Shown here: one piece after another, positions 1 through 64,000 of the stretch
Layout of the letters: every line of letters starts with the position of its first letter
Position numbering within the stretch: the first letter of the stretch is position 1
NCBI GenBank assembly: GCA_937924475.1
Contig: CALDSV010000009.1
Span: 1 to 64,000, forward strand
DNA: 64,000 nucleotides
Origin: an uncultured bacterium
GTDB lineage: Bacteria > Nitrospirota > Thermodesulfovibrionia > Thermodesulfovibrionales > Thermodesulfovibrionaceae
Direction of reading: 5' to 3'
Position numbers and translations under genes: made by a program
The notes under the pieces: model-generated
Told to the model about the DNA's origin: nothing
Databases searched by the model: none
The model's input: only the letters and a program-made list of their open reading frames with translations

Positions 1-3
1 CGC

Positions 4-266
4 CCGAAGATAGGCTTAAGGCGACAGGCTGAAGGCTTAAGAAAAAGATATATATGTAAACTTCTTTGGGGCATACAGAAGACAAAACTTCAGCCTTAAG
101 CCTTCAGCCTAAGACCTGCCTCATTCAAAAGGGATTGCGACCTGAATTCATCTAGATTCTCAAAGTATTTGTTTATCAATTCTTGTAGGAAACAAGACCT
201 CATTCAAAAGGGATTGCGACCGAAGATAGGCTTAAGGCGACAGGCTGAAGGCTGAAGAAAAACATA
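4..266. repeat. Duplicated flank around CRISPR remnant
   Basis: A stretch of about 42 bp beginning cgaagataggcttaagg occurs at 5-46 and again at 221-263, the second time directly after a CRISPR repeat. A 16-bp perfect inverted match links 26-41 (aggctgaaggcttaag) to 95-110. The first base pairs of the window resemble the end of a CRISPR repeat, so another repeat may lie just outside. The duplication looks like a segmental copy of an array edge; its function is unknown. Confidence 0.6.
119..221. CRISPR. Minimal CRISPR array remnant, two repeats and one spacer
   Basis: Two exact 24-bp copies of a core that includes cattcaaaagggattgcgac lie at 119-142 and 198-221, 79 bp apart. The reverse complement starts GTCGCAATCCCTTTTGAATG, which is the style of repeat seen with type III systems. 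The true repeat probably extends several bases further left: aagac precedes both copies, but copy 1 carries an extra ctg. The intervening spacer is thus roughly 45-55 bp. The position 100 bp upstream of cas10 supports the call. The array is too short to be a main crRNA source, and more repeats may lie upstream of the window. Confidence 0.7.
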
Positions 267-323
267 CTTTTCTAACAAATGATTAATTTCGTAAAAAAAT
301 AGATTAAAAAGGAGAAGATAATA

Positions 324-2744
324 ATGGAATCTGAATTTTTATCGGTTGTTAAAGGTGCTCTTCTGCATGATATAGGCAAGGTTATTCAAAGAGCAGAAGA
401 TAACCCAGCTGCCAAAAAACATACTGAATGGGGATATGATTGGCTTAGGGAAAATCTTGATGATGAGCGTGCTGCCCTTGCTGCCATTGCTCACCATTAT
501 ACTAAGGATGATGATTATTCCCTTAATAGTAACTTTGGCTTAATATGGTATCAGGCAGATAATCTCTCATCCAAGGAGAGGAATGAAATAGAAAAACTTC
601 AAGAGGGTAAATGGCATTCTGAAATTAGCATTGCCTCTCCTTTTAGCAGGATAAATAATCCTAACAATATAGCAGAAAGACCTCCTCTTTCTTTTCTTTC
701 CTTATTAAACCAAAAGGCCATTGATGAGTCGTTTAAGGAAGAGCCAAAATCCTCTAAAGAGGATTATAAAAGGATATGGGAGGAGTTTAAAAAGGATTTT
801 CACAATCCTGAAATTCAAAAGCCCCATTCTATAAACTTCCTCCTCATGCTTTTTGAAAAGCACTTCTCAAGGGTCCCTTCAATAACCTTGAAGATTTATG
901 ATGGGCTAAGGGAGGAAGAAATCAGAGACAAACATCCTGACATTTCGCTCTATGACCATTCAAAACTCACTGCTGCTATCGCAGGGTGTATGTATAGATA
1001 TTATATTGAAACCTATCCTGAAAAATGGAAGAAAAATGAAATCCTAAAAGATGAAATTCTAAATGTCCCTTCTAATGTAAAACCCTACCTCTTAATTGGT
1101 GGAGATATATCTGGTGTCCAGAAGTTTATATACACCATAACATCTAAGGGTGCCCTCAAATCATTAAAAGGAAGGTCCTTTTTCCTTGAGCTTTTATTAG
1201 AGCATATAGTATCTGAATTGATAGAATCATTGGGCCTTACACGATGCAATATCATATTCTCAGGTGGTGGACATTTTTATATACTTTCTCATAATACCCC
1301 ATCAGCAAAAGATGCTATTAAGAGAGTAAAATCAAAGGTGGATGAATATCTATTCTGGGACTTTAGGGGAAATCTTCAGCTACACATTGAATGGGAAGAG
1401 TTTCATCCAGATAATTTTAGAAATACCAAAGAGATATGGAGAGGACTTGCAGAAAAACTTCAAATTGCAAAAAGGAAAAAGTGGCAGGATAAACTAATAG
1501 AGATATTAAATCCTGAAATGCCTCACAAGGAGTGTCTTACCCAATCCTGTGAAGTCTGTTTTAGAGAGGACCTACCTTTAAAGAGTTTACAAAGAAATGA
1601 GGATATTTTAAAGGTTTGTGAGCCATGTTACATACAATATCATCTTGGTGAAAAACTCAAAGAACTATCACATGGAGACTTTCCAGTAATATATAAACTT
1701 TCTGAGCCCCAGCAAGAGGCGATCAAGATTATGGACAGATATTATCTCTTTAAGAAAGGCTGGGATAGGGATCTCCATCCTTCTGCTTCTGCTGTTTACA
1801 GGATAAACGATTTTACTGCAAGACATTATAGTCATCCAAATTCTATTTATCTGCCCATAGGCCTTTATCAGCATGAAGGATTCACAGAACTTTCCGATGC
1901 TACTACTATTTATGGAATTAATCGGATTGCAGTATTAAGGATGGATGTTGATAATCTTGGAAAGATCTTTTCAGAAGCAGTGCCTGAAGAATACAGACAA
2001 TTTTCTCGCATGGCATCTATTTCAAGAGGATTGAATAAATTTTTTAAATTTTCTCTGAATATAATAGTAGCTGGTAAAGATATTGAGGACTTAACTGATG
2101 TTGCAGGAAGAAATGTAAAAGAAAAGGGCAGGATGATTACTATTGTCTATTCAGGAGGTGATGATTTATTTATAATCGGACACTGGCTTGATGTAATTGA
2201 GGCAGCCATTGACATTAATAATTACTTCAAAAAATATACTGGCAATCCCTTCGTTACGATCTCAGGTGGCATTGCTATAAATCATGAAAACTACCCTATT
2301 TATCAGTATGCAAGGGATGCACAAGCTGCTGAAGAGATGGCAAAGGATAAGACCTTTGGTAAAGATGCGATTACTCTTTTTGGAAAATATGTTGTGAAAT
2401 GGAAGGATATTGGAAAGATATTGGAAAGGGTAAAAATCTTTAAGAGATTCCTTATTTATAAAGAAGACCATCTTGCCATTCATGAAGATAGACTGCCAAA
2501 GACATTCTTCTATCGATTGCTTGCACTGGCAAGGAGGTTTAATGATGATGGAGTTTTGGTCCTGCCAAAGGCAGCATATTTGATTTCCAGGTTAAGGACT
2601 GGTAAAAGTAAGGCAGAAGATATTTTAAGATTGAAGGAGGTTATTATGACTTCTAACAAAGATGAATGGAAGATTACAGAGATATCAACCTTATTGACAT
2701 TAATGCTGATGAGGAAGGGAGGTGGTGAAGATGCCAGATTATAG
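324..2744 (+). CDS. cas10: Type III-A CRISPR Cas10/Csm1 with HD nuclease and cyclase palm
   Basis: Large subunit of the Csm effector complex, which cleaves DNA and makes cyclic oligoadenylates on target RNA binding. The 806-aa protein is normal length for Csm1. An N-terminal HD motif (H15-D16 in LLHDIGK) marks the single-strand DNase domain. A cysteine-rich zinc-ribbon-like insert (CEVC...CEPC) lies near residues 407-435. The catalytic palm carries GGDD at about residues 611-614, the signature of an active cyclase. A good AAGGAG site precedes the ATG. Its end overlaps the next gene. Both active sites look intact, so DNA cleavage and second-messenger signalling to the Card1-like protein downstream are expected. 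Confidence 0.96.
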   Translation: MESEFLSVVKGALLHDIGKVIQRAEDNPAAKKHTEWGYDWLRENLDDERAALAAIAHHYTKDDDYSLNSNFGLIWYQADNLSSKERNEIEKLQEGKWHSEISIASPFSRINNPNNIAERPPLSFLSLLNQKAIDESFKEEPKSSKEDYKRIWEEFKKDFHNPEIQKPHSINFLLMLFEKHFSRVPSITLKIYDGLREEEIRDKHPDISLYDHSKLTAAIAGCMYRYYIETYPEKWKKNEILKDEILNVPSNVKPYLLIGGDISGVQKFIYTITSKGALKSLKGRSFFLELLLEHIVSELIESLGLTRCNIIFSGGGHFYILSHNTPSAKDAIKRVKSKVDEYLFWDFRGNLQLHIEWEEFHPDNFRNTKEIWRGLAEKLQIAKRKKWQDKLIEILNPEMPHKECLTQSCEVCFREDLPLKSLQRNEDILKVCEPCYIQYHLGEKLKELSHGDFPVIYKLSEPQQEAIKIMDRYYLFKKGWDRDLHPSASAVYRINDFTARHYSHPNSIYLPIGLYQHEGFTELSDATTIYGINRIAVLRMDVDNLGKIFSEAVPEEYRQFSRMASISRGLNKFFKFSLNIIVAGKDIEDLTDVAGRNVKEKGRMITIVYSGGDDLFIIGHWLDVIEAAIDINNYFKKYTGNPFVTISGGIAINHENYPIYQYARDAQAAEEMAKDKTFGKDAITLFGKYVVKWKDIGKILERVKIFKRFLIYKEDHLAIHEDRLPKTFFYRLLALARRFNDDGVLVLPKAAYLISRLRTGKSKAEDILRLKEVIMTSNKDEWKITEISTLLTLMLMRKGGGEDARL

Positions 2745-3204
2745 AAATCGTGAACAGCGAAACTTTGGTGCAGAAAATAGAGGTGAAAGAACTCAGGAAG
2801 ACTCTCCAGTGCAAGCAATTAAGCAAAAATTAGATGAGTATAAGACAAAAGGGCTTAAAGAACTACCGGCTGATGATTTGGTTAAAATAGCGGATGTAAT
2901 GGGCAAGTATCTTAAAGAGTTAGATTTAAAGACCACACAAATTAGAAGATTTCTTGATGGCGTAAGAAGGATTGATGTTCAGTCCAATAAAGGAAGAAGT
3001 TTTAATCCAGATTTAGTTGTGCTTTTAAAACCTAAATTAGCCTATGCTGCAGGTAGAGACATGAGAAGAATAAAACCCTTAATGGATATCTTGGAGCCAG
3101 CTATAACGGCAGGTGCTAAAAGCTATGAAGATTTTAAAAGATTACTTGCCCTTATAGAAGGTATTATTGCCTATCACAGATTTCATGGTGGTAAAGAACA
3201 ATAA
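2731..3204 (+). CDS. csm2: Type III-A small subunit Csm2
   Basis: Small helical subunit that lines the inner filament of the Csm complex. The start chosen is ATG 2731, which sits 6-8 bases after GGGAGG and overlaps the end of cas10 by 14 bp; an upstream GTG at 2722 is possible but less well spaced. The C-terminal about 120 residues carry the Csm2 pattern, including LAYAAGRDMRRIKPLMDIL followed by a helical end. The N-terminal 40 residues are charged and low-complexity, which makes the protein slightly longer than typical Csm2. Identification rests on this motif and on its position between cas10 and csm3. Confidence 0.92.
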   Translation: MPDYRNREQRNFGAENRGERTQEDSPVQAIKQKLDEYKTKGLKELPADDLVKIADVMGKYLKELDLKTTQIRRFLDGVRRIDVQSNKGRSFNPDLVVLLKPKLAYAAGRDMRRIKPLMDILEPAITAGAKSYEDFKRLLALIEGIIAYHRFHGGKEQ

Positions 3205-3219
3205 AATGGAGGAATAACC

Positions 3220-3990
3220 ATGGATAGAAATCTTTTAGGTAAAATCGTAATTTCAGGCATCCTTGAATGTTTAACAGGCATGCACATTGGTGCATCAAAG
3301 GAAAATATGGAGATAGGTGCTATTGACTCTCCGGTTGTAAGAGATCCTGTAACAAGAGAGCCTTACATTCCGGGAAGCTCTTTGAAGGGAAAGATGAGGT
3401 CATTGCTCGAAAAGGCCTTAGGTATCATAGACCGGAGAGATATTGGGACGAGAAAAAATCCAGTTTATATTCATGTATGTGATGATGCTGATAAGGCGTT
3501 TAGTTGCCCTCTATGCAGAATATTTGGTTCAACTGGTAAAGATGGAGGTAAAAATTTTCCTGCCCGTATGATAGTCCGTGACCTTTATCTTACAAGAGAG
3601 AGTGTAGAAAGACTCTCTGATATTGATACTGGGCTTCAATACACTGAGTGGAAGTTTGAGAATGCTATAGACAGGGTTACCTCAGCAGCAAATCCAAGAC
3701 AGATTGAGAGGGTGCCCAAGGGTGCTGAGTTTGAGTTTGAACTTATATATAATGTAGAAGATAAATCTCATATAGAAGATGACCTTAAAAACATTAAACT
3801 TGCCCTTGACCTTTTAGAGCTTGATGTCCTTGGAGGACATGGCTCAAGGGGATATGGAAAGGTCAAGATTAAAAATATAAATATAAAAGCAATGACCGTT
3901 GATTATTTGAAAAATGGAGATCGAATAAGAATTCATGAATGCAATTCATCTGATGCGATTACCAGCATTAAAACCCTTTTTGGTGTTTGA
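3220..3990 (+). CDS. csm3: Type III-A backbone RAMP Csm3 (target RNA nuclease)
   Basis: RAMP-fold protein forming the repeated backbone of the Csm complex and cutting target RNA every six bases. The 256-aa product has the RAMP hallmarks: an N-terminal beta strand (KIVISGILECLTGMHIG), the PYIPGSSLKGKMRSLLEKAL segment, a Cys-rich CPLCRIFGS insert, and the glycine-rich C-terminal loop LGGHGSRGYGKVKI. Asp36 in GAIDSPVVRDP is at the expected place for the catalytic aspartate. A GGAGG site lies 8 bp upstream. It overlaps csm4 closely, so the two are likely co-translated. Nothing indicates loss of activity. Confidence 0.96.
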   Translation: MDRNLLGKIVISGILECLTGMHIGASKENMEIGAIDSPVVRDPVTREPYIPGSSLKGKMRSLLEKALGIIDRRDIGTRKNPVYIHVCDDADKAFSCPLCRIFGSTGKDGGKNFPARMIVRDLYLTRESVERLSDIDTGLQYTEWKFENAIDRVTSAANPRQIERVPKGAEFEFELIYNVEDKSHIEDDLKNIKLALDLLELDVLGGHGSRGYGKVKIKNINIKAMTVDYLKNGDRIRIHECNSSDAITSIKTLFGV

Positions 3991-4001
3991 AGGATATGGC
4001 A

Positions 4002-6357
<2,356 letters not shown>

Positions 6358-6424
6358 GAACTGAACAAGCCGTGCCCCTGGTATAAGTGTAAAATGTTTA
6401 TCCAGTCTGTGAAAAGGGGGATTT

Positions 6425-7546
6425 ATGGGTCATGTTCATATGTGTTTAGTTTCTGACCAGCCGATACCGAATCTTACAACGGTATTACAATTTAAACCTG
6501 AGATGGTTATTCTATTAAAAACAAAAGAGATGGATGAAAAGGCAAGGCTTCTTGAAGATGTATTAAAGAAGAAAAATTATGTTGTCCAGACCGAAACAAT
6601 AGAGGCATACGACATCAACAATGTCATAAATGTTAGCGAGTCCTTGATTAATAAATGTAAGGGCTGCGATGTAAGCCTTAACATAACAGGTGGCACAAAG
6701 ATTGGGACGCTCGGCACTTTTCAGGCATTTTATACAAGTGGTAAGGCGATATATTATGTTAATACAAAAGATAATAAGATCTTGCAAATATCTCCTGAGC
6801 AAAAAGAAATTCATATTGAAGTCTCTATCTCAATAGCTGATTACCTTGCAGTTTATGGATTTCAGATTTCTGATTATGTTAAAGACGATGGCTATATCTT
6901 CAGAAGGAAAGAACTTACTAAGTATCTTGCAAATACTGTAATAAGTAACCAACATCTAATTCCTGCTATAAACTCAGCACTACACAGTTATAATGAAAAT
7001 ACACCTTTACCAATTACTGTTAAATTAACTCATGATAAAAAATTGTTAGCCCTTCTCAGTCTACTTGATGGTGTGACTGTAAGGGATAAAAACGAAGTCA
7101 TCATTAATGAACACGATAGCCTTAAATATCTTAAAGGCATATGGTTTGAAGAATATGTGTTCATGATAGCAAAGGCTTTAAATCCCGATGAGATAAAGCT
7201 CAATGTTAAAGGTAGGTGGATAACTAAGGGACAGCATTCTCCAAAGAACGAATTTGATATTATGATTGCAAAGGGTAACAGACTATTTTTAATATCATGT
7301 AAAACTGCAAACCCTGATAGAGCAAAAGATGGTAATGATGAAGGGGTTGGTAAGGAATTTTTATATGAATTAGACTCCTTAGGTGACAGGGCTCTTGGTC
7401 TTTTTGGTAAGCGAATGCTTGTGTCTGCGAGAAAAGTCAACGATCCAGCTGTTAGAGAGAGGGCAAAGATTTTTAAAGTTGCATTGATTGATGGAAACAA
7501 TATCTTAAACTTGAAGGAAAATTTAGGACAATGGTTAGGACAATAG
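6425..7546 (+). CDS. Card1/Can2-like CARF nuclease (DUF1887), cOA-activated effector
   Basis: Ancillary effector of type III CRISPR systems: it binds cyclic tetra-adenylate made by Cas10 and degrades nucleic acid. The N-terminal CARF half has the family motifs LVSDQPIPN (about residues 8-16) and NITGGTKIGTLG (about 86-97), which form the ligand pocket. A short linker precedes WFEEYVF and a C-terminal PD-(D/E)xK domain with NEFDIMI...LFLISCKT, giving the D...xCK nuclease signature. The arrangement matches characterised Card1 and Can2 proteins. A strong AAGGGGG site precedes the ATG. It follows the csm genes, making it the likely signalling output of this locus. Confidence 0.9.
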   Translation: MGHVHMCLVSDQPIPNLTTVLQFKPEMVILLKTKEMDEKARLLEDVLKKKNYVVQTETIEAYDINNVINVSESLINKCKGCDVSLNITGGTKIGTLGTFQAFYTSGKAIYYVNTKDNKILQISPEQKEIHIEVSISIADYLAVYGFQISDYVKDDGYIFRRKELTKYLANTVISNQHLIPAINSALHSYNENTPLPITVKLTHDKKLLALLSLLDGVTVRDKNEVIINEHDSLKYLKGIWFEEYVFMIAKALNPDEIKLNVKGRWITKGQHSPKNEFDIMIAKGNRLFLISCKTANPDRAKDGNDEGVGKEFLYELDSLGDRALGLFGKRMLVSARKVNDPAVRERAKIFKVALIDGNNILNLKENLGQWLGQ

Positions 7547-7817
7547 TTTTTAAAACTAATATTTTAAAATTTAAAACTTAGACTATACCATAAAAAAATT
7601 ATATAAATATTTAACCTCTTACAAAATCTTCTTTTGCTTTTTGAAAGAAAAAGGTAACTATGAGGTTACTTCGAGTAGTTTAAAGTTACCTTAAAATGAC
7701 ACGGTTAAGGAAAATGAGGAAAGACTCACATCTATAATATCCGAGAAGTTTGCCAAAGTTGAGAAGTGTGACAGTTAAATAATTGTAGTTTTCTCTTGAT
7801 TATAAGTTAGGAGTTTT

Positions 7818-8393
7818 TCACTTTGAGTTTCCACAAAAATCAAAATATTTCTCACCAGCACAAATTTTACAGAGGAATTCATGGTTTAACTTAAGCATAA
7901 AATTTTTAGGCTGAAGTTCACCACATCTTGGGCATTCTGTAATTTCAAGTTGTTCATCCCTTGGAGGAATATTCATATGAATTTTTTCAATTTTAAAGTA
8001 TTTTTCATCAAGATTAAGGAAATCCTCAATTAGTCTATCTCTATCTTCCTGAGAGAGTTTTCCCTCTCTTAAGAGAAATTTTCTGATTCTGTCTGAGACT
8101 TCTATTGCCTCTTTTTTGAGGGATATTCTATAGCCCTGTCCGTTTTCTCTCCTTACTATTGATAAGGAGAGTTTACCATAGTCATAAATAAGGAGGTTTT
8201 TATTGCCTGCTGTAGCTTGAGAGCCAATTTGCAGAGCATCGGGTATGCACATTTTTGTCTCTGCAATGCCTATTATTCCTTTTCCCCTTGGTAGATCAGT
8301 AAATTTTTCATAGATAATTTCTATCATCTTAAGTCCCAAGATTAGGCCAGGACTTCTATGTCCATGAAATTTTTCAGCAAAATCAATATCCAT
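7818..8393 (-). CDS. FmdE-family protein with C-terminal zinc finger
   Basis: FmdE-like proteins were named from formylmethanofuran dehydrogenase subunit E but occur widely in non-methanogens beside molybdenum enzymes. The N-terminal domain shows the conserved FHGHRSPGLILGLKM segment (about residues 8-22) with histidines, and MCIPDALQIGSQATAGNKNL, where the family keeps metal- or cofactor-binding Cys and Thr. The C-terminus has CPRCGE...CKIC, a zinc-finger-like pair. It is the last gene of the minus-strand reductase group, 8 bp after moeA. The context suggests a role in molybdenum cofactor supply or insertion; biochemical role unknown. Confidence 0.85.
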   Translation of the reverse strand: MDIDFAEKFHGHRSPGLILGLKMIEIIYEKFTDLPRGKGIIGIAETKMCIPDALQIGSQATAGNKNLLIYDYGKLSLSIVRRENGQGYRISLKKEAIEVSDRIRKFLLREGKLSQEDRDRLIEDFLNLDEKYFKIEKIHMNIPPRDEQLEITECPRCGELQPKNFMLKLNHEFLCKICAGEKYFDFCGNSK

Positions 8394-8401
8394 TCTTCCT
8401 C

Positions 8402-9589
8402 CTAATAGAATAGATGTACTTCCACTATTTGATCTTTCTTTAAATCTTCTGATGTCAAAATAAAACCATCAGCAAGGAGAGTTTTAACAGTGTTTGATAT
8501 AAGGCTTGGCTGATAATTTGAATTTTCAGGTATTATGTTAATTGGAGAATCTTTGTATCCAAGAGGATAAGCATAGCCCTCAATGTTTTTTATGAAAATT
8601 ATGTATTCGAATCCCGACGTTGGCAGTTTTACATCTTTTTTCATAGGTAGCTTAATAATCGGAAAAGGAATATCACCAATAAAAAATTTTCTTAAATTTA
8701 ATAAGGAGATAAAAGCTCCTGCTGGCTTTCCCGGAAGAGCGAATATTAACTTATTTTTTACTAATCCAATGGTCATTGGTTTTCCCGGACGCATTTTTAC
8801 CTTGTGAAGGATTAATTCTCCTTCATTTTCTATTAGTTTTATTACATAATCCTTTTTCCCGACGCTCACTCCACCAGAGATTATAATAGCATCACAAAAC
8901 TCCAAGGCTTTCGTAACTCTATCCTTTAGCTCATCATAGTCATCACTGCAGCAGCCAAGGTATTGATAATCTTCATTCCATTGTTTAAGGAAAGACATAA
9001 TCATAGGAGAGTTAACATCTCTAATTATTCCTTTCTTTATCTCATTTCCTGTTGCTAAGACTCCCACTTTGTACTTTTTTAAAACTTTTACTTTTTCAAT
9101 ATTCAAAGCAGAAAGCATGGCAACTTCTTGGGGAGTTATTCTCCTTCCAGCCTCTATTACTAATTCATTCTCTCTAATGTCACTTCCGCGGAGTAATACA
9201 TATTTCCCAGCGGTTACTTTTTCATAAATTAGAAAGCCCTCTTCACTTACTGTAGCATCCTCAATTTTTATAACCGTATCTGAGCCTTCTGGAAGGGGAG
9301 AGCCTGTGGTAATATAGTAAGCTAATCCTCTCTCTGCTTTCAATAGAGATGTATCAGGAAATATCTCACCTACTATTTTCAGGGGAGGAACATCAGAGCT
9401 ATTAACAGCATACCCGTCCATTGTGGCAATGTTATATTTTGGTAAGGTGATAGGGGAGTATATATCCTCTGCAAGAATTCTTCCTACACTTTCAATCAAT
9501 TCAACACTTTCAATTTCTCTTCTAAAGAAAAAATCCTTTCTTAGATCATTTAAGATTCTATCTAATTGTTCAACTTTGACGAATCTCAT
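8402..9589 (-). CDS. moeA: Molybdopterin molybdenumtransferase MoeA
   Basis: MoeA inserts molybdate (or tungstate) into adenylated molybdopterin to make the active cofactor. The 395-aa protein has the family order: the N-terminal domain with LPKYNIATMDGYAV, the SGSPLPEGSDTVIKIED-type loop (seen as TTGSPLPEGSDTV), and the MogA-like domain with GVLATGNEI and IIISGGVSVGKKDYV, then the MRPGKPMTIGL and ALPGKPAGAFISL motifs. The start overlaps the TorD-like chaperone gene by 20 bp, so both are translated from one message. Its presence next to a large molybdenum reductase suggests a dedicated copy for that enzyme. Confidence 0.95.
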   Translation of the reverse strand: MRFVKVEQLDRILNDLRKDFFFRREIESVELIESVGRILAEDIYSPITLPKYNIATMDGYAVNSSDVPPLKIVGEIFPDTSLLKAERGLAYYITTGSPLPEGSDTVIKIEDATVSEEGFLIYEKVTAGKYVLLRGSDIRENELVIEAGRRITPQEVAMLSALNIEKVKVLKKYKVGVLATGNEIKKGIIRDVNSPMIMSFLKQWNEDYQYLGCCSDDYDELKDRVTKALEFCDAIIISGGVSVGKKDYVIKLIENEGELILHKVKMRPGKPMTIGLVKNKLIFALPGKPAGAFISLLNLRKFFIGDIPFPIIKLPMKKDVKLPTSGFEYIIFIKNIEGYAYPLGYKDSPINIIPENSNYQPSLISNTVKTLLADGFILTSEDLKKDQIVEVHLFY

Positions 9590-10106
9590 CTTTTAACTCC
9601 ATGAAGAGTATGCTTTTGTCCATTTTGATTAGTTCATAAAAGGGTTTCAATTTTTCAAAAGTTTTCAATATCCTTAACATATGGGTGGCAAGCAAGCGGT
9701 GTTGAATTATTTTTAAGGTCAATGCCTTGTTTTTGTCCTCTCTTTGTAATGCTTGGATTTCATCACTTAGTAGTTTTGACATAAAAGCCAGTTGAGTTAT
9801 AAGATGATCTGGCGGAAGTTCCTTTACTTGGAAGCCGTAGTTTTCATAAAATTCCTCCATGATTTGCGGATAAACCTTTCCTAAAAGTTCGTCACAGGTT
9901 TTTATTCCTCTGTAATCATGCACATCATCTGTAGTTATTTTAGTTATTTCCTCCTCAATTTCAGGGATTAAATACTCTAAAGCCTCTATGTTTTCCTTAG
10001 GGATTTCCTCTCTATTGTAGATGGAGTAAAAACTGTTAAATAGAGCTGAATACATTTTTGCTCTTCCAATAGTTATGAGGAGATTGTCTTTTACCAAATT
10101 ATCCAT
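9570..10106 (-). CDS. TorD/DmsD-family chaperone for the molybdenum reductase
   Basis: Cytoplasmic all-helical chaperones of the TorD family bind the Tat signal and the apo-form of a molybdoenzyme until its cofactor is loaded. This 178-aa protein shows the family pattern: an N-terminal YSALFNSFYSIYNREEIP, the EFYENYGFQVKELPPDHLITQLAFMSKLL segment matching the E...PDHLxxxLxFM signature, and a C-terminal helix. It overlaps both the catalytic subunit gene (16 bp) and moeA (20 bp). The partner is very likely the adjacent Tat-exported subunit. Confidence 0.92.
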   Translation of the reverse strand: MDNLVKDNLLITIGRAKMYSALFNSFYSIYNREEIPKENIEALEYLIPEIEEEITKITTDDVHDYRGIKTCDELLGKVYPQIMEEFYENYGFQVKELPPDHLITQLAFMSKLLSDEIQALQREDKNKALTLKIIQHRLLATHMLRILKTFEKLKPFYELIKMDKSILFMELKDEIRQS

Positions 10107-13100
10107 GGCACCTCTGTTTTCCCCTTTGATTTTCTCCTTATTTTAGCCACAGTAAAGTAAACTTGAGCGCCTCCTATCCAACTAAGAAGTGACCAATTTC
10201 CTGTAGTGGTATCGATGAGAGACACTACATTGGGGCTTACACCTGAAAATCTCCAGCTATCGGGAATAAGATGCTCATAATATTTTTTCTTTGACTTTGT
10301 AAAAAGTAACTTCTTTCTTATTTCGTCTAATTCCTTTACAGGATTTACAGCTTCTTTTGGTAGTTCTAATTTATTTGGTAATTCTTTTATGGAATTATTG
10401 ATTTTTTCATCTTTAAGTTTGAAATATTTTGGTTTCATCACCGCAGTGTCTGCCCATCTTCCCATTCCCACTGGTATTGCGATAACTCCTTTCATTACAG
10501 AGGGTTCTACTATTGCTTTTACATCCAGATATCCGGTTGGTGTTTCAATGGTTATAATGTCTCCACTTTTAATACCCGTTGCCTTTGCATCATCGGGATG
10601 AAGTAGGGCAAAGTTCTCTGGCATGATTTGTTTCATCCAATAGTAAAACATGCTTCTGTGTTTAGTAAATAGAGGACTTCCCGGGAATATGACAGTAAAG
10701 GGATATCCATCAATTTGCTTTTTTAGCTCTTTATTAGCATAGTCATTTAACTCAAAATACTTTGGTCCACCATAGAATTTCTTTCCTGTAATACTATTTT
10801 TAGTTTTTGCAAGCTTTTCATTCCACAACATTAAAACTTCTGTAGGAGGTTTCCTCTTAGAAAATCCGTTCTCATCAAAAGAGGATTCATAATTTGTGAA
10901 AACTCCACCACGAGCAAGTCCGTAAGCAATATATTTCCACTCCTTAGGTACTATGTCTTTAAATTTTGCTATAGGATAATTTTTCTCAACGAAGTCAATT
11001 TCCTCCTGTGTTGGCTCCTTTATGAGTCCAGCGTCTTTTCCATTCATGGCAGAGTTTGCAAATACCCTCATAATGTATTCCCATACGCAGAAAAGTGAGA
11101 ATTTCTGATCTTTATATTCTTCCTTTTCTGGATTTCCACCTATTGCTTTTTCACCAAAACCCGGCATTCCTAAATTAAGAGCAATATCGATGAGAAATTC
11201 CCACATGGAGGCATATTTTGGATGTCCATTGGGACAATCTCCAATTTTCAAGGTTTTTGGCATTACAGCAGGAGTTCTCCATGTTTCAAGAGTTTTTACA
11301 CCTCCACTGGAGGCATATACGTATTGACATCCCATTGTTCCACCATCAAGGTAGGTAGTGTCTGGTACTATGTAGTCTGCATAAAGATAAGTCTCATTTA
11401 TTGAGGTAGTTATGCCAATAAAGAGAGGTAATTTTTTGGTATCTTTAAGAGTTTCAATAAATTTAACTCCATAGTTTGCTGATAGGACAGGATTTGCATA
11501 ATAAAGCATTAGGGCTTTGATAGGATAGGGGTATCCCTCATCTATTCCTGCAAAAGCCTCTGTATATATTTCCTCAGGAGTTAGAGGATACCAAGGTCTT
11601 TTAGCAGGATAACCTGAGAACATAAATTCAAAACTATCTTCATAAGCTACTCCATGTCGGTCAATTGGTACACCCCAGGATACATTTTTAACTTTTTTAA
11701 GATCGTAAAGATAATCATTGGATTTTAGATATTCTGCCCTTCCAAGCATACCACCTTTTCTGTGGAAATTCCCAAGAAGAGTGTCTATAGTTCTAAAGCT
11801 CCAAACAGTGTACTCTCCTTGAGGATGCATTCCCAAGCCCCGATGGACTGTTGTTCCAGACTGAGGTGCATTTTTGTATAAATCTTCAGCTATATTTATG
11901 ATTGTTGTCACGGAGACACCGCATATTTTGCTCCATTCTTCTAAGGTTTTGGATTGGGCTTCCTCTTTAAGAATTTGCAAAACAGTTTTAACCCCTACTT
12001 CTTGACCTTCCACCTTTACTTTTCCACTATTGAATAATTCAGCTCTGTCTACTGTATCGGAGTCCTTGTAACCTGAGCTGTAAACTATTGGATTTTCATG
12101 GGATGCTCCTACATGTTTTCCTTTAAGTATCTGTCCAGCTTTGTCTCCTTCTACGATGACAAGCCAAGTAGCATTGGTATAGATGGGTTGTTTTGCCTTC
12201 TCTGATGCTTTTTTACTGGGAATGGATAGAAAATCACGATTGAACCATTCTTTCTCAAACATGACATTTAAAATTGCCATTGCTAATGCTGTATCAGTTC
12301 CAGGTTTTATAGGAACCCAAACTATGTTGCCATTGGCTGTTGTTCTTGGTGCAGTGGGATTTACATAGTAAATTTTTAACTCCCCAAGGGCTGCTCTTTC
12401 AATGAGTAAACCTTGCCCTGTGGCTCCAGGATGAAGTCTACCCATTTGGGCTCCTGCCATAACAATAACCTTTGAAGAATGAACATCCATTTGAAGATCA
12501 GTTACGCCTGCCCACAATTTATTAGCAGCATAGTAACCAAGCTGACAGGATGATGTATGTCTAAGCCAATTTACACTACCAAAGGCATCGTTAATCCATC
12601 TTCGGTAGAAGTAGTCAGCATGGGCTTGTCCTCTTCCTCTATAAAATACTACTTGATTAGCTTTTGTTCCTAAATCTGGTCTGTCAGGATTGATAAGAAT
12701 ATCCTCAAGCTTTAGGGGTGAGATTTTTTGAGACCATTTTTCTTTAAAACTATTTATCTTTGCTTGAAGTGTCTCTTTGTCAGTTATTTCTTTTTCTTTA
12801 ATTTTGTTCCTTATTTCCTCAATATCCTTTTTCATTTCCTCAAGAACTTCTACAGGATTAAAGCCAGCCTTTTTAAGTTTTCCATAAACAAAGAGATCAC
12901 TAATTCCGGGAATTTTTTCTTTTGTCTCTTCAATAACTCCGCCTTCTGAGACTTCTTTTATAAGTTGCTGCCAGGAGATAACTTTAAACTTACCTGAACC
13001 CCTCGGTCCGCTTCTTTTAAGAGGTGCAAGAATCCTGTATGGATCATAAAGATAGTGGATTCCGTCTTCACCTTTTCCACACAATGTTCCAGTGTAATTT

Positions 13101-13447
13101 AGAGAATCCTTTAAAGGTGTATCGTAGGGTATTGAAAAATATCTCTTTACTTGATTTTTAACGCTTACAGCTCTATTGTAGGGATGATAGGGATTACCAT
13201 CAATTTTTTCTACAACCTCTCCGTATTTTGTATCTAAAATTTTTACCCTTATGCCACATCTTACATTACAACCTAAACAAGCAGAATAAATAATTCTTCC
13301 CTCTTTATCTGGTAGTACACCCTCATATCGAGGACTTAAAATTCTTCCAATAGTAGGAGCATAACCAGTCACGAATACAGATGCACAGGCAAGTCCTACA
13401 AGTCCTTTAATAAAATCTCTTCTACTTATTTGTTTCATAACCTTCAC
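10091..13447 (-). CDS. TtrA-like molybdopterin oxidoreductase catalytic subunit, Tat-exported
   Basis: Catalytic subunit of a respiratory reductase of the DMSO-reductase superfamily. A Tat signal (SRRDFIKG, residues 8-15) begins the 1118-aa protein. Cys57, Cys60, Cys64 and Cys123 are spaced for a proximal 4Fe-4S cluster. Cys301 in HTSSCQLGYY lies where the molybdenum ligand is expected. The C-terminal domain holds the FTKHRSMFYYWMKQ and GDIITIETPTG regions that bind molybdopterin guanine dinucleotide. The CLGCNVRCGIRV start and the gene set (four-cluster ferredoxin, NrfD-like anchor) fit tetrathionate reductase TtrABC best, but arsenate, selenate or polysulfide reductase cannot be excluded. 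An insert rich in Lys and Glu at about 168-250 is unusual. Confidence 0.88.
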   Translation of the reverse strand: MKVMKQISRRDFIKGLVGLACASVFVTGYAPTIGRILSPRYEGVLPDKEGRIIYSACLGCNVRCGIRVKILDTKYGEVVEKIDGNPYHPYNRAVSVKNQVKRYFSIPYDTPLKDSLNYTGTLCGKGEDGIHYLYDPYRILAPLKRSGPRGSGKFKVISWQQLIKEVSEGGVIEETKEKIPGISDLFVYGKLKKAGFNPVEVLEEMKKDIEEIRNKIKEKEITDKETLQAKINSFKEKWSQKISPLKLEDILINPDRPDLGTKANQVVFYRGRGQAHADYFYRRWINDAFGSVNWLRHTSSCQLGYYAANKLWAGVTDLQMDVHSSKVIVMAGAQMGRLHPGATGQGLLIERAALGELKIYYVNPTAPRTTANGNIVWVPIKPGTDTALAMAILNVMFEKEWFNRDFLSIPSKKASEKAKQPIYTNATWLVIVEGDKAGQILKGKHVGASHENPIVYSSGYKDSDTVDRAELFNSGKVKVEGQEVGVKTVLQILKEEAQSKTLEEWSKICGVSVTTIINIAEDLYKNAPQSGTTVHRGLGMHPQGEYTVWSFRTIDTLLGNFHRKGGMLGRAEYLKSNDYLYDLKKVKNVSWGVPIDRHGVAYEDSFEFMFSGYPAKRPWYPLTPEEIYTEAFAGIDEGYPYPIKALMLYYANPVLSANYGVKFIETLKDTKKLPLFIGITTSINETYLYADYIVPDTTYLDGGTMGCQYVYASSGGVKTLETWRTPAVMPKTLKIGDCPNGHPKYASMWEFLIDIALNLGMPGFGEKAIGGNPEKEEYKDQKFSLFCVWEYIMRVFANSAMNGKDAGLIKEPTQEEIDFVEKNYPIAKFKDIVPKEWKYIAYGLARGGVFTNYESSFDENGFSKRKPPTEVLMLWNEKLAKTKNSITGKKFYGGPKYFELNDYANKELKKQIDGYPFTVIFPGSPLFTKHRSMFYYWMKQIMPENFALLHPDDAKATGIKSGDIITIETPTGYLDVKAIVEPSVMKGVIAIPVGMGRWADTAVMKPKYFKLKDEKINNSIKELPNKLELPKEAVNPVKELDEIRKKLLFTKSKKKYYEHLIPDSWRFSGVSPNVVSLIDTTTGNWSLLSWIGGAQVYFTVAKIRRKSKGKTEVPWIIW

Positions 13448-14495
13448 CTCTCAAAGGATATATTGATGAAAGTATTAAAAAAACTATAATACCCATTGCT
13501 ATGGGAGCTAAAGTTTCAAAGAACCACCAGCCATGGAGATGTAAATCTATTTTACCCATACCTGTTCTTGAAATTAGCTGACCATTGATAATAATATTCC
13601 ATTTATTAATAACAACTCCTACTAATGCTAGAGTATTTATAACGGTAAGGCTTTTATCATTATTCATGGCTTTTATAGAGAGAACTCCAGTAATTATGAA
13701 GATGAAAAAAGTTAAGATAAATAAAGGATATAAAGAGTAGATGGCACTAAAAGTTGTGTCTTTTACCTGAAAACTCCAGAAAATCATCTGAATAATTAAT
13801 AAAAAAGCCACGGCAAACGCAGCTAAAGAATGGATGAAAAGAAGCAAATTGTCATGTTTTTTCTTGAATAGGCTTCCAACGATCATTGCAAATGCAGTTG
13901 CTGAGAAAGTCTCAATGAAAAATAATGCTGGAAGCATACCCCAGTTTCTCCAACTCCATATCCATGTTTGATTAACAATGAGGGTGCTTGGATAGATTGA
14001 CCACATTAAGGAAAGGGGTAATAAAGCTATAAATATGATTTTAAGATAAGGGCTTAGTTTTTCATACTTTGCTTCATCTGCTTTCAAAAAAGAATATTTA
14101 GGATTTTTATTACTCATATAGATGAAAGTTGCCAAAGCCCCTAAGATGAAAGTAAGGGGCCATAAAAAACCTCCATATAGTGCCATAACAGAAATTCCAG
14201 GATATTTTTCAGTGGAGAATAGATGAGGTGTTAGCATCACTCTCCAAGCTCGGTGAGGCTCTAAACTATCTGCTAAGGGTCCTAAGAGTACAACTGAAAA
14301 AAAGGACAATCCTGTAATTAGAAATATGGGTATCCATTCTGTCATTCTGCGGCTAAAATAGGCTATAGCTGCTAAAAGAAAAAGTTCTGCTCCTGATATT
14401 AAAAAAGAGTAGGCAAAAGCCACTGGTTGCCATACAAGGTTTTCATTAAAATAGACATATCCAAAAGGATATGTAAATTGGGCTAAATCCATCAT
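13422..14495 (-). CDS. NrfD/TtrC-like polytopic quinol-oxidising membrane subunit
   Basis: Membrane anchor that passes electrons from menaquinol to the ferredoxin subunit. The 357-aa protein has about eight to nine hydrophobic segments, starting near residue 25 (FAYSFLISGAELFLLAAIAYF) and ending with PIAMGIIVFLILSSIYPL. Residues HLFSTEKYPGISVMALYGG and the run of aromatic residues are typical of NrfD/PsrC-family subunits. It overlaps the ferredoxin gene by 4 bp and the catalytic gene by 26 bp, so the three are one transcript. The length agrees with TtrC or PsrC; there are no heme-binding CxxCH motifs. Confidence 0.88.
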   Translation of the reverse strand: MMDLAQFTYPFGYVYFNENLVWQPVAFAYSFLISGAELFLLAAIAYFSRRMTEWIPIFLITGLSFFSVVLLGPLADSLEPHRAWRVMLTPHLFSTEKYPGISVMALYGGFLWPLTFILGALATFIYMSNKNPKYSFLKADEAKYEKLSPYLKIIFIALLPLSLMWSIYPSTLIVNQTWIWSWRNWGMLPALFFIETFSATAFAMIVGSLFKKKHDNLLLFIHSLAAFAVAFLLIIQMIFWSFQVKDTTFSAIYSLYPLFILTFFIFIITGVLSIKAMNNDKSLTVINTLALVGVVINKWNIIINGQLISRTGMGKIDLHLHGWWFFETLAPIAMGIIVFLILSSIYPLRGEGYETNK

Positions 14496-15013
14496 TCCAC
14501 CCCCTCATAATTAAGGTAATAAACTTGGGGTTTATTACCTGTAGTTGGTTTAAGTACGCTTAGATAAAGATTTGATTCTCCCATCCGTACAAAGAGCCTT
14601 GCTGAAGTGGGACATACCTCTACGCAGGCAGGAAGTCTTTCTGGGATTCTATGGGCACAGAATGTGCATTTATCTGCTACTCCTTTTACAGGATTTTGAA
14701 ATCTTGCTCCATAGGGACAAGCTTGAATACAGGCACCGCAACCCATACATATTTCATCATCAATAAGTATTAAGCCATCTTCTCTTTTGTATGTGGCTTT
14801 AACTGGACAGGCAGAAACACAGGTAGGATTATCGCAATGATTACAAATTTTAGGAAGGAAAAAAACAGTACCGTCTCTTTTTACGAATCTTTCCACCCAA
14901 GTTCTGAATACACCTATAGGAATGTTGTTTTCTGAGGCACAAGCTGCTACACAGGACATGCAACCATAACACTTAGAGACATCAATTACATAGGCATACT
15001 TCAATTGTGTCAT
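14492..15013 (-). CDS. Four-cluster 4Fe-4S ferredoxin electron-transfer subunit (TtrB/NrfC-like)
   Basis: Electron-transfer subunit linking the NrfD-like anchor with the molybdenum subunit. Four cysteine groups are visible: CYGCMSCVAAC, CNHCDNPTCVSAC, CMGCGACIQAC and CTFCAHRIPE...CVEVC, enough for four 4Fe-4S clusters. There is no N-terminal signal peptide (MTQLKYAYVIDVSKC), so export would be by piggy-back on the Tat signal of the catalytic subunit, as in TtrB-like or DmsB-like proteins. A GGAGG site precedes the ATG. As first gene of the minus-strand operon it follows the long intergenic region at 15014-15920. Confidence 0.93.
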   Translation of the reverse strand: MTQLKYAYVIDVSKCYGCMSCVAACASENNIPIGVFRTWVERFVKRDGTVFFLPKICNHCDNPTCVSACPVKATYKREDGLILIDDEICMGCGACIQACPYGARFQNPVKGVADKCTFCAHRIPERLPACVEVCPTSARLFVRMGESNLYLSVLKPTTGNKPQVYYLNYEGVE

Positions 15014-15497
15014 AAAATGCCTCCTTTTTAGTGGAACCTTTTAAAAATATTTAGATATTTCTTCCCAAAGAGCCCTTCGGTAAAACATATTTTGCTACTT
15101 GTCTTGAATTTACCTACTCTTATTTTATTGCTATCAATCCTTGCGAAGAATAGAAAATTTTTATTTTCATCTGAGTTAAAAACATTAGGATGCAATGTCT
15201 CTTTAATGGATTTGTGAGGATTTATCTTGTTTTTTATTGAATATTCCATAGTTATAAAAATTTTTTATTATCTCATTATATCGAATGAATGCCTCACTGT
15301 CAACTCTTAATTTTATTTTGTGTTTTTTTTTAGGATTATACAAACTTACTTTGAAAGTTGGATTATATGCCGTTAAATGCAAGGCTCAGGTAGGTATTAG
15401 TGGCAATCCTCTGTAGTAGGCTTTTTTGTTAAAATCTGGGAATATGGTATTGCTTCATCTTCGCAAAGCTCGGGTTCGCAATGAAGCCCACCCTCTG

Positions 15498-15533
15498 TCA
15501 TTGCGAGGGCACCGCAAGGTGCCCGTGGCAATC
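15498..15533. repeat. REP-like palindrome
   Basis: A perfect 7-bp stem GGGCACC/GGTGCCC with a GCAA loop at 15507-15524 lies inside an outer ATTGC/GCAAT pairing at 15500-15532. The sequence style (cattgcgaggg ... caatctgcc) is that of interspersed intergenic palindromes common in many bacterial genomes. Only one clear copy is in this window, so its repetitive nature is inferred. Confidence 0.5.
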
Positions 15534-15803
15534 TGCCATGGAGAGGATGCTTTTATGACTTAGAAGCAATACTTTGTTTTAATGTAATGCCACTATTTAA
15601 AGTGATATTAACAAAAGGTAGGCAAATGATATCTCTACTACTAAATAATCACTGCAGAAAGGCATGAATAAAATGAATTTGAAATTTAAAAGCAATAAAA
15701 AGTTCCACTTGACCTACGGAATATAACTTCTATTTTTATTGACAAATCATATTTTTATTTGTTTTAATATTTCTACCCACGAAGGGTTAAAAGGGTCATG
15801 AAG

Positions 15804-15840
15804 GCCGTGGAAGGGATGAATCCCTGACACGGCTTTTTTT
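15804..15840 (+). terminator. Strong hairpin with T-run upstream of the TonB receptor gene
   Basis: An outer stem GCCGTG (15804-15809) pairs with CACGGC (15828-15833), enclosing an inner stem GGGAT/ATCCC (15813-15824), followed by seven T residues (15834-15840). It sits about 80 bp before the TonB receptor start and in the same direction. It may be an intrinsic terminator of a short leader, that is, an attenuator or riboswitch expression platform. I could not match the sequence 5-prime of it to the classical cobalamin riboswitch consensus. Confidence 0.6.
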
Positions 15841-15920
15841 ATGAATTTAGACTCATGAAGAGTCTCAATCCTCTCTGAAGAGAGAAAAATTCAATATTTA
15901 TCAATTTAAGGAGGGTTGAG

Positions 15921-18170
15921 ATGTTTTATTTTTTAAGTTTTCTTCTATTCTTCCTTCTGTGTTTTTTCAATCAAGTTGGGGCTCAAGAAAAGTCCAAACA
16001 AGCTGACTTAGAGGAGGCATCCTTAGGAGAAATTGTGGTAACTGCCACAAGAACAGAAAAAGAAGTAGAGTCAGCTCCGGGAAGTATAAGTGTTGTTAAC
16101 AAGGATCGTATTGAACTCAAAGCACCTAAAACAATTGATCAAGCATTAAATGATATTCCAGGTTTATTAGTGGAAAGACTTAGAGGAATAATGGAAACTC
16201 GTCTTTCTCCTATAACTCTAAGAGGAATTGCTGGTCAACAAAGAGTTCTTATGCTAAGAGATGGAATTGTCTTGAATGATCCCACCACAGCCCATGCAAG
16301 ATTTGGAGGATTTTATCCAGAAGATCTTGATAGAGTTGAAATAGTAAAAGGTCCCTTCTCTTCTCTCTATGGAGGATATGCAATGGGTGGAGTTATAAAT
16401 TTTATTACCAAGATGCCAGAAAAAAGAGAGTTCACATTTAAATCAGGATATGGTTCCAGTTGGCAAAGAGGTAATTCTTGGGATGATCTTAGAAGATTCT
16501 ATGTTTCCTATGGAGATAAATTATGGGATAGCTTAAGTATATTTGTAAGTTATGGATTCCAGGGCATTAATGGTTTTCCAATGGAGTTAAATGTAAGTAG
16601 ATTTAAACCTCCAGCTAATATTGTAGGTTATGAAAATACCAATTTACCAACAGGTATTCCGGGTTATCTCATTGGTGATAGAGGAGATAATCGTTGGTGG
16701 GATGACGGCATTACCCTCAAACTTCAGTATGAGTTTACAAAAGAAACAAAGATAAATCTCTCATTCATGAGAAATCGTTACGAATATAACTATGATGACC
16801 CTCATACTTATTTAAGGGACCAATTTGGAAATCCCCTATGGAGTTATACAGTTTCTCTTTTTCCTCCTATAAAGGTGAATGAAAATACTTTTCTACCAGG
16901 CGCCGGAGGGAGGATTCAAAACTTATATTCTTTAGGTTTTGAATCTAATTTATGGAAGGACCTAAAGATGAAAATAAATCTCTCTTATTTTGACACTGAA
17001 AAAGATTGGTATGTTACTACATTAGAAGGGGCGACGAGATTTGGTTGCGGTTCAGATCCAACCAAATGTGGTACTGTAACCAATACTCCAGCAGAGGCTT
17101 ATATGATAGACTTGCAGTTTAGCCTTCCAATTTTTGCCAATCAAATCCTAACTTTCGGCGGTTTCATCAGACAAGAAAAAGGAAGTACAAAGGAAGAGTA
17201 CTTAAAAGATTGGAGAGATGAAAACTCTACTACAAGTCTTTCACAAGAATTTAGCGGAAAAGGTAGAACCTTTGCCCTTTTTATCCAAGATGAAATTATG
17301 CTACTCAATAATCTTACAGCCTATGTAGGTTTTAGGCAAGACTGGTGGAAAACCTATGATGGTTACATTAATAAGGTTGGACAAGCTGGATATCCAATAT
17401 CTTATGCTAAAAGATCAGTTGCCTCTTTTAGCCCAAAATTTGCTTTAGTATATAAACCTCTTAAAGACACTACTTTGCGAACTTCTATTGGAAAGGCTTT
17501 TAGACCTCCCACAATTTTAGAACTTTATAGAGATTTTATTCCTCCAGACAGAATAACAAGGATGGGAAATCCTGGTCTTGAACCAGAAACAGTCATATCT
17601 TGGGATTTAGGCATAGAACAAAAGCTTTGGAACGGATCTAAAATCTCTTTAACATATTTTGAAAACTATTTAAAGGATTTAATCTACTATAGGGATTTAG
17701 ATCTCCTAAGAAAACAACTTGTTAATGTTGGAAAGGCAGAATCCCGAGGAGTAGAATTTGAATTTGAGCAAAGAGTTGAAAAGTGGCTAAGATTATTTAC
17801 AAATATTACCTATACTTATTCTGAGATCAAGGAAAACGATGCGAATCCGAAAACTATCGGCTGCCGACTGACTTACACTCCACTGTTGACAGTAAATTCT
17901 GGAGTAGAAATTGAAACTTCGGGATTTTCAGCCACTCTTTTGAGCAGATATGTTTCTAAAAGATATCTTAATGATGACAATTCAGACAAGATAAATAATG
18001 TATTTGGCTCTCTTGATCCTTATTTTGTTGTGGATGGAAGAATTGCTTATCAAATAACAAAATCTGCAAAGATTGGTTTTTCAGTAGATAACATCCTCAA
18101 CAGAAAGTATTTCACATGGCATAAAGCCGCAGGAAGATCATGGTTTGCAGATCTTACATTAAAGTTTTAG
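15921..18170 (+). CDS. TonB-dependent outer-membrane receptor (BtuB-like)
   Basis: Outer-membrane beta-barrel that imports a metal complex or corrinoid with TonB energy. A hydrophobic signal (MFYFLSFLLFFLLCFF) ends near VGAQ. A TonB box-like stretch, EIVVTATRTEKEVESAP, follows at about residue 35, then the plug domain with VLMLRDGIVLND and VEIVKGPFSSLYGGYAMGGVINF. The barrel ends in a C-terminal phenylalanine (DLTLKF), the usual outer-membrane assembly signal. At 749 aa it is normal length. A GGAGGG site precedes the ATG. Because it heads an operon with a CobN-like chelatase and a BtuFCD-type importer, cobalt, nickel, a corrinoid or another metallo-tetrapyrrole are plausible ligands. Confidence 0.92.
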   Translation: MFYFLSFLLFFLLCFFNQVGAQEKSKQADLEEASLGEIVVTATRTEKEVESAPGSISVVNKDRIELKAPKTIDQALNDIPGLLVERLRGIMETRLSPITLRGIAGQQRVLMLRDGIVLNDPTTAHARFGGFYPEDLDRVEIVKGPFSSLYGGYAMGGVINFITKMPEKREFTFKSGYGSSWQRGNSWDDLRRFYVSYGDKLWDSLSIFVSYGFQGINGFPMELNVSRFKPPANIVGYENTNLPTGIPGYLIGDRGDNRWWDDGITLKLQYEFTKETKINLSFMRNRYEYNYDDPHTYLRDQFGNPLWSYTVSLFPPIKVNENTFLPGAGGRIQNLYSLGFESNLWKDLKMKINLSYFDTEKDWYVTTLEGATRFGCGSDPTKCGTVTNTPAEAYMIDLQFSLPIFANQILTFGGFIRQEKGSTKEEYLKDWRDENSTTSLSQEFSGKGRTFALFIQDEIMLLNNLTAYVGFRQDWWKTYDGYINKVGQAGYPISYAKRSVASFSPKFALVYKPLKDTTLRTSIGKAFRPPTILELYRDFIPPDRITRMGNPGLEPETVISWDLGIEQKLWNGSKISLTYFENYLKDLIYYRDLDLLRKQLVNVGKAESRGVEFEFEQRVEKWLRLFTNITYTYSEIKENDANPKTIGCRLTYTPLLTVNSGVEIETSGFSATLLSRYVSKRYLNDDNSDKINNVFGSLDPYFVVDGRIAYQITKSAKIGFSVDNILNRKYFTWHKAAGRSWFADLTLKF

Positions 18171-18187
18171 GAGAGATATAAGATAAA

Positions 18188-21100
18188 ATGAAAAAAATTT
18201 TAGCCTTGACAACTATAAACGACATGACAGCTTTCAGAGAGGCTGTTAGCCACATAAGAGGAGAATATGGTGAGATTGTGGCAGTTAAAAAAGTCTATTT
18301 TGATGAGTATGAAAATCCTGATATTTCCTCAGACAAACTTAAGGAGGAAATAGACACCTCTGAAATTGTTCTTATAGATATAAGAGGAGATAATAGATTA
18401 AGCCGAGAACTTCACCATCTCCTTGAAACAAAAGACAAAACAGTAGTTGTTTTAGTTGCAAGTGATCAAAACATTTGGAAGCTCACAAAAATGGGAAAAT
18501 TTAGAGGTGAAATGATTTTTAAAGGTGAAGAAAAAGAATTTAATCTTCAAACTTTTTTAAAAGTGAAGAAATTCTCAGAATTAACTGAAAAACTTGGGAA
18601 AATCCTCCCCTTCGGAACATTGAAAGATATGCGGAACTGGATTTTAGCTCAGCAATACTATAATGAAGGAGATACAGAAAATATAAAGAATCTTATTCTT
18701 CTACTTCTCAAGGAATATGCAGGAGTTAAAGGCATTAATAAAATTCCACCACCACAAACTTTCGAGTATGGAATATACTTACCAAAAATAGGCTTTTTTT
18801 ATGACATAGATGAATTTAAAAAAGCTCTTCCATACAATCCTGAAAATCCAACAGTGGGTGTTTTAATGTATGGAGGGATGCACTTCAATGAATGTAAGGC
18901 AATGGCAGATTTAATTTTCGAATATTTGCATAATGATGTAAACTTGATTTTTATCGTATCAAAGGTTCAGTACAACATTAAAGCCCTTTTCAAATATTTA
19001 AAAAATCTTAAAGTGGACCTGCTTCTGAATTTACAATACTTTAGAATTCATGGAGGTCCCTATGGAGGAGATCCAGAGCCAACTTATGAACTTCTAAGGG
19101 AATTGGATGTTCCTCTCCTGATAGGCCTTAGGTCATCATCTACTGATTTAGAAAAATGGAGACTTAGCAATGAAGGATTAAATCCAATAGAGATTGTAAT
19201 AGGTGTAACTTTACCAGAACTTGATGGAGCAATTGAACCTGTTTTTATCTCTGGATTGGAAGGTTTTAGTGACCCCTTTATGGGAAAAGTAAAAGAGCCT
19301 AAGGCATTAGAGGATAGGGTAGAAAAATTGGCAAAAAGGATTAAAAACTGGATAAATTTAAGAAAAATTCCAAATGAGAAAAAAAGAATTGCTATTCTCA
19401 CCTACAACTATCCCCCAGGAGAGGAAAACTTAGCCAGTGCTGGCTATCTGGATGTTTTTGAAAGTTTAAGGATTTTTTTAGAAAAATTAAAAGAAAGAGG
19501 TTTTTGTTTAGAAAAATCTGTCAATGATGTTAAAGAACTTTTTCTATCCAATACAATAATCAATACTCCTAAGTATTTGGATAAAACACCAGAAATTAAG
19601 ATACCTCTTTCCAAATATATTTTGTGGTTTAATAATCTTCCTGAATCTGTTCAAAAAAATGTTATGAAACATTGGGGAAAACCTCCAGGAAACATAATGG
19701 TTGATAACGAAGGGAATATTTTAATTCCAGGTGTAGTGATAGGAAACATATTTATAGGAGTTCAACCTTCAAGAGGTGTTCATGAGGATATTGATAAAGC
19801 CTATCATGACAGAGATTTACCGCCCCACCATCAATATTTAGCTTACTATTTTTTCTTGGAGAAAGAGTTTCAAGCTCACGCAATAATACACTTTGGGATG
19901 CACGGAACACTTGAATTTACAAAAGGTAAGGAGATAGCCCTCTCCTCAGAATGTTTCCCAGATATTCTTATTGGCAACCTGCCCAATATCTATTATTACT
20001 GGATTGGAAATCCATCTGAGTCAACAATTGCTAAGAGGCGTTCTTATGCGCTTTGTATTTCCCACAAATCTCCTCCCATGAAAACTTCAGGACTTTATGA
20101 AAAATACATAATTTTAGATGATCTTCTGAATCAATATGAGGATAACCCAGATGAAAAAACCTCAGAAGTTATTAAAGAAATTGCTACTGAGTTACATTTA
20201 AGCTCAGATATTTCTGAATTAAGAAGAGAACTATACAGAATGAAAAGGAGACTTATTCCTTACGGATTACATGTAATGGATAAAAAGTTTTCAGAAGAAG
20301 AAATTATCGACTATCTCCTTGGTGTTTTACGAATTGACCGAGAATTTCCCTCAATTCTTAAATTATTAGCAAATCACAGAGGGCTTGATTGGGATAAAGT
20401 GAAAGAAACTAAATTGGCTAATGAAATAGAAAATCAAGCAAAGGAAGTAATTAATGATTTGCTTAAAAATAACCAACCCAAAGAGCTACCAAAAGAGTAT
20501 CTAACCTATATAAGAACTATTGTAGAAAGTATTTATAAATCATCAGAAAGTGAAGCTATTTTACGTGCCTTAGAAGGAAGATATATCTTACCTGCACGTG
20601 CTGGTGATCCTATAAGAGATCCTGAAGTTTATCCCTCTGGTAGAGGAATGTATGCATTTGATCCAAGGCTTATTCCAACAGTGGCAGCAGAGGTAAGAGG
20701 GAAAAAGTCTGCAAATTTGCTAATTGAGTTCTATCTAAAGAAATATGGAAAATATCCAGAGAGTGTAGGAATTGTTCTTTGGGGATTTGAAACAATGAAA
20801 ACCGGAGGCGATACAATTGCCACTATACTCCATCTTCTCGGAGTAAGGATAAAACATAAAAAGAACCCTTGGCTAAAAGAGCTTGAAGTTATCTCTTTAG
20901 AGGAGTTAGGTAGGCCAAGAATCGATGTATTAATAACAATATGCGGTATTTTTAGGGATACCTTCGGTACGCATATTGATTTAATAAACAGAGCCATCAA
21001 AATGGTTTCAGAATTAAATGAACCACCTGAAAAGAATTTCGTTAGGAAACATTTTCTTCAACTAAAAGATAACTTAGATGACTACGCTCTTGCAAGAATT

Positions 21101-21823
21101 TTTGGTCCTTCTCCAACAGAGTATGCCACCTCCATGAGAACCTTAGTTGAAAGTAGCATATGGAAAGATGAAAGTGATTTAGTAAAAAGTTATGAGGAAA
21201 GCATGAGTTATGCTTACTTCAAGGGAAAAATAGAAAAAAATGAAAAAGCTTTTTCGAATTTGATTCAATTAATTGATATAGTAACTCAGGAAAGGGATAA
21301 CACAGAGTATGAAGTAACAGACTTGGATCATTATTATGAATTTTTAGGAGGTTTGTCGAGAACTGTTCAGGATAAAAAGGGACAAAAAGCTGATATTATG
21401 GTTATAGATTCTACGGAAGAGGATGTTGTAGCAGAAGATTTAAAATTGTCCATAGAAAGAGCTGTTAGAACAAGAATACTTAATCCTAAATGGATAGAGG
21501 GAATGTTAAGACATGATTTTCATGGTGCAAAGAAAATAAAAGATAGAGTGGAATATATTCTTGGTTTTGCCGCAACAACTGGAAAGGTTGAAAATTGGAT
21601 ATTTGATGATATAGCAGATAAGTTTATATTTAACGATGAGATGAGGAGTAAACTTTATCAAAATAATCCATATGCTACAATGAAAATGGCTGAGCTTTTA
21701 TTTGAATCTGCAAAGAGAGGCTATTGGAGAGCTGATGAAGAGAAAGTGAATCGATTATTAAGTTTAATAATGACAGCAGAAGAAGATATCATGGATGATG
21801 ATAAAGTTTTCAAGCTTGATTGA
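18188..21823 (+). CDS. cobN: CobN/BchH-like chelatase large subunit
   Basis: Large subunit of the AAA+ metal chelatase family, which inserts Co2+ (CobN) or Mg2+ (BchH/ChlH) into a tetrapyrrole. The 1211-aa protein is in the family size range. The central core shows VQPSRGVHEDIDKAYHD, HAIIHFGMHGTLEFTKGKE with the conserved histidines near residue 560-575, RAGDPIRDPEVYPSGRGMYAFDP and GGDTIATILHLLGVR. The gene is 17 bp after the TonB receptor and overlaps the binding-protein region. CobN homologues in TonB-linked clusters have been proposed to act in metal or corrinoid uptake rather than de novo synthesis; the true substrate here is not shown by sequence. Confidence 0.9.
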   Translation: MKKILALTTINDMTAFREAVSHIRGEYGEIVAVKKVYFDEYENPDISSDKLKEEIDTSEIVLIDIRGDNRLSRELHHLLETKDKTVVVLVASDQNIWKLTKMGKFRGEMIFKGEEKEFNLQTFLKVKKFSELTEKLGKILPFGTLKDMRNWILAQQYYNEGDTENIKNLILLLLKEYAGVKGINKIPPPQTFEYGIYLPKIGFFYDIDEFKKALPYNPENPTVGVLMYGGMHFNECKAMADLIFEYLHNDVNLIFIVSKVQYNIKALFKYLKNLKVDLLLNLQYFRIHGGPYGGDPEPTYELLRELDVPLLIGLRSSSTDLEKWRLSNEGLNPIEIVIGVTLPELDGAIEPVFISGLEGFSDPFMGKVKEPKALEDRVEKLAKRIKNWINLRKIPNEKKRIAILTYNYPPGEENLASAGYLDVFESLRIFLEKLKERGFCLEKSVNDVKELFLSNTIINTPKYLDKTPEIKIPLSKYILWFNNLPESVQKNVMKHWGKPPGNIMVDNEGNILIPGVVIGNIFIGVQPSRGVHEDIDKAYHDRDLPPHHQYLAYYFFLEKEFQAHAIIHFGMHGTLEFTKGKEIALSSECFPDILIGNLPNIYYYWIGNPSESTIAKRRSYALCISHKSPPMKTSGLYEKYIILDDLLNQYEDNPDEKTSEVIKEIATELHLSSDISELRRELYRMKRRLIPYGLHVMDKKFSEEEIIDYLLGVLRIDREFPSILKLLANHRGLDWDKVKETKLANEIENQAKEVINDLLKNNQPKELPKEYLTYIRTIVESIYKSSESEAILRALEGRYILPARAGDPIRDPEVYPSGRGMYAFDPRLIPTVAAEVRGKKSANLLIEFYLKKYGKYPESVGIVLWGFETMKTGGDTIATILHLLGVRIKHKKNPWLKELEVISLEELGRPRIDVLITICGIFRDTFGTHIDLINRAIKMVSELNEPPEKNFVRKHFLQLKDNLDDYALARIFGPSPTEYATSMRTLVESSIWKDESDLVKSYEESMSYAYFKGKIEKNEKAFSNLIQLIDIVTQERDNTEYEVTDLDHYYEFLGGLSRTVQDKKGQKADIMVIDSTEEDVVAEDLKLSIERAVRTRILNPKWIEGMLRHDFHGAKKIKDRVEYILGFAATTGKVENWIFDDIADKFIFNDEMRSKLYQNNPYATMKMAELLFESAKRGYWRADEEKVNRLLSLIMTAEEDIMDDDKVFKLD

Positions 21824-21843
21824 AAATAAAAAGGAGAAGAATC

Positions 21844-22842
21844 ATGTATAGCAGGCTTAAAAATCTGTTATTGCTAAGTATACTTATTTTGATTCTTATG
21901 GAAGCAACTGCCAATGCTTCTAATATTAATTTTATAGACAAATTAAATAGAAAAATTAGCATAAATGTTCCAGTAAAAAGGGCTGTCATTGTAATAACTT
22001 ATGAACTTATTCCGGCTCTCAATATATGGGACAGGATTATAGGTGTATCAAGATGGGCAGAAGAGGAATGCGGGCTTTATAAAGCATTAATTATTGAGAA
22101 TCCTTCTTATATTAGACCAAAGATAGGTACTGGAACTGATATAAATGCGGAGTCCATAGTAAAACTGAATCCTGATTTGATAATAACTTGGACATATAAT
22201 CCTGAAGTTATATATTTTTTAGAAAAAAGAGGTTTGAATGTAATCGGAATATATCCTGAGAGTTTAAAAGAGCTTTATGATGTAATAAAATTACACGGAA
22301 AAGTCTTTGGAAAAGAAAGGAGAGCAAATGAAATAATTTTTGAGATGGATAAAATCTTAAAGTTAATAAAAGATAGAGTTAAAAAAATCCAGCCAGAAAA
22401 AAGAAAAAAAGTTTTGCATGTAGTTCATACTCCTACAAGAGTTTCTGCAGGAATAGGAATAACGAATGAAATGATAAAAATCATGGGAGCAATCAATCCA
22501 GCGGAGATAATAAATAATAATTTCATAGAGATATCAATGGAAAAACTTTTTGAATGGAATCCTGATGTTATCTTTATATGGGGAAATGCAGGATATGATG
22601 AGTCATTGCTTTATAATAATTCTCAATGGAGCCAAATAAAGGCTGTAAAAAATCGCGAGGTTTATAAACTTCCTAAATGGTCTACGTGGTCACCTCGTGT
22701 TGCACCTATTACACTCTATATGGCGATGAAAGTTTATCCAGAAGTATTCAATGATTTAAATTTTGAAAAAGTAGTTGATGAATTCTATAAAAAAGTATTC
22801 GGTATTTCCTATTACAAAGTGAGGCAATATGAAGGGTATTAA
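21844..22842 (+). CDS. Periplasmic metal-complex binding protein (BtuF/FepB-like)
   Basis: Substrate-binding component of an ABC importer of the iron-siderophore/B12 class. The start is set at ATG 21844 because AAGGAG precedes it by 8 bp; an upstream ATG at 21820 overlaps the cobN stop but adds a short charged extension. The N-terminus (YSRLKNLLLLSILILILMEATANAS) is a Sec signal without a lipobox cysteine. The mature part has the two-lobed family pattern, with KRAVIV, WDRIIGVSRWAE, NAESIVKLNPDLIITW and the C-terminal lobe segment WNPDVIFIWGNAG. It overlaps the permease gene by 14 bp. Confidence 0.88.
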   Translation: MYSRLKNLLLLSILILILMEATANASNINFIDKLNRKISINVPVKRAVIVITYELIPALNIWDRIIGVSRWAEEECGLYKALIIENPSYIRPKIGTGTDINAESIVKLNPDLIITWTYNPEVIYFLEKRGLNVIGIYPESLKELYDVIKLHGKVFGKERRANEIIFEMDKILKLIKDRVKKIQPEKRKKVLHVVHTPTRVSAGIGITNEMIKIMGAINPAEIINNNFIEISMEKLFEWNPDVIFIWGNAGYDESLLYNNSQWSQIKAVKNREVYKLPKWSTWSPRVAPITLYMAMKVYPEVFNDLNFEKVVDEFYKKVFGISYYKVRQYEGY

Positions 22843-23830
22843 AGCCATAATAATTTCTCTCTCACCCTTGGCAGTGGCTTGGTTTGCACTTTTTTTTGGT
22901 GCTTATGGTGTTAGCCCACTCATGGTAATAAAGATTCTTCTTGATGAAACCTTCCATTTATTTGAATTTGGCGATATTCCCGAAAAAGCCATAATTTTTG
23001 ATATAAGACTTCCCAGAGTCCTTCTTGCAGGGCTTGTAGGTGCTGCTCTTTCCTGTGCTGGAGTAACTCTTCAAGGGATATTCCGTAATCCCCTTGTTGA
23101 TCCCTTCATACTTGGTATTTCAGCAGGTGCTGCCTTCGGATGCGCCATCACTATTGGATTTTTAAGTTTTCTACCACTGCAGTTTATAGCTTTTATTTTT
23201 GCTACTCTTGCAGTGATGATTGCCTATGCAATAGCGAGGTTTCAAGGAGAGGTTTCTCGGCTTCCTCTGATTTTATCAGGAATTATTGTATCAGCTTTTT
23301 TCACTGCCATGGTATCAATAGTGAAGTTTCTCGTTGATCCCCATAAACTTCAAAGCATTGTTTATTGGCTCATGGGGAGTTTTAGTCTTTCAGACTGGAG
23401 GGCTGTAAAAATTTCTCTAATAGGGTTTTTAGCCGGAGTTTTACCCATATTTCTTATGAGATGGAGACTTAATGTCTTAAGTATGGGAGATGAGGAGGCG
23501 AAAGCCTTAGGAGTAAATGTAAGGAGAGAAAGAATACTTTTTATTGCATTTTCTACCTTTGCAGTAGCTGTAGCAACCTCTCTAAGTGGAATCATTGGAT
23601 GGGTAGGTTTGATGGTTCCCCATCTTTTGAGAATGCTTACAGGACCAGATCATAAGACTTTGGTACCATTGAGTATTTCAGCAGGTGCTGCTTTTATGAT
23701 AGCAGCAGATACTATTTCAAGGACTCTTACAAGCTTTGATATACCTGTTGGCATAATTACTGCCTTAACTGGTGCACCCTTTTTCATATATCTTATGAAG
23801 CGGGGTGGAGAGGAAGCATGGGGTAAGTAA
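22829..23830 (+). CDS. FecCD/BtuC-family ABC permease
   Basis: Inner-membrane permease for vitamin B12, heme or siderophore import. The 333-aa protein has about nine to ten hydrophobic segments and the family signatures RLPRVLLAGLVGAALSCAGVTLQGIFRNPLVDPFILGIS (near residues 50-90, split here only for naming) and the coupling region GWVGLMVPHLLRMLTGPDHK at about 250-270, which meets the ATPase. The stop overlaps the ATPase gene start by one base. Nothing is missing relative to BtuC or FhuB halves. Confidence 0.93.
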   Translation: MKGIKAIIISLSPLAVAWFALFFGAYGVSPLMVIKILLDETFHLFEFGDIPEKAIIFDIRLPRVLLAGLVGAALSCAGVTLQGIFRNPLVDPFILGISAGAAFGCAITIGFLSFLPLQFIAFIFATLAVMIAYAIARFQGEVSRLPLILSGIIVSAFFTAMVSIVKFLVDPHKLQSIVYWLMGSFSLSDWRAVKISLIGFLAGVLPIFLMRWRLNVLSMGDEEAKALGVNVRRERILFIAFSTFAVAVATSLSGIIGWVGLMVPHLLRMLTGPDHKTLVPLSISAGAAFMIAADTISRTLTSFDIPVGIITALTGAPFFIYLMKRGGEEAWGK

Positions 23831-24600
23831 TGTTAGAGATTAAGGATTTGAGTTTTAGACATAAAGGTGTAAAGGAGGATTTGCTTAAAAATATAAGTTT
23901 TAATGCTCAAAAGGGTCAAATAACAACCATTCTCGGTCCTAACGGTTCTGGCAAAACAACGCTTTTTAAGTGTATTGTGGGATTTTGGAAGCCTTCAAAA
24001 GGCGATATTATCTATGAAGGTAGTTCCATCAGAAATCTATCCTATTCAAAGAGAGCAAAAATTTTATCAATCGTCCCTCAGGAACATGAACCTCCTTTCC
24101 CTTACTCAGTTTTTGAGGTAGTATTAATGGGCAGAGCAAGTCATTTAGGAATTTTCTCAACTCCCAGCAAGAGGGATTATGAAATCGCTGAGAAATGTTT
24201 AGAGATAGTTGGAATTTTTCATCTAAAGGACAAATCCTACACTAAAATCAGTGGTGGAGAGCGTCAGTTAACCCTTATTGCAAGAGCACTTGCACAACAG
24301 GCACCTATTATGCTACTTGATGAGCCCACAAGTCACCTTGATTTTAGAAATCAGATAGTTATTCTGATGAAGATTAAAGAGATTGCCATAAATAATTCTT
24401 TAGTCATATTAATGACTCTTCATGATCCTAATATGGCAGGTATTTTTTCCGATAAGTTGATAGTTATTAATTCTGGATTGAAAATTGCTGAGGGGAAACC
24501 CCATGAGATCATTTCAGAAGGGCTCATTAAAAAAATTTATGGTGTAGAGGTAATTAAAATAAAATTTGATGGATATAATCTGATACAACCAAAAATTTAA
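23830..24600 (+). CDS. ABC transporter ATPase (BtuD/FepC-like)
   Basis: ATP-hydrolysing subunit of the importer. Walker A GPNGSGKTT lies near residues 36-44, the Q-loop PQEHEPPFPYSVFEVVLMGR is characteristic of the iron/B12 subfamily, the signature is ISGGERQLTLIARAL, and Walker B is IMLLDEPTSHLDF, followed by the switch histidine (MTLHDPN). Length is 256 aa, normal. It is translated in overlap with the permease. A 244-bp gap without clear signals separates it from the ChlI-like gene, so the chelatase AAA+ genes may have their own promoter. Confidence 0.95.
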   Translation: MLEIKDLSFRHKGVKEDLLKNISFNAQKGQITTILGPNGSGKTTLFKCIVGFWKPSKGDIIYEGSSIRNLSYSKRAKILSIVPQEHEPPFPYSVFEVVLMGRASHLGIFSTPSKRDYEIAEKCLEIVGIFHLKDKSYTKISGGERQLTLIARALAQQAPIMLLDEPTSHLDFRNQIVILMKIKEIAINNSLVILMTLHDPNMAGIFSDKLIVINSGLKIAEGKPHEIISEGLIKKIYGVEVIKIKFDGYNLIQPKI

Positions 24601-24844
24601 GCAGTTTAAGTATTCTGAATGTAACAGCATAGAGGATTTTATGTAAATACATACCTATGCAAGTTTTATAAATATAGCATGAGAGGATGTTAAAGAGGGA
24701 CCGAAAGCCATAATATCTTCAGATGATAGAGTAAATTGAGGAGAAAAGGGAATCCTTAAAGAGAGAGTTATAAGGAGATAGCAAAGAGATTATTTCAGTA
24801 TAGGGATTCAAATATTTGAAGGATAAAATGAAGGAGGTGCTTAA

Positions 24845-25852
24845 GTGATTTTCCCCTTTACTGCTATTGTAAATCAGGAGGAGATGAAGCTTGCTCTTAT
24901 ATTAAATGTTATTGATCCCAGCATCGGTGGAGTTTTAATAATGGGTGAGAAGGGAACAGCTAAATCTACCACAGTAAGAGCCTTAGCTGATTTGTTACCA
25001 GAAATGGAGTCTGTTAATTGCAGATTTAATTGTGCACCTGAAGGTCCCTTTTGCAGTGATTGTTTAGAGAAGATTCAAAAAGATGAAAAATTAGATATCA
25101 TTAACAAGAAAATGCGCGTGGTTGAACTTCCCTTAGGTGTAACTGAGGACAGAGTTGTAGGTAGTCTTGATATTGAACAGGCAATAAAAAAAGGTGAAAA
25201 ACGCTTTTTCCCAGGCATTCTTGCAGAGGCTAATAGGAATTTCCTCTATGTAGATGAGGTTAATCTTCTTGAGGATCACATTGTGGATCTTTTACTGGAT
25301 TCAGCAGCCATGGGTACTAATGTAGTTGAAAGGGAAGGGGTCTCTTTTATTCATCCTGCAAGATTTATTCTGGTAGGCACGATGAATCCTGAAGAAGGAG
25401 AACTCAGACCGCAACTTCTTGATAGATTTGGCCTTTGTGTGGAAGTTTATTCAATAAGGGATAAGTCCCTTAGAGTTGAAATTTTAAGGAGAAAAGCAGA
25501 ATATGACGGTGATCCAAAGAATTTTATAGAAAAATGGCTTCCTGAGCAGAAGCAATTAGCCCAAAAAATAATGAAGGCAAAAGAGACTCTAAACAAAATT
25601 GAGATTGATAATGATATTTTAAGTAAAATTGTTGACATAACAGCAGGTTTTAATCTTGATGGACACAGGGCTGATATAGTTTTGCTAAAGGCTTCAAGAG
25701 CTAATGCTGCTTTTAATGAGCGGCAGAGAATTACTACAGAGGATATAAGAAAGGTTGCTCCTTTCTGCTTAAGACATAGATTGAAAAGACTTCCCTTTGA
25801 AGACATTTCTCAAGAATCAGAGAGATTAAATGAGATTCTTGCAAGGATATGA
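24845..25852 (+). CDS. ChlI/BchI-like AAA+ chelatase subunit
   Basis: AAA+ motor that powers a CobN/ChlH-type metal chelatase. The GTG start at 24845 follows AAGGAGGTG by 6 bp. Walker A is [10 protein letters not shown] (about residues 36-45), Walker B is [20 protein letters not shown], and the family insert with [26 protein letters not shown] is present. A cysteine group [16 protein letters not shown]-like (C-x5-FC-x2-C) near residues 60-77 could bind zinc and is typical of the cobalt/magnesium chelatase I group in non-phototrophs. Its end overlaps the following ChlD-like gene by 23 bp. Confidence 0.92.
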
Positions 25853-27695
25853 AATAGATTTTTTAGAATTTGTAAATCATGAAAGGGCAAAACTTGCCCT
25901 TATGCTCAATTTGATTGAGCCTAAATGTGGAGGAGTTCTACTAATAGGTCCTAAGGGAACAGGAAAATCTACCCTATTAAAAGCCTTTAAAAGTATTGTT
26001 CAAACCTTTCAAATACCTTTCATAGAGCTTCCTTTAAATGCCACTGAAGAGGCCATATTAGGTGGAATTGATATTGAGAAGTCTGTCAAAGATGGAGAGA
26101 GGATTTTTCAAAGAGGAATTATTTCAAAGGCAAACAAGGGATTTTTAGTTATTGAGGACATAAATCTTTTTCCCATAGAGTTACTATCTTTGGTTTTCGA
26201 GGCTCAAGGGAAATCTGAAATAGTTATTGAAAGAGAGGGTTTTACTTTCAGGGAGTTATCCTCTTTTCAAATTCTCGCTACCATGAATCCAGAAGAAGGG
26301 GAACTTTCCTCTCATTTTCTTGATAGATTTGGTCTATGTGTAGTCATGAATACGATAGATGATAAAGATCATAGGGAAAGGATAATAAAGCTGAGCATTC
26401 AGAGGTCTCTCTCTTTAAAAGATAAAAATGAATTAATTGAAAAGATTAGAAATTTGATGAAAATTGTGAACCATGTGAAGGTATCAGATCATATAAAAGA
26501 ATATATTACGCAAGAGATCTTAAAAGAGAGAGTATCAGGACATAGAGCTGATATTTTTCTTTATTATGCTTCAATAGCATATGCTGCTTATTTAGAAGAA
26601 GAGATCGTAACAGAGAAACATGTAAAAGAAATGATTCCTTTTGTTATATATCACAGAAAAAAGCAAACATTAATGGAAAGAAAAGAGGAAGATAAGCGAT
26701 TTGAGACAGAAAATAAAGAAAATGATTATGAAAATTCTGGTGATCAACAAAAGCCAGAAAGGAAAAAGGAAAACTCTTCATCACAAATTTTTGAATCTGA
26801 GACAAATAATAACGACTTTCAGCATATTCCTTCTTCTGAGAGAGAGGAAATTTTTCCAATAGGAAACATTTTTCCTATAAAGAGATTAATTTTCAGAAGA
26901 GACAGAATAAAGAGAAAAAAAACTGGGAACAGAAGCAAAACTAAAACATCTGGTAGAGGTGGTAGATACATAAGAAGTATCCTTAGAGAAAATCCAGATA
27001 TTGCTCTGGATGCCACTTTAAGAGCAGCAGCACCTTTCCAAAATATTAGGGGCAGAAAAGATAAGATTATAATTTTAGATGAAGATTTAAGATACAAAGA
27101 AAAAGAACGTAAGATGAGTCATATTGTAATATTTGTGGTAGATGGTTCAGGTTCAATGGGAGTCCAAAAGAGAATGGTGACAGTAAAAGGTGCAATAATG
27201 TCTCTTCTTATGGATTGTTATCAAAAAAGAGATAAAGTAGCCATGATTGTATTCAGAAAGGATAGAGCAGAGACAGTCCTGCCTGTTACATCCTCTGTGG
27301 AGCTTGCCAAGTATAGACTTAAAGAAATACCTACTGGTGGGAAGACTCCTCTTTCTGCGGGTTTATTAGCAGCATATAATTTAATAAGAAGATGGAGATT
27401 AAAAGAGCCAAGTTCTCGTTTTTTATTATTCATATTAACTGACGGCAAGGCAAATGTATCAATTAGTGGAAAACCAATATTTGAAGAGCTTCAAATGATT
27501 TCTAATACACTTAGAGAATTGGCTTTCACTGATATTGTGGTTATTGATACTGAAAAAAAGACTAATATTATCAAAATGGATTTAGCATTGAGGCTTGCAA
27601 ACCTGCTAAATTCTGATTATGTTTTGATGGATGAGCTTAGGACAGAAAGTCTTACTAAGTTGGTAAACTCCTACAGGAGCTTTCAGCTTATTTGA
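25830..27695 (+). CDS. ChlD/BchD-like AAA+ plus VWA chelatase subunit
   Basis: Regulatory chelatase subunit that bridges the AAA+ ring to the CobN-like subunit. The N-terminal AAA+ domain keeps a Walker A (GPKGTGKST, about residues 41-49). A charged linker rich in Glu, Lys and Asn spans about 285-385. The C-terminal von Willebrand A domain has an intact MIDAS motif DGSGSMG from about residue 438 and the later threonine and aspartate (ILTDGKAN). The length of 621 aa fits ChlD. Together with the preceding ChlI-like gene and cobN, this completes a three-subunit chelatase. Confidence 0.93.
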
Positions 27696-27714
27696 AAATT
27701 GATAAAATAATTCA

Positions 27715-28239
27715 ATGAAAATATTTCTTACAGGACTACCGGGTATTGGCAAAACCACAATAGTAAAGAAAATTGTAAGTTTACTGAAAGACAGAGCAAT
27801 AGGATTCTGGACTGAGGAATTCAGAGACCCAAAGACTAATAAAAGATTAGGGTTTAAAGTTATAACAACAGAGGGTAAAAATTCCACTTTTGCAAGTAAA
27901 AGTTTAAGTTCTCCATTGAGAGTAGGTTCTTATGGGGTTAATATTAGGGATTTTGAGAAGATTATAATCCCCTTGCTTGAAAATGCCATTAAACAAAAGG
28001 ATAAAATCATAATAATAGATGAGATAGGTAAGATGGAGCTTTTTTCAGAAAAATTTATAGATTTGGTTAAGAAGATTGTCTTAGAGGATTCTTATAGCTT
28101 CTTAGCTACGATTCCTATTAAGGATATTCATCCTCTTGTGGCATTAATCAGAAAAGTGAAGGGAGAATTTATAGAAATTACAGAAGAAAATAGAGATTAC
28201 ATAACAAATTACATATTTAGCTTGTTATTTAGAAGATAG
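27715..28239 (+). CDS. THEP1-family nucleoside-triphosphatase
   Basis: Members of the THEP1/NTPase_1 family hydrolyse NTPs in vitro; their cellular role is poorly known. The 174-aa protein starts MKIFLTGLPGIGKTTIVKK with a Walker A motif (GLPGIGKTT, residues 7-15), then the family segment GFWTEEFRDP and GFKVITTEG, a Walker B IIIIDEIGKMELFS (about 100-113) and the closing loop LATIPIKDIHP. It lies 19 bp after the ChlD-like gene and ends the chelatase transcript. Association with a metal chelatase locus may mean that it handles a nucleotide step there, but this is inference. Confidence 0.9.
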   Translation: MKIFLTGLPGIGKTTIVKKIVSLLKDRAIGFWTEEFRDPKTNKRLGFKVITTEGKNSTFASKSLSSPLRVGSYGVNIRDFEKIIIPLLENAIKQKDKIIIIDEIGKMELFSEKFIDLVKKIVLEDSYSFLATIPIKDIHPLVALIRKVKGEFIEITEENRDYITNYIFSLLFRR

Positions 28240-28570
28240 TAAACTGTTTTGTCTTATCCGTAAAGATGTTATGATTTACTTTTCTCATTTTTCTCTCACA
28301 ATTCAGGCATACATGCCATAGGAAAGTAGCTTGCCTATGAAGTTTTATCTAAGAAAGGGAATACCTTATGGATTAAGCTACTTCATAATCAAAGAAATAC
28401 TCTTACAAGCCATGGAGATATATGACGAGGGTGATTTTAAAATATTTTCAACTTGTTTAAGCAACTCATAAATATCTTATAAACTCTCAAAAATACTGGT
28501 TTAGTCAAAAATTAGTCATTATTTGGTCAAAGTTATATGAAAGAGAATTCAAAAAATCTTGAAGATAATC
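28240..28570. other. Gene-free gap before the accessory island
   Basis: About 330 bp between the THEP1-type gene and the left inverted repeat. I see no supported gene or clear intrinsic terminator. Short AT-rich stretches and a few stop-filled frames suggest decayed sequence. No obvious copy of the tRNA-Ala 3-prime end is present that could mark the far end of a tRNA-type integration. Confidence 0.5.
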
Positions 28571-28794
28571 AATGGTGTCTACTGGACGATGTCAGAACTT
28601 TATTTGAGCAAAATCCAGAAACTGACTGAAGCAAAATTACAAAGCAATTTTGCTTACCGCTCACGGGCTCCGAAGTACAAATGCTCCGCATTTGACTACG
28701 GGGTAAACAAAAATTTTTGCTTGCCCCGTAGTAAACCGAAGGTTTTGCTATGGGGCTCGCTCGCCGAAAGTTTTTTACAAAATTTTTTGTGCCG
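28571..28794. repeat. Left 224-bp inverted repeat bounding the accessory island
   Basis: This segment reappears in inverted orientation at 46835-47056 with high identity over its full length. Shared anchors are aatggtgtctactgga at its outer edge, aatgctccgcatttg in the middle, and tttgtgccg at its inner edge. It contains several hairpins of its own, for example around the matching arms ctacgggg and ccccgtag at 28697-28732. The inner edge lies 35 bp from the end of the recombinase pseudogene. The layout marks the two ends of a mobile or formerly mobile unit. Confidence 0.85.
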
Positions 28795-28828
28795 CTTTCG
28801 TAAATCATCTAAAAGATTTACACCTTAC

Positions 28829-29489
28829 TTAGCTTACAAAGTTTTTAAGTTTTGGATTTGTCACTTGGGTATAAATTTGGGTCGTTCTAATGTTCCGATG
28901 GCCCAAAAGTTCCTGGACATATCTGACGTCAACACCATTTTCTAATAAATTGGTCGCAAAGCTGTGTCTTAATGAATGAAATGTAGCGTCTTTTTTGATA
29001 CCAGCTTTCCGAAGTGCATTTTCAAAAACTTTTTGAACTGTCCGCTCAGTCAATTTTCCGCCTCGCTCGCTTTCAAAAAGATAATCATATAGGTTTTTAT
29101 CAGTGATTAAGTTTTGAGGATCTATTTTGATTTTCTCAGGAAAAATAGTAATCCTATCTTTTTTGTCTTTAGCATTTTTAAGGTGGATAGTTAATTCTTC
29201 TAAATTGATATCTTTCACTTTTAAATTAACAACTTCACTAATCCGCAATCCTGCGCCGTAAGCTAAAGAGATTATTAATTTATGCTTTGGATTTTTAATT
29301 GACTCATATTTTTTCTAAATCAAATTTTTTAAAATCAAAATAATCTTTTAAACAACAAAGATAAGCTTTTGTAGTTTTAAAGCTGTATTTTCTCAACCTT
29401 AATTCCTGTTTTGTTTTTTCTAAATATTCTTGTATACTTTTATAAAAATTGCTAAAATAAAGTTGGTAAACGAACACTTGTAATTCCAT
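28829..29489 (-). pseudogene. Xer-like tyrosine recombinase, internally deleted
   Basis: Two frames on the minus strand form one broken recombinase. The 5-prime part (29304-29489) carries an N-terminal SAM-like domain (SFKTTKAYLCCLKDYFDF). The 3-prime part (28829-29248) carries the catalytic domain with the box I arginine in GLRISEVVNLKVKDI, box II HSLRHSFATNLLENG and the tyrosine of TTQIYTQVTNPKLK. Reading through the join, LEK is followed out of frame by ESIKNPKHKLIISLAYGAGLR, so about 90 residues are missing along with the reading frame. There is no IntI-specific insert between boxes I and II. It is probably inactive. It points away from the gene array, as integron integrases do. Confidence 0.88.
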
Positions 29490-29573
29490 TTGTAATTATA
29501 CATCAAGTTCGTATAATGTGCAATAAAAAGGCCGATATTATGCATTCAATTCGTATAAAAACGAGTTATGTGC
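29490..29573. other. Possible attI-like primary recombination site
   Basis: The segment between the recombinase start and the first array sequence has two copies of ttcgtataa (29508-29516 and 29549-29557) and ends with GTTATGTGC (29565-29573), which resembles an attC/attI core where strand exchange occurs. A closely similar ATTATGTGC precedes the second copy of the same leader at 38719. The geometry (reversed recombinase, then this site, then plus-strand genes) is that of an integron platform. The assignment is tentative. Confidence 0.35.
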
Positions 29574-29700
29574 AATTCGAAAACCTGCCTTTCACGGAAA
29601 GGAGACCGTAAATTCATGACGTTGTTGCCTTCGTTTAACTTCATAGGAGGAAAAGAGAGAATGAAATTGCTACGCAATTCTCATCTAACGAAAGTTAAAC
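29566..29700. repeat. Leader direct repeat, copy 1, with attC-like end
   Basis: About 135 bp starting at tgtgcaattcgaaaacctgcc recur at 38719-38856. Homology resumes after a short divergent stretch and runs into the start of the small gene at 29789 (second copy 38900). The last 68 bp (29633-29700) begin with GTTTAAC and end with GTTAAAC, matching the R'' and R' core patterns of attC, and fold around agaatgaaattgc/gcaattct. Thus both the repeat and a short attC-like site are present. Confidence 0.65.
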
Positions 29701-29788
29701 AAAATTTTTTCTTATTTTTGCGTGCGGGGGTTTTTTATGGACTTAAAAACAAAAAGATTTATAATGAAATAAATATTAAGGTAATCAT

Positions 29789-30034
29789 ATGACCAAAGAA
29801 AAGAAGTTTTACCAAGCATTACAGGATATATTTATCGGCGCCAAGATTGAAGGCACTGATGGTTTTGTTAATTTGATGAGAATAAAATCAAATTACTACC
29901 GGAAGATTGAGTAACTTAACAGGCAAATGGATAAAAAAATCAGCGATGATGAAGTGGAGTTTGAGGATGGAACAAAAGTCAACACTAAAGATTTAGATTA
30001 CAAACTAATTAAACCATTGATTTGGTGGGAGTAA
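29789..30034 (+). pseudogene. Deletion fusion of RM-module end genes
   Basis: The first 41 codons (29789-29914) match the start of the small gene at 38900 (KIEGTDGFVNLMRIKSNYYR) and then hit a stop. What follows is a near copy of the 3-prime small gene at 45762: SNLTGKWIKK, a one-base frame change at an A-run, then DDEVEFEDGTKV and LDYKLIKPLIWWE ending at 30034. The simplest reading is that a complete module like 38.9-45.9 kb once stood here and lost everything between its two end genes. An in-frame 35-aa remnant (ATG 29927) could still be expressed but is unlikely to matter. Confidence 0.75.
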
Positions 30035-30070
30035 AACGAATAAAAATTTTTAAAATAAAGGGGGTATTTT

Positions 30071-32311
30071 ATGAAGACAGAAAGCCATTCAATACATGAT
30101 GTTTTAGCAAAAAATGCAACATCATTTTTTATCCCACCTTTTCAAAGAGCTTATGCATGGGGAAAACCTGAAATTGAGAGATTCTTTACTGATGTGTCAA
30201 GAATTATTGAATCGCATTTGGACCCTGAGCAACACGACAAATTGGAACACTTTTTTGGAACAATTGTTCTCAAAGAGGAAAAGGCTGGTTTTGCGAACAA
30301 ATTGATAATTGTTGATGGTCAGCAAAGACTCACGACCACACTAATTTTTTTAATTGCTTTACGAGACAGCCTTAACGATCCTGAAAAGGAAAATTTGATT
30401 ACACAAACTTATTTAGTAAACAACTCTTCCACCTTTCAAGACAAAATCAAACTTAAACAAGTTACAAAGGATTGGGATGCTTATAGAGCACTTGTAAATA
30501 AGGAAAAACCAAAACCAGGAGTGATAAGTAATGCTTACGAATTACTCAAAAAATTAATCAATGAAAATAAAAGAAAAAATCCCAATGTAGAATTCGATCA
30601 TTATATTATTGCTTTACAGCGAATAAATGTTGCTGTAATCTTTCTTGATGAAAGGCCATTTAAAGGTGAAGATCCACAAATCATATTTGAAACCCTAAAC
30701 TCATTAGGTAAACCACTTACCTTAGCCGACCTTGTTAGGAATTTTGTTCTTCTAAATATGGATAGCAACAATCAGACTGATATTTACGAAAACATCTGGC
30801 ATCCACAAATAGAAGAAGTCCTATTAGATAACACATCTTATTTTTTTAGAGATTATCTACAATACAAAACTAAAAGTTCACTTAAAGTGGTAAGCGATAA
30901 TAACACTAAAGAACTTTATCAGCAGTTTAAGGAATTTGTTGAAAAAATTGAAAACCGCAATGAGTTTATTAATGATATTATTAAATATGTTAAATGTTAC
31001 AAGTGGATAATTACCGAAATCAACAACGACACTATTTCGAATAATCCTAACAATGACAAAGAAATAAAAGAATTATTAAGAAACATCTTCCACGACATAG
31101 AATCCGAAGCATTCAAACCTTTTGTATTAAGCTTGCTGGAATATCACCAGTATGGTGTTAATGGCATACAAATGAGTGACGAAATGCTAATTTCAACACT
31201 TAAAGCAATTAGAACATATCTAATAAGGCGAAGGGTGTTAGGCTTAACTCAAGGTGAAAACAAAAACATTGTTATACTGAGCAAGAAAATTGAGAGCCTT
31301 GTCAGAGGAAATATTTCAATGTTTGACATTTTATCAAATATGTCTTATAGATTGCGATTGCCAAATGATCAAGAAATAACAAAAAGATTAGAAGAAGTAA
31401 ACTTCTATGAGGAGTTAAAAAGTTATACTAAATTTATTCTTGGAAAAATAGAAGAACATAACACAAAAGTATCTGTGGACTTCCGTAATCCTAAAATTAC
31501 AATTGAACATATAATGCCACAGAAATTAGATGACAATTGGAAAAAAGATTTGGGTGAAAATTTTGAAGAAATTCATAGAAATTACCTACACAATATAGGA
31601 AATCTTATTCTCACCGAGTTTAATATTGAAATAGGTAATAGGTCTTTTGAAGAAAAAAAAAGAAAACTTAACAAATCATCTCTCTACTATAGGCTTGATG
31701 TGATTAATAAAAATATCTGGAATGAACAAAGTATCAAGGAGCATCAATTCAATATGATAAAGTGGTTTCTTGAAACTTTTCCACTTCCTGAAAAATACAG
31801 AGATAGAGATAATTGGAATACCCAAACAATTGAAAGTACTTTATTTTCGCCATTAGATAGTGATGCAGCAGTTATGGCAGAAGGCAATAAGCCGATTGAA
31901 CTCCATATTTTTGGTAATGTGGTTAAAGTCAATTACTGGCGAGATGTATTTATCGAATTTCTTAAATACTTAAAAAATAATACCACATACAACTTTAATT
32001 ACATTCTAGACAATCAATATGAAATGTTTAAGCATCATGATGTTATAATAAAATGGAGTAGACTCAAAGAATTGATTGAAACAAACACTGATTTGACAAC
32101 TCGTTATAAGAATTTTGATGGAAAATTTTATAATCAAGTGATAGAGTTAAGTGACGATTTATTATTTATTCTTGTTAGAATCTCAGCTTATAGTTGTGTG
32201 TCGAGAATTGCCACTATTATGCGGAAATTGAAGCTACCAGATGACTCTATTCAAATTAAATTAAAGAAATTTTCTATGACAACAAAGGACAAACCCAATG
32301 AACAGAATTGA
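30071..32311 (+). CDS. GmrSD-like DUF262/DUF1524 restriction endonuclease
   Basis: Proteins joining DUF262 (GmrS-like, NTP-using) and DUF1524 (GmrD-like HNH nuclease) form type IV restriction enzymes against modified phage DNA. In this 746-aa protein the DUF262 motifs are FFIPPFQRAYAWGKPEIERF (about residues 16-35) and IVDGQQRLTTTLIF (about 79-92). The DUF1524 HNH signature IEHIMPQKLDDNW lies near 478-490, with HNIGNLILTEFNIEIGN after it. A further about 150-residue C-terminal part has IELHIFGNVVKVNYWRDVFI and is a common extra domain of such proteins. A GGGGG site precedes the ATG. Its stop overlaps the start of an hsdS remnant. Confidence 0.88.
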   Translation: MKTESHSIHDVLAKNATSFFIPPFQRAYAWGKPEIERFFTDVSRIIESHLDPEQHDKLEHFFGTIVLKEEKAGFANKLIIVDGQQRLTTTLIFLIALRDSLNDPEKENLITQTYLVNNSSTFQDKIKLKQVTKDWDAYRALVNKEKPKPGVISNAYELLKKLINENKRKNPNVEFDHYIIALQRINVAVIFLDERPFKGEDPQIIFETLNSLGKPLTLADLVRNFVLLNMDSNNQTDIYENIWHPQIEEVLLDNTSYFFRDYLQYKTKSSLKVVSDNNTKELYQQFKEFVEKIENRNEFINDIIKYVKCYKWIITEINNDTISNNPNNDKEIKELLRNIFHDIESEAFKPFVLSLLEYHQYGVNGIQMSDEMLISTLKAIRTYLIRRRVLGLTQGENKNIVILSKKIESLVRGNISMFDILSNMSYRLRLPNDQEITKRLEEVNFYEELKSYTKFILGKIEEHNTKVSVDFRNPKITIEHIMPQKLDDNWKKDLGENFEEIHRNYLHNIGNLILTEFNIEIGNRSFEEKKRKLNKSSLYYRLDVINKNIWNEQSIKEHQFNMIKWFLETFPLPEKYRDRDNWNTQTIESTLFSPLDSDAAVMAEGNKPIELHIFGNVVKVNYWRDVFIEFLKYLKNNTTYNFNYILDNQYEMFKHHDVIIKWSRLKELIETNTDLTTRYKNFDGKFYNQVIELSDDLLFILVRISAYSCVSRIATIMRKLKLPDDSIQIKLKKFSMTTKDKPNEQN

Positions 32312-32482
32312 AAAACTCATCTCCGAACTTTGTCCCGACGGCGTGGAATATGAAAAACTCAGGGAGGTCTTAGAGCATGAACAAATTAAGAGAGTCCCTC
32401 ATTCAGAAGCTGAATTTGAAGATAGAAAAAATTAAAAAATTTAGATTATAAACTAATTAAAACATTGATTTGGTGGGAGTGA
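32298..32482 (+). pseudogene. HsdS N-terminal remnant fused to RM-module tail
   Basis: ATG 32298 overlaps the previous gene end and opens MNRIEKLISELCPDGVEYEK, the standard start of type I restriction specificity subunits. After about 30 codons it runs into sequence related to the small-gene tail seen at 29950-30034, ending in tggtgggagtga. The HsdS-frame stop is at 32435. Both target-recognition domains are gone. It shows that a type I-like specificity gene once followed the DUF262 gene and was removed by the same kind of deletion as nearby remnants. Confidence 0.7.
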
Positions 32483-32483
32483 T

Positions 32484-33416
32484 ATGAATAAAATTACAAC
32501 ATATAATCCAAAAATCTTAGAAACTCTTGAAGAGAAATACCGCCAAACTTGGGAAAGTTTAAAATATAAAAACAAAGAAAAATGGCTTACTAAAAAAGAT
32601 TATCCCACCTATAAACAGCTTGTTGAAATATCAAAAGCTTTTCATATACCTTTTGGTTATCTGTTTTTGAATTCATTAACAGAAAAAAAATTACCCATTA
32701 CCCATTATAGAACTTTTAATTATCAAGCCTATCAGCCATCTGATGAACTAATAGATACTTTAAATTATGTAAAAAAATTACAGGAATGGGCAAAAGATAT
32801 TTTAATAGAATTGGGGCACACCGCATTGCCTTTTGTTAATAAATATACTATTCACACAGATGTTAAACACATTGTAAATGAAATAAAAAACATTTTAGGA
32901 TTAAAATCAAATTGGGCTCAAGAAAAAATAAACTGGAGTGATGCTTTTTCATATCTGGTACAGAAATTTGAAGAAGCAGGAATTTTTGTTGTTATTAATG
33001 GAGTTGTCGGAAATAATACGCATCGAACTTTAAGTGTTGATGAGTTTAGGGGTTTTGTTTTATGTGATGAAATAGCTCCATTTGTATTTGTAAACAATAA
33101 TGATTTTGTTTCTGCAAAGATTTTTACTCTTATCCATGAATTAGTACATATCCTTATAGGCAAAAGTGCTTCTTTTGATTTAAGGCAATTACAAAGCGCA
33201 GATGATGAAATAGAAAAATTTTGCGATAAATGTGCAGCTGAATTTTTAGCGCCGACAGAAGAGATTAAAACAAATGGGGAAATAGACTATGAAAATCTTG
33301 CAAGACAATTTAAGGTAAGCCAGATAGTGATTGCAAGACGACTATTGGATTATGGACAATCAACAAAGATGAGTTTTTTGATTTTTACAATGATTATACA
33401 AAAAATGAGTTCATAA
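32484..33416 (+). CDS. ImmA/IrrE-family zinc metallopeptidase, antitoxin-like
   Basis: ImmA/IrrE peptidases often act as regulators or as the antitoxin-side partner of PIN-domain DUF4411 toxins. The 310-aa protein has an N-terminal region that resembles a shortened XRE-like domain (PTYKQLVEISKAFHIPFGYLFL), then ITHYRTF, and the zinc motif HELVH in IFTLIHELVHILIGK near residue 218. FCDKCAAEFLAP follows, as usual in this family. The end looks frameshifted: in another frame NKDEFFDFYNDYTKNEF continues past codon 292. It starts 2 bp after a remnant stop. Peptidase core seems intact; activity of the altered C-terminus is uncertain. Confidence 0.85.
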   Translation: MNKITTYNPKILETLEEKYRQTWESLKYKNKEKWLTKKDYPTYKQLVEISKAFHIPFGYLFLNSLTEKKLPITHYRTFNYQAYQPSDELIDTLNYVKKLQEWAKDILIELGHTALPFVNKYTIHTDVKHIVNEIKNILGLKSNWAQEKINWSDAFSYLVQKFEEAGIFVVINGVVGNNTHRTLSVDEFRGFVLCDEIAPFVFVNNNDFVSAKIFTLIHELVHILIGKSASFDLRQLQSADDEIEKFCDKCAAEFLAPTEEIKTNGEIDYENLARQFKVSQIVIARRLLDYGQSTKMSFLIFTMIIQKMSS

Positions 33417-33545
33417 ATGGTAACACACGAAAAATATGATCCAAATGTTAAAAAGAAAGTTCCAATTCCAAATGTATGCAAACATTTTGGAATAAAATAT
33501 AAAAATACTTTTGAATTTTTAAAGGAGTTAAATTTTAAATTATGA
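33417..33545 (+). pseudogene. C-terminal remnant of a DUF4411 PIN-like toxin
   Basis: A 42-aa frame beginning MVTHEKYDPNVKKKVPIPNV and ending KNTFEFLKELNFKL matches the closing region of DUF4411 proteins, which carry a VVTHE motif then a VPIPNVC-type helix. The PIN catalytic part is absent. The gene directly follows the ImmA/IrrE gene, the partner with which DUF4411 usually pairs, so a toxin-antitoxin pair has probably lost its toxin here. Recognition is from motif memory only. Confidence 0.6.
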
Positions 33546-33664
33546 AACTATATCTACATACATTAGCGGAATCAATTCAATTTGAAGATATAAAGCAGGA
33601 GTGGATAAATTTCGATCTTTCAAAATTTTCCACTGAAAAAACACTTTTGATCTGGTGGGTGTGA
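33542..33664 (+). pseudogene. Deletion product of a Res/helicase-like start and WW tail
   Basis: A 40-aa frame overlapping the preceding stop. Its first half (MKLYLHTLAESIQFED) is like the start of the decayed helicase at 45944 (MNLYLQTIVDSIQFEN). Its last half ends LLIWWV, like the tails ending WWE at 30034, 32482 and 45941. It thus joins the beginning of one gene with the end of another. Whether the 40-residue product is made is unknown. Confidence 0.55.
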
Positions 33665-33666
33665 AA

Positions 33667-33918
33667 ATGACCAAAGAACAAAAATTTTACGAAACCTTAC
33701 AAAACATTTTTATTGGAGCAAAAGTAGAAGGCACTGATGGTTTTGTTAATTTGATGAGGATAAAATCAAATTACTACCGCAAGATTGAAAAATTACTCAA
33801 GGTAGACATTGAAAAAGCATTGGAAAAATATCCTGCATCTAGGGACAAACTTTTTGATAAACTTTATTCATTCTTTAGCAGATATTTTACAGAAAGTGGA
33901 ACAATCTATTTCAATTAA
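33667..33918 (+). pseudogene. Truncated copy of the RM-associated small gene
   Basis: Reads MTKEQKFYETLQNIFIGAKV and remains close to the intact protein at 38900 for 83 codons, ending YFTESGTIYFN then TAA. In the intact copy a serine codon stands where this stop is, and similarity goes on for about four more residues (HNN) before it ends near the ribosome site of the next gene. About half the protein is lost. Start ATG 33667 is preferred to an upstream GTG at 33655. It is the third copy of this gene in the island. Confidence 0.75.
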
Positions 33919-33953
33919 ACACCGTTTCATAATAATTTTAAAGGAGAATTTTG

Positions 33954-34517
33954 ATGAAAAATATTGGAGCAGTAGTAGGACTATATCCTACACCAGTAAC
34001 AATTGTAGGAACTGAAATTGACGGTAAAGTTAATTGGATTACTATAGCCCATATAGGAATATGGGGTGTAGATAAAATGCTGCTTAGTATTAATAAAAGT
34101 CACTATACTAATAAAGGGTTAAAAGAAAACAGAACAGCATCTATAAATATTGTAGATGAAGCAATGTTAATAGAAGCCGATTATGTTGGAATAGTTTCAG
34201 GAAAAAACACAGATAAGTCAAATGTGTTTGAATATTTTACTGGTGAACTAAAGGGAGCCCCACTTATAAAGAAATCTCCTATAGCCATGGAATGTGAAAT
34301 AGAGGAGATTTATGAAACAGAAACTCATGATAATTTTATAGTAAGACCGGTAAATACATACGTAAGGGAAGATGTTTTATCAGAAAATGGAAAGATAGAC
34401 TATGAAAAAGTAAATCCTGTACTATTTGAAATGCCGAATAAACAATATTTAAGTACAGGTAAAGTCATAGCAAAATGTTGGAACATCGGTAAAAAATATA
34501 CAAAGGATAAGTGCTAA
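33954..34517 (+). CDS. Flavin reductase-like FMN-binding protein (flavoredoxin type)
   Basis: FMN-binding split-barrel proteins of this type shuttle electrons or reduce flavins, and many anaerobes carry them as flavoredoxins. The 188-aa sequence opens MKNIGAVVGLYPTPVTIVGT, with VNWITIAHIGIWG and MLLSINKSHYTNKGLKENRTASINI, the family pattern for FMN binding. It has a conserved cysteine in KVIAKCWNIGK near the end. ATG 33954 follows AAAGGAG by 8 bp. The next gene is a nitroreductase, so a small flavin redox pair is likely, perhaps in detoxification. Confidence 0.88.
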   Translation: MKNIGAVVGLYPTPVTIVGTEIDGKVNWITIAHIGIWGVDKMLLSINKSHYTNKGLKENRTASINIVDEAMLIEADYVGIVSGKNTDKSNVFEYFTGELKGAPLIKKSPIAMECEIEEIYETETHDNFIVRPVNTYVREDVLSENGKIDYEKVNPVLFEMPNKQYLSTGKVIAKCWNIGKKYTKDKC

Positions 34518-34561
34518 ACGTAATACCATTTATTAAAAATAAGGATTGGGAGTGAAATGCT

Positions 34562-35068
34562 ATGGAAGCAATATTTATTAGAAGAAGTATAAGAAAATAT
34601 AAAGATCAACCTGTGGAAAAAGAAAAAATTGAAAAACTTTTAAGGGCGGCTATGCAGGCTCCATCCGCAGGTAATCAGCAACCATGGGAGTTTATAGTTG
34701 TTCAAGAAAAAGATAATTTAAAAAAGCTTTCAAAAATGAGTCCTTACTCAAAGTTTATCAAAGATGCCCCTGTAGCATTTGTGTTAATAGCAAATGAGGA
34801 AAGAATGAAATTTCCTGAACATTGGCAACAAGATATGGGAGCAGCTGCACAAAACATTTTATTAGAAGCTGTAGAATTAGAATTAGGAGCAGTATGGGTA
34901 GGAGTAGCTCCATTGGAAGATAGAGTAAACTATGTGAAAAATATGTTTAATTTACGAGAGACTTTAAAGCCTTATTGCGTAATAGCTTTAGGTTATCCAG
35001 CAGAAGGACAAGAAAATAAATTTATAGATAGATATGATGAAACAAGAGTACATTTTGAAAAGTTTTGA
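34562..35068 (+). CDS. Nitroreductase-family FMN oxidoreductase
   Basis: Nitroreductase-fold enzyme that uses FMN and NAD(P)H to reduce nitro- or quinone-like compounds. The 168-aa protein has the N-terminal FMN phosphate motif RRSIRKYKDQPVEKEKIEKLL, then AMQAPSAGNQQPWEFIVV, and the central QDMGAAAQNILLEAVELELGAVWVG segment. The end PYCVIALGYPAEGQ is typical too. It is compact compared with 200-220 aa members but matches the short subfamily common in clostridia and archaea. It lies 44 bp after the flavin reductase-like gene. Confidence 0.93.
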   Translation: MEAIFIRRSIRKYKDQPVEKEKIEKLLRAAMQAPSAGNQQPWEFIVVQEKDNLKKLSKMSPYSKFIKDAPVAFVLIANEERMKFPEHWQQDMGAAAQNILLEAVELELGAVWVGVAPLEDRVNYVKNMFNLRETLKPYCVIALGYPAEGQENKFIDRYDETRVHFEKF

Positions 35069-35079
35069 GGTGAAAGTCT

Positions 35080-35271
35080 ATGATAAAAGTTGTTGCAAAG
35101 AATATTATCAAAGAAGATAAAGTTAAAGAGGTCTTGAAACTCTGTAGGGAGCTTATAGGTGCTAAAAGTAATGAAGAGGAAAATGAGCGGATAAACGGTT
35201 CGGCTCTTGCAGATCCTCACCCAAATTGCCTAAGCTTCGCTTCGGCAACTTCGTTTATCCGCAACCGTTAG
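35080..35271 (+). pseudogene. Truncated monooxygenase-like (ABM) gene running into an attC site
   Basis: The first about 25 codons (MIKVVAKNIIKEDKVKEVLK) match the opening of antibiotic-biosynthesis-monooxygenase-domain proteins of about 95 aa. The rest of the frame, NGSALADPHPNCLSFASATS and onward, is encoded by the attC site at 35187-35273 and is not protein-like. The true 3-prime part and the left core of attC were therefore removed together. The ribosome site (gaggtgaaagtctATG) is intact, so a short non-functional peptide may be produced. Confidence 0.65.
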
Positions 35272-35273
35272 GC
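35187..35273 (+). other. attC recombination site A
   Basis: A perfect 11-bp stem GCGGATAAACG (35187-35197) pairs with CGTTTATCCGC (35252-35262), with inner short hairpins (GCTTCGCTTCGGC), and ends in the core GTTAGGC (35267-35273). This is the classic attC layout. It is almost identical to the site at 46713-46807. The left core (RYYYAAC) is missing because the preceding gene was truncated into it. The following gene starts 24 bp after the core. Confidence 0.85.
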
Positions 35274-35297
35274 GAAATGCATAGGAGGTATTGAGAT

Positions 35298-36206
35298 ATG
35301 TCGATTATGATTGATTCGGAACGAGGAAAAAAGGTAGCGGAACTCCTCTATACTTCCTTCGCTACTAATGGTATTCATGGAAGAACAGATATGCCTGAGG
35401 ACATTGCACCCAATGAGGTGGTAAGAGGCTCCCTTGAACAAATATTGTTTATAACTCTCACGGTTTCTATCGACTACCAACGAGATGCACCATCGTTATG
35501 GACGAGTTCAAGAAAAACATTTGACGATCCAGAAACAAGATACTTATTTGTTCCAAAACTACTTCATGAAACTCCTTACGATAAGATTATCGAAGATATG
35601 CAAAAGTATGGGCTATCTAAGAAACCTCAAAAAGATGCCTATATTTGGCGGACAGTTGGCGTTACTTTTTATAAGAAATGGGGAGGCAATCCATGTAACT
35701 TCCTTAAAGACTGCAACTGGGATTCACCACTCATTTTGAAACGCTTAAAAAACGACACTCATGTATATAACGGAAGATTCGTATCGGATTATCCATACCT
35801 CCGTGGTCCTAAGATTGGGCCACTATGGTTAAGGATGCTAAGGGACAATGTAGGAATAGCACAATTGATAAATTTGGAGAAGGTTCCTATCCCCGTAGAT
35901 ATACATGTAGCAAGAGCTACATTAGCTACTGGGATTGTTAGAGGGCAGTTCAGAGGTAGATTAGATGAAGTGTTTGAATATATACGAAAAGCTTGGTTTG
36001 AAAGTGTAAAAGGACTTAGCGTTAAAAATAGAGAAATGATAGCATTAGACGTGGACGAGCCTCTTTGGAATCTCTCTAAGTATGGTTGTACAATGCGAGA
36101 TAAGGAGACTGGAAATTGTCCACTTTATCATAGATGTGAAGCAAAAGAGTTTTGCGTTAAAGGACCGTTTAAAATAGAAGGTAATATTGTGGAGTTTGAT
36201 TTATGA
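35298..36206 (+). CDS. HhH-GPD DNA glycosylase-like protein with C-terminal Fe-S loop
   Basis: A 302-aa protein in an integron-type cassette. Around residues 166-215 it has a helix-hairpin-helix-like YPYLRGPKIGPLWLRML and then VPIPVDIHVARA, in which the aspartate (about residue 200) matches the catalytic Asp of the VDTHV motif of endonuclease III-like glycosylases. The C-terminus has four cysteines (Cys-x9-Cys-x5-Cys-x5-Cys from CTMRDKETGNCPLYHRC), spaced like a variant Fe-S loop. An N-terminal about 100-residue domain with SIDYQRDAPSLWTSSRKTF is not one I know. AGGAGG precedes the ATG, and the stop overlaps the next gene (ATGA). Substrate unknown; base excision on modified or foreign DNA is inferred. 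Confidence 0.7.
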   Translation: MSIMIDSERGKKVAELLYTSFATNGIHGRTDMPEDIAPNEVVRGSLEQILFITLTVSIDYQRDAPSLWTSSRKTFDDPETRYLFVPKLLHETPYDKIIEDMQKYGLSKKPQKDAYIWRTVGVTFYKKWGGNPCNFLKDCNWDSPLILKRLKNDTHVYNGRFVSDYPYLRGPKIGPLWLRMLRDNVGIAQLINLEKVPIPVDIHVARATLATGIVRGQFRGRLDEVFEYIRKAWFESVKGLSVKNREMIALDVDEPLWNLSKYGCTMRDKETGNCPLYHRCEAKEFCVKGPFKIEGNIVEFDL

Positions 36207-36655
36207 AAACATTATGTATAGTTCCTTGTGGGAGTAGTAAGATATGGGATAAAAAACCAAATGCAGGGCCTACCAAAGCAAGGGATGTATATATCGGACC
36301 GTTCGCTAAAAAGTGTAGAGAATATGCAGAGAAATTTTTTCCATCCTCTTGGTGCATTCTCTCTGCAAAATACGGATTTCTGTTTCCAGACGAAATTGTC
36401 CAAGGCCCTTATAATGTAAGTTTTAATAACAAAAGCACAAATCCAATCTCTTTAAATGAACTTTCAAATCAAATAATAGAAAAAGGATTGGATACGTTTG
36501 AAAGAATTGTGGTTTTGGGTGGAAGAAATTATGTAAATATGATAAAAGAAGTATTTTACCCGAAGGAAATTCACACGCCATTAACTGATTGCCAGGGAAT
36601 CGGATATATGATGGGAAAGCTTAACGACTCTATTCAAAGAGGAGTTCCGCTATGA
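36203..36655 (+). CDS. DUF6884-like protein coupled to the glycosylase-like gene
   Basis: A 150-aa soluble protein with a pattern I associate with DUF6884: an N-terminal LCIVPCGSSKIWDKK with a conserved cysteine and lysine, AGPTKARDVYIGPFAKKCREY, SSWCILSAKYGFLFPDE and a C-terminal GIGYMMGKLNDSI. Function is not established; such proteins often occur on phages and mobile elements. The ATG overlaps the stop of the glycosylase-like gene, and both are in one cassette ending at the attC site at 36669. The two are therefore almost surely co-expressed and act together. Confidence 0.7.
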   Translation: MKTLCIVPCGSSKIWDKKPNAGPTKARDVYIGPFAKKCREYAEKFFPSSWCILSAKYGFLFPDEIVQGPYNVSFNNKSTNPISLNELSNQIIEKGLDTFERIVVLGGRNYVNMIKEVFYPKEIHTPLTDCQGIGYMMGKLNDSIQRGVPL

Positions 36656-36668
36656 CCCACGAACTATC

Positions 36669-36759
36669 GCCTAACAGAGCGTATCTGGCTTCGTGCCTTT
36701 GGCACTCCACCCAAATTCCTCGCTACGCTCGGAACTTCAGATACGCTCAGCCGTTATGC
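36669..36759 (+). other. attC recombination site B
   Basis: Complete attC structure: left core GCCTAAC (36669-36675), stem GAGCGTATCTG (36677-36687) pairing with CAGATACGCTC (36738-36748), a middle hairpin around cgtgcctttggcac, and right core GTTATGC (36753-36759). It begins 13 bp after the DUF6884-like stop, exactly where a cassette attC is expected. Together with site A it defines a 1.49-kb two-gene cassette. Confidence 0.9.
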
Positions 36760-36812
36760 GTCATGCCATACTTTACCTGAATTTTCCTTTACTTTTTAAT
36801 CTAACCTCATTG

Positions 36813-37561
36813 CTGTCCAAAATAAACTTTTTTAGCAAAAATTCCAATATTCAATACTTTATTGTTGATTTTTGACGGTTCGGGAGTCTCACCGACCGAC
36901 GTATTTTAAAAACAATCCCCCTTAACCTGAGAATAACGACAATTGATAGTCGGTTGGTATAGATTTTTTGTAAAACGGGTTGTTTAGCAAGGAGAAAAGA
37001 TCAATCGTTTTTGCTGTCCAAAAAAGTTGTTGGTCATAAATGTCATTTCACAATCCGTTAGGTATCGGATGGAATTACAATGGCATCGGGAATGAATATC
37101 TTGCGACGTAACCTGCTCAGTCTTGAACGAATAAAAGTATTCTGCTCCTGAAAATGAGCAAGCAAATCATTGTAATAGTCCCGGAATAACTGCCAGTTAC
37201 GATGTTTGTTGATGTAATATATTGCAGACTTTGATGGTGCACATCCTACTCCCAGATGGTTCAGATTACCGGTTATACTTCGCAATCCATTGCTTATATC
37301 CCGTACACTTGAGGCTTGTACTGTATGACAAAACAACATGGATACAAGATGTGTCCAGCTATTAATACCCTTGTTACTTTTATCGGATTGGTATTTATTT
37401 GTCAGTTTTTCAAAAGAATTGCGGGGAAGAAGACTTATTATCTGGCTGAAAAGAGATATTTTTGTCATGGCTGGTTGTTTTTTTCTTACACAAAACAAAA
37501 ATACTACTTCGGTAGTATATCAACCAGCCTTTTTTCTATCTTAAAAATTTATTTTGGACAG
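36813..37561. mobile_element. Deleted IS4-type insertion sequence with terminal repeats
   Basis: The left end CTGTCCAAAATAAACTTTTT (36813) and right end, read inward CTGTCCAAAATAAATTTTTA from 37561, are matching terminal inverted repeats. A third inward-facing end-like CTGTCCAAAAAAG stands at 37014. Only a 146-codon transposase start remains, on the minus strand at 37058-37498, so the unit of about 750 bp is roughly half of an intact element of this type. The third end suggests either a nested copy or an internal rearrangement. Confidence 0.75.
37058..37498 (-). pseudogene. N-terminal fragment of IS4-family (DUF4372-type) transposase
   Basis: The frame opens with MTKISLFSQIISLLPRNSFE, and contains WTHLVSMLFCHTVQASSVRD and SNGLRSITGNLNHLGVGCAP, a pattern I know from the DUF4372 N-terminal domain of IS4-type transposases. 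It ends at IFIPDAIVIPSDT, where family members reach the first catalytic aspartate and continue for over 200 residues. No catalytic DDE domain remains, so it cannot move itself. The stop is formed in sequence reading ccgttagg on the plus strand, which looks like an attC core and may record a recombination event. Confidence 0.8.
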
Positions 37562-37628
37562 ATGTGTTTTCATATCAAATTTTCTAACTTGTTTATTGAA
37601 TTATTTAACTTTTAAAAAGGAGGTTGTC

Positions 37629-38009
37629 ATGAAATTCAAAACTGTTATGGTTATCAAAGCCATCGTTTGTTTGGGTTTTGGTCCATTACTATTGTTTGTA
37701 CCTGGTTGGTTATTAAATCTTCTTGGAACAACATTTTGTCCAGGTGCTGCTCTTACAGCAAGAGAATATGGCGCAGGACTTATTGGAAATCTTCTGCTTA
37801 CGTGGCTCGCACGTAATGCTGAAGAATCTCCTGCTCGACGCGCAATCATTTGGAATTTGTTTATTTACGATGCCATTGCGCTTGTTGCCACTTTAATCAT
37901 CCTGCTATCAGGTGGTCTGAACTTTCTTGGTTGGGGTATTGTTGCTGTTTATCTGTTCTTCACGATTTTCTTTGGTCTTCTGCTCTTTCCTAAAACCAAA
38001 ACTGCTTAA
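37629..38009 (+). CDS. Small four-helix membrane protein (DUF4345-like)
   Basis: A 126-aa membrane protein with about four hydrophobic helices: VMVIKAIVCLGFGPLLLFVPGWLL, the TAREYGAGLIGNLLLTWLA region, AIALVATLIILLSGGL and YLFFTIFFGLLLF. The AREYG motif after the first helix is often seen in small DUF4345-like proteins. ATG 37629 is chosen as AAAGGAGG lies 6 bp upstream; an earlier in-frame start would lie within the IS end. It is the only cargo gene between attC sites B and C. Function unknown. Confidence 0.75.
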   Translation: MKFKTVMVIKAIVCLGFGPLLLFVPGWLLNLLGTTFCPGAALTAREYGAGLIGNLLLTWLARNAEESPARRAIIWNLFIYDAIALVATLIILLSGGLNFLGWGIVAVYLFFTIFFGLLLFPKTKTA

Positions 38010-38057
38010 GAAAATTAATTTATATAGAATTAAAATTGTAAAATAAGATTATAGGCA

Positions 38058-38190
38058 GCACATAACAATGTATAAGCGCAATTCGGGCTGAATGGCTAAA
38101 TTTGAGCGTTTTTACTCCGCATAAACTTTGAATTGGACAGACAGTACATCGCTCCAAACCCCTTACTGCGCTTATACTTGACCGTTAGGC
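38058..38190 (+). other. attC recombination site C
   Basis: Left core CATAAC (38061-38066), stem GTATAAGCGCA (38070-38080) pairing perfectly with TGCGCTTATAC (38167-38177), and right core GTTAGGC (38184-38190). At about 130 bp it is longer than sites A and B, with a large inner region of imperfect pairing, as is usual for VCR-like sites. It follows the membrane-protein stop by 48 bp. Confidence 0.88.
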
Positions 38191-38220
38191 GTAATTGGCA
38201 CATAAAAAGATGGAGTTAAT

Positions 38221-38658
38221 ATGGAGGAGATAGGACATAATACAAACTTAGCCGCTGAATTTTATGTGTTATCTATACTTTACAGATTAGGAATTAATGC
38301 TCATTTGACATTGGGAAATAAAAAATCGGTTGATATTGTTGTTGAAAATGGCAAAGAATTAATAACAATAGATGTCAAAGGGTTAAAAGATACATCATGT
38401 TTTCCAATTGATAATAGGAATAAAAAAGATAAAAATCATTTCTTAGTCTTCGTTTCTTTTCTTAAAAAGATTGAAGATCCGAATGTTGTCCCTGATGTTT
38501 TCATTGTACCTTCATTGGAATTAGAAAATGGCCATAAAGAGTTGGATGGAAAAACAATTATTTATAAAAATCCGAAGGGGAATAGAGTTGTAGTTGAATA
38601 TAATAGATTAAAAAAGTTAGGAGACAAGTATAAAAATAAATGGAATTATTTTCTATAA
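38221..38658 (+). CDS. Cassette-encoded PD-(D/E)xK-like protein
   Basis: A 145-aa soluble protein in its own cassette. NLAAEFYVLSILYRLGINAHL then VDIVVENGKELITIDVKGLK (about residues 37-58) form the D...xVK pattern of PD-(D/E)xK nucleases of the DUF4365/Holliday-resolvase-like type, with an N-terminal Glu as in ExxL. No other domain is visible. Small proteins of this kind are common integron cassette cargo; some are stand-alone nucleases and some are immunity factors. ATG is preceded by a GGAG about 8 bp upstream. Catalytic activity is plausible but unproven. Confidence 0.65.
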   Translation: MEEIGHNTNLAAEFYVLSILYRLGINAHLTLGNKKSVDIVVENGKELITIDVKGLKDTSCFPIDNRNKKDKNHFLVFVSFLKKIEDPNVVPDVFIVPSLELENGHKELDGKTIIYKNPKGNRVVVEYNRLKKLGDKYKNKWNYFL

Positions 38659-38659
38659 A

Positions 38660-38727
38660 TGCGCTTACAGCGCTCAACCTCGCCTTTACGCCATTAAAAC
38701 GGCACGTGGTGGCGGGACATTATGTGC
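38660..38727. other. Degraded attC-like junction D
   Basis: After the stop of the nuclease-like gene there is gcgcttacagcgc and a gappy inverted match (CCTCGCC/GGTGGCG), ending in ATTATGTGC (38719-38727), similar to the GTTATGTGC at 29565. This may be an attC with a damaged left side. The next sequence is the second copy of the leader repeat. Support is weaker than for sites A-C and E. Confidence 0.4.
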
Positions 38728-38856
38728 AATTCGAAAACCTGCCTTTCACGGAAAGGAGACCGTAAATTATGGCGATGTTGTTGCCTTCGTTTAACTTCAT
38801 AGGAGGAAAAGAGAGAATGAAATTGCTACGCAACTTTTATTTAACGAAAGTTAAAA
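38719..38856. repeat. Leader direct repeat, copy 2
   Basis: Near-identical to 29566-29700, with blocks caattcgaaaacctgcc, ttcacggaaaggagaccg and cttcataggaggaaaag shared exactly. As in copy 1 the end has GTTTAAC (38789-38795) ... GTTAAAA (38850-38856), an attC-like core pair with the right side altered. The copy leads directly into the intact small gene at 38900. A reverse-oriented fragment of the same leader lies at 46621-46654. Confidence 0.75.
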
Positions 38857-38899
38857 ACAAAAAGATTTATAATAATAAAAGAAATAGTGAGGTAATAAT

Positions 38900-39358
38900 A
38901 TGAATAAAGAACAAAAATTTTACAAAGCATTACAGGATGTATTTGTCGGTGCTAAGATTGAAGGTATTGGTGGTTTTGTTAATTTGATGAGGATAAAATC
39001 AAATTACTACAGGAAGATAGAAGATATTCTTAAAAAGGATATTGAATGGGCTCTAAAGGGCTATCCTAGATTTAGAGATGAACTTTTTGACAAACTCTAT
39101 TCTTTTTTCAGTCGCTATTTTACGGAAAGCGGTTCAATTTATTTTAACTCAATGCCCTCTCACAATAATGTATATGAAAAAACATACACAAACGAAAAAG
39201 ATGTGGTTTTATTCTGGAAAATGCAGATGCTTTATTATGTCAAGACAGATAGAATATTTAGAAGTCTTGAAATAGAAGTTGATAATCATAAATTCTTTTT
39301 TGATGTTTCAAATCTTGAACACAAAAAAGCAAATGAAAAAAGAGGATATATTACATGA
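38900..39358 (+). CDS. Uncharacterised 152-aa gene coupled to the type III-like res gene
   Basis: I do not recognise this family by a named domain. The protein is soluble, rich in Lys, Phe and Tyr, with a conserved-looking start (EGIGGFVNLMRIKSNYYRKI), a central FDKLYSFFSRYFTESGSIYF and an end with VDNHKFFFDVSNLEH. Its stop overlaps the res ATG by 4 bp, so the two are co-translated. Two further broken copies of its 5-prime half are at 29789 and 33667. The repeated link with restriction genes suggests a regulatory or specificity part of the module. Confidence 0.8.
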   Translation: MNKEQKFYKALQDVFVGAKIEGIGGFVNLMRIKSNYYRKIEDILKKDIEWALKGYPRFRDELFDKLYSFFSRYFTESGSIYFNSMPSHNNVYEKTYTNEKDVVLFWKMQMLYYVKTDRIFRSLEIEVDNHKFFFDVSNLEHKKANEKRGYIT

Positions 39359-42051
39359 AATTGACTTTTGAATCTAATCTGGATTTTCAATTAAAAGCAA
39401 TTAACTCTATCGTGAATCTTTTTGAAGGACAGCAAAGGGATTCAGGTACATTAGATTTTACTTTTTATACAAACGATACTCAGGAGTTATTTCCGGGAAT
39501 AAATAGTATAGGCAATAGACTTGTCCTTTCCGATAAACAGATATTTCAAAATCTTTGCAAAATACAGGAAGAAAATGAAATAAGCGTTATTTCTGAAGAA
39601 GAATTTCAGAATAATGGACTAAACTTTACTGTTGAGATGGAAACCGGTACAGGAAAAACGTATGTGTACCTACGAACCATTTATGAACTCAATAAAAAAT
39701 ATGGTTTTAAAAAATTTGTTATTGTAGTACCTTCTATTGCTATTCGTGAAGGTGTACTAAAAAATCTTGAAATTACCTTTGAACATTTCCAAAATCTCTA
39801 TGATAATGTGCCAGTTAATTATTATGTGTACGATAGCAGTAAGGTTTCCTCTTTGCGATCTTTTGCAACCAGCAATAGCATTGAAATTCTTGTTATCAAT
39901 ATTGATTCTTTTGCTAAAGATGAAAACATTATTAACCGTCCTAATGACAGATTAAGTGGCCTTGAGCCCATTAGATTTATTCAAGCCACCAATCCAATCG
40001 TAATAGTAGATGAGCCACAGAATATGGAAACTGAAAAAAGAAAAAACGCAATTAACAGTCTAAATCCGCTCTGCACTCTCCGTTATTCTGCCACTCATAA
40101 GAATTTATACAACCTGGTTTATAGTTTAAACCCTGTAAAAGCTTACGACTTAGGTCTTGTAAAACAAATTGAAGTAGATTCGGTAGTAGAAGAAAATACA
40201 TATAACGATGCTTACATTGCCGTAGATGAAATTAAATCAAAAAAAACTAAAATAAATGCTAAAATTACCATTCACTCTGCTGAAGGCAATACCATAAAGA
40301 AAAAAAGTGTTACTGTAGAAGTGGGAGATGACCTTTACCAGTTGTCTGGTAATCATCAGCCTTATAGAGAAGGCTTTGTGGTTGAAGAAATAGATGTAGC
40401 CAATCAAACAATTAAGTTCTCAGGTGGAATGACTTTGAATTCTGGCTCATCTAAAGGTGGAATGACCGACGAAATTATGCGTTTTCAGATTCAACGCACC
40501 ATTGAAGAACATTTGAAAAAAGAACTAAAACTATACAAGCAGGGAATTAAAGTACTCTCATTGTTTTTTATTGATCGAGTTGCTAATTATAGATACTATG
40601 ACGAGCAAGGCAATCCTCAAAAGGGGAAAATAGCACGGTGGTTTGAAGAAGAATATATAAATATTATAAACAGAAATGAATTTTTGGAACTAAGAAGACT
40701 TTTTCATCCTAATAATAAGATAGACATAGAAAAAATACACAACGGCTATTTTTCGCAGGATAAAAAAGGTCGCTTAAAAGACACAAGTGGCGAAAGTAAG
40801 GATGACCTCAATACCTACGATTTAATCATGAAAGACAAAGAAAAATTGCTTGATATTAACTGTCCTCTTCGATTTATTTTTTCTCATTCTGCTCTTCGTG
40901 AAGGCTGGGATAATCCCAATGTATTTCAGATTTGCACACTCAATGAAACAAAGTCAGAACTCAAAAAACGGCAGGAAATAGGTAGAGGACTCAGGCTTGC
41001 AGTCAATCAAAACGGCATGCGTGTTTACGATAAAAATGTAAACCGTCTTACGGTCATTGCCAATGAAGCTTACGAAACTTTTGCCAAACAATTACAGACT
41101 GAAATTGAAGAAGAATGCGGTGTAAGCTTTAAAGGCAGAATTAAAAACAAACGAGAACGAGTAACTGTCAAATATCGCAAGGGTTTTGAAGTCGATCCAA
41201 AATTTCTTGAAATATGGGAAAAAATTAAACATAAAACTCGCTATATTGTAGAATATCAAAGCGATAAACTTATTGAACAAGCTGGAAATTCTATTAAAAA
41301 CCTCCCCGAAAGCCCATTACCTTCTCTGAAAGCCACAAAAGTTGAACTGAATATTACAACTGAAGGTATCGACATATCCCTGGTAAGAGAAAAAAGAGAA
41401 TTTTATGGCAACCAGTGCTCATGGAAACTGCCCGATATTATTGAATACATTCAGCAAAAAACTGAACTTACAAGAAACACAATAAAACGAATTTTAGAAA
41501 AATCAAACCGATGGGAGGATTTTTTTACCAATCCGCAGTATTTTTCTGATCAATGCGTGGCTGTTATTAAAAGAACTCTTACAGAACTTCTGGTAGATGG
41601 CATAAAGTATGAAAAAATTGGTAACCAGTATTATGAAATGCGGCTTTTTACGATACAGGAACTGGAAACTTATCTTGATAAGTTTACCTTTGAAGTCAAA
41701 AACAAAGACAAAACCATCTATGAAAAATATATCCCGCTGGACTCAACAGTTGAAAGCCAGTTTGCTAAAGATTGCGAAACAAGTGAAAATGTGGAGTTTT
41801 ATTTCAAACTTCCCAACTGGTTCAAAATTCCAACGCCTATTGGCTATTATAACCCCGATTGGGCAGTAGTTTTGAAAAACGAAAAGAAAATTTATTTCGT
41901 AGCCGAAACCAAAGACACAGGCACTGATAAAGTGGATATCTCAAAACTTCATCCCGATGAACAGATGAAAATAAAATGCGGTGAAAGGCATTATGAAGTT
42001 TTTGATGATGTAGAATACAAAGTAGTAAAAAGAGTAAGTGAGTTGATGTAA
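39355..42051 (+). CDS. res: Type III-like restriction subunit Res (helicase-nuclease)
   Basis: ATP-dependent helicase and nuclease subunit of a type III-like restriction system. The 898-aa protein has Walker A METGTGKTYVYLRTIYEL near residues 98-106, IVVPSIAIREGV, a DEPQ box (IVIVDEPQNME, about 217-227), SATH, and C-terminal helicase motifs FIFSHSALREGWDNPNVFQI and ELKKRQEIGRGLRLAV. The end has NPDWAVV...KIYFVAETKDT, a PD-(D/E)xK endonuclease signature. All key motifs look intact. It is followed 21 bp later by the OLD gene and then mod, whereas mod usually precedes res. Confidence 0.93.
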   Translation: MKLTFESNLDFQLKAINSIVNLFEGQQRDSGTLDFTFYTNDTQELFPGINSIGNRLVLSDKQIFQNLCKIQEENEISVISEEEFQNNGLNFTVEMETGTGKTYVYLRTIYELNKKYGFKKFVIVVPSIAIREGVLKNLEITFEHFQNLYDNVPVNYYVYDSSKVSSLRSFATSNSIEILVINIDSFAKDENIINRPNDRLSGLEPIRFIQATNPIVIVDEPQNMETEKRKNAINSLNPLCTLRYSATHKNLYNLVYSLNPVKAYDLGLVKQIEVDSVVEENTYNDAYIAVDEIKSKKTKINAKITIHSAEGNTIKKKSVTVEVGDDLYQLSGNHQPYREGFVVEEIDVANQTIKFSGGMTLNSGSSKGGMTDEIMRFQIQRTIEEHLKKELKLYKQGIKVLSLFFIDRVANYRYYDEQGNPQKGKIARWFEEEYINIINRNEFLELRRLFHPNNKIDIEKIHNGYFSQDKKGRLKDTSGESKDDLNTYDLIMKDKEKLLDINCPLRFIFSHSALREGWDNPNVFQICTLNETKSELKKRQEIGRGLRLAVNQNGMRVYDKNVNRLTVIANEAYETFAKQLQTEIEEECGVSFKGRIKNKRERVTVKYRKGFEVDPKFLEIWEKIKHKTRYIVEYQSDKLIEQAGNSIKNLPESPLPSLKATKVELNITTEGIDISLVREKREFYGNQCSWKLPDIIEYIQQKTELTRNTIKRILEKSNRWEDFFTNPQYFSDQCVAVIKRTLTELLVDGIKYEKIGNQYYEMRLFTIQELETYLDKFTFEVKNKDKTIYEKYIPLDSTVESQFAKDCETSENVEFYFKLPNWFKIPTPIGYYNPDWAVVLKNEKKIYFVAETKDTGTDKVDISKLHPDEQMKIKCGERHYEVFDDVEYKVVKRVSELM

Positions 42052-42072
42052 AACATAAAAGGAGTAATGAAT

Positions 42073-43794
42073 ATGAACATTACAAAAGTATCTGTCCATA
42101 ATTTCAGGTCTATAAAAGATATAAGCTTTGAACTTGATAAGTATATGTGTATCGTTGGGCCTAACAATTCAGGTAAATCAAATTTAGTTAATGCCTTGAG
42201 AATTTTTTATGATGGTGCTAAATATAATGAAACTACTGACTTTCCTAAGTTTAATACAGATGATAATGAAAGCTGGATTGAAATTGAATATCAACTAACA
42301 GATGAAGAATTTAAAACATTAAAAAATGATTATAAAAATGATAATAAAATACTTAAAGTGCGTAAATACCTCAAATCTAATGATAGAGTAAGAACCAATC
42401 AGAGTAATATTTATGCTTATGAAAATGGCAAACTTTCAAATAATCTTTTTTACGGGGCAAAAAATATATCAGAGGCAAAGCTTGGAAATATTATTTATAT
42501 CCCGGAACTGACAACTACAGATGAAAATTTAAAATTAACTGGACCTTCGCCGTTAAGAGAAATAATTAGTTTTGTAATGAATAAAGTGATAAAAAACAGC
42601 AGTTCTTTTAATAGCTTAACGGAATCCTTTAAAGAATTTAATGATAAATTTAGAGATGAGGCATCTAAAGATGGCTACTCTTTAGAGGAATTACGTAAGG
42701 ATATTAATGAAAACCTCAAAGAATGGGAAATAGAATTTAAGTTAGATATAAATCCCGTAAAACCAGAAGATATAATTAAAAGCCTTGTTTCTCATTATGC
42801 TTTTGATAAAAATTTAAGCAAGGAAGTAGAAATAAAATATTTAGGACAAGGACTTCAAAGACATATAATATATACTTTATTAAAACTATCACATAAATAT
42901 AAAGATGCTAAAAAAAGTGAGAAAAAAGATTTTTCTCCTGATTTTACATTGATTTTGTTTGAAGAGCCGGAAGCCTTTTTACATCCAAACCAGCAAGAAT
43001 TACTAAACTATAGTTTAAGGGATTTATCGTTTGAAGAAGGACAACAGGTTATGATAACAACCCACTCCCCAATATTTGTATCAAAAAATATACAAGATAT
43101 AAATTCAATTGTTAGATTTAAAAAAGAGAATGGTAGAACAAGCACCTATCAAATTTCCATAGATTTGAAAAAGAAATTACTTGATGAAAATAATGAGTTA
43201 ATAAATTCTTTAAGAGAAAAGATAAATGATAATTCAATTAATGATGAAACAAAACATAGAATTCAAAAAATAATAGGAGACACCGAAGATGAACAAAGAT
43301 TAGAAGAAGAAAGTATTCGCTATTTATTATGGCTTGATTCTGAAAGATGTTCAGCTTTTTTTGCTGATATTGTTTTGATTTGTGAAGGTGCTACAGAAAA
43401 AGTTTTTATTGATTACCTTATAAAAAATAAGTGGAACGAATTAAAGGAAAAAAGAATTTATGTGCTTGATGCAATGGGAAAGTTTAATATACATCGTTAT
43501 ATGAATTTATTTAATCAATTAGGGATTCATCATTCTGTTTTAGCCGATAAAGATGAGAATAATAGTGTCCACGAAATTATAAATAAATTCATTACCGACA
43601 ATAAAAATGTTTTCACAATAGGAATTGATTTTTTTGATAAAGATATTGAAAATTTTCTCGGTATTGCTCAACCTGAAAGAAATGATAAAAAACCATTAAA
43701 TATTATGTATCACTATTTTAATAACAAAATAAGTGAAGATAAAATAAAAGCACTAAAATCAAAAATAGAGAATTTGGTTACGGAAAGGAGTTAG
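42073..43794 (+). CDS. OLD-family ATPase/TOPRIM endonuclease inserted between res and mod
   Basis: OLD proteins couple an ABC-like ATPase to a TOPRIM nuclease and act in phage defence. Walker A is VGPNNSGKSNLVNALRIFY near residues 27-45, a signature region lies at IKYLGQGLQRHIIYTLL, Walker B is TLILFEEPEAFLHPNQQELL and is followed by the switch ITTHSPIFV. The C-terminal third has the TOPRIM glutamate in DIVLICEGATEKVFIDYL and later VLADKDENN. ATG 42073 is preferred as GGAG is 8 bp upstream; 42067 is also possible. It overlaps nothing but sits 1 bp before mod, so it is part of the operon. Confidence 0.9.
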   Translation: MNITKVSVHNFRSIKDISFELDKYMCIVGPNNSGKSNLVNALRIFYDGAKYNETTDFPKFNTDDNESWIEIEYQLTDEEFKTLKNDYKNDNKILKVRKYLKSNDRVRTNQSNIYAYENGKLSNNLFYGAKNISEAKLGNIIYIPELTTTDENLKLTGPSPLREIISFVMNKVIKNSSSFNSLTESFKEFNDKFRDEASKDGYSLEELRKDINENLKEWEIEFKLDINPVKPEDIIKSLVSHYAFDKNLSKEVEIKYLGQGLQRHIIYTLLKLSHKYKDAKKSEKKDFSPDFTLILFEEPEAFLHPNQQELLNYSLRDLSFEEGQQVMITTHSPIFVSKNIQDINSIVRFKKENGRTSTYQISIDLKKKLLDENNELINSLREKINDNSINDETKHRIQKIIGDTEDEQRLEEESIRYLLWLDSERCSAFFADIVLICEGATEKVFIDYLIKNKWNELKEKRIYVLDAMGKFNIHRYMNLFNQLGIHHSVLADKDENNSVHEIINKFITDNKNVFTIGIDFFDKDIENFLGIAQPERNDKKPLNIMYHYFNNKISEDKIKALKSKIENLVTERS

Positions 43795-43795
43795 T

Positions 43796-45769
43796 ATGGA
43801 AGGACAGAGCTTAAACATAAAACAAGAAATATCAAATCAACTCAAAGAACTTATTCCCCATTGCTTTACCGAAGATAAAATCGATTGGGAAAAACTAAGA
43901 GTATTTCTGGAAGATAACATTGAATTTCGTAACGAACGATATCACCTTAATTGGGCTGGTAAAACCGATGCTTTTCGGCTATTACAAGCCCCCACTTATA
44001 AAACCTTAAAACCCTGCCGTGAGGAAAGCGTACACTTTGACGAAACCGAAAATCTTTTTATAGAAGGCGATAATCTGGAAGTGCTGAAAACATTGCAAAA
44101 ATCCTACTTTGGAAAAATTAAAATGATATACATAGACCCGCCCTATAATACGGGCAACGACTTTATTTATAAAGATGATTATTCTGAAACGCTTGCCGAA
44201 TACAAACAAAAAGTAGGCGATGTGGATGAAAACGGCAATGCTACCCGTGCTAATTTATTCAAGAATACAAAAGAAAACGGACAATACCATTCCAACTGGC
44301 TAAATATGATGTATCCACGACTCTTTCTTGCCCGAAACCTGTTGCGTGATGATGGGGTAATCTTTGTAAGTATTGATGATAACGAAGTCCACAACCTGCG
44401 ACTTATGATGGATGAGATTTTTGGGGAAGAGAATTTTGTGGCGGTGTTTATAAGGAAACAAAATTTGGCCGGTAAACAAGATGCTAAGTTTATTGCCCTT
44501 GAGCATGATTACGTAGTTTGTTATTCGAAAAACATTAACACCTTATCAATTAATAAAAGAATTTCGAATCTTGAAGGTTATAAGTATTCTGATGAATTTG
44601 AGAAAGAAAGAGGAAAATTTTACTTAAGAAGAATGGATGACGATGGTATCAGTTATTCAGAAAAATTGGACTACTGTATCAAATTTGAAAGAGGAAGTGA
44701 AGTTGTAGTATGGGATGAAATTAACAAAAGATGTATTAAAAAAATCTTTGATGAAGATATTGAAATATGGCCGGGAGGTAGTAAAGAAGACAAAAGTTAT
44801 ACTTGGAGGTGGTCGAATAAGAAAGTTGAATGGGGTATAAAAAATAATCTGATTGTTCTTAAGAAAAATGCTAAAGGCGAATGGCAAGTTTGCTTTAAAG
44901 AGTACCAATATGTAGATAATAATTTAAATAGAGTTGAACGAATTATCCCCTTTGGTTCTTTAATATTAGATTATCCAAATAATTTGGCTCATAAAGGATT
45001 CAAAGAATTATTTCAAGGGAAAAAATATTTTGATTATCCAAAACCGAAAGATTTAATAAAACATCTACTTAAAATAGCTACTTCCCCCTCTGACATCATC
45101 CTCGACTTTTTTGCTGGCTCTGGCACCACAGCCCATGCTGTGATGGAACTCAACGCTGAAGACGGTGGCAACCGTAAGTTTATTCTGGTGCAACTACCTG
45201 AACCAACAGACCCTGATAGCGAAGCATACAAAGCAGGCTACAAAACCATAGCCGATATTGCAAAGGAACGCATCCGCCGTGCCGCAAAGAAAATTCAGGA
45301 TGAACTTAATGAAAAAAATAAGAAAAAAGAGGAAGAATTGCAATTTGAGAAAAGAGAAGATAAAAAATTAGATTTAGGCTTTAAAGTTTTTAAATTAGAT
45401 GAAAGCAACTTCAAACAATGGCGTCCTTTTGTGCCAGAAAATGCAGAACAAATCAAAGAAGCTGTGCTTGCTTTTACAGAAAATGTAAAGCCCGAAGCCA
45501 CCACCGAAAACATACTCTATGAGCTTATGCTTAAAAACGGTAAAAAACTAACAGATAAAATTGAAAAGAAAAATGGCTATTATCTAATAAATGACAACGA
45601 ACTTGTTTTGCTTTTAGAAAGTGTTGAGCAATTGGTAATAGATGAAATACTTCAACTCAAGCCGCAGAAAGTGGTAGCACTAGATAAATTATTTAACGGA
45701 AATGACCAGTTAAAAACAAATATTGTGTTACAATTTAAAGATGCAGGGATAGAGTTTAAGAGTGTGTGA
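43796..45769 (+). CDS. mod: Type III-like adenine methyltransferase Mod
   Basis: Beta-class N6-adenine DNA methyltransferase subunit of type III restriction systems, which sets the target sequence for both Mod and Res. Motif IV is MIYIDPPYNTGNDFIYKDDYSE around residues 107-128 (DPPY), and motif I is ILDFFAGSGTTAHAVMEL near residue 434, in the order IV then I that defines the beta class. The central about 200 residues between them form the target-recognition region. The C-terminal region is charged and helical. At 657 aa it is full length. Ribosome site GGAAAGGAG precedes the ATG. Its stop overlaps a small downstream GTG-start frame. Confidence 0.94.
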   Translation: MEGQSLNIKQEISNQLKELIPHCFTEDKIDWEKLRVFLEDNIEFRNERYHLNWAGKTDAFRLLQAPTYKTLKPCREESVHFDETENLFIEGDNLEVLKTLQKSYFGKIKMIYIDPPYNTGNDFIYKDDYSETLAEYKQKVGDVDENGNATRANLFKNTKENGQYHSNWLNMMYPRLFLARNLLRDDGVIFVSIDDNEVHNLRLMMDEIFGEENFVAVFIRKQNLAGKQDAKFIALEHDYVVCYSKNINTLSINKRISNLEGYKYSDEFEKERGKFYLRRMDDDGISYSEKLDYCIKFERGSEVVVWDEINKRCIKKIFDEDIEIWPGGSKEDKSYTWRWSNKKVEWGIKNNLIVLKKNAKGEWQVCFKEYQYVDNNLNRVERIIPFGSLILDYPNNLAHKGFKELFQGKKYFDYPKPKDLIKHLLKIATSPSDIILDFFAGSGTTAHAVMELNAEDGGNRKFILVQLPEPTDPDSEAYKAGYKTIADIAKERIRRAAKKIQDELNEKNKKKEEELQFEKREDKKLDLGFKVFKLDESNFKQWRPFVPENAEQIKEAVLAFTENVKPEATTENILYELMLKNGKKLTDKIEKKNGYYLINDNELVLLLESVEQLVIDEILQLKPQKVVALDKLFNGNDQLKTNIVLQFKDAGIEFKSV

Positions 45770-45941
45770 AAAAATTTTTGCAGAGACATTGTCAAACTTA
45801 ACTGGTAAGTGGATAAAGAGGCTAACACCCCCTTGCCCTCTGGAAGAGGGGAATTATGAAGTGGAATTTGAAGATGTGATAAAGATTGATATAAAAGATC
45901 TTGATTACAGACTGATAAAACCTTTGACCTGGTGGGAGTGA
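45762..45941 (+). CDS. Small RM-module tail gene ending WWE
   Basis: A 59-aa frame starting at GTG 45762, which overlaps the mod stop by 8 bp. It reads KIFAETLSNLTGKWIKRL and later EVEFEDVIKIDIKDLDYRLI, ending PLTWWE. Related tails are found at 29915-30034, 32440-32482 and 33620-33664, which argues for a real, repeatedly captured coding end. About eight residues in the middle (PPCPLEEG) may be an insertion because the 29.9-kb copy lacks them. No known domain; perhaps a small subunit of the modification system. Confidence 0.6.
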   Translation: MCEKIFAETLSNLTGKWIKRLTPPCPLEEGNYEVEFEDVIKIDIKDLDYRLIKPLTWWE

Positions 45942-45943
45942 AG

Positions 45944-46603
45944 ATGAATCTATACTTACAAACCATAGTAGATTCCATTCAATTTGAAAATCTTCTCCTG
46001 AATTGCAACAATTTGACTTTGTCTGGTTTTCAGAAAACAAAAATTTATACGATTATCAACAACAGGCTTTAAAAAAAACTTTAAAAGCATTTCACAAATA
46101 TTATATCGATTGCAAAGCCGATAAGGAAAGTTTTTTTAAATTTTATACATACAACGGCCTTACTGAAACACTCGATTGCAAACTAAACAATAATAAAAAA
46201 CTCAAAATATTTGAAGAGTTTGATAAAGACTACAAAGAGGTTTATATTCCCTATTATCAGCCCAAAACTAATAGAATTGAAAAGTTTAAACCGGATTTCA
46301 TCTCCTGGTAGAAAAAAAGGTAATAATTATATAATTTTATTTTTTGAACTCAAGGGAACAGAGCATACGAATGCTTATAGAAAAATTGACGGGTTTTCGA
46401 GGATATTTGAAGAAGAAATTAACGGAAACAAACAAAGCAAAGATTTTTCATACAACGAATTTACTATAAATGTAAAACTATTGCTTAATCCTAGGCGAGG
46501 GATTGCAGAAGTTTTGGAAAATTACAAAAGATACTGGTTTGATAACTTTGTTGATTTTGCAGAAAAAATAAAAGCCCTCGGCCTTACGGAGAAAAAGAGA
46601 TGA
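45944..46603 (+). pseudogene. Decayed second helicase/Res-like gene
   Basis: Three frames together form the ends of one gene. ATG 45944 gives MNLYLQTIVDSIQFENLL; the next frame from about 46003 gives FDFVWFSENKNLYDYQQQAL and a helical stretch ending YYQPKTNRIEKFKPDF; a further frame from about 46300 gives KKGNNYIILFFELKGTEHTN and ends at 46603. The last part resembles the C-terminal nuclease-like tail of type III Res proteins (KPDF...LKGTEH). The helicase motifs between are missing, and two frameshifts are present, so it is non-functional. Confidence 0.7.
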
Positions 46604-46620
46604 CGGAATATAAAAAAACT

Positions 46621-46654
46621 ACGGCAACAACATAATTTACGGCAGGTTTTCGAA
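46621..46654 (-). repeat. Inverted fragment of the leader repeat
   Basis: Read on the minus strand this gives ttcgaaaacctgcc, then cgtaaattatg and ttgttgcc, the same blocks and order as in the leader at 38719, but lacking about 17 and 6 bp. It lies between the decayed helicase and attC site E. It may be part of a further attC-like structure that starts at caacataat. Confidence 0.5.
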
Positions 46655-46712
46655 CTCTGCGGAAGCCTTTGGCTTCCTTGCCCCGTTGCACTTTCGCCTG
46701 TCGGCTCGGGGC

Positions 46713-46807
46713 ACATAACAGCGGATAAACGGTTCGGCTCTTGCAGAGCCTCATCCAAATTGCCTACGCTTCGCTTCGGCAACTTCGTTTATCAGCAAAA
46801 GTTAGAC
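46713..46807 (+). other. attC recombination site E
   Basis: Left core CATAAC (46714-46719), stem region GCGGATAAACGG (46721-46732) pairing with CGTTTATC-GC (46786-46795), inner TTCGCTTCGG loop, and right core GTTAGAC (46801-46807). It is nearly identical in sequence to site A, apart from a few changes and the intact left core. It is the last site of the array, 28 bp before the right inverted repeat. Confidence 0.85.
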
Positions 46808-46834
46808 GCAATTAAATTTTAAGAATTGAAAAAA

Positions 46835-47056
46835 CGGCACAAAAAATTTTGTAAAAAACTTTCGGCGACCGAGCCCATAGCAAAATCTTCGGTTTACTAC
46901 GGGGCAAGCAAAAATTTTTTTTACCCCGCAGTCAAATGCGGAGCATTTGTACTTCGGAGCCTGTGAGCCGTAAGCAAAATTGCTTTATAATTTTGCTTCA
47001 GTCAGTGTCTGGATTTTGCTCAAAGAAAGTTCTGACATCCTCCAGTAGACACCATT
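46835..47056. repeat. Right 222-bp inverted repeat bounding the accessory island
   Basis: The inverted counterpart of 28571-28794, from cggcacaaaaaattttgt at the inner side to tccagtagacaccatt at the outer edge. Differences are scattered point changes and short indels. It stands between attC site E and a hairpin that touches the tRNA-Ala gene. Confidence 0.85.
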
Positions 47057-47116
47057 ATATTGAATTAGCCGATGAAGCGAGGGGCAAAGCCACGAGCGAG
47101 GCGGCTAATTCAATAT
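47057..47116. repeat. 60-bp palindrome joining the island edge to the tRNA gene
   Basis: A perfect 14-bp stem, ATATTGAATTAGCC (47057-47070) and GGCTAATTCAATAT (47103-47116), encloses a 32-base loop. The left arm begins right after the end of the inverted repeat, and the right arm ends on the first base of the tRNA CCA complement. It could be a tRNA-proximal terminator (though there is no T-run) or part of an attachment site. Confidence 0.7.
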
Positions 47117-47191
47117 GGTGGACGGTAGGGGATTTGAACCCCCGGCCTCCAGAGTGCGATTCTGGCGCTCTCCCAACTGAGCTAACCGCCC
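47116..47191 (-). tRNA. tRNA-Ala (anticodon CGC)
   Basis: On the minus strand a 76-nt cloverleaf is readable, with CCA encoded. The acceptor arms GGGCGGT and ACCGTCC include the G3-U70 pair that identifies alanine tRNAs. The D arm is GCTC/GAGC, the anticodon stem CCAGA/TCTGG has the loop ATCGCAC with anticodon CGC (reads GCG), and the T arm is GGGGG TTCAAAT CCCCT. Its 3-prime end faces the accessory island, as for tRNA genes used as integration sites. Confidence 0.95.
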
Positions 47192-47255
47192 AATTTGATA
47201 TTTTATTGATATATAATATCATATTAAAAAACGTAAATTAAAATGGAGGGAAATA

Positions 47256-48272
47256 ATGAACTGGTTGGAAGTAAGAAAAATTGCTCGCGAAAAACTAAAA
47301 CCATACTGTAGGGTCTGTACAATTTGCAATGGCGTTGCATGCGCAGGAGAGGTTCCAGGAATGGGAGGAGTAGGAAGTGGTGCTTCCTTCAAGGCAAATG
47401 TGGAGGCATTGAATAAGTATAGACTCAATCTCTCTACCATACATAATGTAAGAGAACCCGACACATCTATTAACTTTTTTGGAGAAAAACTATCTATTCC
47501 AGTTATGGCTGCGCCAATTACTGGAACTACCTACAACATGGGAGGAGCTATTACTGAAGATATTTATTGTGAAGAGGTAATAGCAGGTTCACTTTTGGCT
47601 GGAACCATTGGATGGACAGGAGATGGTGCCGATCCATCCATGTTTAGCAGTGGTATTGAGGCTATAAGAAAAAATGGGGGTAAAGGTATTCCAATTATTA
47701 AACCCAGAAGTCAAGAGGAGATCATAAAAAGAATTCGTCTTGCAGAGGAAGCAGGAGCAATTGCAGTAGGAGTTGATATAGATGGAGCAGGTTTAGTTAC
47801 TATGGCGCTTAAAGGACAGCCAGTAAGCCCTAAATCTCAGATAGAATTGGAAGAACTTATAAAGTCCACAAAACTTCCCTTTGTGCTGAAAGGTATTATG
47901 ACTTTAAGAGAAGCGGAAATTGCTTATGACATAGGAGCATCAGCCATTGTAGTTTCTAATCATGGTGGCAGAATTCTTGATCATACTCCGGGTGTTGCTG
48001 AGGTATTACCAGAAATTACTGATAAATTAAAAGGAAAGATAAAAATCATTGCCGATGGGGGAGTGAGATCAGGAGTTGATGTTCTAAAACTTTTAGCTCT
48101 TGGTGCAGATGCTGTTTTAATCGGAAGACCAATAGTGATAGCTGTAGTGGGAGGTGGAAGAGAGGGCTTAAATACTTATTTTAATAATATAAAAAATGAA
48201 TTAAGGCAAGCCATGCTTCTTACCGGTGTTGGAGATGTTAAAGAAGTAAGTAAGAGTATTTTGAGATTTTAG
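47256..48272 (+). CDS. FMN-dependent alpha-hydroxy-acid oxidase/dehydrogenase-like protein
   Basis: TIM-barrel flavoprotein of the lactate oxidase/glycolate oxidase family, acting on 2-hydroxy acids. The 338-aa protein shows IPVMAAPITGTTYNMGG near residue 75, the FMN-binding PIIKPRSQEEI, the catalytic lysine in LPFVLKGIMTLREAEIA, the histidine-arginine active site IVVSNHGGRILDHTPGVAEVLPEI and the phosphate-binding IIADGGVRSGVDVLKLLALGADAVLIGRP. The N-terminus has CRVCTICNGVAC, an extra cysteine group typical of members in anaerobes, possibly an Fe-S or redox site. GGAGGG precedes the ATG. Confidence 0.92.
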   Translation: MNWLEVRKIAREKLKPYCRVCTICNGVACAGEVPGMGGVGSGASFKANVEALNKYRLNLSTIHNVREPDTSINFFGEKLSIPVMAAPITGTTYNMGGAITEDIYCEEVIAGSLLAGTIGWTGDGADPSMFSSGIEAIRKNGGKGIPIIKPRSQEEIIKRIRLAEEAGAIAVGVDIDGAGLVTMALKGQPVSPKSQIELEELIKSTKLPFVLKGIMTLREAEIAYDIGASAIVVSNHGGRILDHTPGVAEVLPEITDKLKGKIKIIADGGVRSGVDVLKLLALGADAVLIGRPIVIAVVGGGREGLNTYFNNIKNELRQAMLLTGVGDVKEVSKSILRF

Positions 48273-48295
48273 TATGTGGTAAAATAGATTTATAA

Positions 48296-48868
48296 ATGCT
48301 TGAGTTTTTGCAAGGAAAAGTAGTTGCCCTTAAACCTGATAAGCTGACAATTCATGTTGGTTCAGTGGGTTTTGGTGTAAGGACTCCTTTGAGGTTAGCT
48401 GAAAATATAATAATTGGTCAGGAAATTCAAATCTATACATCCCTAGTTATAAAGGAAGAAAACATAGAAATTTACGGATTTTCAGAAATTTATGAAAAAG
48501 AATTATTTGATCAATTAATTAAAATATCAGGCATTGGTCCACGAACTGCACTGAACATAATGTCAACATATGATTTAAACACTCTTAAAAGCATTATTGA
48601 AAAAGAGGATGTAAAATCTTTAAGTAGAGTACCGGGAATTGGTAAAAAAACAGCTCAGCGGATTCTTCTTGAATTGAGAGGAGTTTTACCTTCATTACTT
48701 ATAAAAGAGGATAGGGTTTATGAAGATATTCTCTCTGCTTTGGTAAATCTCGGTTATAGGAAAGCTGATGCCAGAGAAATTTTAGATAAAGTTTACAATA
48801 AAGAAAAAGATGAAGCCTCTATAATTAAGGAGTGTTTAAATCTTTTAGCAGGCAGATATGCAGAATAG
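48296..48868 (+). CDS. ruvA: Holliday junction branch migration protein RuvA
   Basis: RuvA binds Holliday junctions and loads the RuvB motor. The 190-aa protein opens [20 protein letters not shown] (OB domain), has [20 protein letters not shown] and [20 protein letters not shown], the paired helix-hairpin-helix motifs, and ends with a C-terminal RuvB-binding domain ([19 protein letters not shown]). It overlaps ruvB by 11 bp. No ruvC is present in this window. Confidence 0.97.
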
Positions 48869-49835
48869 TGAATTATTTGACATAAATCTTAGACCTCGGT
48901 TACTTAGAGATTTTATCGGACAGAAAAGAATTAAGGATAACATAGAGGTTTTCATTAAAGCAGCTAAGTTAAGAGGAGAACCTCTTGATCATGTTCTATT
49001 TTGTGGTCCACCGGGATTGGGTAAAACTACCCTTGCCACTATAATTGCCAATGAATTAGGAGTAAACATAAAAAGTACCTCAGGACCTGTTCTTGAAAGG
49101 GCTGGTGATGTAGCAGCCATTCTTACAAATTTGGCAGATAGAGATATTTTATTTATTGATGAAATTCATCGACTTCCGAGAATGGTTGAAGAAATTCTAT
49201 ATCCAGCTATGGAAGACTTTACACTTGACATAATTGTAGGACAGGGTCCTTCAGCTCGCTCCATAAAAATAAATTTACCTCGCTTTACACTTATTGGAGC
49301 AACAACTCGTACAGGTTTAATAACCTCTCCTCTGAGAGACAGATTTGGGGTAGTCTTTAGATTAGAGTTTTATACTCCTGAAGAGCTGAAGGAGATTTTA
49401 AAAAGGTCATCTAATATTTTAGGTATTTCAATTACTGAAGAGGCAGCAATGGAGATCGCCAGAAGGTCAAGAGGAACACCGAGAATAGCAAACAGATTAT
49501 TGAAAAGAATTAGAGATTTTGCTCAGGTAAAGAATTTTTTTACTATAGATTTAGAAATTGCTAAGGATGCCCTCATTGCTATGGATGTAGATGATTATGG
49601 ATTAGATGAAATGGACAGAAAAATACTTCTTACTCTAATTGATAAATTCAATGGAGGTCCTGCTGGTATTGAATCTATAGCAGCTTCCTTAAGGGAAGAT
49701 AAAGAGACAATTGAAGATGTATATGAACCTTATCTTATGCAAGAGGGTTTTATTGAGAGAACAGCGCGAGGTAGAGTTGCCACTCCTCTTGCCTATGAAA
49801 TATTGAAGAAGAAAACATCAGAAAGGTTATTTTAA
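48858..49835 (+). CDS. ruvB: Holliday junction DNA helicase RuvB
   Basis: AAA+ motor driving branch migration. The 325-aa protein has [20 protein letters not shown], Walker [17 protein letters not shown] (about residues 52-67), Walker [26 protein letters not shown], sensor 1 [11 protein letters not shown] and the arginine-finger region SPLRDRFG. The C-terminal winged-helix domain includes [30 protein letters not shown]. It overlaps the ruvA end and is followed 1 bp later by queH, so it belongs to the same transcript. Confidence 0.98.
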
Positions 49836-49836
49836 G

Positions 49837-50382
49837 ATGAAGATATTGCTTCATACCTGTTGTAGCAATTGTGCTATTTATCCCTTGGAGGTTTTGAGGG
49901 AAAAAGGATATGATATAGTTCTTTTTTGGTATAATCCTAACATTCATCCCTATTCTGAGTATAAATTGAGATTAGATTCCCTAAAAAAACTTCAACAAAT
50001 CTGGAACTTAAATATTTTATACGAAGATGATTACAGAGAGTTTTATAAATTTTTAAGATTAGTCTCAGGGAAAGAAAAGGAACGCTGTAATGTTTGCTAT
50101 AGATTAAGGCTCGAAAGCACCGCAAAAAAAGCAAAAGACTTAGGTATTCCCAATTTTACAACCACTTTACTGGTAAGTCCTTATCAAAATTTTGATAGTA
50201 TAATAAAAATAAGTATTGAATTATCAGAGAAATACGGGATAAATTTTGTGGAAGAAGATTTTAGGAGCGGTTTTAAAAAAGCAATGGGTATCGCAAAAGC
50301 CTTAGAATTATACAGACAAAGATACTGCGGATGTATTTATTCTGAAGCTGAAAGATACCTGAGGGATATGTCTTATGAATGA
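49837..50382 (+). CDS. queH: Epoxyqueuosine reductase QueH
   Basis: Non-orthologous replacement of QueG that completes queuosine synthesis in tRNA by reducing epoxyqueuosine, using an Fe-S cluster. The 181-aa protein has the hallmark cysteines: LLHTCCSNCAIYPLEVL (residues 4-20), RCNVCYRLRLESTAKKA, and the C-terminal RQRYCGCIYSE. Together with queA, 1.2 kb downstream in the same run, it gives the last steps of queuosine formation. It overlaps the following gene by 8 bp. Confidence 0.93.
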   Translation: MKILLHTCCSNCAIYPLEVLREKGYDIVLFWYNPNIHPYSEYKLRLDSLKKLQQIWNLNILYEDDYREFYKFLRLVSGKEKERCNVCYRLRLESTAKKAKDLGIPNFTTTLLVSPYQNFDSIIKISIELSEKYGINFVEEDFRSGFKKAMGIAKALELYRQRYCGCIYSEAERYLRDMSYE

Positions 50383-50590
50383 GATAGGGAAAATTCTTAT
50401 AATATTTGGTTTAATATTAACAGTATTAGGATTGCTATTATTGTTGTTAGGTAAAATTCCCCTTATTGGTAAATTACCAGGAGATATAGTTATTGAGAGA
50501 AGAAATTTTGTTTTTTATTTTCCTTTGGGTACATCTATTTTAATAAGTGTTATACTCAGTCTCATAATTTATTTGTTGAGCAAAAGATGA
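50375..50590 (+). CDS. DUF2905 small membrane protein
   Basis: A 71-aa protein with two hydrophobic helices, IGKILIIFGLILTVLGLLLLLL and the closing LGTSILISVILSLIIYLL, joined by the conserved loop GKIPLIGKLPGDIVIERRNFVFYFP, the defining pattern of DUF2905. It is often found next to ruvAB, queA and SpoIID-like genes, as here. Function unknown. It overlaps both neighbours. Confidence 0.92.
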   Translation: MNEIGKILIIFGLILTVLGLLLLLLGKIPLIGKLPGDIVIERRNFVFYFPLGTSILISVILSLIIYLLSKR

Positions 50591-51582
50591 TACTCTTAAA
50601 AATACTATTGCTCCTTTTTATCTTTATACCTTCTGTATGTAAATCATCTGGATTTGATGACATAGATAGTTCTCAAATAAGGGTCCTTTTAGGAGACCTG
50701 AAATTAAACAGTAAAGAACTTGAAAAAATCAAAATGGTATCTGCAAGGGTCATCATTGATGGTTCCACATATGGAGGTAAAATAGAAATTTGGAAAGGTT
50801 CGGAGGGATATTATTTGATAAATGTTGTTAAGCTTGAAGATTATGTTAAAGGAGTTGTAGCTTCTGAGGTAGGAATAAAGTGGCCCTTAGAAGCCCTTAA
50901 GAGTCAGGCTGTTTTAGCTCGTACCTATGCAGTAGCTCACATTTTAAGAAACAGAAATAGAAATTTTTATGATGTTTCATCAACAGTTTTTCATCAAGTC
51001 TACAGCTTTGATAAAATAACAGAAGAGATAGAAAAGGCAGTAAGAGAAACTGAAGGAGAAATATTAATCTATAATAATGAACCTATTATGGCTTTTTATC
51101 ATGCCTGCAGTGTTGAAAAAACAGAGGAGGCTAAAGAGGTTTTTGGGAAAGAGTATCCCTATTTAAAATCTGTAGAAGTTCCTTTTACTCCCTCTCCTCA
51201 TAACTTATGGGAAAATAAGGTGTCTTTTGATTTGCTTGAGAAGATTTTACAAATGGATAGTATAGAAAATGTTGAGATCATTAGCTTTACAAGCACAGGA
51301 AGAGTTAAAGAATTGAAATTTTCCAATGGAAAAAATTCAAAGATAATAAAAGCAACAGAACTTCGAAGGCTTCTTAATTGGAAAATTTTACCAAGCACTT
51401 TCATATCTAACATAAAAATTGAAAAAGATGGTGTTATTTTTGAAGGGAAAGGGTATGGTCATGGAGTAGGTATGTGTCAGTGGTGTGCTTTCCAAATGGC
51501 TATTGAGGGAAAAAATTATAAAGAGATTCTTCAGTATTTTTATCCGGGTACGAAACTGGTCAGAATGAATGGAACTAACTGA
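50587..51582 (+). CDS. SpoIID/LytB-domain protein, secreted
   Basis: SpoIID-domain proteins act on peptidoglycan (lytic transglycosylase in sporulating species). The 331-aa protein has a Sec signal (MILLKILLLLFIFIPSVCKS), then YVKGVVASEVGIKWPLEALKSQAVLARTYA with the catalytic glutamate of SpoIID, VFHQVYSF, PIMAFYHACSVEKTEEA and GKGYGHGVGMCQWCAFQMA at the end. In a diderm without sporulation genes in view it is more likely a cell-wall remodelling factor. It overlaps queA by 14 bp. Confidence 0.92.
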   Translation: MILLKILLLLFIFIPSVCKSSGFDDIDSSQIRVLLGDLKLNSKELEKIKMVSARVIIDGSTYGGKIEIWKGSEGYYLINVVKLEDYVKGVVASEVGIKWPLEALKSQAVLARTYAVAHILRNRNRNFYDVSSTVFHQVYSFDKITEEIEKAVRETEGEILIYNNEPIMAFYHACSVEKTEEAKEVFGKEYPYLKSVEVPFTPSPHNLWENKVSFDLLEKILQMDSIENVEIISFTSTGRVKELKFSNGKNSKIIKATELRRLLNWKILPSTFISNIKIEKDGVIFEGKGYGHGVGMCQWCAFQMAIEGKNYKEILQYFYPGTKLVRMNGTN

Positions 51583-52606
51583 ATTAGATTATTTTTTACC
51601 TTCAGAATTAATTGCTCAAAAACCCCTTAAAGAAAGAGATCAAGCGAGACTTCTTGTTTTACATAAACAAACAGGTGAGATTGAGCATAGAATATTTTAC
51701 GAAATAGTTGAATATTTAAATCCAGGTGATATGCTAATAATTAATAACACAAAAGTCATACCTGCAAGAATTATCGCAAGAAAACCCACAGGAGGCAGGA
51801 TTGAAATTCTCTTAATTAGAGAAAAAACCTCTAATTATGATAGTTCAATATGGGAAATACTTACCAAGGGAGATTATGAGGGTAAAGTTTTTGTTGAAAA
51901 TTTTGAATTCCTAATCAGAAAGAATGCTGACAGTAAAGAGATTATTTTTCCCAACATGAATAACTCCTTAGTTAAGGAATTTATAAAAGAAAAGGGATTG
52001 ATGCCTCTTCCTCCTTATATAAGGAGGAAACCTGATGAGGAAGACTTCCAGGAATATCAAACTGTATATGCAAAACAGGAAGGTTCTATTGCAGCTCCAA
52101 CAGCAGGTTTACATTTTACTGATAGACTTTTAGAAAAAATTAAGCAAAAAGGTGTTTTAGTAAGAGAGATAACTCTTCATGTGGGAATCGGAACTTTCAA
52201 AATAATAAAGGAAAAAGATGTGGAGAAACATAAGATGGAGCCCGAATATTTTGAGATTAGCAGGGATATTATTTATGAAATTGAGAGAATAAAGAAGGAG
52301 GGTTATAGAATTTTCTGTGTAGGAACAACATCTACAAGGGTAATTGAAGGATATGCTTCGGGCCTATTTGAAGAGCAATATTCTGATGAGAAAACCATCA
52401 GAGGTTTTATTAATATTTTTATATATCCTGGCTATAAATTTAAAATAGTTGATGCATTAGTTACAAATTTTCATCTTCCAAAATCTACTCCCCTGGCTCT
52501 TGTCTATTCTTTCTGTGAAAGCCAAAAAGTTAAAAAAGCTTATGAAGAAGCCATAGAGAAAAGATATAGATTTTTCTCATATGGAGATGGTATGTTAATC
52601 ATATGA
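51569..52606 (+). CDS. queA: S-adenosylmethionine:tRNA ribosyltransferase-isomerase QueA
   Basis: Transfers and rearranges the ribosyl part of SAM onto 7-aminomethyl-7-deazaguanine in tRNA to form epoxyqueuosine. The 345-aa protein shows ELDYFLPSELIAQKPLKERDQARLLVL at the start, MLIINNTKVIPARI, GRIEILLI, PLPPYIRR, GSIAAPTAGLHFTDRLL and THLHVGIGTFK-like TLHVGIGTFK, and the end VTNFHLPKSTPLALVYSF, all standard QueA motifs. Its product is the substrate of QueH encoded upstream. Confidence 0.97.
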   Translation: MELTELDYFLPSELIAQKPLKERDQARLLVLHKQTGEIEHRIFYEIVEYLNPGDMLIINNTKVIPARIIARKPTGGRIEILLIREKTSNYDSSIWEILTKGDYEGKVFVENFEFLIRKNADSKEIIFPNMNNSLVKEFIKEKGLMPLPPYIRRKPDEEDFQEYQTVYAKQEGSIAAPTAGLHFTDRLLEKIKQKGVLVREITLHVGIGTFKIIKEKDVEKHKMEPEYFEISRDIIYEIERIKKEGYRIFCVGTTSTRVIEGYASGLFEEQYSDEKTIRGFINIFIYPGYKFKIVDALVTNFHLPKSTPLALVYSFCESQKVKKAYEEAIEKRYRFFSYGDGMLII

Positions 52607-53340
52607 AACAAAAAGGAGATGAGTTAATAGTAATGAGCAAAAAAATGTTTTTCCTTATTTTATCTGGATTTACAGTTATAGGAATTATTTTAGGTTTTTC
52701 TATATCCTTTGTTACCTCCTCTAAGAAAGAGGTTAAAATTGAAAAAGTAGAAGATTTAGAAAAAACTGTTTTACCATCTACAGTAGAAACTGCTTTAGCA
52801 AAAAAACAGGAAGCTATAAATTTTCAAAATGAAACAAAGGCAAATGAAGCAAAAGCTAATGAGTCAAAACAAAAGGAAGCCAAAGAAATTGAAATTAAAG
52901 ACAAAGAGACTCAACAGATTTCAGAGGAAAAAGATAAATTAAAAGAAAAAGAGTCTCAAACTTCAAAGACTGAAAAACCAGATCGAATTCGGGAGACTCA
53001 CTCTCAAATAAAAACTCAAGAGAGAACAAAAAGTCAGAATACCGACAAGATATCTTCGCAAACCAAAAAAGGAAAGAAAACATTAAAGTACTATTCGCAG
53101 AACTTTTATACTATCCAGATAGGTGCTTTCTCTGAACTTTCTAATGCGGAGACTTTTTTAGAAAGATTAAAGAGTAACGGTTATCAGGTTTATTTAATAA
53201 AAGAAGACAATTACAAAGTAAGGATAGGTAAGTATCTGAAATTTTCTCAAGCTAAAAAAGTATCAGAGGAGCTTTTGTCAAAGGGTTTTGAGAACTTTAT
53301 ATTGAAAAAAAGGGAAATTTTGAAAGGAGGTAAAAAATAG
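52603..53340 (+). CDS. SPOR-domain membrane-anchored protein
   Basis: A 245-aa protein with a single N-terminal membrane helix (MFFLILSGFTVIGIILGFSISFV), a long Lys/Glu/Gln-rich linker at about 60-160 that would be disordered in the periplasm, and a C-terminal SPOR domain (FYTIQIGAFSELSNAETFLE ... YKVRIGKYLKFSQAKKVSEEL). SPOR domains bind denuded peptidoglycan at division sites. It overlaps the queA stop; the next gene begins within its last codons. The SpoIID-like gene just upstream also concerns the cell wall. Confidence 0.9.
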   Translation: MKQKGDELIVMSKKMFFLILSGFTVIGIILGFSISFVTSSKKEVKIEKVEDLEKTVLPSTVETALAKKQEAINFQNETKANEAKANESKQKEAKEIEIKDKETQQISEEKDKLKEKESQTSKTEKPDRIRETHSQIKTQERTKSQNTDKISSQTKKGKKTLKYYSQNFYTIQIGAFSELSNAETFLERLKSNGYQVYLIKEDNYKVRIGKYLKFSQAKKVSEELLSKGFENFILKKREILKGGKK

Positions 53341-54299
53341 GACGCATAATTGAATTAAATGAAGAAAGAGAATATCCCTTTATTCATGGCGCATTAGACA
53401 AGATATTCAAACTCATAGAAGATGTTTTAAATGTTACTTTGAGTATCAGGGGTAATAAACTTATTATTCAAGGAGAAGATGAAAGAGACATACAACAGGC
53501 TGAAAAAATAATAGAAGAGATAAGAATTGTTAATAAAGAAGGATATATAGTAAAACCAGAAGATGTAATGCATTCTCTCCAATCTCTAAGAGAAGGCAAG
53601 CCAGTCTCAATTTTAGGACTTTTCAAAGGTGGTATTCCTATCCCTTCCAAAAAAAGGGTCATAATACCCAAAACAGAGACACAAAAAATATATACGGAGG
53701 CAATGTTAAAGTATGATATTGTCTTTGGTATAGGACCAGCAGGTACAGGCAAAACCTATCTTGCCATGGCTATGGCAATACATTTTTTGCTTAGTCGTGT
53801 AGTGTCCAGAATTGTGCTTGTGAGACCTGCTGTAGAGGCAGGAGAGAAATTAGGTTTTTTGCCAGGTGCAATTGAAGAAAAAGTAAGTCCTTATTTAAGA
53901 CCACTTTATGATGCTCTATATGATATGCTTGATCTTGATAAAGCCTCTAAATTAATTGAAAAAGGAGCAATTGAAATTGCTCCTTTGGCTTTTATGAGAG
54001 GAAGAACTCTTAACGATGCTTTTATAATTCTTGATGAAGCTCAAAACACTACTACTGAACAGATGAAGATGTATCTGACGAGGCTGGGTTTTGGTTCAAA
54101 AACAGTTATTACTGGAGATATAACTCAAATTGATTTGCCACCTCAGAAAAGTTCAGGTTTAGTAGAAGCTCTCAAAATTCTAAAAGATATCGAGGGAATT
54201 AAAATTGTTTATTTTACTGACAAGGATGTAGTCAGGCACAGACTTGTACAGGAGATAATAAAAGCCTATGAAAAATACGAAAGACATTCAGAATCTTAA
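53337..54299 (+). CDS. phoH: PhoH-family ATPase, apparent non-canonical start
   Basis: PhoH-like (YbeZ) ATPase, often linked to YbeY in RNA metabolism. Walker A is FGIGPAGTGKTYLAMAMA, Walker B is AFIILDEAQNTT, and GEKLGFLPGAIEEKVSPYLRPLYDAL is the family centre. The first normal start in frame is TTG 53439, but this would drop the conserved N-terminal part IIELNEEREYPFIHGALDKI, which reads open upstream to a stop at 53331. An ATA at 53337 stands 6 bp after AAGGAGG, an ideal spacing, so either ATA is used, or an ATG was mutated or misread. It overlaps the SPOR gene and the 7TM-HD gene. Confidence 0.9.
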   Translation: MGRIIELNEEREYPFIHGALDKIFKLIEDVLNVTLSIRGNKLIIQGEDERDIQQAEKIIEEIRIVNKEGYIVKPEDVMHSLQSLREGKPVSILGLFKGGIPIPSKKRVIIPKTETQKIYTEAMLKYDIVFGIGPAGTGKTYLAMAMAIHFLLSRVVSRIVLVRPAVEAGEKLGFLPGAIEEKVSPYLRPLYDALYDMLDLDKASKLIEKGAIEIAPLAFMRGRTLNDAFIILDEAQNTTTEQMKMYLTRLGFGSKTVITGDITQIDLPPQKSSGLVEALKILKDIEGIKIVYFTDKDVVRHRLVQEIIKAYEKYERHSES

Positions 54300-55794
54300 A
54301 TCACAAAATTCCTCAAAACCATACATAAAGAGATTTATTGAAAGACTAAAGCAAAACAAAAAAAGTCAATTAAAGATTAATTTTATTGACAGAGAAGTAA
54401 TCTATCCGCTCATTTTACTCTCATTATTAATTTCTCTTCTGTTACATGATTATAAAAGGGGGTTTCTGGCTTTTTTAGGAAGCACAATTTTAGTTTTTAT
54501 TTTACTGCATTTTTTCTACAGAGACTTAAAAAGATACAAACCAACCTATTTGAAAAAGAAAAAGTCTTTACTTCTCCTTAGCAGTCTTTTGATTTTAAAT
54601 TTAGTAGTGGCCAAGGTATTTGAACACCTCTTTTATATTTTTTCAAAGGGTATGGGCATAGAAAATCCTATTATTCATTATTTTGGGATACCATTAGCAA
54701 TTGGTGCAGTTATAGTTGTAATGGTTTTTGATTTTCATACAGCTATTATATTTTCTCTTGTATTGAGTTTAATGATAGGTATTTGGATTAAAATCTCTCT
54801 TTTTCCCCTCTATGTCTTTATTACATGTCTGATTGCTGCTTTTGCTCTTTTTAGAGTAAAGAAAAGAAGTGATATAATGAATGCCAGTTTTTATATAGTT
54901 TTATTGACATTTATTTCCTCACTGTCAATTTTATCTATTACAGGTGCATTTAACATTGAGTCTGTTTATTTTTTGCTTGTTTTCTCCTTGACTAATGGAT
55001 TTTTTGTATCGGCTCTCTGTTTTTCATTCTTACCTGCCTTGGAGAAATTTTTCAAAATAGCTACTCCTTTAAGTTTAATTGAACTCCTTGATATTGAACA
55101 TCCTTTGTTGAAACATCTCTCTGTGGAGGCTCCAGGTACTTATCATCACAGCATGATTGTAGGCAGTCTTGCAGAATCAGCAGCAGAGGTTGTAGGAGTA
55201 AATCCTCTTTTGGCTAAGGTGGCTTCCTATTATCACGATATAGGTAAAGTAAGAATGCCAGAGTATTTTATAGAGAATCAAACGGGATGTATAAGTAGAC
55301 ATGAGAAATTAAGTCCCCATTTAAGCAGTATGATCATAATCTCTCATGTAAAAGATGGAGTAGAGCTTGCTGAGGAGTACAACTTACCAGAGATAATAAA
55401 AGATATAATTCAACAACATCATGGAACTTCCTTGGTTACTTATTTTTATCAAAAAGCCTTAAAGGAGCAAGAAATTCCACCATCAGAGATAGATTATAGA
55501 TATCCTGGGCCTAAACCTCAAACAAAGCTTGCGGCTCTTATTATGCTTGCTGATGCTGTTGAAGCCTCTGCAAGAACTCTTGATGATCCCACTCCTGCAA
55601 GAATTTCTAACCTCATAGACAAAATTGTGAAAAATATTTTCAATGATGGACAACTTGATGAGTGTGAAATAACTCTAAAAGATCTAATTGAGATTAAAAA
55701 AAGATTCGAACATGTATTAACAGGAATTTTTCATAGAAGAATACCTTACCCAGAGATAAAAAGAGAAGAGAAAAAAGTTGGAAGTTTTAGTTGA
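54268..55794 (+). CDS. 7TM-HD family phosphohydrolase (PgpH/YqfF-like), short form
   Basis: Membrane HD-domain protein; PgpH members hydrolyse cyclic di-AMP. The N-terminal about 260 residues contain about seven to eight hydrophobic segments (LILLSLLISLLLHDYKRGFL to FFVSALCFSFLPALEKFF). The cytoplasmic HD domain has LSVEAPGTYHHSMIVGSLAE and LAKVASYYHDIGK, then HLSSMIIISHVKDGVELAE and QQHHGTSLVTYFY, the HDIG-type metal ligands. The usual periplasmic 7TMR-HDED sensor domain of about 200 residues is missing, so the protein is 508 instead of about 700 aa. Position between phoH and ybeY is typical. Confidence 0.92.
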   Translation: MKNTKDIQNLKSQNSSKPYIKRFIERLKQNKKSQLKINFIDREVIYPLILLSLLISLLLHDYKRGFLAFLGSTILVFILLHFFYRDLKRYKPTYLKKKKSLLLLSSLLILNLVVAKVFEHLFYIFSKGMGIENPIIHYFGIPLAIGAVIVVMVFDFHTAIIFSLVLSLMIGIWIKISLFPLYVFITCLIAAFALFRVKKRSDIMNASFYIVLLTFISSLSILSITGAFNIESVYFLLVFSLTNGFFVSALCFSFLPALEKFFKIATPLSLIELLDIEHPLLKHLSVEAPGTYHHSMIVGSLAESAAEVVGVNPLLAKVASYYHDIGKVRMPEYFIENQTGCISRHEKLSPHLSSMIIISHVKDGVELAEEYNLPEIIKDIIQQHHGTSLVTYFYQKALKEQEIPPSEIDYRYPGPKPQTKLAALIMLADAVEASARTLDDPTPARISNLIDKIVKNIFNDGQLDECEITLKDLIEIKKRFEHVLTGIFHRRIPYPEIKREEKKVGSFS

Positions 55795-56248
55795 TATTAT
55801 AAATCAGCAAAGAAAAATAAAAATCTCTCAAAAAAGATTGAAAGAAACTACTAAAAAAATACTGAAAATTTCAAAAGAATTGGGCATTTTCAAAGACAAA
55901 AAAAAAATTAACCTTATAAGTATCTCTATAGTTCTAATAGGTGCAGAAAGAATGAAAGAGCTTAATTATAGATATCGCGGTAAAAAATATGTAACAGATG
56001 TATTATCTTTTTCTTATTTTGAAGATAAATTTTCCATGGAAGAAGTTTATCTTGGTGAAATTGTAATCTGTCCAGAAAAGGCAAAAATTCAAGCAAAACA
56101 ATACGGTGTTACTCTCTGGCAGGAGATAGAAAGACTACTCATTCACGGGATTCTTCATCTTTTTGGCTACGATCATGAAAAGTCAGCCTATTATGCAAGA
56201 AAAATGGCAAACATTGAAGAAAAAATTTTAAAGGAATTACAATCCTAA
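55778..56248 (+). CDS. ybeY: Endoribonuclease/rRNA maturation factor YbeY
   Basis: Metal-dependent RNase needed for 16S rRNA 3-prime processing and ribosome quality control. The 156-aa protein has the zinc motif [21 protein letters not shown], with three histidines (HGxLHLxGYDH), near residue 120, preceded by [10 protein letters not shown] and the [12 protein letters not shown] strand. It overlaps the 7TM-HD gene by 17 bp. It is the last gene of the plus-strand run and converges on leuC, with ends overlapping by 12 bp. Confidence 0.96.
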
Positions 56249-57502
56249 TTCTTCAGGTGTACCTATCCTTCCGAGCACTGCGCTTGCTGCTGCTACAGCA
56301 GGATTACTAAGATATACTTCGCTTTCAGGATGTCCCATTCTGCCCACAAAGTTTCTATTGGTAGTTGCTATGGCTCTCTCTCCCTTTGCAAGGATTCCCA
56401 TATGACCTCCCAAACAGGGTCCACAAGTAGGTGGTGATACAACTGCTTGAGCTTCAATAAATATTTCAAGAAGACCTTCTCTTAGAGCTTCTCTATAAAT
56501 TTTTTGTGTGGCTGGGATGACAATCATTCTTACTTCAGGATTTACTTTCCTTCCTCTGAGAACCATCGCCGCTTCTCTTAAATCTTCAAGTCTTCCATTA
56601 GTGCAAGAACCAATCACTACTTGATCTATTTTAATATGCGTAAGCTCATTGGCAGGTTTAACATTTGATGGAAGATGAGGACAGGCGACTAAAGGTGGAA
56701 TTTTTGAACAGTCATATTCTTTTATGTCAAAATAGCTTGCATCAGAGTCAGAATTATAGAATTTATATGATCTTTTTGTTCTATTTTTTACATAATTCTC
56801 TGTAACCTTATCTGGTATAATTATTCCTGTTTTTGCTCCTGCCTCAATTGCCATATTACACATTGTTAATCTACCGCTCATGGGCATATTGTCAATAACC
56901 TCTCCAGAAAATTCCATAACCATATATGAGGCTCCCTCAACTCCAATATTCCCAATAGTATAGAGAATTAAATCTTTTCCACCTACCCATCTTTGAAGCT
57001 TTCCATAGTAAATAAATTTAATTGTTTCAGGTACTTTAAACCAACACTCTCCAGTTGCTATGGCAACTGCTGCATCGGTGGAGCCAACACCAGTGGCAAA
57101 AGCTCCTAAGGCGCCGTAAGTGCAGGTGTGACTGTCTGCTCCAATTACAAGGTCTCCTGGTAGCACAATTCCCTCTTCTGGCAAAAGAGCATGCTCAATT
57201 CCCACTCTTCCTATTTCAAAATAGTGTTTAATAGCGTATCTCTTAGCAAAATCCTTTAGCATTTTGCATTGCTCTGCTGCTTTTATGTCTTTTTGAGGTG
57301 TAAAATGGTCAGGTATAAGGGCTATTTTTTCTTTATCAAAAACATCCTTGACTCCTAATTTTTCAAATTCCTTTATGGCAATAGGTGCTGTTATATCATT
57401 TGCTAAAACTAAATCTACCTTCGCATTGATTATATCACCAGGAGAAACTTCCTTTTTACCTGCGTGATCTGCAAGGATTTTTTGAGCAATAGTCATTCCC
57501 AT
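56237..57502 (-). CDS. leuC: 3-isopropylmalate dehydratase large subunit LeuC
   Basis: Aconitase-family 4Fe-4S enzyme subunit of leucine synthesis (isomerises 2- to 3-isopropylmalate). The 421-aa form is the short archaeal/thermophile type. It shows [49 protein letters not shown] with the first cluster cysteine, [17 protein letters not shown] with the second region, and [26 protein letters not shown] lies 7 bp before the ATG. The small subunit leuD is not adjacent in this window. Confidence 0.93.
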
Positions 57503-57571
57503 AAAGAACCTCCTCTATGTTAAATAAATTTATTATTGCATAAAGACTGAAAAATAATCAAAAATATTTGA

Positions 57572-58345
57572 ATGGATGAGATAAGGGAAAGGCTTGAAAA
57601 ATTATATTGTTCCTTTGACTTTAAAAAGGCTATTATGAATGATCCTATAAGATTCCCAAAAAGATTTAATAATCCTATGGACATTGAAATAACAGGGTTA
57701 ATTGCCTCTTCTTTTGCCTATGGAAGCATAAGATGTTTCTGTAAATTCTTAGAAGAACTTTTCATTGTTATGGGCAAAAAACCTTCAGATTTTATTAAAA
57801 ATTTTAAACCCTCTTCCTTGCTAAAAAAATTGAAAATCAAATATAGATTCAGTACCATCCATGATATTGTAGCTTTTTTATTCATAATTCAAAAACTAAT
57901 TGAGCAGTCTCCTTCAGAATCTTTGAAATATTATTTTAATGCTCAAAATATTGTAGATGCAATCTTTAATTATACTCAATCAGCTCTTTCTGTTGACTTG
58001 TCTCCAATTTACGGAAAGAACATAAAGAGACAGGGTTTACTTCATTTTTTCCCAAATCCTCAGAAAGGGAGTCCCTGTAAGAGGATCAATTTATTTCTTC
58101 GTTGGATGGTGAGAAGAAGAGATGTAGATTTTGGACTTTGGACAGATATTAAAGCCAATGAGCTTATCATTCCTCTTGATATTCATATTTGGAGGGTCTC
58201 AAAAAAATTAGGTTTTACCAAAAGAAATAGCATAAGTCTAAAGACAGCACTGGAGATTACTGATTACTTAAGAAGAATAGATCCAGAAGATCCCTTAAAA
58301 TATGATTTTGTTTTATGCCATGGGCATATTAATTCGTTGCTTTGA
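57572..58345 (+). CDS. TIGR02757-family protein
   Basis: A 257-aa soluble protein of a widespread uncharacterised family (TIGR02757/DUF2400). It has the expected NDPIRFPKRFNNPMDIEITGLIASSFAYG, near the start, then GSPCKRINLFLRWMVRRRDVDFGLW and PLDIHIWRVSKKLGF, followed by YDFVLCHGHIN at the end. Distant similarity of this fold to helix-hairpin-helix glycosylases (PLDIHI like VDTHV) has been suggested to me by the motif only. It overlaps the convergent gene end by 17 bp. No direct function can be stated. Confidence 0.88.
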   Translation: MDEIRERLEKLYCSFDFKKAIMNDPIRFPKRFNNPMDIEITGLIASSFAYGSIRCFCKFLEELFIVMGKKPSDFIKNFKPSSLLKKLKIKYRFSTIHDIVAFLFIIQKLIEQSPSESLKYYFNAQNIVDAIFNYTQSALSVDLSPIYGKNIKRQGLLHFFPNPQKGSPCKRINLFLRWMVRRRDVDFGLWTDIKANELIIPLDIHIWRVSKKLGFTKRNSISLKTALEITDYLRRIDPEDPLKYDFVLCHGHINSLL

Positions 58346-59111
58346 TTATTGCTCTAAGAAGAGAAATAGACCATGATATTTGTTGTACTAATTCTTCTTC
58401 CGAAGGTAATCTATTCTCTTTATAGCAGGCATTAGCTATCTTTAATGCTCCATTGGCAATAGAGGAAATCTCCTTTTTTAGGTCTTCCTTTGAACTTATA
58501 TTTAACGCTCTTATATTTTTTTCAATTAGAGAGTCTATTTGAGGATTAATGTAAAAGTAATGGCTAAAGGATTCATCAAATTTAAAGTGATTTTCTTTGT
58601 TAAAATTTCCCTCCTCCGCATAAATTTTTCCGTCGCTTGCTGGATATTCTCCATAAGGAAAATTATGAAGTGGTTGTGAAAGATCTCCTAAGTAGTGGGC
58701 TATATTAAATAGATAGTATTCATAGGCAAGAAGGTTATCCTGAATAGATTTATCGAGTGATTTCATTTTTTCAAAAATCTGTAAAATTTTCCAATAAAGA
58801 ATTCCCGAAGGATGAGGCACGGAAATTTTGTATTTTTTCCCCTTATTTTCTATTAAAATCTCTTCTAAACTAAATCTCTCAATATATTCAGAAGTTACAA
58901 AAGTTTGGGGTGAGGCATTATGATAGTGTGAAGGAGATAAAAGGTCATAGATTTCATCTCTAATGATATCAGGCATACAAGCTGCTTCAGGAACTCTTAC
59001 TCCAGCTTTTTTGGCTATATATGCGTGAGTTTTACAGTCCCAGGCATAAGAATTAGAAAAAATAGAGAGGATGAGAAGAAGTTGAATAAAAATTTGTTTT
59101 ACTCTTCTCAT
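58329..59111 (-). CDS. Secreted zinc-dependent phospholipase C/P1-nuclease-like protein
   Basis: A 260-aa protein with a Sec signal (QIFIQLLLILSIFSNSYAW) cleaved before Trp, as in the zinc phospholipase C/S1-P1 nuclease fold where the N-terminal Trp ligates zinc. WDCKTHAYIAKKAG gives the first metal histidine, SHYHNASP another, and NIAHYLGDLSQPLHNFPYGEYPASDG the central HxxxD and H ligands. It would act in the periplasm or outside on phospholipid or nucleic acid. The next gene upstream on the same strand is a porin. Confidence 0.85.
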   Translation of the reverse strand: MRRVKQIFIQLLLILSIFSNSYAWDCKTHAYIAKKAGVRVPEAACMPDIIRDEIYDLLSPSHYHNASPQTFVTSEYIERFSLEEILIENKGKKYKISVPHPSGILYWKILQIFEKMKSLDKSIQDNLLAYEYYLFNIAHYLGDLSQPLHNFPYGEYPASDGKIYAEEGNFNKENHFKFDESFSHYFYINPQIDSLIEKNIRALNISSKEDLKKEISSIANGALKIANACYKENRLPSEEELVQQISWSISLLRAIIKATN

Positions 59112-59123
59112 CCTCTCTTATCC

Positions 59124-60527
59124 TTAAAGTTTATATTGAAGCTGCCATCTAAGGAAGGTTGCATTTTTAGTTTTGTCAGAATAAAAGTTTCCTGGTTCAA
59201 AATATTCCAGTTGAATCAAAGCATCAAGATTTTTATTGAATTTATAATTTCCTATTATTGCCCATAGATCTCCTCTATTTTTTCCGTTATTGGAGAACAT
59301 ATCTTTGTATGGATCTTTGTATGGATCGCTGGTAATATTGGTTTTTTCATCTGCCCAGAAATGTTGATATGATAAAATTATGCCAAGATCTTTTATTGGG
59401 TTTAGTTTGAGTTTTGTTACAATTCCTTTAATATTAGTCCAATATCCTGGGATAGGGCCACCTTTACCAGCTGTTTCAGGAATTAAGGTATAAATTAATA
59501 ATTCATTCCATTGGGGAGCTCTTGAGAATAAAGGATTGAAACCTTCATCTTTAGTTGTATCAGTTTTATCACCTGAAAGATAAACATATCCCACTTCTAA
59601 AGTAGGAGTAAGAGGGCATTTTTTAGCCGTATAGCTTCCAAATAAATATCCACCAAGACCCCTTATTTTGTTATTATTTGCTTCATATTTTCCCTTTTGT
59701 GTTGCAATTTCTCCTCTTAAAGAGAAATCGCCTATTGTAAAAACTGTTCTCAAACCAAAAGTGTTTATGTATTTTTCCTGAATGCTGCCATACTCTTTTT
59801 CTTTTTTATAGATATAATAGGGCTCTAAATTTAACCCTTCAATAATTTTATGTCTACCATAAATCCAGAACCCTCTTTCATTAGATGCTGTAAGCCTTTT
59901 CTTATGATTTATGTAGGACCTTGAGCCATCATCAAAAGCAGGATGTAAGCTTGGTAGATATTGATCTGTTTTAGGTTCTGAAACATATACTAAGTCAATA
60001 GAGTGACCTGCTGCAATCAAAAGGGAGGCTTTTAAAGCATTAAAATAAAAAGTTCTTGAGCCATCTCCTGGAGTTCCATCAAAAATTAGGAAGCCTTCGC
60101 CATACATGTCTTTTCCAAGAAAATCCTGTCTTCCCAGTCTAAGATTTACGGGAAGATCAAAAGGTTTTTTTATGTCTATGTAAAGATTGTCAATTACCAA
60201 TTCATCTTGATCAAAATGTTTCAGGTTTTTTCTGCCATCAAGAGCGAGTCTGTAGGGGCCGGAAAAGTATTTTGGTTCAGTAGCTACTCTTATATATAAA
60301 TTTAAATCATTATTGAACTTAATATTATTCCATAGTTGAATTCTTAATCGGAAAAAATTTCTATCTGGTTGAGCATCTCTTGCAGTTCCAAGTGATACCA
60401 CATTGTCCCAAATCTCTTGTCTCAATCTAATGGAGGCTCCGGGTTCGTTTTCAATTCCATAAGTAATTGCTGAAAAATTGAGGATAAATAGAAAGCTCAT
60501 TAAAATTCTTGAAATGAATTTTTTCAT
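59124..60527 (-). CDS. Outer-membrane porin, alginate-export-like
   Basis: A 467-aa beta-barrel protein with a signal peptide (MKKFISRILMSFLFILNFSAITYG). The first part (RLRQEIWDNVVSLGTARDAQPDRNFFRLRIQLWNNI) and NLRLGRQDFLGKDMYGEGFLIFDGTPGDGSRTFYFN match the alginate-export/DUF1302-like porin group seen in Nitrospirota and delta-proteobacteria. The chain ends in alternating strand residues and a final leucine (LRWQLQYKL). It probably forms a channel for small solutes; the substrate is unknown. GGAGG precedes the ATG. It lies 12 bp before the phospholipase-like gene, so they are co-transcribed. Confidence 0.82.
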   Translation of the reverse strand: MKKFISRILMSFLFILNFSAITYGIENEPGASIRLRQEIWDNVVSLGTARDAQPDRNFFRLRIQLWNNIKFNNDLNLYIRVATEPKYFSGPYRLALDGRKNLKHFDQDELVIDNLYIDIKKPFDLPVNLRLGRQDFLGKDMYGEGFLIFDGTPGDGSRTFYFNALKASLLIAAGHSIDLVYVSEPKTDQYLPSLHPAFDDGSRSYINHKKRLTASNERGFWIYGRHKIIEGLNLEPYYIYKKEKEYGSIQEKYINTFGLRTVFTIGDFSLRGEIATQKGKYEANNNKIRGLGGYLFGSYTAKKCPLTPTLEVGYVYLSGDKTDTTKDEGFNPLFSRAPQWNELLIYTLIPETAGKGGPIPGYWTNIKGIVTKLKLNPIKDLGIILSYQHFWADEKTNITSDPYKDPYKDMFSNNGKNRGDLWAIIGNYKFNKNLDALIQLEYFEPGNFYSDKTKNATFLRWQLQYKL

Positions 60528-60845
60528 TTTCTCCTCCCTAAAAAGAAGTGGAAAATTATAACATAATTTTTACAAGAAAAAGAAAAATTTTTATGATAAT
60601 CCTAAATTGCAGAAAGAAATATTCACTATTGCTATGGAATCTCCTGATGACATCTTCCTCTGTCATTGTGAGTACGAATCTCAGTTTAAGTGAAAGCAAG
60701 GGATTTAATCTAAGAGGGGATATCGAAAATTTTTGTCAATTCTTAAAACTATAATTTCTTCATGTGGTAAAATACCACTTTTGTTTTTGGTAAGTTTATA
60801 AACAGGGATTATTATTTATTGTTTATCAGTAGGAGAGATTAATGA
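60528..60845. other. Gap without a supported gene
   Basis: About 320 bp between the divergently placed porin upstream region and the end of the GGDEF gene. It must hold the porin promoter on the minus strand. A 68-codon plus-strand frame at 60548-60754 has no ribosome site and no family features. I see nothing else. Confidence 0.5.
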
Positions 60846-61745
60846 TTAATTTAAATCACTAATAAATTGATTCTTACCTTTTTTCTTTGCTTCATACATA
60901 AGGCTATCAGCCCTATTTATTGCTTGAAGAATGTCTTCTTCCTTTCTAAGATGGGTTCCACCACCTGATATGGTTATCTTAATTATTTTATCTGAATAAT
61001 GGATGAAGGTGCTTTCAATTAATCGCACTAACTTACTGCCAATTTCATTTAAAAACCCTAATTTTCTCAAAAATAAAATTAAAACAAACTCTTCTCCTCC
61101 CCACCGAACTACAATATCATCTCTTCTTAATGATCTAATAAAAGTCTGTGACACAGCAAATAAAACTCTGTCTCCCACATCATGTCCATAGGTATCATTT
61201 ATTTTCTTAAAATCATCAATGTCAAAAAACAAAATGGCTGTATGAAATCCTAATAATGCCATCTCTCTTTGACGAAGGGGATATATAAAATCAAAACCTT
61301 TTCTATTATAAGCTTTAGTCAGAGAATCTCGGTAGGCTAGATTAATTAAATCATCTACATGATTTCCTTCATTTGTAAATATTTTAGGAACAAACAGTTC
61401 AATTAATCCTTTTACTTCAGCATCTTTAATAATTGGAATTCCTTTAACTCTAACTAACAATCTAAATCCATTTTTATGATGGAGAAATACTTCATCTTCC
61501 AACTTTATTTTTTTATCCATGGCAAAAACCATTGGACAATTGCCTTCACATAACTCATTACCGTTTTTGTCTACATGTTTTAGAAGATTATCACTGCAAC
61601 TTTTACCCACGACTTCATTTGCTTTGTAACCTGTGATTTTTTCTGCCTCCTTATTCCAAAAAATTATTTTCCTTTGCTTGTCTATTACATAAATACCTTC
61701 AAAAAAATCATCTAAAAGATTCATAAAATTATCATCAAGTAACAT
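60846..61745 (-). CDS. PAS-GGDEF diguanylate cyclase
   Basis: Makes cyclic di-GMP in response to a signal sensed by its PAS domain. Residues 8-120 form the PAS domain (DFFEGIYVIDKQRKIIFWNKEAEKITGYKANEVVGKSC), with a cysteine-rich CSDNL...CEGNCPMVF stretch. The GGDEF domain starts near 135 (YRDSLTKAYNRKGFDFI) and has FFDIDDFKKINDTYGHDVGD and the active-site loop RWGGEEFVLIL, an intact GGEEF. No inhibitory RxxD site is obvious just upstream. No membrane helix is present, so it is cytoplasmic. Confidence 0.93.
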   Translation of the reverse strand: MLLDDNFMNLLDDFFEGIYVIDKQRKIIFWNKEAEKITGYKANEVVGKSCSDNLLKHVDKNGNELCEGNCPMVFAMDKKIKLEDEVFLHHKNGFRLLVRVKGIPIIKDAEVKGLIELFVPKIFTNEGNHVDDLINLAYRDSLTKAYNRKGFDFIYPLRQREMALLGFHTAILFFDIDDFKKINDTYGHDVGDRVLFAVSQTFIRSLRRDDIVVRWGGEEFVLILFLRKLGFLNEIGSKLVRLIESTFIHYSDKIIKITISGGGTHLRKEEDILQAINRADSLMYEAKKKGKNQFISDLN

Positions 61746-62180
61746 GCTTTATTATAAATTAATTTAACTATCAAATTCATAAGATTTTTCTGTGCAAAAA
61801 TATCATTTACTTAGTTCCATTAGTTTAAAGTAATAGAAATATTTCTTTCTTAGGCTTTTTTCTTATTGCCAAAAGCCTAAGTGAAAAAAGCAATTATTTG
61901 TTGTATCATAATAAAGTTATTGAATATAGATTGTTTCGTAATCTTTCTTGCTCATGTTGGGAGGAATTCTCGCATTTAAGGTGTTATAATTCATTGCAAG
62001 GATACACAGCTACAAAGAAATATTTTTTAAGTGATTCCTTATGGCACAAGGTGGTACTTTATGCAATCAACAAGAAATTAAGGATTTCCTTTATAAAGGG
62101 AAAAAAGGGATTTTTTCTCTTACTCTTTTATTTATTTTTTAAAATTACAAGCTTTGTAAGAAATTTATTAGAAAAAATAC
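61746..62180. other. Gap upstream of the HU gene
   Basis: AT-rich sequence between the divergent GGDEF and HU genes, apart from the HU promoter. A small inverted repeat agcctaa/ttaggct (61852-61880) may be a terminator-like or operator element (ttaggctttttt ... aaaagcctaag). A 117-codon frame at 61898-62251 crosses the HU promoter and is unlikely to be a gene. Confidence 0.5.
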
Positions 62181-62209
62181 TTGACAATATTTTAAAAATT
62201 TGGTATTGT
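62181..62209 (+). promoter_or_regulatory. Sigma-70-type promoter for the HU gene
   Basis: TTGACA (62181-62186) is a perfect -35 box, followed after 17 bp by TATTGT (62204-62209) as the -10 box. The HU start codon lies 43 bp further on, with AAGGAGGAGG just before it. Confidence 0.75.
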
Positions 62210-62252
62210 TTCAACAAATCCTTAATTTATCAACTAAAAAGGAGGAGGTAAT

Positions 62253-62525
62253 ATGACAAAAGCAGATTTAATTGGTAAAATCGCCACCAAAGCGGGATTA
62301 ACAAAGGCAGAAGCATCAAAAGCTCTTGATTCTACTATTGAAGCCATTAAGGAAGCTCTTAAAAAAGGTGAAAAAGTAACTCTTGTAGGGTTTGGGAGTT
62401 TCTATGTTTCCAAGAGAAAAGCAAGAAAGGGAAGAAATCCAAGGACTGGACAGGAGATAAAAATTCCTGCAACAAAAGTGCCTAAATTCACAGCTGGTAA
62501 AGCATTAAAAGATGCTGTAAAGTAA
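62253..62525 (+). CDS. HU-family DNA-binding protein
   Basis: Small histone-like nucleoid protein that bends DNA. The 90-aa sequence [20 protein letters not shown] and [28 protein letters not shown], followed by [19 protein letters not shown], has the full HU/IHF pattern with the GFGSF turn and the beta-arm RNPRTG with a central proline. A perfect Shine-Dalgarno and a strong promoter fit high expression. Confidence 0.97.
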
Positions 62526-62552
62526 ATATTGATCAATTATTAATCTCAATTG

Positions 62553-62577
62553 GGGAGGGAGAGGTATCTCCTTCCCT
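62553..62577 (+). terminator. Hairpin after the HU gene
   Basis: GGGAGGGAGA (62553-62562 region) pairs with TCTCCTTCCC (62568-62577 region) around a short GGTA loop, 28 bp after the HU stop. The T-run that should follow is weak (ttag), so it may stop transcription only partly before the next gene. Confidence 0.5.
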
Positions 62578-62595
62578 TAGATTCAAGCAAGGTAA

Positions 62596-63738
62596 GTGAA
62601 AGTAGAAGAATATTCACTTCTTGATGTAGTTTTTCCTGAGAAGAAACCTACAAAAGGGCAAATAAAGAGGCTGATTTTAGATATTTCAGATCTCTTTACT
62701 AAAAAATCAGAATTTAGAAGAAATGATTATTTGGCGAATGAAGATTTTTTAAAGGGATATTTACTTTATTTTGTTCCTTTAACAATTGCAAAACAATACA
62801 GTATTTTTAAAGAGTTATTCAGACATCCTAAATTTAAAAATATTAGAGAGCTTAAAGTATTAGATATTGGATGCGGTCCATCTCCTGCAATTTTGCCTAT
62901 ATTCAGACTTTTAAATGAAAATATAATAGATTTTGAATTCATAAGATATTTAGGAGTTGAATCACAACAAAAAGCAATTAATTATGCTGAAAAATTTCTA
63001 CTTTTCTTTAAAAAACAAGGATTAAATGTTAAATATGATTTTTTTAGAGCAAATGCTGCTGATTTAGAAATCTATAAAAATTTAAAGAAAATTAAACCTG
63101 ACATTATGGTATTCTCCAATTCCTTAGGTGAGATTTTTGATAAGGAAAATTTTACTTTTGAAGATTTTGTGAAAATTGTAAAAAATTTTTCCCATAAAAA
63201 TGATAATTTTACACTTATAGTAATTGAACCAGGTACAAAAAAGTCCTCAATGAGGCTTCATAGACTAAGAGATGAACTTATAAAAGAAGCAGAATTCTAT
63301 CCATATAGTCCATGTCTTGATAATCTTCCCTGTTCTGCATTAAAGGCAAACAACTGGTGTTATGAAGAGAGAAAATGGAAGGCTCCTGAATATTTAAGAT
63401 TTTTAAGCTCTATGGGTTTGCAAATAAAATACATGAAATTTAGCTATATAATTCTTAGAAAGGACCGTATAAATATAAAAGAAACCTTTGAACCTTCTGA
63501 GGAAATAATAAAAAATACAAGTCATCTGCTAAATGAAAAGGGGAAAAGCAGACTTTGGGCTTGTTGGAAAGGAAGGCTTATTGATATGGAGAAGCTGAAG
63601 AGAGATTTTAGTGAAGATGATTTGTGGCTTAATATTAGGAAAGGAAGTTATTTTTCTATTGATAGGTTTATCCCTATAAATGACAAGAAGGTAAGAATCT
63701 CGAAAGATTGTAAAATTAAAATTCTTTATGAACCTTAA
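62596..63738 (+). CDS. Rsm22-like SAM-dependent methyltransferase
   Basis: A 380-aa class I methyltransferase related to mitochondrial and bacterial Rsm22 proteins, linked with the small ribosomal subunit. The SAM site is VLDIGCGPSPAILPIFRLL near residue 93, followed by FIRYLGVESQQKAINYAEK and IMVFSNSLGEIFD. The C-terminal cysteine group (YPYSPCLDNLPCSALKANNWC) resembles the Fe-S/zinc CPHxxxCP...WC motif of the family. GTG 62596 is the likely start. Whether it methylates or only helps assembly is not known. Confidence 0.82.
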   Translation: MKVEEYSLLDVVFPEKKPTKGQIKRLILDISDLFTKKSEFRRNDYLANEDFLKGYLLYFVPLTIAKQYSIFKELFRHPKFKNIRELKVLDIGCGPSPAILPIFRLLNENIIDFEFIRYLGVESQQKAINYAEKFLLFFKKQGLNVKYDFFRANAADLEIYKNLKKIKPDIMVFSNSLGEIFDKENFTFEDFVKIVKNFSHKNDNFTLIVIEPGTKKSSMRLHRLRDELIKEAEFYPYSPCLDNLPCSALKANNWCYEERKWKAPEYLRFLSSMGLQIKYMKFSYIILRKDRINIKETFEPSEEIIKNTSHLLNEKGKSRLWACWKGRLIDMEKLKRDFSEDDLWLNIRKGSYFSIDRFIPINDKKVRISKDCKIKILYEP

Positions 63739-63739
63739 C

Positions 63740-64000
63740 TTAATTTTTTCCAAATTTTTCTCTAAAAAGCTTGGCTCCTTCTTTGCTACTCGTGATAATA
63801 TCATCAATACCAGCGAATTTAAACAAAAGTTTACTCTGATGTATTGTTTCTATAACCTTTATTTTTCTGAGGTTTATTAGGTAAGACTTGTGAATCCTAA
63901 AGAAGTTAAAGTCTTTTAGTCTTTCCTCAAACTTTGAAATGGAAAGAGGGTAGTATATATAATCTTCTTTTGTTCTGATCATGGAATCTTTTAGTTCTGC
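63740..64000 (-). CDS. LytTR-type DNA-binding regulator, 3-prime end only
   Basis: The C-terminal 87 codons of a gene that runs out of the window: reading is open from the window edge (AELKDSMIRTKEDYIYYPLS), so the internal ATG 63982 is not the start. SISKFEERLKDFNFFRIHKSYLINLRKIKVIE is the LytTR DNA-binding motif. Such domains sit at the end of AlgR/LytR-type response regulators, so a receiver domain probably lies beyond 64000. The stop is 2 bp from that of the convergent Rsm22-like gene. Confidence 0.88.
   Translation of the reverse strand, partial: AELKDSMIRTKEDYIYYPLSISKFEERLKDFNFFRIHKSYLINLRKIKVIETIHQSKLLFKFAGIDDIITSSKEGAKLFREKFGKN

Follow-up and report, generated by a model that had tools for sequence, protein, structure and literature searches.

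A gene cassette found in bacteria and archaea pairs a predicted HhH-GPD-fold glycosylase with a DUF6884 protein and is probably an undescribed antiviral system

In the window (i.e., the whole stretch of 64,000 nucleotides that was analysed), two overlapping genes, which we will henceforth refer to as A and B, form a single gene cassette, which has been transferred between bacteria and archaea and probably constitutes an undescribed antiviral system. Gene A encodes a protein with a predicted HhH-GPD glycosylase fold and intact catalytic residues, and gene B encodes a small DUF6884 protein. We tentatively read the pair, with a little under even confidence, as a mobile module in which A would cut a modified guanine (most likely a 7-deazaguanine) out of invading DNA while B would present or process that base.

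The cassette and its surroundings

The features relevant to this analysis are given below (positions within the window).

28832-29455, reverse strand: degraded tyrosine recombinase, interrupted by internal stops, that heads the cassette array
30071-32308, forward strand: GmrSD-type (type IV) restriction endonuclease (cassette context)
35188-35277, forward strand: attC site belonging to the cassette before A-B; its right half is preserved, its outer left site (R'') has degraded, and the boundary GTTAGGC lies near 35269
35298-36206, forward strand: gene A, 302 aa, HhH-GPD-fold glycosylase-like protein with Lys172 (PYLRGPKI), Asp201 (IPVDIHV) and Cys264, 274, 280 and 286
36203-36655, forward strand: gene B, 150 aa, DUF6884 (YaaA/DpdC-like) protein with motifs PCGSSK (C-x3-K), LSAKYG and Y-x3-F
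36669-36759, forward strand: attC site closing the A-B cassette (GCCTAAC ... GTTATGC, inner stem 8/8)
39355-45766, forward strand: type III restriction subunit, OLD-like ATPase and N6/N4 DNA methyltransferase (cassette context)

Genes A and B make up one cassette that ends in a well-formed attC site, and the overlap described in an earlier, sequence-only reading of this DNA is present as an ATGA common to the end of ORF A and the start of ORF B. That reading had also placed the pair between two attC sites, which holds fully downstream, where both arms are intact, and in part upstream, where the outer left arm has decayed. Specifically, the downstream site has both outer and inner inverted repeats and, as single-stranded DNA, folds better than 198 of 200 shuffles, and the right half of the upstream site retains GTTAGGC and an inner stem (GCGGATAAA/TTTATCCGC; fold z -2.06). 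A further attC candidate at 38060-38190 was a pattern match alone, folding no better than shuffles, and was rejected. The recombinase remnant may be that of an integron integrase; sequence comparison of the degraded gene places it equally near XerD-type enzymes, and because XerD-type fragments match it equally well we did not take it as proof of an integrase. The restriction-gene surroundings noted earlier were recovered as the GmrSD-type and type III genes listed above. The host genome (1.87 Mb) has a single copy of A, which was not found in the 10 other genomes of the same genus that were searched.

The two proteins and their closest relatives

The AlphaFold2 model of A (pLDDT 87.5, pTM 0.88) shows the HhH-GPD fold on which the sequence-only reading had staked its interpretation. 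In structural comparisons (Foldseek and VIA) the model matched Qng1, EndoIII, MutY and AGOG at Z 14-19.6, with Qng1 ranked first (Z 19.6; rmsd 3.4 Å over 251 residues), followed by EndoIII (16.6), MutY (about 15) and AGOG (14); the top matches were HhH-GPD proteins, with no UDG among those listed. An A-B fusion protein (37% identical), modelled separately, likewise placed Qng1 first (Z 18.0) and EndoIII second (14.7). Profile-profile comparison gave probabilities of 93 for AGOG, 89 for EndoIII/MutY and 26 for Qng1, with AGOG as the sole good PDB profile match; the score of A against the AGOG Pfam family (PF09171) was 14.5 bits, below the cut-off of 26.1, and the alignment extended over about 62-70 residues. 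As A had no Pfam match to PF10343 (Qng1) and aligned weakly with it by profile, we rejected A as a Qng1 orthologue, and a single-sequence search of solved structures returned nothing useful. We place A in a branch of its own close to AGOG and Qng1.

The catalytic residues of this branch are conserved: K172 and D201 were invariant in 12 of 12 aligned A members. VDIHV, earlier taken for a variant of the catalytic aspartate, is really the standard PVDxH motif with its catalytic Asp intact (D201), and the supposedly unknown N-terminal domain proved to consist of helices belonging to the glycosylase fold, an assignment made because the structural alignments cover residues 1-296. The catalytic Lys of A lies 29 positions before the catalytic Asp, a long spacing that matches those of AGOG (31) and Qng1 (32), compared with 18-19 in EndoIII and OGG1. 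The canonical hairpin LPGVGxKT is absent from A, with YLRGPKIG in its place. The four-cysteine loop is indeed a variant one, as first noticed from the letters: its spacing, C-x9-C-x5-C-x5-C, is unlike the C-x6-C-x2-C-x5-C of EndoIII, and the loop is absent in haloarchaeal A members. These cysteines might be ligands of a metal or Fe-S cluster, although the model is weak in this region (pLDDT about 60). AGOG acts on 8-oxoguanine and Qng1 on queuosine 5'-monophosphate, a 7-deazaguanine; since both act on guanine-type bases, a guanine-type base is our best guess for the substrate of A.

Protein B matched DUF6884 (Pfam PF21818) at 60.1 bits (cut-off 30) and carries the CxxxK (PCGSSK) and LSAxxG (LSAKYG) motifs, bearing out its earlier assignment to this family. 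DUF6884 is distantly related to YaaA, and the Pfam curators point to the same two motifs and to a member, YfjM, recovered on damaged (abasic-site) DNA (PMC11701544). The family also includes DpdC (PMC11888242), which converts dPreQ0 in DNA to dADG (PMC12839542); indeed, DUF6884 was matched by the DpdC of a dpd cluster (L122) and by plasmid DpdC-like proteins. B itself matched the DpdC model weakly (E 0.015), on which ground we rejected it as DpdC, and no dpd gene was found among the annotated neighbours in the window. B also matched the PADLOC candidate-defence model PDC-M57A (3.6e-17), which means that the B family was already on record as a candidate for defence. For the A-B fusion model, the glycosylase domain filled the list of structural matches, and no YaaA was among them, a result that is uninformative about B.

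Many phages and plasmids carry relatives of B, either on their own or beside different partners. In an archaeon, one protein (L143:1423-2874, reverse strand) combines a DpdA-like transglycosylase with a B-type DUF6884 domain (DpdA model 9e-10, PDC-M57A model 2e-16). In the haloarchaeal virus HRTV-29, a B relative overlaps dpdA by 8 bp and is 37.5% identical to the B that adjoins an A-like gene in Halomicrobium. These ties of B relatives to DpdA, arising twice independently, are the strongest pointers to a 7-deazaguanine in DNA.

Other DUF6884 arrangements came to light in the same searches. On enterobacterial plasmids (L123:1685-3576 and L125:1679-3549), a DpdC-like DUF6884 gene overlaps, again by ATGA, a gene for a protein of 404-406 aa without clear family (P0005); the DpdC-like match was found in 2885 plasmid records, and this two-gene DUF6884 pair may be very frequent among plasmids of Klebsiella, Escherichia and Enterobacter. 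In Halobacteriota, proteins of about 575-620 aa (L144, L145, L147, L148, L149 and L154) have an N-terminal B-like domain, which in the two read at full length (L144 and L147) is followed by an AAA ATPase like PtuA/AriA and has lost the Cys of CxxxK; such proteins are possibly DNA-sensing defence ATPases.

The top structural likeness of A, to an enzyme acting on queuosine 5'-monophosphate, and the loss of the LPGVG hairpin would also suit a nucleotide-level enzyme that, like Qng1, hydrolyses a free modified (deoxy)nucleotide, not DNA, for salvage or for depletion of a viral pool of modified nucleotides. However, YaaA, DpdC and YfjM tie B and its relatives to binding or acting on DNA, AGOG, the nearest sequence relative of A, acts on DNA, and A has retained a Cys loop like that of EndoIII-type enzymes, which act on DNA; we consider such a role very improbable.

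Pairing, spread and neighbourhood of the two genes

B lies next to A, now or formerly, at 16 of the 24 A-type loci, a tally that includes plasmids L004 and L005. At eight loci an intact B follows an intact A on the same strand, one encodes an A-B fusion protein of 552 aa, two haloarchaea have B as a convergent neighbour, four have a decayed B beside A and one has a decayed A beside an intact B; A stands alone at seven more, and at the last a B fragment was found on another contig. Among 286 Halobacteriota genomes (taken, as their handles suggest, to be the first 286 of the 393 scanned), B was present in 6 of the 10 with strong A matches vs. 42 of the 276 others (Fisher p 0.002). Distances between A proteins and between B proteins were correlated (r 0.94 over 11 pairs, permutation p 5e-5), also for close cassettes only (r 0.72; 17 of 720 permutations), and dN/dS values of 0.12-0.19 for A and 0.12-0.28 for B indicate purifying selection on both genes. 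The pairing of A and B is not due to chance, and co-occurrence of the two families outside the window, by which the sequence-only reading had proposed to judge the pair, is widespread. A further archaeal protein of 551 aa (L046:1303-2958, reverse strand) has an A-like HhH domain and cysteine loop at its C-terminus, preceded by a long N-terminal part without assignment.

One scan of 84,980 species yielded 11 relatives of A. They came from a Methanosarcinales archaeon (89% identity), an unclassified bacterium (84%), WOR-3 (81%), Candidatus Argoarchaeum (79%), a Thermoplasmata archaeon (77%), Ignavibacteria (73%), an Actinomycetes MAG (69%) and Omnitrophota (66%), with more distant relatives in Dehalococcoidia, Nitrospirae and Desulfovirgula. 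In the window as well as in WOR-3, Argoarchaeum and Methanosarcinales, an attC with a near-identical layout lies within about 12-16 bases past B (this layout is shared by L007, L008 and L012), and several bacterial and archaeal copies have a related cassette start (e.g., GTTAGGCGAAATGCATAGGAGG in the window, GTTAGGCGAAATGCGTAGGAGG in Methanosarcinales and GTTATGCGAAATGCGTAGGAG in WOR-3). Because most of these records come from metagenome assemblies, the host given for any one of them may be mistaken, but contamination would hardly account for a pattern that recurs in so many independent assemblies. Gene cassettes have been described before in archaea, as has their passage from one domain to another, and genes for phage resistance are a frequent cargo of archaeal cassettes (PMC9668308). 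In the Methanosarcinales copy, the gene after the cassette (L012:7593-8267) encodes a second HhH-like protein (KGFGPKQSRN...IPVDSRI), for which no Pfam or PADLOC match was found.

Neither tblastn with A nor a search of viral contigs revealed close phage relatives, and a distant homologue in a haloarchaeal virus surfaced through structure only. This is gp212 of Halogranum tailed virus 1 (HGTV-1; L188:8692-9414), which belongs to the A family (E 1.7e-29 against the A profile), keeps both Lys and Asp and carries the annotation endonuclease III; no DUF6884 gene is annotated adjoining it. It would fit either viral counter-use or the handling of the virus's own modified DNA.

The neighbourhood of the pair is rich in defence genes, with DUF1156-DUF499 genes and a C5 methyltransferase near A-B in L015 and L016 and methyltransferases in L007. 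When neighbours and controls were compared with PADLOC on equal terms (E 1e-10), the 144 proteins from the neighbourhoods hit 372 models vs. 45 for 143 control-region proteins from the same genomes, a difference that we treat as supportive only because models, not loci, were counted and one R-M gene rings many models. The models matched by the neighbours include DrmA, DrmD, BrxH and type I subunits (i.e., DISARM, R-M and BREX-type); no PADLOC model was matched by A or its AGOG-type counterparts. Among the loci surveyed, A-B was sporadic and often decayed to pseudogenes. We count mobility, absence from the 10 same-genus genomes, frequent decay, defence-rich neighbours and the PDC-M57A match of B in favour of a role in defence. 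The proposal, made from the sequence alone, that the pair acts on modified bases in phage DNA is favoured by mobility, decay, neighbours and the links to DpdC and DpdA, and we keep it as an inferred role.

Possible function and comparison with known systems

A second type of glycosylase was also found with B. In nine archaeal genomes, a B-family profile search detected B close downstream of, or fused to, genuine AGOG: the downstream cases include 4-base overlaps in L132, L134 and L135 and a gap of about 1 kb in one, and archaeal AGOG-B fusions occur in L127:283-1947 (DUF7664-AGOG-DUF6884), L129 and L141. In Bacillota, a single protein (L056:568-2574) has the architecture DUF7664-AGOG-YaaA. Given that the AGOG-paired B proteins are 52-61% identical to B of the window while A and AGOG align over about 62 columns, B looks, by sequence, like the constant component of both glycosylase pairings. 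For swapping of B between A-type and AGOG-type partners, the tree test gave a p-AU of 0.41.

AGOG and YaaA are both tied to oxidative damage, and DNA repair would therefore explain the pairing too. In this main rival explanation, A would be an AGOG-like glycosylase that removes 8-oxoG or a similar oxidised guanine, and B a YaaA-like DNA binder protecting or handing over the lesion or abasic site, the pair spreading as an accessory repair function through survival of oxidative stress. Speaking for it are AGOG as the nearest sequence profile of A, the pairing and fusion of B-like domains with true AGOG in archaea and Bacillota, and the nature of YaaA (a peroxide-stress protein) and of YfjM (the DUF6884 protein from abasic-site DNA; PMC11701544). 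However, the very patchy cross-domain spread, frequent pseudogenes and defence-rich surroundings would be unusual for repair, and oxidative repair leaves the pairing of B relatives with DpdA-like transglycosylases unexplained, so that we regard it as unlikely.

An antiviral pair could also divide its labour differently, with A excising the viral modified base and B capturing or processing the abasic site instead of the base. Conservation of B over two barely alignable glycosylase types is what would be expected of a protein serving their common product, and YfjM is again relevant as one of the abasic-site interactors (PMC11701544). Given that DpdC and the DUF6884 proteins linked to DpdA work on, or are assigned to, the base and not the abasic site, and that the tree neither favours nor rejects a partner swap, this arrangement appears rather unlikely.

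We favour, tentatively, excision of a modified guanine prepared by B. The analysis itself establishes the pairing and fusion, the predicted fold with its intact catalytic residues, the movement across domains of life and the purifying selection; catalysis, the base that is cut, the sharing of steps between A and B and the action against viruses are inferred. Phages and archaeal viruses swap guanines for 7-deazaguanines and in this way evade restriction. Under this proposal, A would be an N-glycosylase using Asp201 and Lys172, with Lys172 adding lyase activity, and would cut a modified guanine-type base, most likely a 7-deazaguanine (dPreQ0, dADG or dG+), from nucleic acid. The target would most probably be invading viral DNA, in which the abasic sites left behind would block replication. 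B, as a base-flipping DUF6884 domain related to DpdC, would flip, recognise or convert the base for A; on dPreQ0 this could be hydrolysis of the 7-cyano (nitrile) group, the reaction of DpdC, for which Cys9 and Lys13 of B are candidates. By analogy, B may prepare the base for A much as BapA prepares glucosyl-5hmC for Brig3. Several observations count against this proposal: the likeness of A to Qng1 lies in the fold and is weak by profile (probability 26), and A lacks the FADY motif of Qng1; genes for 7-deazaguanine were not seen next to A-B; a haloarchaeal virus itself encodes an A homologue; and relatives of B occur alone or with other partners. Glycosylase-based immunity is already known, and a 7-deazaguanine target of A-B is plausible. 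A fuller version, in which an integron-borne, cross-domain system erases viral 7-deazaguanines, with B reading or converting the base, A excising it and two glycosylase sub-types (A and AGOG) sharing one constant partner, is possible but doubtful.

If the proposal were true, the poorly understood DUF6884/YaaA family would gain a testable role, and bacteria and archaea would have a defence module in common via gene cassettes; even if the function were repair, DUF6884 would be a recurrent partner of guanine glycosylases. A literature search returned no paper joining AGOG with YaaA, nor HhH-GPD with anti-phage glycosylases, and the PADLOC model PDC-M57A covers B only, not A.

Among known systems, Qng1 (DUF2419), the queuosine-5'-monophosphate glycosylase, is the best structural match of A and has a similarly long Lys-Asp spacing, but it has FADY where A has IPVDIH, and A, in addition, carries a Cys loop and is accompanied by a partner linked to DNA. 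AGOG (PF09171), the archaeal 8-oxoguanine DNA glycosylase, is the best profile match of A and is itself paired or fused with B-like DUF6884, yet A falls below the AGOG cut-off and their alignment is short. B shares with DpdC of the Dpd 7-deazaguanine DNA modification system the DUF6884 domain and the C-x3-K, SAxxG and Y-x3-F motifs; it differs in being half the size and in not lying beside dpdA or dpdB.

The closest working analogy for A-B is Brig3-BapA, which consists of two overlapping genes, one for a glycosylase and the other for an enzyme that renders the modified base open to excision (PMC13160076). Like Brig3-BapA and Brig1 (PMC13160076, PMC11078745), A-B combines, in an overlapping gene pair within a defence island, a glycosylase with a modified-base partner, and the expected product would be abasic phage DNA. 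By contrast, the Brig proteins are similar to uracil-DNA glycosylases and have 5hmC derivatives as their substrates, whereas A is of the HhH-GPD type and its relatives act on guanine-type bases; similarly, BapA is an ASCH-domain hydrolase and B a DUF6884 protein. If aimed at modified guanines, A-B would extend Brig glycosylase immunity to a new fold and a new class of bases.
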